DNA of 43,858 nt. Origin: Clostridiales bacterium. Lineage in GTDB: Bacteria; Bacillota; Clostridia; Christensenellales; DTU072. A program made the position numbers and the translations under genes. The stretch covers positions 80,390 through 124,247 of the forward strand of contig JAAZLE010000084.1 in NCBI GenBank assembly GCA_012799455.1, written 5' to 3'. Under the pieces are notes generated by a model, which was given only the letters and a program-made list of their open reading frames with translations, was not told the origin of the DNA and made no database searches. Within the stretch, counting starts at the first letter, position 1. Each line of letters begins with the position of its first letter. This document shows, piece by piece, positions 1 through 43,858 of the stretch.

Positions 1-1
1 G

Positions 2-109
2 TCACGCGAAATGATAAGGATGAGAGAAGAGGGCATATTTGATTTTTGGAAGGATCATATTGATATAAAGAATCTTGAAGCACTTGTTGAAATAGTGAGA
101 TCAAAGTGA
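2..109 (+). CDS. C-terminal end of an unidentified protein (partial)
   Basis: An open frame enters from the left edge and ends at TGA 107-109, giving 35 residues rich in charged amino acids and ending in EIVRSK. Its stop overlaps the ATG of the next gene by one base (TGATG), so the two are probably translationally coupled in one operon. The fragment is too short to assign to a family. It is not in the supplied ORF track because its start lies outside the window. Confidence 0.6.
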   Translation, partial: SREMIRMREEGIFDFWKDHIDIKNLEALVEIVRSK

Positions 110-1020
110 TGAGATACGAATTGTTTATTTTGCTGCCAGCAATTTTGTTGTTTTTAGTATTTGTCTATTATGCAATCATATTTTACTATGTAAAGAAACT
201 TGTCAAACCATCACGAAAGACAGTAGAAGATGTGTTGGACTATGAAATAGAAGAAAAAGGATTTAAAAAAGAGTGGTTGGATATACCGTTTGAGGAAATG
301 CACATGCTATCTAATTATGGGTATAATGTATTTGCTAAATTTTATACAAATCCCAAACCAACGAAAAAGATAATGATTTCATTACATGGACATAGTTCCT
401 GTTCTCTTTCTCAGATGAAATATTTAGAGATGTTCTTTGATTACGGGTTTAATGTGTTTATGCCAGATCATAGATATAGTGGGTATAGCGAAGGGAATTG
501 CATTACATTGGGAGTTTTAGAACATGACGACGTTCTACAATGGATGGAAATGTTGGTGGAAAAATATCCAGGCTATGAAATGCATATATTTGGGGAAAGC
601 ATGGGTGCAGCAACAGCAATAATGGTAGCTGCTAAAAATGATAAAATAAAGTCATTGATTGAATATTGCGGATTTTATGATCTTAAAACGATGACTAAAC
701 AATATGTGAAAAAAGAATCTGTTGCCAAGATGATTTGGCCATCTTATCGATGGCTCTGCAAGATTGTATATAAATTTGATCTAGCAGAAAGTAAAGCTGG
801 TGAATCCATATTGAAGGTTAAATGCCCGGTTTTGATGATACATAGCAAAGCAGATAAAATTGTCGGTTATGAAAATGCGTTAAAATTTAAAAAAGCACGT
901 CCAGATGTTCCGCTAATAACATTCGAGGATACCGTCCACGCTCGCTCTATAATCATGGATGCTGATAAGTTTAAATCAGAGGTTTACAGTTTTTATAAAA
1001 ACAATAACATAGTTGATTAA
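109..1020 (+). CDS. Membrane-anchored alpha/beta hydrolase
   Basis: The product of 303 residues starts with a hydrophobic segment at about residues 4-26, likely a signal anchor, followed by an alpha/beta-hydrolase domain. Visible family marks are an HGHSS oxyanion region, the nucleophile elbow GESMGA with Ser164, an acid in HSKADKI (Asp249) and a late His in TVHAR (His277), so the triad looks complete. This resembles the YqkD/lysophospholipase-like hydrolases; the substrate cannot be told. I prefer ATG 109 over the track's GTG 106 because it overlaps the upstream stop as TGATG. Not functionally linked to the ribosomal block that follows. Confidence 0.85.
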   Translation: MRYELFILLPAILLFLVFVYYAIIFYYVKKLVKPSRKTVEDVLDYEIEEKGFKKEWLDIPFEEMHMLSNYGYNVFAKFYTNPKPTKKIMISLHGHSSCSLSQMKYLEMFFDYGFNVFMPDHRYSGYSEGNCITLGVLEHDDVLQWMEMLVEKYPGYEMHIFGESMGAATAIMVAAKNDKIKSLIEYCGFYDLKTMTKQYVKKESVAKMIWPSYRWLCKIVYKFDLAESKAGESILKVKCPVLMIHSKADKIVGYENALKFKKARPDVPLITFEDTVHARSIIMDADKFKSEVYSFYKNNNIVD

Positions 1021-1162
1021 ACATCACATATAGAGATGTCATTGTTTTAATTGTAGAGCAAGAGGAGAGATAGTTACTTGTTGATTTGAATCTTGATTTG
1101 TAGAGTAAAAAGCTCCTTTGCTAATTTCCTGAAGTAAAATTGAAAATATTTGAAAAAACTAA

Positions 1163-1191
1163 TTGACAAGGTTAAAGCATGTTGGTATTAT
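1163..1191 (+). promoter_or_regulatory. Sigma-A promoter of the S10-spc ribosomal operon
   Basis: TTGACA (1163-1168) and TATTAT (1186-1191) are separated by exactly 17 bases, close to the housekeeping consensus. Transcription would start near 1198, leaving an untranslated leader of about 175 bases before rpsJ. Confidence 0.8.
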
Positions 1192-1292
1192 GTACAAGTT
1201 GTTATTTTTTAATGGCAATGTGTGCGTTTGAAAGAATATTGCATTCAGATTGGTTGTTAATTCTTGCACAAGTGAAAAATCTATAACAAATG

Positions 1293-1335
1293 GTGTCAGG
1301 CTGAAAAGCCTTTTATATGAGAGGCAGATTGACAC
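1293..1335 (+). promoter_or_regulatory. Structured mRNA leader of rpsJ, possible autoregulatory element
   Basis: GTGTCA (1293-1298) can pair with TGACAC (1330-1335), enclosing a hairpin AGGCT-GAAA-AGCCT (1298-1311) with a GNRA tetraloop; the two stems share one base at 1298. Ribosomal operons are often controlled by a product such as L4 binding the S10 leader. That role is inference here, since I could not match a known leader family. Confidence 0.4.
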
Positions 1336-1374
1336 ACACGGACAGGTGTATATTAATAATTAGGAGGAATCTAT

Positions 1375-1683
1375 ATGGCAGGTCAAAAGATTAGGATAAA
1401 ATTGAAAGCCTATGACCACAATTTGATTGATGCTTCTTGCGAGAGAATAGTTCAAGCAGCTGAAGGGACTGGAGCAAGTGTATCTGGTCCAATTCCGCTA
1501 CCAACACAAAAAGAAATTATTACAATTTTGCGTTCCCCGCACATGCACAAAGATAGTCGAGAGCAATTTGAATTACGCACACATAAGCGCGTGATAGATA
1601 TCTACAACACAACATCTAAAACGGTTCAACAGTTGATGAAAATGGATCTACCAGGTGGTGTTGATATACAAATCAAAATATAA
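1375..1683 (+). CDS. rpsJ: 30S ribosomal protein S10
   Basis: The 102-residue product begins [16 protein letters not shown] and contains the S10 signature around [15 protein letters not shown], with the usual length of 102-105 residues. S10 (NusE) sits in the head of the small subunit and also takes part in transcription antitermination with NusB. It is the first gene of the S10 operon, preceded by a strong TAGGAGG site, and leads directly into rplC 12 bases later. Confidence 0.98.
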
Positions 1684-1695
1684 GGAGGGCTCATT

Positions 1696-2352
1696 ATGAA
1701 GAAGGCAATCATTGGAAGGAAGCTAGGTATGAGCCAGATTTTCACAGAAGATGGAACAGTTATTCCTGTCACAGTCGTTTTGGCAGGTCCTTGTACTGTT
1801 CTGCAAGTTAAGACAAAAGAAAAAGATGGCTATACTTCTGTTAAAGTAGGTTATGAACCTATTCTTGAAAGTAGAGTAAACAAACCCGACCTTGGTCAGT
1901 TTCGTAATGCTCAATCAGAGCCACTTCGTTTCATCAAAGAGTTCAAATTTGAGAATAGCGAAAATTATAAACCTGGCGATAAAATTTCATGTAGTATTTT
2001 TTCTGTTGGAGATCGCGTAGACGTTACTGGAAGAACGAAAGGTAGAGGGTACACAGGAGCTATAAAAAGGTGGGGGTTTGCAAGAGGTCCATCCGCACAC
2101 GGTTCGGGATATCATCGTGGTTTAGGCGCACTATCTGCTAACTCAAGTCCATCTAGAGTTTTTAAAAATAGAAAAATGCCAGGACAGTATGGTAATGAAC
2201 AAGTAACCATAAAGAATTTGGAAATAGTCAGAATCGATGAAAGCAAAAATGCAATTTTCATTGCAGGTGGAATTCCTGGACCTAAAAAGTCTGTTGTCAC
2301 AATTAAATCAACCAAGAAAGTTAGCAATATGGGTTCTAAATGGTTTAAGTAA
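1696..2352 (+). CDS. rplC: 50S ribosomal protein L3
   Basis: A 218-residue protein starting MKKAIIGRKLGMSQIF, slightly longer than the typical 209. The central L3 signature is present as GFARGPSAHGSGYHRG and MPGQYGNEQVTIKNL, the loop that reaches the peptidyl-transferase centre; its Gln in MPGQYG is the residue methylated by PrmB in some bacteria. L3 initiates early assembly of the large subunit. The start has an AAGGAGG site and the gene is packed between rpsJ and rplD. Confidence 0.98.
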   Translation: MKKAIIGRKLGMSQIFTEDGTVIPVTVVLAGPCTVLQVKTKEKDGYTSVKVGYEPILESRVNKPDLGQFRNAQSEPLRFIKEFKFENSENYKPGDKISCSIFSVGDRVDVTGRTKGRGYTGAIKRWGFARGPSAHGSGYHRGLGALSANSSPSRVFKNRKMPGQYGNEQVTIKNLEIVRIDESKNAIFIAGGIPGPKKSVVTIKSTKKVSNMGSKWFK

Positions 2353-2370
2353 TAATTTAGGAGAATGGTC

Positions 2371-2997
2371 ATGATTAAGTACAATGTAGTAGACACAAAG
2401 GGAAAGGCAGCAGGAAACATTGAGTTAGACGGCAATGTTTTTGATAGACCATATAATGAGTCTCTAATCCATCAAGTAGTGGTTGCCCAATTAGCGAACA
2501 AGAGACAGGGTACAAAATGCACCTTGACAAGAGCTGAAGTAAGGGGAGGAGGCATTAAGCCTTGGAGACAGAAGGGAACGGGTAGAGCCCGTCATGGTAG
2601 TATCAGATCACCGCTATGGAGACATGGCGGCGTCACATTTGCGCCAAAGCCCAGAGATTTTTCCAAAAAGATCAATGCAAAAATGAAAGCAGCTGCAATA
2701 TGCAGTGCGCTTAGTCAAAAAGTAAGGGACGGCAATTTAATTGTTTTGAAAGATATGGATATCGCGGAAGCTAAAACTAAATTGTTTGCAGAAGTGTTAA
2801 AAAACATTGGTGTAAATAAAACTGCATTAGTTTTAACTTGTGGAGATAGTGCAGAAACAGTTTATAGAGCAGGAAGAAACATAGAAGGTATTACTTTAAT
2901 GGATGTTAGTCTAATTAACGTATATGATGTGGTTCGTGCTGAAAAATGCGTGCTTACAAAAGACGGCGTGAAAGCCATAATGGAGGTATACGCGTAA
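2371..2997 (+). CDS. rplD: 50S ribosomal protein L4
   Basis: The 208-residue protein has the L4 exit-tunnel loop (KPWRQKGTGRARHGS, SPLWRHGGV) and the C-terminal globular domain. L4 lines the nascent-peptide tunnel and in some bacteria represses its own S10 operon. The track begins at 2365, but the TAGGAG site at 2358-2363 is correctly spaced (seven bases) from ATG 2371, giving the usual MIKYNVVDTKG start. The stop TAA overlaps the rplW ATG as TAATG. Confidence 0.96.
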   Translation: MIKYNVVDTKGKAAGNIELDGNVFDRPYNESLIHQVVVAQLANKRQGTKCTLTRAEVRGGGIKPWRQKGTGRARHGSIRSPLWRHGGVTFAPKPRDFSKKINAKMKAAAICSALSQKVRDGNLIVLKDMDIAEAKTKLFAEVLKNIGVNKTALVLTCGDSAETVYRAGRNIEGITLMDVSLINVYDVVRAEKCVLTKDGVKAIMEVYA

Positions 2998-3287
2998 TGA
3001 ATGCATACGATATTATTTTAAAACCTATTTTATCGGAAAAGACAAATGCTGGAATAGCTTATAAAGTTTATACGTTTAAAGTAGCAAAAACAGCTACAAA
3101 AACGCAAATTAAAAAAGCTGTTGAGGAAATCTTTGCTGTGAAAGTAGATAAGGTTAATACAGTAAATTATGATGGAAAACTAAAGAGAAGAGGTAGAACA
3201 AGTGGTTATACCGCATCTTTTAAAAAGGCTTATGTAACTCTTAGCTTGGACAGTAAGCCCATTGAGATGCTAGAGAACTTGGCATAA
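2997..3287 (+). CDS. rplW: 50S ribosomal protein L23
   Basis: A 96-residue protein beginning [15 protein letters not shown], the standard L23 N-terminus, with the conserved [11 protein letters not shown]-type segment. L23 surrounds the tunnel exit and docks trigger factor and the signal recognition particle. The track starts 51 bases too early inside rplD; the true ATG overlaps the rplD stop and is served by TGGAGGT at 2981-2987. Confidence 0.97.
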
Positions 3288-3300
3288 TAGGGGGTATCAG

Positions 3301-4131
3301 ATGGCAATAAAGAGATATAAACCAACAACACCAGGGCGTCGTGGGATGAGTGTAATGGACTACTCTCATATAACGACTAACACGCCTGAGAAAAGTTTAT
3401 TAGTCAGCAAAAGTAAAACTGGCGGACGTAACTCAAAAGGCAGAATAACAGTTAGGCACCATGGCGGAGGAAATCGTAGAAAGTATAGAATCATTGATTT
3501 TAAGAGATTAAAAGATAACATACCTGCAAAAGTTGCAACTATTGAATATGATCCCAATAGGTCCGCAAACATTGCATTATTGAATTATGCAGATGGGGAG
3601 AAGAGGTATATTTTAGCTCCTCTTGGGTTGAATGTAGGCGATACTATTTATAGTGGTGAGGAAGGTGTTGATATTAAAGTTGGAAATTGTTTACCGTTAA
3701 GCAATATCCCAGTAGGTACAATGATTCATAATGTAGAATTGCAACCCAAAAGAGGAGGGCAAATAGCTCGTTCTGCGGGTGCATCAGCGCAACTTATGGC
3801 AAAAGAGGGAGGCAAGGCAACTCTTCGTTTGCCTAGTGGAGAAATGAGATATGTTCCAATTCAATGTCGCGCAACAATAGGGCAAATTGGGAACTTAGAT
3901 TATGAGAATATTAATATTGGAAAAGCTGGACGTAAGAGACACATGGGTGTAAGACCTACAGTTAGAGGTGTTGTAATGAATCCATGTGATCACCCGCACG
4001 GTGGCGGAGAGGGTAAGAGTCCGATTGGCATGCCTTCTCCAGTAACTCCATGGGGTGTCCCAGCTCTTGGCTATAAGACTAGGAACAAAAAAGCACGTTC
4101 CAATAAAATGATTATTAAACGCATCAACTAG
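3301..4131 (+). CDS. rplB: 50S ribosomal protein L2
   Basis: At 276 residues this has the normal L2 length. It begins [16 protein letters not shown] and carries the N-terminal RNA-binding domain ([16 protein letters not shown]) and the C-terminal signature [17 protein letters not shown] with the functionally important His. L2 is essential for subunit association and peptidyl-transferase activity. It lies between rplW and rpsS with short spacers and a GGGGGTATC-type ribosome site. Confidence 0.98.
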
Positions 4132-4141
4132 GAGGATCAAG

Positions 4142-4420
4142 ATGAGTAGATCTATAAAAAAAGGACCGTATGTAGCGGACCATTTAATGAAGAAAGTTGA
4201 GGCAATGAATGCTTCAGGAGAAAAGAGACCTATAAAAACATGGGCTAGGTCATCTACAATTTTCCCAGAGTTTGTAGGTCATACATTTGCTGTACATGAT
4301 GGAAAAAAACATGTTGCAGTCTATGTAACTGAAGATATGGTAGGATTAAAATTGGGTGAGTTTGCTCCAACGAGGACATTCCGTGGACACGCAGGCTCTA
4401 AGACGACCGGGAAAAAGTAG
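4142..4420 (+). CDS. rpsS: 30S ribosomal protein S19
   Basis: The 92-residue product starts [20 protein letters not shown] and ends with the [14 protein letters not shown] signature, both diagnostic of S19. The protein forms a complex with S13 in the 30S head and contacts the A-site region. It follows rplB by ten bases with an AGGAGG site overlapping the rplB stop. Confidence 0.98.
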
Positions 4421-4431
4421 GAGGAAAATAG

Positions 4432-4821
4432 ATGGCAACCAGAACGAGAGAAAAAGCTATAGCCAGACAAGAAGCTAGGGACTCGAGACCTCATGCAAAA
4501 GCTAAATACATTAGAATTTCCCCATATAAAGTAGATGCTTTACTAGCATTAATAAGAGGGAAAAATTATGAAGAGGCAGTAGGTATATTAAATAACGTGA
4601 ATAAAGCATCATCTGAGCCAGTGTTGAAAGTTTTAAATTCTGCCGCAGCAAATGCAGAAAATAATCTCAACATGAATAAAGAAACGCTTTATGTAGCTAA
4701 GGCAGTAGTAGAGCAAGGTCCAACACTAAAAAGATTCAGAGCAAGAGCGAAAGGAAGAGCTGCTAGAATCTTAAAGCGCACAAGTCATATATCAATAGTA
4801 CTTGATGAAATCAAAGCATAG
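4432..4821 (+). CDS. rplV: 50S ribosomal protein L22 with N-terminal extension
   Basis: The 129-residue protein contains the L22 core from about residue 23 (KAKYIRISPYK) and the extended beta-hairpin near VEQGPTLKRFRARAKGRA, whose tip lines the exit tunnel and is a site of macrolide resistance mutations. It is about 18 residues longer than the Bacillus protein because of a charged N-terminal extension (MATRTREKAIARQEAR). The AGGAGG site 4421-4426 supports this early ATG, so the extension seems to be translated. Confidence 0.97.
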   Translation: MATRTREKAIARQEARDSRPHAKAKYIRISPYKVDALLALIRGKNYEEAVGILNNVNKASSEPVLKVLNSAAANAENNLNMNKETLYVAKAVVEQGPTLKRFRARAKGRAARILKRTSHISIVLDEIKA

Positions 4822-4832
4822 GAGGAAGCATA

Positions 4833-5561
4833 ATGGGACAAAAGATTAATCCAACAGGTTTAAGAGTAGGTGTTATATATCCATTTGGTAGTACTTGGTA
4901 TGCTGGCAAGAAAGATTTTGGCAAGTACTTAAAAGAAGATTATGATATAAGGGAATACATAAAGAAAAACTATTACGATGCAGCTATTTCTGAAATTAAG
5001 ATTGAAAGAGCTGCTGATAATATAAAAATAGACGTGTATTGTGGCCGTGTTGGTGTAGCAGTTGGCAAAAAGCTACATGCAGCAAAGTCACAAACAGGAG
5101 ACAACAAACAGGCAGTGGCTGTTGAAGGCAGTAATACTAAAGAGAAAGGTATTGATGATATAAATAAAGCTATAAGAAAAATTGTTGGACCCAATCGTAA
5201 TTTCAATGTAAATATACACGAAATTAAAAATACTGATTTAGACGCTCAGTTAGTGGCAGAAAATATTGCGGCCGCTCTTGAGAGAAGGACTCCTTATCGT
5301 AGAGCTTTGAAAGGTAACATGGGAAGAACTTTAAGGGCAGGCGCAAAAGGTATTAAGGCAATGGTTAGTGGTCGCTTAGATGGAAACGAAATAGCTCGTT
5401 CTGAAAGCTATCACGAAGGGTCGATTCCTCTACAAACAATCAGAGCAGATATAGATTATGGTTTTGCAGAAGCTCATACAACCTATGGTGTACTAGGTGT
5501 TAAAGTTTGGATATACAAGGGTGAGATTTTTGGCAAAGGAAGAAAAGGAGGTAATAACTAA
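4833..5561 (+). CDS. rpsC: 30S ribosomal protein S3 with a KH-loop insertion
   Basis: The 242-residue product starts [16 protein letters not shown] and has the S3 C-terminal domain ([34 protein letters not shown]), including the basic residues at the mRNA entry channel. The usual length is about 218. The extra 24-26 residues lie at about 80-105, where the KH domain normally reads IGKGG; here VGK is followed by a Lys/Gln/Thr-rich stretch before [13 protein letters not shown]. The reading frame is intact, so this looks like a real insertion. The stop overlaps the rplP ATG (TAATG). Confidence 0.96.
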
Positions 5562-6007
5562 TGTTAATGCCTAAAAGAGTAAAAAGAAGAAAGCAACATC
5601 TTTTAAAAATTAAAGGAAAAGCAACTGTCGGTAATAAAATTGCTTACGGAGAATATGGTTTAATAACGACTGAGCCAGGGAGAATTACTAATAATCAAAT
5701 AGAAGCCGCTCGTATTGCGATGACAAGATACATTAGACGTGGTGGAAAGGTATGGATTAACATATTCCCTCATATGTCAGTTACCAGAAAGCCTGCTGAA
5801 CAGCGTATGGGTAGCGGAAAAGGGGCGCCAGATTACTGGATTGCATCAGTTAAACCAGGCAGGGTACTGTTTGAAATGGGTGGAGTCGCAGAAGATGTTG
5901 CAAGAGAAGCATTAAGACTTGCATCCTACAAGTTACCTGTAAAATGTAAGTTTGTAAAGAAGTCAGACTGCGAGGAAGTGCAAGGTGGTGAAGTAAATGA
6001 AGGCTAA
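5561..6007 (+). CDS. rplP: 50S ribosomal protein L16
   Basis: A 148-residue protein starting [13 protein letters not shown] with the L16 signatures [13 protein letters not shown] and [15 protein letters not shown]16 organises the A-site region of the 50S subunit and the binding of tRNA. Its length is about four residues above the Bacillus form, with an acidic C-terminus. Its start overlaps the rpsC stop by one base and its end overlaps rpmC by 11 bases, indicating translational coupling. Confidence 0.97.
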
Positions 6008-6251
6008 GAATTTTTTTGAAATGACAAATGAAGAGTTGGAAGTAAAAGTTAAAGAACTGAAAAAAGAGTTGTTTGAATTGCGTTTTAAGCAATTGGTTTC
6101 TCAACTATCTAATCCACTGAGCATAAACGAGTGTAAAAAAGATATTGCAAGAGCCCTCACAATAATACGCCAAAGAGAGTTAGGTATTTCGGAAGGTCCT
6201 GTAAAAGAGACTAAGACAACGAAAAAGAGAACAACAAAAGCTAAGGCGTAA
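5997..6251 (+). CDS. rpmC: 50S ribosomal protein L29 with basic C-terminal tail
   Basis: Residues 1-63 are a normal L29 coiled hairpin ([23 protein letters not shown], then the [17 protein letters not shown] segment). The protein continues for about 20 Lys/Thr-rich residues ([15 protein letters not shown]), giving 84 instead of about 65. L29 lies near the tunnel exit together with L23. The gene overlaps the end of rplP and uses a weaker AAGGTGG site inside it. Confidence 0.96.
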
Positions 6252-6274
6252 TGGTTACATTGGAGGAAATAAAA

Positions 6275-6532
6275 ATGGAAGAAAGAAATTTGAGAAAAAC
6301 TAGAGTTGGTGTGGTTGTTAGTGACGCTATGGACAAAACTATAGTTGTAATGATTAGCGGAAAGGCAAAACATCCAATTATAAAGAAATATATCACCAGA
6401 TCTAAAAAATTATATGTTCACGATGAGAATAATGAGTGCAATGTTGGAGATACAGTAGAAGTTATGGAAACTAGACCAATTTCAAAGAATAAACATTGGC
6501 GTCTTGTTAGAATTATTGATAAAGCAAAATAA
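6275..6532 (+). CDS. rpsQ: 30S ribosomal protein S17
   Basis: An 85-residue OB-fold protein starting [19 protein letters not shown] with the S17 signature near [22 protein letters not shown]17 is a primary binder of 16S rRNA. The track start at 6251 is rejected: TGGAGG at 6261-6266 is correctly spaced from ATG 6275, and the shorter form matches the family length. Confidence 0.96.
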
Positions 6533-6544
6533 GGAGTCGCGGAA

Positions 6545-6919
6545 ATGATACAACCTCAATCAAGATTAAAAGTAGCCGACAACAGTGGGGCAAAAGAAAT
6601 TATGTGTATTAGGTGCCTAGGTGGCGCGTATGTTAGAAGTGCTGGAATAGGTGATGTCATTGTTGCATCAGTGAAATCTGCCACGCCAGGTGGAGTCGTA
6701 AAGAAGGGCGATGTCATAAAAGCTGTTATTGTAAGGACACGCAAAGAAATACAACGCAAAGATGGAACTGTAATAAAATTTGATGATAACGCAGCTGTTA
6801 TAATTGATAATCCAGTACAAAAGCAACCTAAAGGAACGCGTATTTTTGGGCCAATAGCAAGAGAACTAAGAGAAAGGGGATATATGAAAATAATATCCCT
6901 AGCTCCTGAGGTGTTATAG
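6545..6919 (+). CDS. rplN: 50S ribosomal protein L14
   Basis: The 124-residue protein begins [20 protein letters not shown] and has the L14 signature near [17 protein letters not shown] and [17 protein letters not shown]14 sits at the subunit interface and is the docking site of the silencing factor RsfS. Length is within two residues of the norm. It begins the spc part of the cluster, 12 bases after rpsQ. Confidence 0.98.
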
Positions 6920-6928
6920 GAGGAAGAT

Positions 6929-7588
6929 ATGAATAAGACTAAGATTCGCAAAGATGATTATGTAATGATTCTTGCCGGAAAAGATAAAGGTAAAACAGCA
7001 CAAGTTATCGCTGTAGATAAGACAAATAACAGAGTATATGTTGAAGGGCAAGGATTAGCTACTGTGAATACCAAGGCAGTGAAAGCTCGCAGACCAAATG
7101 AAAAAAGCGGGTTAATTAAGAGACCTGGAAGTGTGGATATAAGCAATGTTTTACCAGTATGTAGCGCATGTGGAAAAACCACAAAAATAGGGATATCCGA
7201 TGTGGACGGAAGCAAAGTCAGGATTTGTAAAAAATGTGGTGCTGTTTTGGTTACCAAGAAGACTACAGCAAAAGCAGCTGCAAAAGCCACAGTTAGAAAG
7301 AAGACAACTGCAGTTAAAAGAACGGATGTAGCGGCGGAAGAACCTAAAGCTGAAGTTGTAAAAAAATCAAGCGAGACAGATGTACTAACGGAGCAAGTTA
7401 AAGTTGCAGATGCTAAAAAAGAAACCAAAGCTAAAACAGCTGTTGTAAAAAAGGCAGATGCAAAACCAGCAGTAGAAAAAAAGACAACCACAACTAAATC
7501 AGATACGGCTAAAGCCCCAAAAAAGACAACTGATACAGCTGTGAAGAAAACAAAGACAGAAACTCAAAAAGTTGAGAGTAAGGAATAA
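6929..7588 (+). CDS. rplX: 50S ribosomal protein L24 with a long Lys/Ala/Thr-rich tail
   Basis: Residues 1-107 form a normal L24: a KOW motif ([20 protein letters not shown]) and a zinc-ribbon-like end with CSAC (78-81) and CKKC (100-103). After that comes a low-complexity tail of about 112 residues made mainly of Lys, Ala, Thr, Val and acidic residues, with repeated KKTT-type pieces. Total length is 219, about twice normal. L24 starts 50S assembly and lies beside the tunnel exit. The tail resembles histone-H1-like basic tails in composition only. The AGGAGG site and tight spacing to rplE show the frame is real. Confidence 0.95.
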
Positions 7589-7599
7589 GGAGGCACAAG

Positions 7600-8193
7600 A
7601 TGGCTGCAAAAAAACAAGTTGTTAAAGAAACTCCTGCCCAAAGAGAAGTAAGAAGGCTTGCTATAAAGTATAAAGAGGAAGTTATTCCTCAAATGATGAA
7701 AAAGTTCAACTATACTTCACCGATGCAAGTTCCAAAGCTAGAGAAAATAGTATTAAATATGCGTTTAGGCGATGTTAAAGACCCTAAAGATGCAAAAGAG
7801 ATGCAAAAGGCAGTAAAAGAATTGGAAACGATTGCAGGGCAAAAAGCTGTTTATACAAAAGCAAAAAAATCAGTTGCTAACTTTAAAGTTAGAGAAGGAC
7901 AAGTTATAGGTGCAATGGTTACTTTAAGAAATGAACATATGTGGGATTTCTTTGATAAATTAATATCAATAGCATTGCCAAGAGTTCGTGACTTTAAGGG
8001 TGTTTCAAAGAAATCGTTTGATGGAAGGGGAAACTACTCAATGGGAGTTAAAGAGCAATTAATATTCCCAGAGATTTCATATGATGATATAGATAAAATT
8101 AGAGGGTTTGATGTAACAATCGTTACCTCGTCAAGTACGGATAATGAGGCTAGAGAACTTCTAGACTTACTCGGAATGCCGTTCTCAAGATAG
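7600..8193 (+). CDS. rplE: 50S ribosomal protein L5
   Basis: The 197-residue protein contains all L5 landmarks ([57 protein letters not shown]). It is about 18 residues longer than the Bacillus protein through a Lys-rich N-terminal extension ([16 protein letters not shown]). AAGGAGG at 7587-7593 supports this upstream ATG. L5 binds 5S rRNA and forms an intersubunit bridge with S13. Confidence 0.97.
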
Positions 8194-8202
8194 GAGGGAA
8201 AT

Positions 8203-8388
8203 ATGGCAAAAAAAGCTATGATAAATAAACAGAAAAGAAAGCAAAAATTCTCTACAAGAGAATACACTAGATGTTCTATATGTGGAAGACCCCACGCAGT
8301 TCTTCGCAAATACGGAGTATGTAGAGTCTGTTTTAGAGAACTAGCACACAAAGGGCAAATCCCGGGTGTACGCAAAGCAAGCTGGTAG
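8203..8388 (+). CDS. rpsN: 30S ribosomal protein S14, zinc-binding type
   Basis: A 61-residue protein with two CxxC pairs (CSIC and CRVC) and the sequence [21 protein letters not shown], typical of the short zinc-containing S14 of Firmicutes rather than the long zinc-free form. It lies between rplE and rpsH as in other spc operons, with a TAGGAGG site. No zinc-independent paralogue lies in this window. Confidence 0.97.
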
Positions 8389-8400
8389 GAGGTAATTAAC

Positions 8401-8802
8401 ATGACAATGACAGATCCAATAGCGGATATGCTAACAAGAATCAGAAATGGTTTGGCAAATAGAAGTGCGTTTGTAGAAATGCCGTCAAGTAAAATTAAAG
8501 TGTCTATTGCCGAAATTATGGTCGAAGAAGGATATTTAGACTATGTAAAAGTTATTAAAAAAGAAGGAAAAGTGCAAGACACACTAGTTATAGGCTTAAA
8601 ATATGTCAACAAAGAGAAAGCAATTAGAGGCTTGAAAAGAATTAGTAAGCCAAGTCTAAGAGTGTACGCAAAAGCAACTTCATTACCTAAAGTTTTAGGT
8701 GGAATGGGTATTGCGATTATATCAACCTCCAATGGAGTTATGACTGACAAAAATGCTCGAAAGGTTGGAGCTGGTGGCGAAGTTCTCGCATATGTGTGGT
8801 AG
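8401..8802 (+). CDS. rpsH: 30S ribosomal protein S8
   Basis: The 133-residue protein starts [17 protein letters not shown] and ends with the S8 signature [20 protein letters not shown] followed by [10 protein letters not shown]8 is a primary 16S rRNA binder and in E. coli represses the spc operon by binding its mRNA; whether this holds here is unknown. Standard length and an AGGAGG site. Confidence 0.98.
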
Positions 8803-8812
8803 GAGGTAAAAA

Positions 8813-9367
8813 ATGTCAAGAATAGGGGTAAAACCGATTGATTTAGGTAAAAATGTTACATTTAAATATGAGAAGAATTTAGTAACCGTATCTGGGCCTA
8901 AAGGAACTCTTACCCAAACAATTTCTAATGAGAGTAAAATTAAGATAATCAATGAAAATGGCATTGTTAGGTTGGAAAATACGGAAAGCAGTAAAAAGCA
9001 AAATGCCATGCATGGATTATATAGGTCGTTAATCGCCAACATGGTGAAAGGTGTAACCGACGGTTTCGAAAAACGCCTTATTGTTAACGGCGTTGGTTAT
9101 AAAGTAGAAATGAAAGGAACAACTTTGGTTCTTTATATAGGCTATAGCAAGCCTGTTCATTTTGAAACTCCGGAAGGAATTACTATTAGCGTAGCTGGAC
9201 CTACAGAAATTGTGGTTCAAGGTTGCGATAAGGAAAGAGTTGGACAATGTGCCGCTGATATTAAATCTAAAAGAATGCCTGAGCCATACCATGGATATGG
9301 AATTCGTTATAAGGATGAAACAATACTTCGTAAAGAAATTAAAGCTGCAGGTAAAGTAGGAGAGTAG
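8813..9367 (+). CDS. rplF: 50S ribosomal protein L6
   Basis: A 184-residue protein beginning MSRIGVKPIDLGKNV with the paired L6 domains and the C-terminal signature PEPYHGYGIRYKDE. L6 lies near the factor-binding site of the 50S subunit. Length is a few residues above 178-179. It is served by TAGGAGG at 8801-8807, which overlaps the rpsH stop, and rplR starts three bases after its stop. Confidence 0.98.
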   Translation: MSRIGVKPIDLGKNVTFKYEKNLVTVSGPKGTLTQTISNESKIKIINENGIVRLENTESSKKQNAMHGLYRSLIANMVKGVTDGFEKRLIVNGVGYKVEMKGTTLVLYIGYSKPVHFETPEGITISVAGPTEIVVQGCDKERVGQCAADIKSKRMPEPYHGYGIRYKDETILRKEIKAAGKVGE

Positions 9368-9370
9368 GCA

Positions 9371-9739
9371 ATGATTAATAAACCAAATAAAAATAAAACT
9401 AGACAAAAAGTTCATCTAAGAATCAGAAAAAATATTAAAGGAACAGTAGAGTGTCCAAGGCTCAATGTATATAGGTCTACAAGTCATATATATGGGCAAC
9501 TCATTGATGATGTTGCAGGCAATACGCTGTTATCTCTAAGCTCATTAGATAAGGGAATTTCCAAATTAATAAATGGAAAGACCAAAACTGAGCAAGCAAG
9601 CATAGTAGGGGAAAAATTAGGTGAAAAGGCAGTTGCCGCCGGATATACTAAAGTTGTTTACGATCGTGGTGGGTACATATACACCGGAAGAGTAGCAGCA
9701 TTTGCAGAAGGCGCAAGAAAAGCAGGATTGATTTTTTAG
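9371..9739 (+). CDS. rplR: 50S ribosomal protein L18
   Basis: The 122-residue product has the L18 pattern: a basic N-terminus ([20 protein letters not shown]), the segment [18 protein letters not shown], and the end [14 protein letters not shown]18 mediates attachment of 5S rRNA to the central protuberance along with L5. The ribosome site GTAGGAGAG overlaps the end of rplF. Confidence 0.97.
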
Positions 9740-9751
9740 TAGGAGATAGAT

Positions 9752-10270
9752 ATGGCAAGGGAAAATAGAGATAGATTCAATAGAGAACCAAAAGAAGAGT
9801 TAATCATGAAGACTGTTGACTTGAAAAGAGTCGCTAAAGTTGTAAAAGGTGGTCGTAATATGAGATTTACAGCACTTGTTGTTGTAGGTGATGGAAAGGG
9901 TAGAGTGGGATGTGCGACTGGTAAAGCAAAAGAAGTTCCAGAAGCAATTGCGAAAGCTCAAAAGGCTGCGAAAGAAAATATGGTTACAATAGCGATGAAA
10001 GATACCACGATACCACACGAGGTAACAGGAGTCTATGGTCGTGGAAAAGTATTGATGATACCTGCCGAAGAAGGAACCGGTGTTATAGCGGGTGGCGCTG
10101 TGCGTGCGGTTCTCGAAGCATGTGGTATTGCGGACATCAGAACTAAAGCTATTGGTACAACAAATCCGATTAACTGTGTAAAAGCTGCTATAGAAGGATT
10201 GAAAAGTTTACGGACAGCAGAACAAGTTGCCGCAATTAGAGGCAAGACAGTAGAAGAGATATTAGGATAG
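9752..10270 (+). CDS. rpsE: 30S ribosomal protein S5
   Basis: A 172-residue protein with the N-terminal dsRBD-like domain ([28 protein letters not shown]) and the C-terminal signature [20 protein letters not shown]5 contributes to decoding accuracy and, with S3 and S4, to the mRNA entry channel. Its length is close to the Bacillus 166. It has a TAGGAG site and normal spacing. Confidence 0.98.
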
Positions 10271-10280
10271 GAGGTTCAAA

Positions 10281-10466
10281 ATGGCTCAACTGAAAATTAC
10301 TTTGAAGAAAAGCACTATAGGGTGTTTAAAAAACCAAATAGATACAGTAGCAGCTCTTGGACTTCGTAAAATAGGACAGTTCAAGATTCATGAAGACAAT
10401 CCTGTGATTAGAGGGATGGTTTTTAGAGTACAGCATCTTGTGGAAGTTGAAGAATTAAAACAATAG
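10281..10466 (+). CDS. rpmD: 50S ribosomal protein L30
   Basis: A 61-residue protein starting [19 protein letters not shown] and continuing with the L30 pattern [12 protein letters not shown] and [17 protein letters not shown]30 is a small, sometimes dispensable large-subunit protein. It has a TAGGAGG site at 10269-10275 and sits between rpsE and rplO as usual. Confidence 0.97.
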
Positions 10467-10475
10467 GAGAAAAAG

Positions 10476-10919
10476 ATGAAACTACATACAATTAAACCAG
10501 CAGATGGTTCTGTTAAACAATCTAAAAGAATAGGAAGAGGAATTGGTTCAGGCCACGGTAAAACTAGTACAAAGGGACACAAAGGACAGTGGGCAAGAAG
10601 TGGTGGTGGTGTTAGGCCTGGTTTTGAGGGCGGACAAATGCCTTTAGTTAGAAGATTACCAAAACGCGGATTTAAAAACATGTTTAAGTCTGAATTTAGT
10701 ATAGTAAATGTGGGTTCTCTTGACGTGTTTGACGCTGGAACTGTTGTCGATGCGGATTTGCTATTAAATAGTAGAATTATTGGAAAAATTGAAAAAGATG
10801 GGTTAAAGGTTTTAGGAGAAGGCGAATTAACTAAGTCTTTAACTGTGAAGGCTGCTAAATTTTCAAAAACAGCTATTGAAAAAATCGAAAAAGCAGGTGG
10901 AAAAATAGAGGTGCTCTAA
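10476..10919 (+). CDS. rplO: 50S ribosomal protein L15
   Basis: The 147-residue protein has the Gly-rich N-terminal extension of L15 ([41 protein letters not shown]) and the globular C-terminal end [14 protein letters not shown]15 is a late-assembly 50S protein. Its TAA stop shares a base with the secY ATG (TAATG), so the two are likely coupled. Confidence 0.98.
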
Positions 10920-12256
10920 TGTTTAGAACTATCGTTAATGCTTTTAAAGATGCCGATATAAGAAAAAGAATTCTAATTACATTAGGATTTGTTCTTATGT
11001 ATAGAATTGGTTGCTTTGTACCAATACCAGGTCTCGATATAGGACAAATGATGAACAAGGTCATCACGGATGATTTCTTCATGTTGTTATCTGCAATAAC
11101 TGGATCTGCGTTCTCAAATGGTACTGTTTTTGCACTGGGAATCGTTCCATTTATAAACTCTTATATAATTATGGAATTATTGACTCTAGTTATACCAAAG
11201 CTTGGCAGGCTTGCAAAAGAAGGCGAAGAAGGTAGGAAAAAGATAACGCAATATACTAGATATCTAGCGATACTACTAGCACTTGTGCAAGCTATTGGAA
11301 TTATTTTCTTATGGAAAGATTATATTGTTCCAGTATTTGGGACTTCAACAAATCCGGAATCGCAACAAATTAACCAGGTATTTACTATGATATGTATTGT
11401 GTTGATACTAGTTGGTGGTTCTTCACTTGTACTGTGGATAGGTGAAAGAATTACTGAGTATGGTATAGGAAATGGAACATCGTTAATAATATTTGTTGGT
11501 ATCGTTTCTTCGTTAGGAATGACTATAATGAATGCTATATTGTCAATTGCAGGTGGCGGATCTTCCGATACAACAGGCGTATGGTATTTATTAGGTTTTT
11601 TCGTCCTTCTATTCTTGCTAATATTTGCTATTGTTTATGTAGATATGTCAGAAAGAAGAGTGGGAGTTATATATTCTGGTGGAAGGGTTGTTGGCAATAG
11701 ACAAACCCAATCCCAAACAACTTACATACCACTAAAGGTTAGTGCAAGTGGTGTTATGCCTATAATTTTCGCTTCATCACTAATTACTTTCCCACAAATG
11801 ATAATTCAATTTGCGGGTGCTTCGACATCTAAGTTTGGAATATTTTGGTCAACATGGTTTGGTTCTAATGGACACTTATACTCAGTGTTTATGTTTTTCC
11901 TAATTATATTCTTTTCTTATTTTTATGCACAAATACAGTTTGACCCAGATGATGTCGCAAAAAACTTAAAAGAAAGAGGTGGTACGCTTGTAGGAGGCAT
12001 TTCTCCCGGTAAGCCTACTGCAGATTATTTAAGAAGAATTAATAATAGATTAACATTGTTCGGAGCTCTTTATTTAGCTGTAATATCATTAATTCCAACA
12101 TTAATACTACAACAGGTCGCTGGATTCAAGGACCTGGGACTAGGGCAGGCGTTTTCAGCTACAGGGTTACTAATTGTTGTTTCGGTCTCATTAGAGTTTG
12201 ACAAGCAACTACAAGGACAATTATTAGTGAAGAGTAATAGGGGATTTTTAAAATAA
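10919..12256 (+). CDS. secY: Protein translocase channel subunit SecY
   Basis: The 445-residue integral membrane protein begins [18 protein letters not shown] and shows about ten hydrophobic helices, the plug-region motif GLDIGQM, and the conserved cytoplasmic loops (RITEYGIGNGTSLIIF, and DPDDVAKNLKERGG before the last helices). SecY forms the channel for secreted and membrane proteins with SecE and SecG, powered by SecA or the ribosome. The start overlaps rplO and the stop overlaps adk (both TAATG), with no separate strong ribosome site for either. Confidence 0.97.
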   Translation: MFRTIVNAFKDADIRKRILITLGFVLMYRIGCFVPIPGLDIGQMMNKVITDDFFMLLSAITGSAFSNGTVFALGIVPFINSYIIMELLTLVIPKLGRLAKEGEEGRKKITQYTRYLAILLALVQAIGIIFLWKDYIVPVFGTSTNPESQQINQVFTMICIVLILVGGSSLVLWIGERITEYGIGNGTSLIIFVGIVSSLGMTIMNAILSIAGGGSSDTTGVWYLLGFFVLLFLLIFAIVYVDMSERRVGVIYSGGRVVGNRQTQSQTTYIPLKVSASGVMPIIFASSLITFPQMIIQFAGASTSKFGIFWSTWFGSNGHLYSVFMFFLIIFFSYFYAQIQFDPDDVAKNLKERGGTLVGGISPGKPTADYLRRINNRLTLFGALYLAVISLIPTLILQQVAGFKDLGLGQAFSATGLLIVVSVSLEFDKQLQGQLLVKSNRGFLK

Positions 12257-12876
12257 TGAAATTCGTATTGTTAGGAGCGCCAGGAGCTGGAAAAGGCTCA
12301 CAGGCTGCAGTTATGGCAGATTATTATAAGATACCTCATATATCCACAGGGGATGTGTTTAGAGCTCATCTCAAAGCAGGTACGGAGATAGGAGTGTTAG
12401 CAAAAAGTTATATGGATAAAGGACTGCTTGTTCCCGATGATGTTGTTGATAAAATAGTTGAACAGAGACTAGCTGAATCTGATTGTGTAAGAGGATTTAT
12501 TCTAGATGGCTACCCCCGTACGATTCCCCAAGCTGAAGCTTTGAGTACGGTAACAGATTTAGACTATGTTGTTGATATAGTAGTTGCAAATGATATTGTA
12601 ATTAAAAGGATTTCGGGAAGAAGAATGTGCATGTGTGGCGCTACTTATAACACAAATTCATATAATTCACCGTTGTGCGAAAAATGTGGCAAGCAATTAT
12701 ATCAAAGAGAAGATGATAAGAAAGAAACAGTCTTAAAAAGATTAGAAGTATATGAGAAAAATACAGCACCGTTAATAGAATATTATCAGGAAAAGGGATT
12801 GCTAATACAAATTGACGGTGGGGAGAGTGTAGAAAAAACATTTGAAAACTTACAAAAAGCTTTGGCGACTAAATGA
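12256..12876 (+). CDS. adk: Adenylate kinase with a short zinc LID
   Basis: A 206-residue P-loop kinase (GAPGAGKG, residues 7-14) that interconverts ATP + AMP and 2 ADP. Other marks are HISTGDVFR, GFILDGYPRTIPQAE for AMP binding, and RRMC at the LID. The LID has four Cys, but in a compact spacing C-x1-C-x13-C-x2-C, where the common form is C-x2-C-x16-C-x2-C/D. This partly explains the length of 206 rather than about 215. It overlaps secY by one base and map by four (ATGA). Confidence 0.96.
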   Translation: MKFVLLGAPGAGKGSQAAVMADYYKIPHISTGDVFRAHLKAGTEIGVLAKSYMDKGLLVPDDVVDKIVEQRLAESDCVRGFILDGYPRTIPQAEALSTVTDLDYVVDIVVANDIVIKRISGRRMCMCGATYNTNSYNSPLCEKCGKQLYQREDDKKETVLKRLEVYEKNTAPLIEYYQEKGLLIQIDGGESVEKTFENLQKALATK

Positions 12877-13616
12877 TTACTATTAAAACTGAGCAAGAAA
12901 TTGAATATATGAGGCAAGCAGGAGCAATAGTAAGAGATGTGCTCTTAATTGTAGAAGAACATGCAAAACCGGGTGTAACGACTAGAAAACTCAATACAAT
13001 TGCTTATGATTATATTAAAAAATGTAATGCATCTCCATCTTTTCTAGGTTATGGAGGTTTCCCAGGAGCGATTTGTACTTCTATAGATGAGGAGGTTGTA
13101 CATGGTATACCATCTGACCGAATCTTAGAAGAGGGTACTATTCTTAAAGTGGACGCGGGTGCAATAGTTGGAGGATACCATGCCGATGCGGCGCGATCGA
13201 TAGCTATCGGAGAAATAGACTCTTTACGCGAGAAACTTATGGATGTATGTAAACAAAGTTTTTTTGTTGGGGTAGATATACTGAAAGCTGGAGTTAGATT
13301 GGGTGACTTAGGATATGAGATACAAAGCTATGTAGAAAGCTATGGTTTTTCAATTATTAAGCAGTTGGCAGGGCACGGTATAGGCAAAAACTTGCATGAG
13401 GATCCCGATGTACCCAATTATGGTATAAAAGGCAGAGGCCTAAGGTTAGAAAAAAACATGGTGATAGCAATAGAACCAATGATAAGTGCCGGTGGCAGTA
13501 GAATAAAAATATTGGAAGACGATTGGACTGTTGTAACTAAGGATGGTTCTTTGTCTGCACATTATGAAAATACTGTTGTTATTGGAGATGAAGGAATAGA
13601 AATATTAACATTATAA
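12873..13616 (+). CDS. map: Type I methionine aminopeptidase
   Basis: The 247-residue enzyme removes the initiator Met from nascent proteins. The metal-binding residues are visible in order: VDAGAIVGGYHADAAR (two Asp), GHGIGKNLHEDP (His), AIEPMIS (Glu) and a late Glu in HYENTVV. No N-terminal extension or zinc finger is present, so it is the short bacterial type. It overlaps adk by four bases and lies in the classic secY-adk-map order. Confidence 0.97.
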   Translation: MITIKTEQEIEYMRQAGAIVRDVLLIVEEHAKPGVTTRKLNTIAYDYIKKCNASPSFLGYGGFPGAICTSIDEEVVHGIPSDRILEEGTILKVDAGAIVGGYHADAARSIAIGEIDSLREKLMDVCKQSFFVGVDILKAGVRLGDLGYEIQSYVESYGFSIIKQLAGHGIGKNLHEDPDVPNYGIKGRGLRLEKNMVIAIEPMISAGGSRIKILEDDWTVVTKDGSLSAHYENTVVIGDEGIEILTL

Positions 13617-13621
13617 TAAAA

Positions 13622-13903
13622 ATGAAAAGAGTAAAAGTTTTAGCATTAGGTGAGGTTGTTTTTTCTTTATCAGGTAGGGATGCAGGTAGATTTTACCTGG
13701 TAACAGAAATAATAGATGACGAATATGTAAGTATTGTTGATGGGAATTTACGAAGAGTAGATTCTCCTAAAAAGAAGAAAATAAAGCACTTAAAGACAGA
13801 GGGTGTGGTTATTGATAAAATTAGAGAAAAATTAGAACAAGATAAGAAAATATTTGACGCTGAAGTAAAGAGTGCTTTAAGACCCTATAATGGATCAATA
13901 TAG
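13622..13903 (+). CDS. KOW-domain RNA-binding protein (L14e-like)
   Basis: A 93-residue basic protein with an N-terminal KOW-like fold (LGEVVFSLSGRDAGRFYLVTEI, then DDEYVSIVDGNLRRV) and a Lys-rich middle. Small KOW proteins of this type lie between map and infA in many Clostridia and resemble the archaeal/eukaryotic L14e family; their role is presumably on the ribosome but is not established. The gene starts five bases after map with no clear Shine-Dalgarno site, so it may depend on coupling. Confidence 0.88.
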   Translation: MKRVKVLALGEVVFSLSGRDAGRFYLVTEIIDDEYVSIVDGNLRRVDSPKKKKIKHLKTEGVVIDKIREKLEQDKKIFDAEVKSALRPYNGSI

Positions 13904-13954
13904 GAAGCACATGATAAGCACACGATACCTCAATAAAAAGTAACAGGAGAAAAG

Positions 13955-14176
13955 ATGTCTAAAGAAGGTATTATTGAAGAAGAAGGTACAGTTATAGAAG
14001 TCTTGCCGGGCACAAAGTTTAAGGTTGAGTTACAGAGCGGGCGGGTTGTTATGGCATATCTATCTGGGAAAATGCGCCAGAGCTTTATAAAAGTAACCGA
14101 AGGCGACCGAGTAAAAGTTGCTTTTGGGCAGTATGATTTTACAATGGGTAGAATCACCTATAGACATAAAAAATAG
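13955..14176 (+). CDS. infA: Translation initiation factor IF-1
   Basis: A 73-residue S1-type OB-fold protein, [19 protein letters not shown], with the IF-1 signature [23 protein letters not shown] and [15 protein letters not shown]-1 binds the A site of the 30S subunit during initiation. Position 3 onwards differs slightly from the typical KDDVIE, but the core is fully conserved. The ribosome site is AGGAG at 13945-13949. Confidence 0.97.
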
Positions 14177-14186
14177 GAGGCAAAAA

Positions 14187-14303
14187 ATGAAAGTAAGACC
14201 ATCGGTAAAAACTATGTGTGATAAATGCAAAATAATTAAACGTAATGGCAAGGTTATGGTTATTTGTTCTAAATATCCTAACCATAAACAAGTACAGGGT
14301 TAA
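14187..14303 (+). CDS. rpmJ: 50S ribosomal protein L36
   Basis: A 38-residue protein, [19 protein letters not shown]..., with the L36 zinc ligands C11, C14, C27 and H33. The standard length is 37-38. The track only shows a longer frame from 14118 that runs through infA in another frame; the true ATG at 14187 follows TAGGAGG (14174-14180). It is the last gene before the alpha-operon promoter. Confidence 0.96.
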
Positions 14304-14327
14304 TATTAGTTGTCACGGTTAAATCAA

Positions 14328-14357
14328 TTGCAATAATATGTCTTACCGTGATATACT
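14328..14357 (+). promoter_or_regulatory. Candidate internal promoter of the alpha operon
   Basis: TTGCAA (14328-14333) and TATACT (14352-14357) are 18 bases apart, in the 159-base gap between rpmJ and rpsM. An inverted repeat TCACGGT/ACCGTGA (14313-14319 and 14345-14351) straddles the -35 and abuts the -10, and may be an operator or a hairpin of read-through mRNA. Confidence 0.5.
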
Positions 14358-14377
14358 TGCTTTTGGTTTTGGAATTA

Positions 14378-14424
14378 AAATCATTGAAGCGGCTGAACTC
14401 TGTGAAGGGTAGAAACAATGATTT
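14378..14424 (+). promoter_or_regulatory. Leader hairpin upstream of rpsM
   Basis: A perfect 9-base inverted repeat, AAATCATTG (14378-14386) and CAATGATTT (14416-14424), encloses 29 bases and lies just upstream of the GGAGG site of rpsM. It could be a ribosomal-protein-binding leader for the rpsM-rplQ operon, for example for S4, whose gene lies in it. No known leader family was matched. Confidence 0.4.
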
Positions 14425-14462
14425 AAATATATATAATTATAAAATAATTTGGAGGATATTAA

Positions 14463-14837
14463 ATGGCTCGTATTGCAGGTGTAGACTTACCCCGTGAAAA
14501 GAGGGTTGAAATAGGTCTTACTTATATCTACGGAATAGGTAGAGTAACATCTCTTAAAGTTCTTGCAGAATGCGAAATTGACCCAAACACTCGTGTGAAA
14601 GATCTATCTGAAGACGATGTGGTAAAAATTCGTGCATGTCTAGAAAACCACTATAAAGTAGAAGGAACACTTCGTTCAGAAGTTAGTCAAAACATTAAAA
14701 GGTTACAAGATATAGGTTCTTATAAAGGCATAAGGCATAGAAAGGGGTTGCCCGTTCGTGGACAATCTACAAAAACAAATGCACGTACGCGAAAAGGACC
14801 TAAGCGCACGGTAGGCCGTGCTAAGAAGGCCAAGTAA
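14463..14837 (+). CDS. rpsM: 30S ribosomal protein S13
   Basis: The 124-residue protein begins [21 protein letters not shown] and has the C-terminal signature [26 protein letters not shown]13 sits in the 30S head and makes bridges to the 50S subunit and P-site tRNA. It is first in the alpha operon and has the TTTGGAGG ribosome site at 14449-14456. Confidence 0.98.
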
Positions 14838-14859
14838 ATAGTTAATAGGAGGCAATTTT

Positions 14860-15255
14860 ATGGCAGCTAAAAAAAGAACAGCTATAAAAAGAAGAAGAGA
14901 TTTAAAAAAGATTGAAAAGGGGCAAGCACATATCTATGCTTCATTCAATAATACTATAGTTACAATTACAGATATGGATGGGAATACCATAAGTTGGTCA
15001 TCTTCTGGTAAAATGGGAATGCGCGGAAGTCGTAAATCCACACCATATGCTGCTCAGACTGTTGCTGAAGACGCGGCAAATATAGCAAAGGAACATGGAC
15101 TTAGAACAGTCGAAGTATATATTAAAGGACCAGGGCAAGGAAGGGAATCTGCTATTAGAGCTTTTGAAAGATGTGGATTAGAAGTAACAATGATTAGAGA
15201 CGTTTCTCCCATTCCACATAATGGATGCCGTCCACCCAAAGTTAGAAGGTTATAA
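14860..15255 (+). CDS. rpsK: 30S ribosomal protein S11
   Basis: A 131-residue protein with the S11 landmarks [38 protein letters not shown] and [17 protein letters not shown]. It lies on the 30S platform near the mRNA exit and E site. Length is standard. It follows rpsM by 22 bases with a TAGGAGG site. Confidence 0.98.
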
Positions 15256-15272
15256 TTTAGGAGGCAGTTAAC

Positions 15273-15902
15273 ATGGCAAGATATACAGGCCCAGTTTGCA
15301 AACTATGCAGGCGCGAAGGGAGTAAATTATTTTTGAAAGGTGATAGATGCATGAGTGAAGGGTGTCCGTTTAACAAAAACGTTACGCCTATTGCTCCAGG
15401 GCAGCACGGAGCATCTAGAAAAAAGAGAACTGAATATGGTATTCAGTTAAGAGAAAAACAAAAGACAAAGAGAATATATGGACTACTTGAAAGTCAATTC
15501 CGTAGTTATTATGATAAAGCAAGTAACATGAGGGGAGTGACTGGTGAAAACATGCTTATTTTGATAGAGAGAAGGCTGGATAATGTAGTTTATCGTATGG
15601 GAATAGCTACAAGTCGTGCGCAGGCTAGACAATTGATAGCTCATGGGCACATCTGTGTAAACGGTAAGAAGGTAGATGTTCCGTCATTTTTAGTGAAAGA
15701 GAATGATATTGTTTCAGTAAGGACTAGCAAGCAAGAAAAATCATTTTTTAAAGATTTAAAGACAATGAAAGCGTCAAATCTTCCCAAATGGCTTACATTT
15801 GATCCGGTTACATTAACTGGAAAAGTAGAAAAACTACCAGTTCGAGAAGATATAGATGTAGAGATTTCAGAACACTTAATTGTTGAGTTATACTCTAAAT
15901 AA
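15273..15902 (+). CDS. rpsD: 30S ribosomal protein S4, zinc-type
   Basis: The 209-residue protein starts [23 protein letters not shown] and has the N-terminal zinc-type Cys set (CKLC ... CMSEGC) of the C+ form. The S4 RNA-binding domain follows at about 98-160 ([33 protein letters not shown]). S4 is an assembly initiator and part of the mRNA entry channel. Here it lies within the alpha operon, unlike Bacillus where rpsD is separate. Confidence 0.98.
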
Positions 15903-15919
15903 TAGGGAGGAAAACATAA

Positions 15920-16876
15920 ATGTTGGAAGTAATTAAACCTAAGATATTAGTGGAAGAAGTAGACAACGGTGCTGAAGCTTGGTTTACGGTTGAGCCTTTA
16001 GAGAGAGGAAACGGGATTACAATAGGTAACAGCTTGCGTAGAGTTTTAAGTACTGCTCTTCCTGGTGTAGCGATTATCGGAGTTAAAATTAGTGGCGTTT
16101 CTCATGAATACTCAACTATTGAAGGCGTAAGAGAAGATGTAATGGAAATAGTACTCAATCTTAAAGAGATTGCTGTAAAAGCTGCGGATTTAGATAAGTT
16201 TGAAACAGTTACTGCTAGGCTAGTCAAGAACGAAGCGGGCGTAGTTTCTGCTGGAGATATTCAAATGCCTTTAGGTGTCGAGGTTACAAACAAATCTGCA
16301 TATATTTGTTCCTTAGATGATAAAGCAAGTCTTGATATGGAGCTAGTAATCGGTGCTGGAAGAGGTTATAAATCTGCAAAAGATAACAATCCTTCTTCAT
16401 CTCCAATAGGCTATATCCCAATCGATAGCTTTTTTTCTCCAGTTAAGGCTGTTAAATATGAGGTTTCAAGTACCCGTGTTGAGCAATCTATAGATTATGA
16501 CAAATTAAAGGTTTTCGTTAAAACAAATGGAGCCGCAACTGCAAAAGAGGTAGTGTCATTAGCTGCAAAACTACTTAATAATCACTTGGATTTATTTATA
16601 AATCTAGTAGATGGTATGGAAGAAAAAAATGTTTTTGAGGAAGTAACGCAAGAAGAAGCTGCCCAAGATTATTCAAAGCGCAGTATTGAGGAACTAGAAC
16701 TTTCAGTAAGACCATTGAATTGCTTAAAGAGACATGGTGTATTCTATATTGAACAATTAATCAATATGACAGAGGACGAAATGCTAAAGGTTAGGAATTT
16801 AGGCAAAAAATCTTTAGAAGAAGTTCTAGAAAAACTTGAACTAACAGGGCTGTCTTTAAGAAAGAAGGAAGACTAA
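15920..16876 (+). CDS. rpoA: RNA polymerase alpha subunit
   Basis: The 318-residue product has the N-terminal dimerisation domain (WFTVEPLERGNGITIGNSLRRVLSTALPG) and a C-terminal domain (ELELSVRPLNCLKRHGVFYIEQL, VRNLGKKSLEEV) that contacts UP elements and regulators; the Arg in SVRPLNCLK corresponds to the key DNA-contact Arg of E. coli. Length is normal for Firmicutes. It is preceded by AGGGAGG and sits in the rpsD-rpoA-rplQ order. Confidence 0.98.
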   Translation: MLEVIKPKILVEEVDNGAEAWFTVEPLERGNGITIGNSLRRVLSTALPGVAIIGVKISGVSHEYSTIEGVREDVMEIVLNLKEIAVKAADLDKFETVTARLVKNEAGVVSAGDIQMPLGVEVTNKSAYICSLDDKASLDMELVIGAGRGYKSAKDNNPSSSPIGYIPIDSFFSPVKAVKYEVSSTRVEQSIDYDKLKVFVKTNGAATAKEVVSLAAKLLNNHLDLFINLVDGMEEKNVFEEVTQEEAAQDYSKRSIEELELSVRPLNCLKRHGVFYIEQLINMTEDEMLKVRNLGKKSLEEVLEKLELTGLSLRKKED

Positions 16877-16890
16877 GGAGAGATATTAAT

Positions 16891-17406
16891 ATGACTAAGA
16901 ATAAAAAATTAGGCAAAAGAACTAGTATTAGAATGTCTATTCTAAGGAGTCAAGCAAGTGAGTTGCTTTGGCACGGAAAGATTGAAACAACAGTAGATAG
17001 AGCTAAATCCGTGCGTAGAATCGCAGAAAAGATAGTCACGCTAGGAATTAATACCTATGAAGATACAGTTAAAGTAAATAAAGATAAACTGAACAAAAAA
17101 GACGAAACAATTAAAGTTGAGTATGTAAATGATGGCCCCAAGAAGTTGGCAGCACGTAGGAAAATGATGGCAATTTTAAGGGATCTTAAAGAGATTCAAG
17201 GCGAAAATGAAAAGAAAGCAGATTATAAAAAAAGAGTTGCTGATATTAAATATCCATTAATTGAGAAGGTTTTTCGTGAGTATGCACCAAAATATGCTGC
17301 AAGAAAAGAAGAATTAGGGACAGGTGGTGGATACACAAGAATTATTAGGCTAGGAAACAGACGAGGCGATAATGCAGAGAAATGTATCTTAGAAATGATA
17401 GACTAA
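16891..17406 (+). CDS. rplQ: 50S ribosomal protein L17, long form
   Basis: The ends are clearly L17 (RMSILRSQASELLWHGKIETTVDRAKSVR and GGGYTRIIRLGNRRGDNAEKCILE), but the protein has 171 residues against about 120 in Bacillus. The extra sequence is one block at about 53-84 (Lys/Asp/Val-rich) and another at about 100-120. I recall long L17 forms of this kind in some Clostridia, so this is likely a lineage trait. L17 lies next to the tunnel exit. The gene ends the alpha operon just before a strong terminator. Confidence 0.95.
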   Translation: MTKNKKLGKRTSIRMSILRSQASELLWHGKIETTVDRAKSVRRIAEKIVTLGINTYEDTVKVNKDKLNKKDETIKVEYVNDGPKKLAARRKMMAILRDLKEIQGENEKKADYKKRVADIKYPLIEKVFREYAPKYAARKEELGTGGGYTRIIRLGNRRGDNAEKCILEMID

Positions 17407-17428
17407 GATTCAATAATCTAACATTCAG

Positions 17429-17459
17429 AGGCCGTTGGTTTACTCCGACGGCCTTTTTT
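17429..17459 (+). terminator. Rho-independent terminator after rplQ
   Basis: AGGCCGTTGG (17429-17438) pairs with CCGACGGCCT (17445-17454), with one G-U pair and a six-base loop, followed by six T. It ends the ribosomal transcript. Confidence 0.93.
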
Positions 17460-17475
17460 ATATTAAACCGATACT

Positions 17476-17491
17476 TACATGCGCGCATGTA
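17476..17491. promoter_or_regulatory. Perfect 16-base palindrome upstream of coaX, candidate operator
   Basis: TACATGCGCGCATGTA is a perfect inverted repeat with no spacer, lying seven bases upstream of the candidate coaX -35 box. Its GC-rich centre stands out in an AT-rich gap. It may bind a dimeric regulator, but I do not recognise the site. Confidence 0.4.
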
Positions 17492-17498
17492 CGAATAA

Positions 17499-17526
17499 TT
17501 GACTATAATAGTATCAATGTGATAAT
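17499..17526 (+). promoter_or_regulatory. Candidate sigma-A promoter of coaX
   Basis: TTGACT (17499-17504) and GATAAT (17521-17526) are spaced by 16 bases; the start of transcription would fall a few bases before the GGAGG site of coaX. Confidence 0.6.
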
Positions 17527-17549
17527 ATTTTATCAACCATGGAGGCAAT

Positions 17550-18317
17550 ATGATTATTCTTCTAGACATAGGTAATACGAACATAAAGATAGGGATTGTA
17601 GAAAATTCCGAAATCGTTTATACGTGGCGAATAGCAAGCGATCATAGTAAGACCGCGGATGAGTTTGGTATGATTTTTTATGATCTGTTTGCTAATATAC
17701 GCAGATCTTTTGACGATGTTGAAGGTATTATTATGAGCTCGGTTGCCCCTGCTTTAAATTATACGATAGAGCATATGTGTTCATATTATCTAAAACATAA
17801 ACCCATAACAGTCAATTGTTCTTTAAATTTAGGAATTGAATTAGGATATACTAATCCTGAGGATTTGGGTGCTGATAGGATAGTCAATTCTGTTGCAGCA
17901 TACAAAATTTATGGAGGTCCATGCTTAGTTGTAGACTTCGGAAGTGCTACTACGTTTAATTTAATAACGGGAACTGGGGTGTTTGCAGGCGGAGCTATAG
18001 CTCCTGGGATTAAAACTAGTGCTGAGGCGCTAACTAATACAGCAGCAAAGCTCCCTCGCATTGAACTGGTGAAACCCGAAAATATTATAGCAAAAACAAC
18101 TATAGAAAATATGCAATCGGGTATAATTTATGGCTTTACGGGTTTGGTCGAGGGGATTGTAAATGGCATGAAGCGCGAAAGCAATTTTGACAATTTAAAA
18201 GTTATAGCAACCGGTGGGATGAGTCAATTAGTGGGTAGTAATGGGAATATTTTTGATAAAATAGATAGGGCATTATCTCTCAAAGGACTTAAGATATTAT
18301 ATGAATTGAATGTTTAA
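17550..18317 (+). CDS. coaX: Type III pantothenate kinase
   Basis: The 255-residue protein catalyses ATP-dependent phosphorylation of pantothenate, the first step of CoA synthesis. It shows the acetate-kinase-superfamily motifs of CoaX: LLDIGNTNIKIGI at the N-terminus, LGADRIVN with the catalytic Asp, VVDFGSATTFNLI, and GGAIAPGIKTS. Length is typical. The GGAGG site at 17541-17545 defines the start. It opens a new transcript after the ribosomal terminator, and hom follows 60 bases later. Confidence 0.96.
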   Translation: MIILLDIGNTNIKIGIVENSEIVYTWRIASDHSKTADEFGMIFYDLFANIRRSFDDVEGIIMSSVAPALNYTIEHMCSYYLKHKPITVNCSLNLGIELGYTNPEDLGADRIVNSVAAYKIYGGPCLVVDFGSATTFNLITGTGVFAGGAIAPGIKTSAEALTNTAAKLPRIELVKPENIIAKTTIENMQSGIIYGFTGLVEGIVNGMKRESNFDNLKVIATGGMSQLVGSNGNIFDKIDRALSLKGLKILYELNV

Positions 18318-18377
18318 ATTTGTTCGTCAAAGTAATTTAACAACTGACATAAATAGAAGGTATTAAGGAGAGTAAGT

Positions 18378-19643
18378 ATGAAAAAAGTAGGGGTTGCATT
18401 ATTGGGATTAGGAACGGTAGGTGGAGGCACGTACCAAATTTTAACAAGCATGAAAGAAAAAATAAAACAAACTGAAGGCGTAGATATTGATGTGCTATAC
18501 ATTATAGATAGGAACAAAGATCGTGCAAAAAAGTTTGGACTTGACCCCAAAATGATCTCAGAAGATTTTGATGCGGTACTGAAAGACGATAGAGTTAGTA
18601 TTATTGCTGAGTTTTTTGGTGGCATTGAGCCTGCTAGAACCTATTTACTAAAGGCATTAAAAGCTGGGAAAAGCATTGTTACTGCCAACAAAGAGATGTT
18701 TTCTAAACACTGGCATGAGTTAGAGTTGGCCGCGGTTGAAGGAAATGCAGGTTTGTATTTTGAAGCTACTTCTGCAGGCGGCGTGCCTATAATTAGAGCG
18801 TTAACAGAAAGTATGCAAGGAAATGAAATATTATCAATTCAGGGCATTGTAAACGGTACAACCAATTACATATTAACCAAGATGGCTGACGAAGGTAGAG
18901 ACTATCTAAGTGTTTTAAAAGAAGCTCAAGATTTAGGGTATGCCGAAGCAGATCCAACAGCCGATGTTGATGGATATGATAGTATGTATAAACTATCTAT
19001 TTTATCTTCGCTATGCTTTAAAAAGAGAGTGCCAATAGATGTAATATACAGAGAGGGGATTTCAAGCATAGAAAAAATAGACATAGAATATGGAAGCAGG
19101 TTTGGTTACACATTGAAATTGTTGGCCATAGGTAAAATGAATAATGGCAAAATTGAGGCAAGGGTACACCCGTCATTTATATCTAATGATAACCCGTTAG
19201 CAAGTGTCAAAGGTTCATTTAATGCAGTTTTGATTAACGGCACAAACGTAGGCGATGTTATGCTCTATGGAAGAGGGGCTGGTGACTTGCCAACGGGATC
19301 TGCGATTGTGTCAGATATAGTTTTTTGTGCACAGCAAACTAAACATAAGGTAATGCGGTTTGGCAGGGTTAATGTAGAAGAAGATTTTGAGGATGATTTT
19401 GAATGCGAGTACTATGTGAGAATGAATGTAGTTGATAAGCCAGGAGTTTTAGCAAAAATAGCAGCTACTTTTGGGAAGTACGAGGTTTCCATAAACAGTG
19501 TAGAGCAAATAGCCGCTAAAGGTGCTGCAGACATTGTGTTTATGATTCATAAAACACAAGAAAGTGCAATTTCAAAAGCTATTAAAGAAATAAAGTCGTT
19601 GGATATAGTTAATAAAGTTAATTCCCTTATTAGAGTTTTGTAA
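18378..19643 (+). CDS. hom: Homoserine dehydrogenase
   Basis: The 421-residue enzyme reduces aspartate semialdehyde to homoserine for threonine and methionine synthesis. Visible are the NAD(P)-binding GLGTVGGGTYQI, the catalytic-domain sequence GIVNGTTNYILTKM and AQDLGYAEADPTADVDGYDS, and a C-terminal ACT domain from about residue 345 (VDKPGVLAKIAATFGKYEVSINSVEQ), likely for feedback control by threonine. AAGGAGAG gives the start. No thrB or thrC is adjacent. Confidence 0.96.
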   Translation: MKKVGVALLGLGTVGGGTYQILTSMKEKIKQTEGVDIDVLYIIDRNKDRAKKFGLDPKMISEDFDAVLKDDRVSIIAEFFGGIEPARTYLLKALKAGKSIVTANKEMFSKHWHELELAAVEGNAGLYFEATSAGGVPIIRALTESMQGNEILSIQGIVNGTTNYILTKMADEGRDYLSVLKEAQDLGYAEADPTADVDGYDSMYKLSILSSLCFKKRVPIDVIYREGISSIEKIDIEYGSRFGYTLKLLAIGKMNNGKIEARVHPSFISNDNPLASVKGSFNAVLINGTNVGDVMLYGRGAGDLPTGSAIVSDIVFCAQQTKHKVMRFGRVNVEEDFEDDFECEYYVRMNVVDKPGVLAKIAATFGKYEVSINSVEQIAAKGAADIVFMIHKTQESAISKAIKEIKSLDIVNKVNSLIRVL

Positions 19644-19695
19644 ATTAAAAGGGATATAATGGAAATACATTGTAAGTATTGAAGTAAAAGTTGAC

Positions 19696-20082
19696 ATGAA
19701 CAAAAAGGCACTACGTTTATTGCAGTATATTATTAACAATTCAGTAGAAGGGGAGTTTGTGGTATTAAGCAAGCTGGAGGTTAAATCTGCCTTAAACGAC
19801 CAGATTGAAAGTTTAGAAGAACTGGATGGGCTAATAAGGTATTTGGAATTAAAAAAATATATAGATATAAAGTTAAATGACAACAATAGTGTAGTTGTTA
19901 AACCTTCACTAAGCGGATTAGTTGTCGCTGGAAGTGAGAAGTCCGATAACGTGAGTGGAGTTATAAGCTTGAAAGAAAGTAATTTTAGGCATTTTATTTC
20001 AGGTTTAGTTGGCGGTATTTTAGGGGGAATAATAGTTGCCACAGTGGTTGCGATAATAATAATTTTTAGAGGAAGGGTGTGA
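19696..20082 (+). CDS. Small protein with winged-helix-like N-terminus and C-terminal membrane anchor
   Basis: I do not recognise a named family. The 128-residue product has a helical N-terminal half (residues about 1-70, with LLQYIINNSVEGEFVVLSKLEV and LDGLIRYLELKKYIDIKL) that reads like a small winged-helix domain, a linker, and a Gly/Ile/Val-rich membrane segment at about 103-123 (GLVGGILGGIIVATVVAIIIIF). The end RGRV fits a cytoplasmic tail or stop-transfer. It lacks a good Shine-Dalgarno site. The next gene has the same architecture. The domain call is inference from the pattern only. Confidence 0.65.
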   Translation: MNKKALRLLQYIINNSVEGEFVVLSKLEVKSALNDQIESLEELDGLIRYLELKKYIDIKLNDNNSVVVKPSLSGLVVAGSEKSDNVSGVISLKESNFRHFISGLVGGILGGIIVATVVAIIIIFRGRV

Positions 20083-20108
20083 CATAATATTTTGTCATAT
20101 ATGTAGAT

Positions 20109-20468
20109 ATGTTATTGGGGAAAAAAGAAAAAATTTTAATGGAAACAATTTTTAAGTTGGCGTCAAAAACGGGTCAATGCATAGTTTCAGCCATTGAAAT
20201 ATTAGAAAAAATCCCCTATAAATATGATTTTCGAAAAGAAGATTTGGATAAAACCTTGGATGCTTTAAGGTTAGAGGGCTATTTTGAATATGATATAGCT
20301 CACAGGAAGGACGAAACCGTTTACGTAATAGCGCTGAAAGATCTTGGTAAAGCATATGAGCGTGATAAAAAAACAGCCCGCAAAAAGTTATATATACGTC
20401 TAGGTATTGCAGTATTAGTGGCTATAGTTGGATATCTCGTAAAAGTAATTATTGACGCTATAATTTGA
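20109..20468 (+). CDS. Second small protein with the same layout: helical N-terminus and C-terminal membrane anchor
   Basis: The 119-residue protein has an N-terminal part that may be winged-helix-like (EKILMETIFKLASKTGQCIVSAIEIL, then DALRLEGYFEYDIAH and ETVYVIALKDLGKAYE), a basic stretch (DKKTARKKLYIR) and a final hydrophobic helix at about 97-117 (LGIAVLVAIVGYLVKVIIDAII). It resembles its upstream neighbour in layout though not closely in sequence, suggesting an old duplication. No clear ribosome site precedes ATG 20109. Function unknown. Confidence 0.65.
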   Translation: MLLGKKEKILMETIFKLASKTGQCIVSAIEILEKIPYKYDFRKEDLDKTLDALRLEGYFEYDIAHRKDETVYVIALKDLGKAYERDKKTARKKLYIRLGIAVLVAIVGYLVKVIIDAII

Positions 20469-20550
20469 TGCTTAATTATTTTTGTTATAAGTTCCAAAAA
20501 CAATACTAATGTAATGATCGTTTTTTTGCACATAGACTCTCAAGCGAATT

Positions 20551-20612
20551 TTGTTTATTTAAACAATGAAAAGGTGCGTAATATTAGGCAGAAAAGTAAG
20601 TAAAATTGCCTA
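20551..20612 (+). promoter_or_regulatory. Two inverted repeats upstream of uvrB
   Basis: TTGTTT-ATTT-AAACAA (20551-20566) is a perfect 6-base inverted repeat, and TAGGCA (20585-20590) with TGCCTA (20607-20612) is another, 16 bases apart, next to the probable uvrB promoter. Neither matches the Firmicutes LexA box. They could be operators; this is inference. Confidence 0.3.
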
Positions 20613-20633
20613 TTTTATGCTAGTATATATTAT

Positions 20634-22601
20634 ATGAGCAAAGAACATGAATTCGAGTTGGTTTCTAATTATTCGTTAGCAGGGGACCAGGAGGGAGCGG
20701 TCACAAAACTAACTGAGGCTGTAAACAGAGGAGATAAAACCTCTGTTTTATTAGGTGTTACCGGAAGTGGGAAAACATTTACAATGGCAAACATAATACA
20801 AAACACCCAAAGACCGACACTAGTTATGGCTCACAACAAAACATTAGCAGCTCAACTTTGTAATGAATTTAGAGAACTTTTCCCTAAAAATAGAGTTGAA
20901 TATTTTGTTTCATACTATGATTATTATCAGCCAGAAGCATATATCCCAAGAAGTGATACATATATAGAAAAAGATATTGCGATTAATGATGAAATTGATA
21001 AGTTAAGACATAGCGCCACTTCATCACTAGGAGAAAGAAGGGATGTGATTGTCGTTTCTTCTGTATCATGTATTTATGGATTAGGTGCCCCAGAAACATA
21101 TTTTAGAAACGTTATCTCTATCCGAGAGGGGGACTATATAAATAGGGATGAATTGATAGATAGATTAGTTTCAAATCAATATAACAGAAACGATTTTGAA
21201 CTTACGCGATCGACATTCAGAGTGCGTGGGGATATTTTAGAAATATTCCCCTCAGATTCTTCAAATATTGCAATTAGGGTTGAGTTTTTTGACGATTTTG
21301 TAGAGAAGATTTCAGAGTTTGATGTTGCCACAATGAAAGTACATAATGTAGTTTCACATGTTGCAATATTCCCTGCTTCGCATTACGTAGTGGGCGATAC
21401 TCCGTTGGAAGATATCCTTTATACGATAGCAGAAGACATGAAGAAACAGGAAAGGTTTTTTATTGAACAAGGTAAACTTATAGAAGCACAAAGAATAAAG
21501 GAGAGAGTAAATTACAATATAGAAATGATCAGGGAGATTGGATATTGTAATGGTATTGAAAACTATTCTAGGTATTTTGATGGTAGAAAACCTGGGGAGC
21601 CACCATTTACATTGCTGGATTATTTCCCTAGTGATTTTTTACTGTTTATAGATGAAAGCCATATGACCATACCTCAGATTAGGGGGATGTATAATGGTGA
21701 CAAATCTAGGAAGAAGAATTTAGTTGACTATGGTTTCAGATTGCCAGCGGCATATGATAATAGACCCCTAAACTTTAATGAATTTAATAAAAGGGTTAAT
21801 CAAATGATCTGTGTCTCTGCCACTCCCGCGGATTATGAGTTGGAGAGATCTGCTGTGGTAGCAGAACAATTGATAAGACCAACAGGTCTAATAGATCCTA
21901 GTATAGAAGTTCGGAAAACTGAGGGGCAGATGGATGATTTGATTTCGGAAATAAATAAGGCAAAATCAAATTCAGGGCGTGTTTTAATAACAACGCTAAC
22001 AAAAAAGATGGCAGAAAACTTAACTAATTACTTAATTGAAAATAATATAAAGGTTGAATATATGCATAGTGACATTGAAACTCTAGAGAGAATAGAAAAA
22101 ATTACTCGATTACGAAAAGGTGACATAGATGTCATTGTTGGGATTAATCTGTTAAGGGAAGGGCTTGATATCCCTGAAGTGCAATTGGTCGCAATTTTAG
22201 ACGCTGATAAGGAAGGTTTTTTACGGTCTCGTTCTTCACTAATTCAAACTGTTGGTAGAGCGGCTAGAAATAAGGATGCTGTTGTTATAATGTATGCAGA
22301 CAAAATGACTAAAAGCATGCAGGAAGCGATAGATGAGACAGAAAGAAGAAGAAAGATTCAGATTCAGCACAATATTAAAAATAAAATAACACCGAAAACA
22401 ATTATTAAACCAATTGTTAATACATTATTAATAACACAAAAAGTCGCAAAAGAGTCTGTTAAATTAAACAAAAAAGAAATAAATGCAGAAATAGAAAGGC
22501 TTTATGGACTTATGAAGGTTGCTTCATCAACATATGATTTTGAAAGCGCAATAGTAATAAGAGACAAAATAGCAAGATTGAAGGAGCAAAGAAGCAAATA
22601 A
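20634..22601 (+). CDS. uvrB: Excinuclease ABC subunit B
   Basis: The 655-residue helicase-like protein loads onto damage found by UvrA and recruits UvrC. Motifs in order: Walker [10 protein letters not shown], the damage-probing beta-hairpin [12 protein letters not shown], the Walker B region [26 protein letters not shown], the C-terminal helicase motif [10 protein letters not shown], and a final UVR domain ([25 protein letters not shown]) that binds UvrC. The start [19 protein letters not shown] aligns with the family. No Shine-Dalgarno site precedes the ATG, and a TATTAT ends right at it. Confidence 0.97.
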
Positions 22602-22692
22602 TAATTAGGGAACAATGGATGTTGGGTTTATTTCATCAATCATAGAAGGAATTAAGTAGACTAACTAATAGTAGCGAGGAAAGTGGTATAAA

Positions 22693-25527
22693 ATGCTAGA
22701 CAGTATTTTTGTAAAAGGGGCAAAAGAAAATAACTTAAAGAATATAGATGTAGAGATTCCCAGAAACAAGTTGGTTGTGTTAACAGGGCTTAGTGGAAGC
22801 GGTAAATCTTCTTTAGCATTCGATACAATTTTTGCAGAAGGACAAAGGAGATATATGGAGAGCTTGTCTAGTTATGCGAGGCAGTTCCTAGGGCAAATGC
22901 AAAAGCCAAACGTAGAATATATAGATGGTTTATCTCCTGCTATTTCGATTGATCAAAAAACAACCTCCCACAATCCTAGATCTACTGTAGGAACAGTTAC
23001 GGAGATATATGATTATTTTAGATTATTGTTTTCAAGTATAGGTGTACCACATTGTCCTAGTTGCGGAAAAGAAATAAAAGCGGTGTCAGTAGATCAAATC
23101 AGCGATATGATAATGAGTTCTTCAGAGGGTAGTCGTGTAATATTAATGTCACCTGTTGTAAATGGAAGAAAAGGTGAGCATAAAAAGATTTTTGAGTCTT
23201 TAAAAACTGAGGGCTTTGCGAGAGTTAAAGTAGATGGTGAAATTAAAAGTTTAGATGAAGAAATTACGCTTGAAAAAAACATAAAGCATTATATTTCAGT
23301 TGTTATAGATAGGATTATTGTAAAACCCGATATGCAACGTCGGTTAAACGACAGTGTAGAAATTGCCCTTAAGACATCAGGCGGTTTAATTATAGTGGAA
23401 ATAGATGGGAAAGAAACGTTATATTCCACCAAATTCACCTGCCCTGAATGCGATATTTCAATCCCAGAATTATCACCAAGAATGTTTTCTTTCAATAGCC
23501 CCTTTGGAGCATGTCCAAAATGTACAGGTTTAGGAGTTTGCATGGAGGTAGATCCAGATAAATTAGTTCCTGACGAAACATTGACTTTAAAAGATAAGGC
23601 TATTAAGATTAGCGGATATGCGTTAATGGAATATCCGTATATAGTAAAGAAGACAACAAGAGTTTTGAGCGAAAAATATGGTTTTTCGCTAAATACTCCT
23701 TGGAAAGATTTAGATAATAAAGTAAAAGACATGCTGTTATATGGAAATGGAATAAAAGAATCTTCTTTGGAAGAGTATAGATCCAACCTTTTCAAGTCAG
23801 ATCAGAGTGAGTTTTTTATAGGGTTTGTGAATATGCTCAAAGATAGATATGAAAACTCAAAGTCTGATTATGTGAAATTAGATATAGAAAAATATATGAC
23901 GCCAATACTTTGTGATGAATGTAATGGAAAGCGGTTGAGAAGGGATGTATTATTTGTGACCGTAGGCGGTCGAAACATAGCAGAGCTTACAGAGATGCCT
24001 ATTACAATGTTATATAATTGGTTTCAACAATTAAAATTGTCAAAAACTGATGAAAAAATAGCTGAACAAATAATAAATGAAATTAGGGCAAGAATTAGTT
24101 TTTTAATAAATGTTGGACTTGGGTATTTAACATTATCAAGAATGAGTTCTACATTAAGCGGTGGAGAAAGCCAGAGAATAAGACTAGCAACACAAATAGG
24201 GAGTGGTTTAATGGGAGTTATATACATCCTAGATGAGCCAAGCATTGGACTACATCAAAGAGATAATAAAAAGTTATTAAACTCATTATTAAAATTAAGA
24301 GATAGCGGAAATACACTGATTGTTGTAGAACATGATGAAGAAACGATTAGAATAGCAGATCATATTATTGACATAGGTCCTCAAGCTGGGGAAAAAGGTG
24401 GATATTTGGTAGCCCAGGGTACAGTTCAGGATATAATGGACGAGCCTGCCTCTATTACGGGAGACTATCTTGCTGGAAGACGATTTATAAACACACCAGA
24501 AAGTTATAGGAAGGCAACGGATAAATTTATTACGATTGTTGGTGCTAGGCAAAATAATTTAAAGAATGTTACAGTAGATATCCCTATAGGATTGTTCACA
24601 ACGATAACAGGGGTTTCAGGAAGTGGTAAATCTTCTTTGATTATAGATGTGCTGTATCCATATCTTGCAAGGAAGCTTAATGCTTCTAATATTAGATTAG
24701 GCGATTGCGAACGAGTTGATGGTTTGGAAAATATTGATAAAGTCATTGTTATAGACCAAAGTCCTATTGGGCGAACACCGAGGTCGAATCCTGCAACATA
24801 TACAGGTGTTTTTACTAACATTAGGAGTTTATTTGCCATGACACCAGATGCTAAAGCGCGTGGATACAAAGCTGGTAGATTTAGCTTCAATATCAAGGGT
24901 GGAAGATGCGAAAACTGTAAAGGCGACGGAAGTTTATTAATTGAGATGCATTTTCTACCAGATGTATATGTTAAATGTGAAGTTTGCGATGGTAGGCGCT
25001 ACAACAAAGAAACTCTTGCTGTTAAATATAAAGGAAAATCGATTTTCGATATCTTAGATATGACAGTAGATAGAGCTTGTGATTTTTTTGCAAACATACC
25101 TCAAATTTATAATAAAGTTAAATCTCTGCAAGATGTAGGGCTTGGTTATATAAGGCTGGGACAGCCATCGACAACTCTTTCTGGTGGAGAGGCTCAGAGA
25201 GTTAAGTTGGCAACTGAATTAAGTAAAAAGCATACTGGTAAAACACTCTATATTCTAGATGAGCCAACAACGGGACTACATATTGCTGATGTTGAAAAAT
25301 TATTGATAGTTTTACAGAGGTTAGTAGATAGTGGCAACACGGTCATTGTTATTGAGCATAATTTGGACGTAATAAAGACTTCAGACTTCGTAATTGATTT
25401 AGGGCCTGAGGGAGGGGACGCGGGTGGATATGTCGTAGCTTCAGGCACCCCGAATGACATAAGAAACAACAAAGATAGTTTTACAGGGCAAAGTTTGAAA
25501 GAGTTCATGTCTCAAAAAAACAAGTAA
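22693..25527 (+). CDS. uvrA: Excinuclease ABC subunit A
   Basis: At 944 residues this is a full-length UvrA, the ATPase that detects DNA lesions. It has two ABC modules: Walker A GLSGSGKSS near residue 32 and GVSGSGKSS near 640, signatures LSGGESQRI and LSGGEAQRV, and the paired DEP Walker B motifs (ILDEPSIGLHQ, ILDEPTTGLH). Zinc-type Cys clusters are present (CPSC, CPEC...CPKC, and CENCKGDG...CEVC). It follows uvrB by 91 bases; GAGGAAAG lies somewhat far upstream of the ATG. Confidence 0.98.
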   Translation: MLDSIFVKGAKENNLKNIDVEIPRNKLVVLTGLSGSGKSSLAFDTIFAEGQRRYMESLSSYARQFLGQMQKPNVEYIDGLSPAISIDQKTTSHNPRSTVGTVTEIYDYFRLLFSSIGVPHCPSCGKEIKAVSVDQISDMIMSSSEGSRVILMSPVVNGRKGEHKKIFESLKTEGFARVKVDGEIKSLDEEITLEKNIKHYISVVIDRIIVKPDMQRRLNDSVEIALKTSGGLIIVEIDGKETLYSTKFTCPECDISIPELSPRMFSFNSPFGACPKCTGLGVCMEVDPDKLVPDETLTLKDKAIKISGYALMEYPYIVKKTTRVLSEKYGFSLNTPWKDLDNKVKDMLLYGNGIKESSLEEYRSNLFKSDQSEFFIGFVNMLKDRYENSKSDYVKLDIEKYMTPILCDECNGKRLRRDVLFVTVGGRNIAELTEMPITMLYNWFQQLKLSKTDEKIAEQIINEIRARISFLINVGLGYLTLSRMSSTLSGGESQRIRLATQIGSGLMGVIYILDEPSIGLHQRDNKKLLNSLLKLRDSGNTLIVVEHDEETIRIADHIIDIGPQAGEKGGYLVAQGTVQDIMDEPASITGDYLAGRRFINTPESYRKATDKFITIVGARQNNLKNVTVDIPIGLFTTITGVSGSGKSSLIIDVLYPYLARKLNASNIRLGDCERVDGLENIDKVIVIDQSPIGRTPRSNPATYTGVFTNIRSLFAMTPDAKARGYKAGRFSFNIKGGRCENCKGDGSLLIEMHFLPDVYVKCEVCDGRRYNKETLAVKYKGKSIFDILDMTVDRACDFFANIPQIYNKVKSLQDVGLGYIRLGQPSTTLSGGEAQRVKLATELSKKHTGKTLYILDEPTTGLHIADVEKLLIVLQRLVDSGNTVIVIEHNLDVIKTSDFVIDLGPEGGDAGGYVVASGTPNDIRNNKDSFTGQSLKEFMSQKNK

Positions 25528-25658
25528 TGAACTAAGAGACAATCCGCACATTACCATAAAGTAATTGTTAGTTTCTTATGAACAATTCACAAGTAAGAAT
25601 TTAGCCTAAGGGTGGCCCTAATGGAGTGCTCTGGTGTTTGATGTTATCTTGCGTAGCG

Positions 25659-26210
25659 TCACCGGACATCAACGTTTTGACTTGTGGTGTTGTTTGTTTG
25701 TAAAAAAACTTTTGCAAGTGGGAAGTATATTAAATATGTCAAAAATATGTTTACAATTACCACAATAGTTTGTTTAGGCAGTCTAAAAACGAGAAAAGCC
25801 CAAAAAGTTTTATTTCCGCCCATCAATGGATAAAGGGCTAAAGAGTTGACTACCACCGTCGTAACAATATAAATTAGTAAATAACTCAATGCTATCTTGA
25901 ATTGAGGTTTTATTTTAGGTATTTTAGAGATTAGTCCGGGGATAAACCCCATCATTGCAGCTCCTAAAGTAATTAATGGAAGTGTCCCGCCTTGCATTAA
26001 AGATGCAATTAGATCGGAAAGGCCACCAACCAATAGCCCAGAAACAGGTCCTAAAAATATTCCGGCAAGAACGCAAGTCGTATAAAAGATAGAAAATTTT
26101 TGTGCGCCTATAGTCAAACTAAGGAATTTAGCAACCAATCCAAGTGCTATAAAAATTGCGGTATACGCAATTTTTTTTGTTGAGAAAGATATTCTCTTTT
26201 TTTTGTTCAT
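25659..26210 (-). CDS. folT: ECF transporter S component, probably folate-specific (FolT-like)
   Basis: The 183-residue hydrophobic protein has five to six membrane helices and a typical S-component start (KKIAYTAIFIALGLVAKFLS), the GPVSGLLVGGLSDLIASLM motif and a basic N-terminus. S components capture a vitamin and use a shared EcfA-EcfA'-EcfT energy module, which is not in this window. Folate specificity is inferred mainly from the tetrahydrofolate riboswitch directly upstream. The gene is convergent with uvrA and divergent from the giant lipoprotein gene. Confidence 0.88.
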   Translation of the reverse strand: MNKKKRISFSTKKIAYTAIFIALGLVAKFLSLTIGAQKFSIFYTTCVLAGIFLGPVSGLLVGGLSDLIASLMQGGTLPLITLGAAMMGFIPGLISKIPKIKPQFKIALSYLLIYIVTTVVVNSLALYPLMGGNKTFWAFLVFRLPKQTIVVIVNIFLTYLIYFPLAKVFLQTNNTTSQNVDVR

Positions 26211-26236
26211 AAAAAAGTCCTCCTTGCAGAGAGGAC
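26211..26236 (-). promoter_or_regulatory. Riboswitch expression platform: hairpin masking the folT ribosome site
   Basis: On the minus strand GTCCTC and GAGGAC form a six-base stem with an eight-base loop containing CTGCAAGG, immediately followed by TTTTTT and then the folT ATG. The 3' arm contains the GGAGG ribosome site eight bases from the ATG. The hairpin can thus block translation, and with its T run it may also terminate transcription. Confidence 0.75.
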
Positions 26237-26275
26237 AGCCATATTGAAAGACATCTTATAATTAATAAAAATCTT

Positions 26276-26365
26276 GCAACGGATGCGATGTGTTACCGCA
26301 GTTTTTTCTTTCGTTCACGGACGACATCCCATTCCATGACACTTAACGCAACACATCTACTCTGC
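26276..26365 (-). ncRNA. Tetrahydrofolate (THF) riboswitch
   Basis: The minus strand reads GAGTAGATG, GCGTTAAGTGT, GAATGGGATGTCGTC, ACGAAA, GCGGT and GCATCCG in order, the conserved blocks of the THF riboswitch class known from folT and folE genes of Clostridia. The closing stem is GCAG/TTGC. High THF is known to switch such RNAs to the off state. Confidence 0.93.
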
Positions 26366-26371
26366 GCATTA

Positions 26372-26400
26372 AGTATAGCATTCAACTCATGGTTTAGCAA
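26372..26400 (-). promoter_or_regulatory. Sigma-A promoter of the folT transcript
   Basis: On the minus strand TTGCTA and TATACT are spaced by 17 bases, with a TGC extended -10 element. The predicted start falls at about 26365, so the riboswitch begins at the very 5' end of the mRNA. Confidence 0.7.
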
Positions 26401-26635
26401 ATAGATAAGTAAATGAATCGTAAGTTAACGATCGTGCTCGGTTTGATAAATAATTCTTTGTGATGAGTTGTTGTGCTCTCGTCAATTTTAAGGTGCACAC
26501 AATATATTTTGTTGTTTTTATGTGCTCGTTGTGATAATATTTTAATACTTATATTTCTTTAGTTTATAGTTTTGTCTTCAAAAGTTATATTTCAAGAGAA
26601 ATATTTTACATATTTTTAAGTGATTAGATGGTGAA
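26401..26635. other. Divergent intergenic region between folT and the giant lipoprotein gene
   Basis: No gene is visible. The sequence GTGCTC occurs three times on the plus strand (26434, 26473 and 26522). A candidate promoter for the rightward gene lies at 26509-26538. Confidence 0.5.
26509..26538 (+). promoter_or_regulatory. Candidate promoter of the giant lipoprotein gene
   Basis: TTGTTG (26509-26514) and GATAAT (26533-26538) are 18 bases apart, and TGT directly before GATAAT forms an extended -10. The transcript would have a leader of about 90 bases. Confidence 0.4.
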
Positions 26636-29600
26636 ATGATGAGAAAAAACAAACCTATATTTTTTATTATCGCGACAATTATTACCTTTTGTCTTTTATT
26701 TGTGGTCGCATGCAAACCTCCTGTAATTGACGACAATATAGATAAAAAAGGAGAAGAGGAAACAGTTATTGATGGGCTCATAGTACCAAATGGAAGATTT
26801 GCTAATGCTGGGACCGCCTCATCTAAGCGCTATGTACAGTCAACTGTTACTGGTTGGACTGCGAAGAATGGTTCGAAATCTGTGGATTCAACTGGTGTTG
26901 AAATGGGAGTTATAAACTTAGACACAGAAAAATTTGAGCAAAACAAAGGTTTCATTAGTGGTTTTAATTCATATCCAGGGATTGCTCCTTCGACGCCAAA
27001 AGAGAATGATGTATTTGCCGATACAAATGCGTTATTAATTGGTATACCCAGTTCACAAGATGCTGGGTCACTACAGTTTAGTAGCGGTGATATAACCATA
27101 CAAAAGAATGAGTATTATTTACTCAGCATTGATGTGTACACGGATCTTCAAAAAGAAGAGGGGTCTATGGAATCAGGGGCCGCTATCTGTATAACAGACG
27201 GTGCGTTTGTAGAATTTTTATCCATTGATACCAATAAAACATGGGATACTTATGAGATTTATATCAAGGGAAACAATTATGAAGATCTGAAGTTTAAAAT
27301 TCAGCTTTGGTTAGGACATGGTCCTTCTAAAATTGGTTCCAATGATAACCCATATTTAACTAACGGTATTGTGTTGTACGATAACGTAGTGCTTGAAAAA
27401 ATCGGGCAAGTAGATTACGAGGGAATAATTGCTACTGTTCCTAATCAACAGAAAATAAAGGATGAAGAAGGTAATGTAAAGACGAGTTTAGATCTTGCGT
27501 TTCCAGATCCAGCTATGACTCAATATACCCCATATGATGCGACAAGCACATATGCAGGATACACAAGCCATTATTACTCTGCAAAAAAAGGAGCATCGCC
27601 AAATTATAAATTTATTGTAGGGATGAGCGACTTATCAAAAACAGATAAAGAAGATTTTGATAACGAAAAAATAGGTTACGACGAGAGCAGTAATTCTACG
27701 TTCCCATTAGGTGTGTTTGATATGTCGAAGTTCTATACCTTTGAAGAAAATGTTCCTAAAAATGCGTATGCAGAAATATACAAAGATTTCAAGGCGCCCT
27801 TATATGAAGATTTTTACAAAAAAGACACGGATTCTACGTGGGCTTATGCTCTAGAAGGTAACAGTGATAACAATGGTAGATTGGCGGGCAGTGCATTTGA
27901 CACAAGCGCACTACTCGTTTATCACCCTAAAAACAAGATTAGCGGGGCGGGTTTTCAAAGTAAGAAAAAGTTGGCAATTGAGAAGAATACATATTACAAA
28001 CTATCTGTATGGGTTTATGTTTGGATACCAGAAATAGAAGAGCCCGTAGAGTTGAGTGAAGAAGACAAGAACGATCCTACAAAAGTGAGTAAATATGAGG
28101 AAGAACTTGCAGCTTATAACAAGTACATTGAATTTTACAATAAGGATAAAGATGTATCCGCAACGTTTAAACTTACTGGCGCAAGTATATCTAAAAACGT
28201 TAAACTCGAAGCTAAATCGACGGGTTGGGGTAAGTGGCAACAGTTAACACTTAAAGTCAAAGGGAATGAACTTTCAGCTAGACAAGTGAACATAGAGTTT
28301 TGGTATGGTGAAGGCAAGTGGGGAGAAGATACTCTCTACCCGGGAGCTTGCTTGTTTGATAATTTGACAATTGAAAAGTATACAGAAGAAACTGTTGATA
28401 ACGCTGCAGACTTTTACCAGTTATCAGTATTGCAGCAGGGAGACTATAAACATTTTGGTTTGATAGATAATGGCACCGTATCTAGTGAAGGTTTTACTGA
28501 ATTAGACGATTCTAACACGCTATGGAAACATAAAGTTGAAGATACAAGAACTAATGCCACTGACTATTCATCAGGAATTATTGGCGGGCATAGTGAATTT
28601 ATTGACGCTACGGATTCTAGTGATATAACAGGATTGGAAGGGCTGGCTGGCGGACCAAAAACAATTAAAATCATGTATAACGGAAATGAAACTCCATTAG
28701 ATGTTTTTATGATAAATCATATTAGACCAACAGCATCGAGCGCAGAATTCGTTATAACCGACGAAGCAATAACCGCAGAGCCTGAAATAGAAAAATTGTT
28801 AAAAGTGAACCCTAATAGTTTCTATAGGTTTTCTATGTGGGTCAAAACCTATGGGCTTGTAAAAGGAAAGGGAGCAAATGTTGAAATTAAGCCTAGTACA
28901 GGAGCTGCGTTAGCTAGTTTCAAAGATATATATACAGAGGATTGGTCGGAACTGGTTTTATATGTTCAAGGACGCTCCGTTGACGCGGAAAGGCTTAGCA
29001 TTTCAGTATCTCTTGGCAGCGGGGATATTTATAATCCAGATAACCATGTGCAAGGAGCATTTTTCTTAACCGCAATGGTATGGCAAAAGATAGAATACAC
29101 AGAGTATAAAAGTGCTGTGTCATCTAACTCAGATACGTCAACCCCTAGGGTAGAAAAGAGGACAATCAGTGAAAGTTCTACTAATACTGCAACTATAACC
29201 AATGGTTTTTTCCAGCAGATTGATAGTTCTAATTATGATGACAAAACCCTTTTTGACGAAGATGGAAATTTAATTGGAGTCGCCAAACCATCGAGCTGGA
29301 ATAAAAATGAAGCTAAAGCGACGTTGAGTGCTCCCGCACCGAAGTTGTCGGATAATCACGTGACTTTGAGTTGGGATCCTGTAGATAAGGCAACAAAGTA
29401 CTTTGTATTCATGAATGGCTACAAGGCGGATGATGATTCTAAAGCTGAAGATGATGTGCTGGTAGACGTTACCGCGGGGACAAGTTACACAATTACATAC
29501 AACAGCACATATTATGTGAGGGCTGTAGGGGGAGTTGAAGGACAAGAAAGGATGTTTTCCGCAAAATCTGCAACTCAAAAAGCAACAAAGGTAACTACGA

Positions 29601-31336
29601 ACACTTTACCTGTTAAATATAACGGAGAAGATAAGGACTGGTTTGATATAAAATTAGGAGTGGTTAATTATAAGCACTATACGGGCTTTGAGCAGTTAGA
29701 AAAGGATAATATGTATGGAAATCCAGAGTTAGGTGACTATAAAAGTGTAGCAAGCGATAACCTGTTGTATATTAGCAGTGATTTAGACACTTTTGTGGGT
29801 TACACAATGTCGAGCTACCACACCGCGTATAAAGGTAAGTATTACGTAGTAAGTGTTTGGGTTAAAACTATAGGCAATGCAAAGGCTTCTGTAACGTTAA
29901 AAGATCCCTCATCCGCCCTTGCACTTACAAAGTATCCGAACAGTAATTTTGATGTTAATGGAGAGCATGTTGGGTTTGTTAACATCAACACAAATAATAG
30001 ATGGGTGCAATATAGATTCTTAGTCAAGCCAGGGTTTACAGATGGGAAAATAACAATTGAATTATATTTAGGCAATAGATATGCTGAGGAGATTTCTTCA
30101 GGTGAAGGCGAGGGTAATATTAAGTATTCCCAAGGATTATCAAGGGGCACTGTACTTTTTGATGATGTAAATGTTGAAGAAATTGAATCCTTAAGCAAGT
30201 TTAATTTACAAGCTTATGGTTTTGCGGACCTCACTGATGTGGAAAAGGAAGATTATTTAGAAGAGGATAAGAGAGAAGAGCCATATATTTTAAAAGTTAA
30301 TAATGAGTACACAAATTCGTTCTACAACAACGAGTATGTGTTTAAAGTAGTAGAATTAATAACCGACAGTTTTGATAATTACACAGATGCGACTGACGAC
30401 TACAATGGTCACGTACCGGGTGCATATACACATAGAGACGCAACGGATGCAAGTGGCTATAAAGTGCCGACCGAAGATAATATTCCAGATATGCTATACG
30501 GGGTGTATAATTCTAGGAAACTCACAGATAAAGTAATCGAGTATTTAGTCGCAACGGGATTTGAAGAGGCTGAAATTACTCAATTTTTACAAGAAGGTAC
30601 AACAGGTAATGGCGCTAATTTCTTATTGATGGCGAACATGGTTGATAACGGACAACTTTATGAGTTAAAGTCGGGGTTTGATGTTGAAGCCGCAACATAC
30701 TATAAAATTACATTTAGTGCAAAAGCATTGGTTGCTGATGGCAAGGCTCCCGAGTTCCGGTTTATATATGGAAATGATACAACTAAATGGTCAACAATTA
30801 AGATATCCACTAAAACTATTAAAGAGTATGAGTTTTATGTATTTAATGAAGATGAAAAATCGCCTGTTACAAACAATAAAATATCCTTCCATTTAGGAAC
30901 AAATGATGGCATTAAGGAATCTATAGATACCAAAGATTTCTTTAAGGGGATATTAGTAGTTGATGATATTACTATTACCAAGCTGGAAGCTACGGAAGAA
31001 ACTGCTAATCAGTATGCAAGCGTAGACGCATCGCTAAAACATTCCTTTGAGGCTAAAGAGTTAGCCCCAGATGATGGCACCGGCGAAGAGCCGGAGGATT
31101 CCAAAAAGAAAGAAGTTGATCCGCAACTATGGCTGCTTGTATCCTCTGTAGTAATTGGCGCAATACTGCTTATAACTGTTATTGTTCTTCTTGTTCGTAG
31201 AGTTGGTAAGAAAATGTCAAAGAACAAAAAAGTTGTTATACAAAGTAAGCTTCCAGTAGAGGGGCCCGTAAAACAAAAAGCTGAGCCCTCAAAGAGAAGA
31301 CAAGAATCTCAAGAAATTGATAGGTTCGACGACTAA
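26636..31336 (+). CDS. Giant modular surface lipoprotein with repeated carbohydrate-binding-like domains
   Basis: The 1,566-residue protein starts with a signal peptide and lipobox FVVAC (Cys26) and ends with a membrane helix at about 1495-1520 followed by a basic cytoplasmic-type tail. Between them, about five related modules end near residues 253, 581, 823, 1183 and 1451. Each has a strand like 'YYKLSVWVK', then 'W..Y..YVKG', an 'LWLG'-type strand and a final 'G.VLFDDV.IEKI', a pattern of CBM4/9-like jelly rolls. An FN3-like domain lies at about 898-985 (LSWDPVDKATKYFVF). No catalytic domain is apparent. It probably binds glycans or the cell wall at the surface; the substrate is unknown. 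ATG 26639 is an equally possible start. Confidence 0.85.
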   Translation: MMRKNKPIFFIIATIITFCLLFVVACKPPVIDDNIDKKGEEETVIDGLIVPNGRFANAGTASSKRYVQSTVTGWTAKNGSKSVDSTGVEMGVINLDTEKFEQNKGFISGFNSYPGIAPSTPKENDVFADTNALLIGIPSSQDAGSLQFSSGDITIQKNEYYLLSIDVYTDLQKEEGSMESGAAICITDGAFVEFLSIDTNKTWDTYEIYIKGNNYEDLKFKIQLWLGHGPSKIGSNDNPYLTNGIVLYDNVVLEKIGQVDYEGIIATVPNQQKIKDEEGNVKTSLDLAFPDPAMTQYTPYDATSTYAGYTSHYYSAKKGASPNYKFIVGMSDLSKTDKEDFDNEKIGYDESSNSTFPLGVFDMSKFYTFEENVPKNAYAEIYKDFKAPLYEDFYKKDTDSTWAYALEGNSDNNGRLAGSAFDTSALLVYHPKNKISGAGFQSKKKLAIEKNTYYKLSVWVYVWIPEIEEPVELSEEDKNDPTKVSKYEEELAAYNKYIEFYNKDKDVSATFKLTGASISKNVKLEAKSTGWGKWQQLTLKVKGNELSARQVNIEFWYGEGKWGEDTLYPGACLFDNLTIEKYTEETVDNAADFYQLSVLQQGDYKHFGLIDNGTVSSEGFTELDDSNTLWKHKVEDTRTNATDYSSGIIGGHSEFIDATDSSDITGLEGLAGGPKTIKIMYNGNETPLDVFMINHIRPTASSAEFVITDEAITAEPEIEKLLKVNPNSFYRFSMWVKTYGLVKGKGANVEIKPSTGAALASFKDIYTEDWSELVLYVQGRSVDAERLSISVSLGSGDIYNPDNHVQGAFFLTAMVWQKIEYTEYKSAVSSNSDTSTPRVEKRTISESSTNTATITNGFFQQIDSSNYDDKTLFDEDGNLIGVAKPSSWNKNEAKATLSAPAPKLSDNHVTLSWDPVDKATKYFVFMNGYKADDDSKAEDDVLVDVTAGTSYTITYNSTYYVRAVGGVEGQERMFSAKSATQKATKVTTNTLPVKYNGEDKDWFDIKLGVVNYKHYTGFEQLEKDNMYGNPELGDYKSVASDNLLYISSDLDTFVGYTMSSYHTAYKGKYYVVSVWVKTIGNAKASVTLKDPSSALALTKYPNSNFDVNGEHVGFVNINTNNRWVQYRFLVKPGFTDGKITIELYLGNRYAEEISSGEGEGNIKYSQGLSRGTVLFDDVNVEEIESLSKFNLQAYGFADLTDVEKEDYLEEDKREEPYILKVNNEYTNSFYNNEYVFKVVELITDSFDNYTDATDDYNGHVPGAYTHRDATDASGYKVPTEDNIPDMLYGVYNSRKLTDKVIEYLVATGFEEAEITQFLQEGTTGNGANFLLMANMVDNGQLYELKSGFDVEAATYYKITFSAKALVADGKAPEFRFIYGNDTTKWSTIKISTKTIKEYEFYVFNEDEKSPVTNNKISFHLGTNDGIKESIDTKDFFKGILVVDDITITKLEATEETANQYASVDASLKHSFEAKELAPDDGTGEEPEDSKKKEVDPQLWLLVSSVVIGAILLITVIVLLVRRVGKKMSKNKKVVIQSKLPVEGPVKQKAEPSKRRQESQEIDRFDD

Positions 31337-31388
31337 TGAGTTTGGGTTTTTAACGAATTAGAAAAATTAGACAGATTAACTAGATATT

Positions 31389-31424
31389 TAGCACTGCTTA
31401 GAAAATAAGTAGTGCTATTTATTA
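31389..31424 (+). terminator. Terminator after the giant lipoprotein gene
   Basis: TAGCACTGCTTA (31389-31400) pairs with TAAGTAGTGCTA (31406-31417), a 12-base stem with one G-U pair and a GAAAA loop, followed by an imperfect T run (TTTATTAT). Confidence 0.75.
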
Positions 31425-31478
31425 TGCAAATATACTGAATGTAGGCATGGAATAATATGTTTTTTGAAAGTTTGACTG

Positions 31479-31507
31479 TTTACTTATTATATATTATGTA
31501 GTATAAT
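31479..31507 (+). promoter_or_regulatory. Sigma-A promoter of the rnf operon
   Basis: TTTACT (31479-31484) and a perfect TATAAT (31502-31507) are spaced by 17 bases, about 80 bases upstream of rnfC. Confidence 0.75.
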
Positions 31508-31588
31508 CTTTATGATTTTATTGAGGCGTAATATTTAGCAAACGCTGCTTAAGTATTTTAAAATAACTATCATTTACGGAGGAAATAA

Positions 31589-32887
31589 TTGATACCAACG
31601 TTTAGACATGGTGTTAAAACTAAAGGCCGCAAAGAGTATACGGAAAACATGCCTTTTGAAGAATATCCCGTAGGTGATTTTGTTTACATTCCGTTATTAC
31701 AACATATTGGGAAGCCTGCCACCCCGCTAGTAATCGTGGGTGACAAAGTGAAGTGCGGTACTAAGATAGGGGAAGCGGATGGGTTTATATCTGCTAATGT
31801 CCACAGCTCAGTATCGGGTGAGGTAACGGGCATTGTTGATTTACCATGCGCAACAGGACTGCCAACGACTCACATAGTTATAAAAAATGACTACAAGTAT
31901 GAAGAAGATTTTTTAAGCCCCATACAAAATCCGACAAAAGATGAGGTTTTGGAAAGGTGTAAGGAAGCAGGCATTGTTGGAATGGGGGGTGCAACGTTTC
32001 CTACAATAGTTAAATTAATGCCAAAGACGCCAATAAAAGCATTAATAATCAATGGATGCGAATGCGAGCCTTATATAACAGTTGATTATAGATTAATGCT
32101 AGAAAAAGCTGCAGAAGTTTTGAGCGGTATAGATTTAGTAAAGAGAGCGTTAGGTGTAAACAAAGTATATTTTGGAATCGAGTCTAATAAGCCAGAGGCT
32201 ATAATAAAACTGCGGGATATAAGCACAGATGATGAGATTGAGTTTTGCGAACTTAAAACAAAATATCCACAAGGTGGTGAAAAGCAACTTATAAGCGCAA
32301 TAACAAAAGAAAAAGTTCCAAAGGGAGGTCTTCCATCGGATTTAGGTTATGTTGTTTTTAATGTTTCTACTGTGTATGCATTATACGAAGCAGTTTATCT
32401 TGGACAGCCATTAATATACAGACACATGACAGTATCTGGGAATGGTGTTAAAAGAGCAGCAAACCTTCGTGTTAGGATAGGAGTGCAGCTTTCTGATATA
32501 GTTGAGTATTTAGGGATTGAAGAAAATGTGGTAAAAGTAGTGTTGGGTGGTCCCATGATGGGGGTGTCTTTACACAACTTTAAGTCAACAATAACGAAGG
32601 GAAGCTCATCACTGTTATTACTCGCAGAGAAGGAAATTAGAGAAATAGAACCAACCCCGTGCATTAATTGTGGTAGATGTGCAAAAGCGTGCCCTATGTT
32701 TTTAATGCCAATGGTAACAGATAGAGCAATACTTCATGGAGACATAGAAGGCGCAAATAATTCGTATGCTATGAGTTGCATCGAATGTGGTTGTTGTGCA
32801 TATGTGTGTCCAGCGAGGAGACCCCTTGTTCAGTCACAAAGGCTAGCCAAAAAACTAATAAGGAAAAACAAACTTACACCAGCGTAA
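31589..32887 (+). CDS. rnfC: Rnf electron transport complex subunit RnfC
   Basis: The 432-residue peripheral subunit carries NADH/FMN-binding and iron-sulfur domains: the N-terminal Rnf barrel (PLLQHIGKPATPLVIVGDKVKCGTKIG), the dinucleotide-binding region GIVGMGGATFPTIVK and NGCECEPYITVDYRLM, and two 4Fe-4S motifs near the C-terminus (CINCGRCAKACPM, CIECGCCAYVCPARRP). It transfers electrons to NAD+. The start is TTG, placed by GGAGG at 31578-31582; no ATG fits better. First gene of the rnfCDGEAB operon. Confidence 0.96.
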   Translation: MIPTFRHGVKTKGRKEYTENMPFEEYPVGDFVYIPLLQHIGKPATPLVIVGDKVKCGTKIGEADGFISANVHSSVSGEVTGIVDLPCATGLPTTHIVIKNDYKYEEDFLSPIQNPTKDEVLERCKEAGIVGMGGATFPTIVKLMPKTPIKALIINGCECEPYITVDYRLMLEKAAEVLSGIDLVKRALGVNKVYFGIESNKPEAIIKLRDISTDDEIEFCELKTKYPQGGEKQLISAITKEKVPKGGLPSDLGYVVFNVSTVYALYEAVYLGQPLIYRHMTVSGNGVKRAANLRVRIGVQLSDIVEYLGIEENVVKVVLGGPMMGVSLHNFKSTITKGSSSLLLLAEKEIREIEPTPCINCGRCAKACPMFLMPMVTDRAILHGDIEGANNSYAMSCIECGCCAYVCPARRPLVQSQRLAKKLIRKNKLTPA

Positions 32888-32897
32888 AGGAAGGATT

Positions 32898-33917
32898 ATG
32901 AAAACAAAGTTTTTAGTGTCATCATCACCTCATATAGGAAGCAATCTTACAACTAAAAAGATTATGCTCCATGTTATTATTGCGCTAAGTTTTCCGTTGA
33001 TAGCTGCTACAATAATATTTGGGTTATATAGTTTATTTATCGTTTTGTTAGCGGTAGGAGCTAGTGTTTTAGGAGAGACGTTATATAATTTGATTCGAAA
33101 AAGAGCTAATACCATATCTGACTTGTCTGCAATTGTTACGGGCTTGATATTGGGTATGAATTTACCGCCCACGGTACCGTTTTATGTGCCAATAATTGGT
33201 GGTCTATTTGCTATTATGGTAGTAAAAATGCTTTTTGGTGGTTTGGGTCAAAACTTTGCAAATCCAGCCGCCACAGCGCGTATATTTTTAACATTGTCTT
33301 GGCCAGTTCAAATGTCAAAATACATGAGCCCTTTGGATTACAGTGGTGGTGTAAAAGTTTTTATTTCAGGGTTTACTAAAACATATGTTACATCAGCAAC
33401 TCCACTAGCAACAATAAAGGATTCTATTGACGTTGGTGGTGTTTCGAACTTAAACTTGCTAGATATGTTCCTTGGTAAAATTGGAGGAAGTATAGGGGAG
33501 GTTTGTTCATTAGCGATTATAATTGCTGCGATATATTTGATTATAACTAAGGTGATTGACTGGAAAACACTAGTATCATATGTAATAACTTGTGCTGTTT
33601 TAGCATTAGCATTCTATAAGGATGGATATTTATATGTGTTGCCTACTATTTTAAGTGGCGGAATATTGTTTGCTGGAGTGTTTATGCTTACAGACTATAC
33701 AACGTCTCCAAGAACCGAGCTAGGAAGAGTTATTTTTGCTATATTTGCTGGTTTATTTACAATGATAATAAGGAGATTTGGAGGAATGCCAGAAGGTGCA
33801 TGTTTTTCAATACTATTAGCAAATTTATTTGTGCCATATATTGATAAGATAGTTAAACCAAAACCGTTTGGTTATGTAAAACCGAAAAAAGAGAGGAAAA
33901 AAGAAACCAATGTCTAA
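32898..33917 (+). CDS. rnfD: Rnf complex subunit RnfD
   Basis: A 339-residue membrane protein with about eight to ten helices. It contains the flavinylation motif TSATPLA, whose Thr (about residue 168) would carry covalently bound FMN, and the GGLGQNFANPAATARIFL segment. RnfD is part of the ion-pumping membrane core. It overlaps rnfG by eight bases. The TAAAGGAAGGA stretch supplies the ribosome site. Confidence 0.95.
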   Translation: MKTKFLVSSSPHIGSNLTTKKIMLHVIIALSFPLIAATIIFGLYSLFIVLLAVGASVLGETLYNLIRKRANTISDLSAIVTGLILGMNLPPTVPFYVPIIGGLFAIMVVKMLFGGLGQNFANPAATARIFLTLSWPVQMSKYMSPLDYSGGVKVFISGFTKTYVTSATPLATIKDSIDVGGVSNLNLLDMFLGKIGGSIGEVCSLAIIIAAIYLIITKVIDWKTLVSYVITCAVLALAFYKDGYLYVLPTILSGGILFAGVFMLTDYTTSPRTELGRVIFAIFAGLFTMIIRRFGGMPEGACFSILLANLFVPYIDKIVKPKPFGYVKPKKERKKETNV

Positions 33918-34569
33918 TATGTCAGAAGAAATTAAAAATATGGACATAGAAGATGTTCAGAACGATACTCCAAAAGGTCCTAAAAAAATCAAAAAAGGAC
34001 TTAACGAAAGTGCTAAAATTGTTTTAGCAATATCGATTTTAGCGTTAGTGGCAGCTCTGCTTTTGTCTATCATTAATCACTATACCAAGCAAGATGCGGA
34101 CAAGGCTATGAGGGACGTAATAGCGAAGGTGTATGATTCCCCTGTTGAAAGCTGGGTGAATTTAAGTAACTATAAACCTGTTGAGAAAACTCAGATTGAA
34201 ACGTATGGAAAAGCCGAAGATGGTGCTCATATAGTTATTTCAAAGTCGGAAAAAGGATATAATGCTGCAGGTGTTTCACTTGTTGTGGTAATTAAAGACG
34301 GTAAGATATCAAAGGTTGCAGTATTTTCCCATTCGGAAACACCTGGGCTCGGAGATAAAGCACTAAAAGAAACGTACTTTGAACAATATATTGGCATTTC
34401 TATTGATAGGTTTGTTACGGATGATGATTATATTATTACTTCACCTAGTTCTAATGATGGAATTTTTAAGCCGCAGTTTGTAAGTGGAGCAACTAGGACC
34501 TCAACTGCGGTGCAAGAAGCAATACTGGCAGCAGTGAGGGTGGTGAAGTATTATGGAGATGGAGCATAG
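33910..34569 (+). CDS. rnfG: Rnf complex subunit RnfG
   Basis: The 219-residue protein has one membrane helix at about residues 35-55 (AKIVLAISILALVAALLLSII) and an outward-facing FMN-binding domain ending in SGATRTS, where Thr195 is the expected covalent FMN site. GHSETPGLGDK-type sequence (SHSETPGLGDKAL) is also conserved in the family. Attachment of FMN needs an ApbE flavin transferase, and no apbE gene is in this window. An alternative ATG lies at 33919. Confidence 0.95.
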   Translation: MSNMSEEIKNMDIEDVQNDTPKGPKKIKKGLNESAKIVLAISILALVAALLLSIINHYTKQDADKAMRDVIAKVYDSPVESWVNLSNYKPVEKTQIETYGKAEDGAHIVISKSEKGYNAAGVSLVVVIKDGKISKVAVFSHSETPGLGDKALKETYFEQYIGISIDRFVTDDDYIITSPSSNDGIFKPQFVSGATRTSTAVQEAILAAVRVVKYYGDGA

Positions 34570-34573
34570 TACA

Positions 34574-35221
34574 ATGATGAAAAATAAAAAGCTAAAATTA
34601 AATGATTTAGTAACTCCATTTACTAACGGGATTATAAAAAATAATGCTACATTTAGACTAGTGCTTGGAACTTGTCCTACGCTTGCGGTTACAACTTTAG
34701 CGATGAATGGTATTGGGATGGGGCTTGCAGTGACTTTTGTTTTAGTGTTTTCAAATGCTATTGTATCTGCACTAAGAAACTTTATCCCGAGAAAGGTGAG
34801 AATACCTGCATATATCCTAATAATAGCTACGTTTTCGACTATAGTAGAAATGGTAACAAGGGCATTTTTGCCAGATTTATACTCTAAGTTAGGACTGTTT
34901 ATTCCTTTAATAGTTGTTAATTGTATACTTTTGGCGAGGGTAGAAAGTTTTGCATCATTGAATAGAGTTTTACCTTCTGTTATGGATGGTTTGGGAATTG
35001 GGCTAGGATTTACAATGAGCATAACACTTATGGGAATTATTAGAGAATTTATAGGAGCAGGTACTTTCTTTGGGATGCCAATAAATGCGTTAATTAATGC
35101 CGACTTACCTATGGTGATATTTATTTTGCCAGCAGGGGGATTTATGGTGTTTGGTTTTATGTTGGTGATATTTAATACCATAGTGGAAAAGATTGAGAAT
35201 TTAAGAGGCAAATCAAAATAG
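34574..35221 (+). CDS. rnfE: Rnf complex subunit RnfE
   Basis: A membrane protein of about 215 residues with six helices, homologous to RnfA; the family marks are FTNGIIKNNATFRLVLGTCPTLAVTT and the Cys in LGTCP. RnfA and RnfE form an inverted pair that holds an iron-sulfur centre in the membrane. The track starts at 34553 inside rnfG, but GGAG at 34561-34564 is better placed for ATG 34574 (MMKNKKLKLND). Confidence 0.94.
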   Translation: MMKNKKLKLNDLVTPFTNGIIKNNATFRLVLGTCPTLAVTTLAMNGIGMGLAVTFVLVFSNAIVSALRNFIPRKVRIPAYILIIATFSTIVEMVTRAFLPDLYSKLGLFIPLIVVNCILLARVESFASLNRVLPSVMDGLGIGLGFTMSITLMGIIREFIGAGTFFGMPINALINADLPMVIFILPAGGFMVFGFMLVIFNTIVEKIENLRGKSK

Positions 35222-35247
35222 TAAGAAAATATGGGAGATAGTATATA

Positions 35248-35829
35248 ATGCCATACTGGATTTATTTGGTGATAAGTGGAATTTTCGTTAATAATTTTGT
35301 GTTATCAAGATTTTTAGGTATATGTCCATTTCTGGGTGTTAGTAAAAAAACCGATACCGCGTTAGGTATGGGGCTCGCAGTTATTTTTGTTATGGGAGTG
35401 GCTAGCGTAATCACTTATGGTTTAAATCTTTTGCTTGTGATAGCTGATATAGAGTATTTGCAAACTATTGTTTTTATTCTTGTTATTGCAGCGCTAATTC
35501 AGTTAATAGAGATCGTAATTAAGAGGTTTGCCCCTGGATTATATACAGCATTAGGTGTTTATCTGCCTTTAATAACAACGAATTGTGCAGTTTTGGGCGT
35601 AGCAATTATGAATGTAACGGAGCTTGCTAAACAAACAGTGTTTTTAGCTTTTGTTAATGGAGTAGCCTCTGGTATGGGCTTTACTCTTGCAATGTTAATA
35701 ATGGCGGGAATTAGGGAGAGAATGGAGCTTTCAGATATACCTGAAAGGTTTAAAGGCTTTCCGATAACTCTTATTACTGCATCAATTATGGCAATGGCCT
35801 TCACTGCATTTGCAGGTTTAAGTTTATAG
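35248..35829 (+). CDS. rnfA: Rnf complex subunit RnfA
   Basis: The 193-residue membrane protein has six hydrophobic helices and the signatures NNFVLSRFLGICPFLGVSKK and PLITTNCAVLGVA, including the paired Cys (GICP and TNC) that bind the membrane iron-sulfur centre with RnfE. Standard length. It follows rnfE by 26 bases with a GGGAGA site. Confidence 0.96.
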   Translation: MPYWIYLVISGIFVNNFVLSRFLGICPFLGVSKKTDTALGMGLAVIFVMGVASVITYGLNLLLVIADIEYLQTIVFILVIAALIQLIEIVIKRFAPGLYTALGVYLPLITTNCAVLGVAIMNVTELAKQTVFLAFVNGVASGMGFTLAMLIMAGIRERMELSDIPERFKGFPITLITASIMAMAFTAFAGLSL

Positions 35830-35848
35830 AAATGGGAGGCGAGTATAA

Positions 35849-36637
35849 ATGTTTATAATCATTCCAGTATCAATACTAACTGTACTAGCGATACTTTTTG
35901 GTATTCTCATAGCTATATTTAGTAAAAAATTTGAAGTTCCAACAGATCAAATGGTAGAGGATGTTCTCAGTAATTTGTCTGGTGCAAATTGTGGTGCGTG
36001 TGGGTATGCTGGATGTGAAGATTTTGCAAATGCATTAGTGACAGGGGAGGCATCTTTAGCCCTTTGTAATGCAACTTCCAAGGAAGGAAAGCTAAAAATA
36101 GGAGAACTTTTAGGAACAGACGCATCTATTTTAGATACAGTGGTTGTTTGTGCCTGTAATGGCGGGAATTTATGTGAAGATAAGTATTCTTATCAAGGCT
36201 ATGGGGACTGCAAAAGTGTAGAGCTATTAGCAGGTGGAAGAAAAACATGTCCTTCGGGCTGCATAGGAATGAGTACTTGTGTTGCCAGTTGTCCCTCACA
36301 TGCAATTGAAATAATTCAAGGAGTTGCTGTCGTGGATAATAATAAATGCACAAACTGCGGTGTTTGCATTTTGCAATGTCCTAAGAATATAATAAAAAGA
36401 ATCCCTGCGGATAAATATTATTACGTGGCATGCTCAACTCCACTTACAGGCAAAAATGTTAGAGTGAACTGTAAGGCTGGATGTATAGGATGTTCGATTT
36501 GCAGTAAAGTGTGTCCCGAAGGTGCAATTACAATGATTAATAACTTACCGGTTATTGATTATACTAAATGCACTAATTGTGGCATTTGTGCTAGCAAGTG
36601 TCCCGCTAAGTGCATATTAAAACGTAGCGGAAAATAA
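35849..36637 (+). CDS. rnfB: Rnf complex ferredoxin-type subunit RnfB
   Basis: The 262-residue protein has an N-terminal membrane helix (residues 1-24), a 4Fe-4S domain GANCGACGYAGCEDFANAL, and several C-terminal ferredoxin-type clusters (CIGMSTCVASCP, CTNCGVCILQCP, CIGCSICSKVCP, CTNCGICASKCP). RnfB accepts electrons from reduced ferredoxin and passes them to the membrane core. The ribosome site is GGGAGGCGAG. It ends one base before the next gene, showing tight operon packing. Confidence 0.96.
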   Translation: MFIIIPVSILTVLAILFGILIAIFSKKFEVPTDQMVEDVLSNLSGANCGACGYAGCEDFANALVTGEASLALCNATSKEGKLKIGELLGTDASILDTVVVCACNGGNLCEDKYSYQGYGDCKSVELLAGGRKTCPSGCIGMSTCVASCPSHAIEIIQGVAVVDNNKCTNCGVCILQCPKNIIKRIPADKYYYVACSTPLTGKNVRVNCKAGCIGCSICSKVCPEGAITMINNLPVIDYTKCTNCGICASKCPAKCILKRSGK

Positions 36638-36638
36638 C

Positions 36639-38471
36639 ATGAAAATAACGATCATAACGAAGATACGATTAAGTGTTGTAATATTGTTTGTAATTTTAGT
36701 TGTTGCATTTTTTATTTTAACATCGTGCAAGCCTAATGATGTTGTTACGTCAACGCAGTATTTTAAAAACTTTCAATCTACACCACCATACTCTAGAGTT
36801 ACGGAGATGCTTCGCTTAGGCGAAGGCGTTTCAATTAATAGTTTTGATAATCGTACAGGTATCTACATAACTCAAAAATTATTTTATGGAGACGAGGAAA
36901 GGTTTGGCTTTTGCGATGAAAATAGAGAATTAGTTGAGCCCAAATTCACTAATGTTTTAGATATAAAAGGGAATTATGCAACAGTAACAATGCCTTTTAC
37001 AAAGTCGGATAGCAGTATTGAACATAGGATAGGAATAGTAAAAATACGGGGAGAGGGAAGCGGGCAAATAAATCCTGGTGATTATGGATTTACACAAGCA
37101 TATAATCCTGCTATACAACAGTACACATTTTTAGACGAAAAACATGTTGCTATTCTTGGTGGAAAAGATGTTGTGAATCTTGTCGAAAATGAAGAAGCTA
37201 TTATTTACGATTATTCTAGCGCAAATGGTTTGTTAGAGATTGCTAAAATTGAAGATATTAATAATACTGCTAAATTTACATTGAATGAAGGTCATCTAAT
37301 TGTAACTATGCCCGGTAGGGCCAATATATATTCTATAAACTCAATAGATGATAGGGGATACTTAAATAAAAAAAGTTATTATATGCCATATTCGGAGTCG
37401 GAGTTTGACTTAAGACAAGTTGATGTTGAAGTGTATTATTTAGGCAACAACTGGTTTGTTTTTTCAGGGATTTACTCTACCCAAGTGGAGTATGATGGGT
37501 ATGAGATTAAGAAAACAGTCTATAATCAGGAAAATCCGTATTATTTAACAATTAGAAGTAAACGATATAATGCTGTGTCCGGACAATATTATGATACGGA
37601 AAGAGTTTCGTTAGTAGCAAATAAATATACTAGTAATTATGTGAAAGATTTGGTATCGCTCATGAATGTTTATTCAGGTGCTGAGTGCTTAAATGTGGAT
37701 ACCCCTGATATTATGCAGCGAGTTTATTCTACGTTAGTTTTGCCAACAAGCGAGATAGTAAAGGATGGGTATTCAATTGTATACACATATTTTCCTATAT
37801 ATGATGAAGAAGGGAATGTTGCTTTTCATGATACTTTTCAGATTTATGATAAAGAAGCTTCTAGAATAATTGTTAAGGAAGCCGCGCTCCCAATCATATA
37901 TATTGATAGTTATGGGTTGCAGAGTTTAGATCCAAATTTCGCATTACCGGTAAGAGATGTTGAGTATTATAAATATGAAGATGGGCAAAAAGTGAGTCTT
38001 AAAAAACTTGATAAAAACGCTGGGTATGACCCATATTTGCTACATTCGGGAATGATATTTGCTCTAAAAATAGATGCAAACCTTGATAATACATCCGCTA
38101 TATTTAACTTAAAAGGTGACCAAATAAGACCATTTGAATACGATGTAATAGCACCGTATTTTGGGGAGTATGCAATAGGTGGAAAAATTGAAAAACATCC
38201 AACTAAGCATCTTGATTATTACAAGTATTATAGGATAGATAAGTCGGGCAATGAACAGGCAATTAATGAGTTCGTTTATTCTGTTCACTATGGTGTTTAT
38301 GTTGTAAAGGAAGGAAATAAATATAGATTATGTAACAACAAAGGAGATATCTTGCTCGAGCATTGTGATTATATTTTCGTGGCCAATGACTTTTTTGTAG
38401 ATGGAAAGTTTATTAAATCGACAATAATTACTAACGAGAATGGTAGAAGTGTTATTTATAAACTATCGTAG
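36639..38471 (+). CDS. Unrecognised lipoprotein with WG-repeat-like segments, in the rnf operon
   Basis: A 610-residue protein with a long hydrophobic signal and lipobox LTSC (Cys30), so it is likely anchored outside the membrane. Near residues 85-105 (RFGFCDENRELVEPKFTNV) and towards the C-terminus (FNLKGDQIRPFEYDVIAPYF, KYRLCNNKGDILLEHCDYIF) it has WG-repeat-like motifs, a beta-rich fold. The middle part shows nothing I can assign. It starts one base after the rnfB stop, so it is co-transcribed and likely coupled with Rnf, though no such subunit is known to me. Function unknown. Confidence 0.75.
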   Translation: MKITIITKIRLSVVILFVILVVAFFILTSCKPNDVVTSTQYFKNFQSTPPYSRVTEMLRLGEGVSINSFDNRTGIYITQKLFYGDEERFGFCDENRELVEPKFTNVLDIKGNYATVTMPFTKSDSSIEHRIGIVKIRGEGSGQINPGDYGFTQAYNPAIQQYTFLDEKHVAILGGKDVVNLVENEEAIIYDYSSANGLLEIAKIEDINNTAKFTLNEGHLIVTMPGRANIYSINSIDDRGYLNKKSYYMPYSESEFDLRQVDVEVYYLGNNWFVFSGIYSTQVEYDGYEIKKTVYNQENPYYLTIRSKRYNAVSGQYYDTERVSLVANKYTSNYVKDLVSLMNVYSGAECLNVDTPDIMQRVYSTLVLPTSEIVKDGYSIVYTYFPIYDEEGNVAFHDTFQIYDKEASRIIVKEAALPIIYIDSYGLQSLDPNFALPVRDVEYYKYEDGQKVSLKKLDKNAGYDPYLLHSGMIFALKIDANLDNTSAIFNLKGDQIRPFEYDVIAPYFGEYAIGGKIEKHPTKHLDYYKYYRIDKSGNEQAINEFVYSVHYGVYVVKEGNKYRLCNNKGDILLEHCDYIFVANDFFVDGKFIKSTIITNENGRSVIYKLS

Positions 38472-38507
38472 TATTATGGAATATGCGTGTATTAATGTAA
38501 GGTATAT

Positions 38508-39491
38508 ATGGATAAGATAGAAACCCAAATTGGAGGAATAGAAAAAATTGATGAGGCGGTTAGGCTTTTGCATGAGGGAGAAGTGGTCGTTATACCAACG
38601 GAAACTGTTTATGGCTTGGCTGCAAATGCGCTTAATGCAAAAGCAGTTAAAAAGATTTTTCTGGCAAAAGGAAGACCGCAAGATAACCCATTAATTGTAC
38701 ATATTGAAGATGCAAACAAAGCAAAAATGGTAGCGGTAGATATACCCGAATCAGCATATTTATTATGGGAAGAATTTTCACCAGGTCCTTTAACTATTGT
38801 ATTGAAGAAACATCCCTTAGTTCCATATGTTACAACTGCTGGTCTCGAAACAGTTGGAATAAGGATCCCAAATAATGAACTTGCCTTAGAAACAATTAGG
38901 CGTTCAAACTTGCCATTGGCAGCTCCGTCTGCTAATATTAGCGGTAGGGTTAGCCCGACAGAAGCGCGATTTGTGTATGATGATATGAATGGTAAAATAC
39001 CATTAATATTAGATGGAGGTCCATGTAAGGTTGGAATAGAAAGTACAGTATTAGATTTAACTAAGGAAACTCCAACAATACTGAGACCTGGGGCAATAAC
39101 GGAAGATATGCTATCTGCTTGTTTAGGCAAAGTAGTAAATCACAAAGGGAAAGTGGTCAGGGCAGCCTCACCGGGTATGAAATATGCACATTATAAACCT
39201 ATGTGCGCCTGTTTTGCAGCTAAGACTTCAGACGAAGCAAAAGAATTATATAATCACTTTACTAACTCTTTAGTTATTGCAAGGCAAGACTTTTTAGATA
39301 CATGTGATGTCGATAATAAAATTCATCTAGGAGAAACCCCTGAAGAATGTATGCGGAATTACTTTAGGATACTTCGGGAAAATGAAAATATATATGATGT
39401 TATTATAATTGAAAGCTTTGAAAATGAGCCTCAGTATTTAGCTCTTCAAAATAGAATTGCGAAGGCCACAGAAAAGCCTGATAAAATATAA
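38508..39491 (+). CDS. tsaC: L-threonylcarbamoyladenylate synthase (Sua5 type)
   Basis: The 327-residue enzyme makes threonylcarbamoyl-AMP from Thr, bicarbonate and ATP for the t6A modification of tRNA position 37. The N-terminal YrdC domain has VVIPTETVYGLAANAL, KGRPQDNPLIVHI and APSANISGRVSPT; a C-terminal Sua5 domain begins near residue 220 after SPGMKYAHYKP. The two-domain length is of the Sua5/YwlC type. A modest AAGG site precedes the ATG. The downstream rpiB order is common in Clostridia. Confidence 0.95.
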   Translation: MDKIETQIGGIEKIDEAVRLLHEGEVVVIPTETVYGLAANALNAKAVKKIFLAKGRPQDNPLIVHIEDANKAKMVAVDIPESAYLLWEEFSPGPLTIVLKKHPLVPYVTTAGLETVGIRIPNNELALETIRRSNLPLAAPSANISGRVSPTEARFVYDDMNGKIPLILDGGPCKVGIESTVLDLTKETPTILRPGAITEDMLSACLGKVVNHKGKVVRAASPGMKYAHYKPMCACFAAKTSDEAKELYNHFTNSLVIARQDFLDTCDVDNKIHLGETPEECMRNYFRILRENENIYDVIIIESFENEPQYLALQNRIAKATEKPDKI

Positions 39492-39504
39492 TAGGAGGAT
39501 TATG

Positions 39505-39954
39505 ATGAAAATAGCATTAGGTTGTGATCATGGTGGAATTGTTTTAAAAGAGTCCGTAGTTAAAGCTATAAAGGATTCGGGGTGCGAATATATTGATTGC
39601 GGTACGATGACTTCTGAATCAGTTGATTATCCTGACTTTGCCACAAAAGTAGCAACAAAAATACAGGATGGGAATGCGGATAAAGGTGTGTTAATGTGCG
39701 GGACTGGTATTGGAATATCTATAGCCGCAAATAAATACAAAGGTATTAGATGTGCGCATGTAACAGATGTGTTTCAAGCAGAGATGAGTGCAGAGCATAA
39801 TAATGCAAATATTATTGCGATTGGAGGACGGGTATCGTCTCCAGAGGAGGCATATCTCTTTGTGAAGAAGTTTTTATCTACAGAATTTGCCGGAGGAAGG
39901 CACCAAAGTAGAATAGATAAAATTACCGACATAGAAAGTTCACAGTTTAAATAA
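39505..39954 (+). CDS. rpiB: Ribose-5-phosphate isomerase B
   Basis: A 149-residue RpiB/LacAB-type sugar-phosphate isomerase (ribose 5-P to ribulose 5-P), with CDHGGI at the N-terminus, the catalytic Cys in MCGTGIGISIAANK, and the phosphate/His region HVTDVFQAEMSAEHNNANIIAIGGR. The track begins at 39457 within tsaC; GGAGG at 39494-39498 fits ATG 39505 (MKIALGCDHG) best, with 39502 also possible. It is likely co-transcribed with tsaC. Confidence 0.96.
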   Translation: MKIALGCDHGGIVLKESVVKAIKDSGCEYIDCGTMTSESVDYPDFATKVATKIQDGNADKGVLMCGTGIGISIAANKYKGIRCAHVTDVFQAEMSAEHNNANIIAIGGRVSSPEEAYLFVKKFLSTEFAGGRHQSRIDKITDIESSQFK

Positions 39955-39989
39955 CCATCAGTACCTATGATGTAAATGGTTATATTTTA
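39951..39989 (+). terminator. Weak candidate terminator after rpiB
   Basis: ATAACCAT (39951-39958) and ATGGTTAT (39976-39983) form an eight-base stem with a 17-base loop, starting in the rpiB stop and followed by ATTTTAT. The loop is long and the stem AT-rich, so this is weak. Confidence 0.35.
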
Positions 39990-40065
39990 TAAGGCATTTG
40001 CAGTAGCCAAGACACTCTATTTGTGTGAATTTAATTGAAGTTATTAATGTTTTTAAGAGGCAAAA

Positions 40066-41043
40066 ATGTATAGTATTAAGGGGTTAACCACATTTAAAAC
40101 AACACCATATTTAACTAACTATATTTGGGGTGGAAATAAACTTGCTAAAGAGTGGGGAAAAAAATCTGCAGAGGAGATGATTGCAGAGTCTTGGGAGCTT
40201 TCATTTTACGATGGTAAGGAAAGCTTAGTGGCGACAGGTCAGTTTAGCGGTGTTAAAATTTCAGAAATAACATCACAGTTTCCTCAAGTACTAGGATCTA
40301 AAATTAAACAGTATAATTCTTTCCCTATATTAATTAAACTTATTAACTCAGAGCAACCCCTTTCGGTTCAGGTTCACCCAGATGATAAATATGCATTAAA
40401 AAATGAAGGTGAACTTGGTAAGAAAGAAATATGGTATGTAGCTGAAGCAGACAGGGATGCATACATATATTTAGGACTTACAAAGAATATAACTAAAGAG
40501 GAGTTAAGGGGGATACTTTTAAATGGAGAGATATTACGTTATCTTAATAAAATTAATGTAAAAAAAGGTGATTTTTTTATAGTGAATCCAGGGACAATAC
40601 ATGCCTTAGGACCCGGGCTTGTAATACTGGAGGTTCAGGAGAATAGTAATTTAACCTACAGGCTCTATGATTATGATAGGAAAGATAATTTGGGCAATAG
40701 TAGGGAACTACATATAGAGAAGGCGATAGAGGTTTCCTGTCTTGATAAGTTTGTTGTAGAAGAGATTAATGAATTAAAAAACGATATGGGCAAGGATTTC
40801 AAATTGTTTGTTAGCAATGAATATTTCAATGTTTATAAATTAGGTGATGTTAAAGAGGTTGTTATATATAACAAAGAGTCATTTGTATCCTTGACAGTTC
40901 TGGAAGGCGAGGGTAAATTAAAATCTGGCTTGGCAGTAAAAAAGGGAGATACTGTAATAGTACCGGCTGGGTTTAAAGATTGTTTACATAGTGATAGTTT
41001 TGTAACAGCTATAGCAGTAACATTAGGCAATCTTTCTGCCTGA
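40066..41043 (+). CDS. manA: Mannose-6-phosphate isomerase, class I
   Basis: The 325-residue protein is of the short ManA/PmiA type seen in Firmicutes. Zinc ligands are visible: SVQVHPDD (Gln, His), KKEIWYV (Glu) and the later His in NPGTIHALGPG, followed by VILEVQENSNLTYRLYDY. It interconverts mannose 6-P and fructose 6-P. The start has an AGAGG site. It stands apart from rpiB by 111 bases. Confidence 0.95.
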   Translation: MYSIKGLTTFKTTPYLTNYIWGGNKLAKEWGKKSAEEMIAESWELSFYDGKESLVATGQFSGVKISEITSQFPQVLGSKIKQYNSFPILIKLINSEQPLSVQVHPDDKYALKNEGELGKKEIWYVAEADRDAYIYLGLTKNITKEELRGILLNGEILRYLNKINVKKGDFFIVNPGTIHALGPGLVILEVQENSNLTYRLYDYDRKDNLGNSRELHIEKAIEVSCLDKFVVEEINELKNDMGKDFKLFVSNEYFNVYKLGDVKEVVIYNKESFVSLTVLEGEGKLKSGLAVKKGDTVIVPAGFKDCLHSDSFVTAIAVTLGNLSA

Positions 41044-41122
41044 ATATCGGAATTATTTTAACAGTGATAGAATGATAATATAGCAAAAATAATGTATTAA
41101 ATGTATTATTAGTTTATGTAAG

Positions 41123-41151
41123 TTGAATATATAATTAATGAGATATATTAT
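41123..41151 (+). promoter_or_regulatory. Sigma-A promoter of the ROK kinase gene
   Basis: TTGAAT (41123-41128) and TATTAT (41146-41151) are 17 bases apart, about 30 bases upstream of the ATG. Confidence 0.55.
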
Positions 41152-41179
41152 GTGAAATATATGAATTTCGGAGGAGAAT

Positions 41180-42130
41180 ATGTATTATTTAGGAATTGAT
41201 GTCGGGGGAATGAGTATTAAAGGTGCTTTAGTCGATAAAGAAGGGGTTATACACTATAGAGCTAACATAAAAACTGAGGTGGAAAAAACGTCAGAAGAAA
41301 TATTACAAGATATTAAAGATTTATGTCTAAGCCTTGTTAGTGAAGGTGGCATTAAGATTAATGCGCTAAGAGGAATAGGCATCGGAATACCGGGGTCTAT
41401 TGATGCTGAAGAAGGTGTGATTGTATACTCGAATAATATTAATTTTGAAAATGTTAAAATCGTAGAATACTTAAAGAAAACATTTGATTGTCCTATCAAA
41501 ATAGGTAATGATGCTAATGTTGCAGCGCTGGGTGAAATGAAATATGGTTCTGGCAAAGGGTCTAAAAACTTGATATTAGTGACACTTGGCACCGGGGTAG
41601 GAACAGGAATTATTGTTGAATCAAAGATATTGCTAGGAAAATATGGGGCTGGAGGCGAAGGCGGACATATGACTCTAGTGTATAATGGTCTGCCATGCAC
41701 CTGCGGAAAAAAAGGATGCTGGGAACGTTATGCGTCTGCGACTGCTTTAATAAGGATAACAGAAGAATATTCTAATAAATATCCTGATAGCGAAGTCGCT
41801 AAAATTATAAAAAAAGAAGGTAAAATATCCGGGAAAACAGCATTTATTGCGGCGAGAAATGGAGATAAAACAGGTGCTAAAATTGTGAGCAAATATGTTA
41901 AATATGTTGCTGAAGGTTTAATTTCGTTAGTCAATATATTTAGACCAGATTGTATATTGATAGGTGGCGGTGTTTCGAACGAAGGATCATATTTAATGAA
42001 AAAGATAGAGAGAAGGGTTAGTCGATATAGCTATGGCGGGTCTCGAAACTATAAGGTCCCAGTGAAAAAAGCAGAGTTGCAAAATGACGCAGGAATACTA
42101 GGGGCTGCAGCATTATGTATTGATAATTAA
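41180..42130 (+). CDS. glcK: ROK-family sugar kinase, probably glucokinase
   Basis: The 316-residue protein has the N-terminal ATP-binding DVGGMSIKGALVD, the GIPGSID and NDANVAALGEMKYGSGKG segments with the catalytic Asp, and the ROK zinc motif CTCGKKGCWE after GGEGGHMTLVYNG. Length and sequence match GlcK-type glucokinases of Firmicutes, so glucose phosphorylation is likely, though other hexoses cannot be excluded. A GGAGG site at 41170-41174 supports the start. It has its own promoter. Confidence 0.92.
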   Translation: MYYLGIDVGGMSIKGALVDKEGVIHYRANIKTEVEKTSEEILQDIKDLCLSLVSEGGIKINALRGIGIGIPGSIDAEEGVIVYSNNINFENVKIVEYLKKTFDCPIKIGNDANVAALGEMKYGSGKGSKNLILVTLGTGVGTGIIVESKILLGKYGAGGEGGHMTLVYNGLPCTCGKKGCWERYASATALIRITEEYSNKYPDSEVAKIIKKEGKISGKTAFIAARNGDKTGAKIVSKYVKYVAEGLISLVNIFRPDCILIGGGVSNEGSYLMKKIERRVSRYSYGGSRNYKVPVKKAELQNDAGILGAAALCIDN

Positions 42131-42155
42131 GCCTCGATAATATTAAAGTAGTTAT

Positions 42156-43858
42156 ATGGAAAGCATAAAAGAAATAAATAATTATAATGAAAAAATAGAG
42201 CAGTTATTATTGTATGTTGAAAAGCCCGCTAGATATGCCGGTGGTGAGTTTGGGGTTCCTAATTATGATAAAACGGACCCTCTAAGAACATGTTTAGTAT
42301 TTCCTGATGTATATGAGATAGGAATGAGCAACCTGGGCGTAAAGATATTATACGATATTTTAAACAAAAAAGATAAAGTAGTTTGTGAAAGATGTTTTGC
42401 CCCATGGTTAGATATGGGTGCCCAGTTACGTAAGTATAATGTGGAGCTGTTTTCATTAGAAACAAGGACGCCTCTTAAGGAGTTTGATTTTTTAGGATTC
42501 AGTATTCAATATGAATTAACTTACACAAATATTATGTACATGTTGGAGCTTTCTGGAATTCCATTTTTATCCAAGGAAAGAGGGGATGAGTTTCCAATAT
42601 TGATAGCGGGTGGTCCTTGTTCCGTAAACCCTGAACCATATGCGGATTTTTTTGATATAATTGGCATAGGCGAAGGAGAAGACACAATATCACAAATTGC
42701 GGATGTATGCTTGACTTATAGAGGGAATAAGACGGCTATTATTAATGAGTGTTCAAAAATACCTGGAGTATATGTTCCAAGTATTCATGCGGAAAGGACG
42801 CGAGGGAAAAAATTAGTTGTTAAGCCAGTTGTGAAAAACCTTGATAAATCACCTTTTCCGCTTACTCCTGTTGTTCCAAACATGTCGATTGTTCATGATC
42901 GACCAGTTTTAGAGTTATTTAGGGGGTGTTATTCCAATTGTAGATTTTGTCAGGCAGGTTTTTTTTATCGTCCTGTTAGGATTAAAAGTCCTAAAATTTT
43001 ACTGAAGCAAGCAGAGGCATTAATAAAAAATACTGGTTGCGAAGAGTTGAGTATTTCTAGTTTATCTACAGGTGATTATCCGTTTTTAGAAGATTTTATG
43101 AAAGAATTAGTAGTGATCGCCGAAAATAACAAGGTTCAATTACAGGTGCCTAGTCTGAGGCTTGATAGTTTATCACCAGAACTAATTTCACATACGCGAA
43201 AAACAAGTAGTTTAACATTTGCACCAGAAGCAGGAACGCAAAGATTAAGGAATGTAATTAATAAAAATATCACTGAGAAAGATATAGAAAACACACTGAA
43301 AATAGCTTTTGATATGGGGTATAGAAGTGTGAAATTATATTTTATGATAGGACTTCCAACGGAAACAGAGGAAGATTTATTGGGGATAGTTGATATTGTA
43401 AAGAAAGTAAAAGATCTTTATTTTGAATATACTAAAAGGAAAGACATCAACATACATGTGTCAACAGCAGTGTTTGTTCCTAAGCCTCTTACGCCATTCC
43501 AATGGGCAGGGCAGATATCAATGGAAGAGATGAGGAAGAGAAGTCAGTTTTTACGTGAGAAGATCAAAAAAGTAAAAGGTGTTAAATTTAACTGGAGTGA
43601 TGAAAGGTCATCATTTTTAGAGGCGGTTTTTGCAAGGGGAGATAAGGCACTTTCAAAAGTAATCATTAAAGCATATGAGAATGGTGCTAAGTTTGATAGC
43701 TGGGCAGACCAAATAGACTTCAAAGCATGGGAAAAATCCTTTGAAGAGTGTGGTATTAATCCATTGAAATATACTCAAGAGAAGAAGATTGATGAATTGT
43801 TGCCTTGGGAGTTTATAGATTATGGTGTGTCTGATAGCTATTTTAAGTTAGAATATGA
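42156..43858 (+). CDS. B12-binding-type radical SAM protein (TIGR03960-like), cut by the window end
   Basis: An open frame of 567 codons runs off the right edge and is absent from the ORF track for lack of a stop. It begins MESIKEINNYNEKIEQLL, then KPARYAGGEFG and CLVFPDVYEIGMSNLG in a B12-binding-like domain, PILIAGGPCSVNPEP, and a radical SAM domain with GCYSNCRFCQ (Cys258, 262, 265 for the 4Fe-4S cluster). This family is often followed by a DUF2344 gene, ribonuclease G and rplU-rpmA; that arrangement is a prediction here. Its reaction is not known. Start ATG 42156 lacks a strong ribosome site. Confidence 0.9.
   Translation, partial: MESIKEINNYNEKIEQLLLYVEKPARYAGGEFGVPNYDKTDPLRTCLVFPDVYEIGMSNLGVKILYDILNKKDKVVCERCFAPWLDMGAQLRKYNVELFSLETRTPLKEFDFLGFSIQYELTYTNIMYMLELSGIPFLSKERGDEFPILIAGGPCSVNPEPYADFFDIIGIGEGEDTISQIADVCLTYRGNKTAIINECSKIPGVYVPSIHAERTRGKKLVVKPVVKNLDKSPFPLTPVVPNMSIVHDRPVLELFRGCYSNCRFCQAGFFYRPVRIKSPKILLKQAEALIKNTGCEELSISSLSTGDYPFLEDFMKELVVIAENNKVQLQVPSLRLDSLSPELISHTRKTSSLTFAPEAGTQRLRNVINKNITEKDIENTLKIAFDMGYRSVKLYFMIGLPTETEEDLLGIVDIVKKVKDLYFEYTKRKDINIHVSTAVFVPKPLTPFQWAGQISMEEMRKRSQFLREKIKKVKGVKFNWSDERSSFLEAVFARGDKALSKVIIKAYENGAKFDSWADQIDFKAWEKSFEECGINPLKYTQEKKIDELLPWEFIDYGVSDSYFKLEY

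Follow-up and report, generated by a model that had tools for sequence, protein, structure and literature searches.

What does a clostridial cell gain from a protein of 1,566 residues that is predicted to be fastened to the membrane at both ends and that carries repeated β modules without an enzyme? The question is raised by a gene lying within the 43,858-nucleotide stretch of DNA analysed here (the window), whose features, all on the forward strand, were read as follows, with the basis of each in brackets.

26636–31336, +: whole gene, 1,566 aa (open reading frame and homologues).
26636–26713, +: signal peptide and lipobox with predicted lipidated Cys26 (sequence; Cys kept in aligned homologues; lgt and lspA in the genome).
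26762–27409, +: module 1, jelly roll, aa 43–258 (model, profile comparison, homologues).
27488–28387, +: module 2, jelly roll, aa 285–584 (model, profile comparison, homologues).
28421–29101, +: module 3, jelly roll without the terminal FDD/FDN motif, aa 596–822 (sequence, model, profile comparison).
29189–29314, +: module 4, first part, aa 852–893 (model, profile comparison).
29312–29590, +: FN3-like domain lying within module 4, about aa 893–985 (PDB matches, model, homologues).
29636–30187, +: module 4, second part, aa 1001–1184 (model, profile comparison, homologues).
30299–30991, +: module 5, jelly roll, aa 1222–1452 (model, profile comparison, homologues).
31130–31198, +: C-terminal transmembrane helix, about aa 1499–1521 (sequence, homologues, model; dN = 0 between loci L071 and L072).
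31199–31333, +: cytoplasmic tail, with a basic juxtamembrane part and then an acidic end, IDRFDD (sequence, homologues).
31389–31417, +: hairpin resembling an intrinsic terminator, 12 pairs followed by a T-rich run (7 such sites in the region against 3.5 expected).

The open reading frame runs through 1,566 codons without an internal stop, and its reading agreed with the original prediction of an N-terminal lipobox and of a C-terminal helix with a basic tail. The protein begins with MMRKNKPIFFIIATIITFCLLFVVAC, in which a hydrophobic stretch leads to the lipobox LFVVAC and Cys26, as read from the sequence; Ala25 and Cys26 are invariant in a 19-sequence alignment (A1), and the window's genome encodes both lgt and lspA. 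At the other end, the strongly hydrophobic helix WLLVSSVVIGAILLITVIVLLV is followed by RRVGKKMSKNKK, and the last residues of the tail, which is about 45 residues long, are IDRFDD. The basic start and acidic end of the tail were seen in most homologues, mean identity being low in the tail (0.24) and 0.51 in the C-terminal helix. No LPXTG-type motif precedes this helix in the window protein sequence, where the 45-residue tail is found instead. Homologues sharing the double anchor, proposed earlier as a check, were sought, and the full-length homologues examined proved to carry both anchors: lipobox, C-terminal helix (mean hydropathy about 3) and basic tail were present in nearly all full-length homologues from the named genomes, while those without one anchor came from contigs cut at one end or from the selection of a larger neighbouring ORF. 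With a lipid anchor signal at the N-terminus and a transmembrane anchor at the C-terminus, the ectodomain should lie on the membrane's outer face as a closed loop. A literature search for doubly anchored lipoproteins gave no description of this architecture.

The gene belongs to an unnamed orthologous family and is conserved, in single copy, in one branch of the Christensenellales. One copy is present in the window's genome, which measures 1.62 Mb and is 94% complete; all other matches there are signal peptides only. Within the window's GTDB family, of the DTU072 type, 39 of 40 genomes carry the gene; this family takes in Clostridiales bacterium DTU072 and Candidatus Stercoripulliclostridium species, and a DTU072 MAG has been placed under Christensenellales (PMC11536998). 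Of 67 genomes sampled from one side of the tree of the order, 65 have the gene, and profile matches occurred in 151 of 248 genomes drawn from the order. Order members beyond the window's family encode proteins of 1,225–1,560 aa in which the five modules are colinear, the C-terminal helix is kept and FN3 is absent. The full architecture was confined to the order Christensenellales among 391 genomes drawn from the class, and outside the order the profile matched single modules, signal peptides or the region of the tail in that draw. Drafts and metagenome assemblies make up nearly all of these genomes, and absence from a single one is weak evidence. For one close pair of loci (L071/L072), dN/dS was 0.045 overall and dN was zero in the membrane helix, a pattern of strong purifying selection in this pair, unlike that of a variable surface antigen.

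Direct family searches returned little. With the full window protein as a single sequence, no family was matched in Pfam at E ≤ 0.1 or in NCBIfam at E ≤ 1, in keeping with the earlier statement that no enzyme domain is present; against the PDB, the single-sequence search gave one weak match only, to a carbohydrate-binding module (CBM), at E 1.3. Residues 27–848 searched alone reached 18.5 bits for PF02018, below the cut-off of 25.9, and none of the window protein's modules passed a CBM family cut-off in Pfam. Some homologues gave weak matches to CBM_4_9 or CBM_4_9_1, and the sub-threshold Pfam CBM matches fall at the expected module positions. In the named genomes, homologues were likewise retrieved when an alignment was used as query and not with the single sequence.

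Module profiles were compared with one another, using residues 43–258, 285–584, 596–822, 852–893 plus 986–1184, and 1222–1452. All ten pairs were homologous at 97.8–99.7% probability, far above the controls (at most 0.4% for twenty column-shuffled profiles and at most 1.2% for FN3 against the modules), so that the expected number of about five related modules can be given as five. The proposed closing pattern G.VLFDDV, with either DN or DD, holds for modules 1, 2, 4 and 5 and is missing from module 3 (GAFFLTAMVWQKIEY). Module 2 has a predicted helical insert of variable length (helix aa 481–501) between two strands. AlphaFold2 models built with homologue alignments had a mean pLDDT of 82.4 and a pTM of 0.78 for residues 27–848, and of 78.1 and 0.72 for residues 849–1566. 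A jelly-roll fold, on which the original prediction had been made to depend beforehand, was recovered: the models match CBM4/16/22-like jelly rolls, Foldseek against the PDB giving CBM4-2 (1k42, TM 0.68 by target length), CBM16 (2zey, 0.63) and 4xuo (0.56), together with a CBM22 tandem (4xup), CBM70 (4d0q) and reelin and MAM domains. For the C-terminal half, the top-ranking fold match was 7kwb, surface glycan-binding protein B of B. thetaiotaomicron. The single FN3-like domain anticipated from the sequence was also confirmed, by PDB FN3 matches (E 0.011 and 0.1) and a continuous β domain with pLDDT of about 90–95; its nesting between the first strands and the remainder of module 4 is an addition to that reading. 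Within the window's family almost every member has FN3; all 14 members examined from other families lack it.

In the strand YY.LSVWVKT and the closing strand G..FDDV, as in the jelly-roll fold itself, the modules resemble CBM4/CBM9-type domains (PF02018; also PF22637, CBM16, CBM22). Unlike these, the window protein has no above-cut-off match and no attached enzyme, and strings five modules between two anchors.

The nearest relatives of the modules outside the order were examined in the 16 loci holding the best module matches. Twelve of them encode polytopic proteins that open with a hydrophobic segment and a single module, followed in almost every case by a second helix; those scanned were mostly of PMT, GT87 or ALG6/8 type, that is, GT-C glycosyltransferases. 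Five non-order loci also encode small proteins made up of the hydrophobic segment, module and helix only. Order families lacking the window protein have PMT_4TMC enzymes, mostly ORFs of about 1,080–1,610 aa, and most of these start with the same unit of hydrophobic segment, jelly roll and helix. In profile comparison the GT-C units matched the five modules at 94.5–98.7%, against at most 0.4% for FN3, and about 9 of 33 GT-C-type units have a lipobox as judged by eye. Two of the 16 loci (L133 and L142) are not GT-C, and in L133 an ordinary CBM_4_9 domain scores as well (35 bits); the link to GT-C enzymes is hence a preference and not exclusive. The homologous module, preceded by a hydrophobic segment (in some with a lipobox) and followed by a helix, is thus shared with the window protein, which differs in having five modules where the GT-C unit has one, and in lacking the catalytic part to which that unit is usually fused: a single helix follows its modules, the multi-helix GT-C catalytic part is absent and no Pfam PMT or GT family is matched.

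Two further arrangements were observed among these relatives. In other Clostridia (L137, L140, L144, L134, L136), small proteins consisting of hydrophobic segment, jelly roll and membrane helix adjoin GT-C enzymes that start with the same unit, and a non-exhaustive literature search found no description of such clusters as a system. Order members without the window protein (L158–L172, L177) have single ORFs of about 1,250–1,610 aa with 13–21 predicted membrane helices, seemingly comprising two GT-C-like parts behind one jelly-roll unit, with PMT_2 matched twice in some.

The distribution of the gene was then set against that of PMT enzymes in 121 genomes of the order: 62 had the gene only, 49 PMT only, 3 both and 7 neither. 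Weak matches in family f11 (G049, G077) were assumed to represent absence, because the PMT enzymes of f11 themselves carry a matching module. Mutual replacement of the gene and PMT GT-C appears strong by these counts, but a UvrB tree built from 60 genomes shows only two changes in gene presence and five in PMT, and an independent-pairs test had too few pairs. Since the pattern reflects mainly one deep split, the complementarity is not independent evidence for replacement, and this candidate explanation was set aside.

In the window, a folate-type ECF S component on the opposite strand lies on one side of the gene and the rnf operon on the other, with uvrB and uvrA beyond, and no glycan transporter, regulator or glycanase adjoins it; the absence of adjacent polysaccharide utilisation locus (PUL) genes, as first noted, is therefore upheld. 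Given the terminator-like hairpin 3′ of the gene, it probably forms a transcription unit of its own. A flippase of the MOP family, closest to SpoVB although below that model's cut-off, lies in the neighbourhood in 28 of 40 related loci, usually adjoining the gene; these loci span several families and show two arrangements. A PF01943 flippase was not detectable in the window's genome (G000) or in G001 and G014, and PMT_2 or PMT-type GT-C was not found in the window's genome. The gene is thus kept without either, so neither can be an obligate partner; the flippase, considered as such a partner, was rejected. PF01943 was found in 35 of the 38 relatives searched, and the sub-lineage of G000, G001 and G014 may have undergone a change in envelope glycan export.

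Other features of these neighbourhoods are recorded in their own right. The rnf operon (window 31589–36637, +) stands beside the lipoprotein gene in many loci of the order, in two different orientations. Directly after rnfB, the window encodes a putative lipoprotein of 610 aa (36639–38471, +; lipobox ...FILTSC), with only a sub-threshold WG-repeat match and with homologues in the same neighbourhood of 6 related loci. Upstream of uvrB, two adjacent small proteins of 128 and 119 aa (19696–20082 and 20109–20468, +) each combine a soluble N-terminal part with a single membrane helix at the C-terminus and have no convincing family match. In one genus of the family, a giant repeat protein of at least 1,674–2,326 aa, which ends in a membrane helix followed by a basic tail, is encoded near the lipoprotein (L047:13652–19000; L045:3–5027; L093; L100).

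The window protein is, from its sequence, a membrane-held, non-catalytic envelope protein with predicted anchors at both ends, and the readings of its role have to be weighed on this basis. That it is no real gene, or that its modules are coincidental, is refuted by homologues in many genomes, by the dN/dS value and by module homology far above the shuffled controls. In Bacteroides, surface glycan-binding proteins are PUL products with a single anchor. They resemble the window protein in their serial β domains on the cell surface and in the fold match of its C-terminal half to 7kwb, which, with the CBM-like folds and a GH2-like β-galactosidase predicted close by in 7 loci from related genera, would suit capture of dietary or host glycans. 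The window protein, however, has two anchors and no PUL; no transporter, regulator or glycanase adjoins its gene in the window; the gene is single-copy, near-universal in its branch and syntenic with uvrA and rnf, and modules held to the membrane at both ends stay close to it, under the wall. Nutrient capture is made less likely by the lack of a PUL and by this core-gene behaviour, and we consider it unlikely. A transmembrane sensor, in which the ectodomain would sense an envelope ligand and the conserved tail relay it, draws on the basic start and acidic end of the tail in most members, but the tail is short and of low identity, has no known signalling domain, and no regulator adjoins the gene, which makes a sensor very unlikely.

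The main rival is a purely mechanical or structural tether, which would bind peptidoglycan or an envelope protein through protein contacts and set the distance between membrane and wall, with no role in glycan assembly. It accords with the two anchors, with the conserved fixed order of five modules, with the pTM of modules 1–3, which in the model suggests that they are packed, and with the survival of the gene after loss of the flippase and PMT-type GT-C. Against it, the closest relatives of the modules are linked to glycan-building enzymes and we know of no tether with this architecture; we regard it as somewhat unlikely.

We tentatively favour, as possible rather than probable, a protein that is held at the membrane, has no enzyme domain and would bind envelope glycan of the cell itself, serving as a tether or assembly aid. 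The earlier suggestion that the protein holds glycan or wall polymer is made plausible by the CBM-like jelly rolls, but has against it that no module passes a CBM cut-off, and jelly rolls of this kind also serve protein–protein contacts, reelin and MAM being among the fold matches. The occurrence of the nearest non-order relatives mainly on GT-C enzymes points to the cell's own envelope glycan and not to food glycans. Also in favour of this reading are the architecture conserved throughout the order, the near-universal occurrence in the branch, the purifying selection, the lack of an adjoining PUL or glycanase in the window and the SpoVB-like flippase in the neighbourhood of 28 of 40 loci; the lack of a detectable PF01943 flippase and of PMT-type GT-C in the window's genome speaks against it. 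With both ends in the membrane, the modules would reach outward by about half their summed length, an estimated 10–12 nm or so, which would keep them in the zone under or at the wall. Close to the membrane they may bind glycan of the cell's own surface or wall, much as carbohydrate-binding ectodomains of GT-C enzymes would hold an acceptor glycan, and the protein would then tether the membrane to the wall, space the two or assist in assembly, and would not be a receptor for food polysaccharides. The CBM-like domain of the GT-C enzyme EmbC, a mycobacterial arabinosyltransferase, is reported to bind acceptor glycan (PMC3044687); this C-terminal domain offers an analogy, as a carbohydrate-binding β-sandwich on the outer face of the membrane (PMC3044687), but it is part of an enzyme and not doubly anchored. 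The conserved cytoplasmic tail may position the protein or signal. A bolder scenario, which we hold to be decidedly unlikely, is that an ancestral ectodomain unit of a membrane glycosyltransferase was multiplied fivefold and freed from its enzyme, to become a clade-defining organiser of envelope glycan in one branch of the Christensenellales; PMT-type enzymes with one such unit would have persisted in the other branch.

A giant protein without a family name is thus near-universal in a large, mostly uncultured branch of the Clostridia comprising the DTU072 type and related families. Its anchoring in the membrane at both ends is unusual, and the tie between its CBM-like modules and the outer-face domain of clostridial GT-C enzymes suggests where the envelope glycan of these bacteria might be sought.
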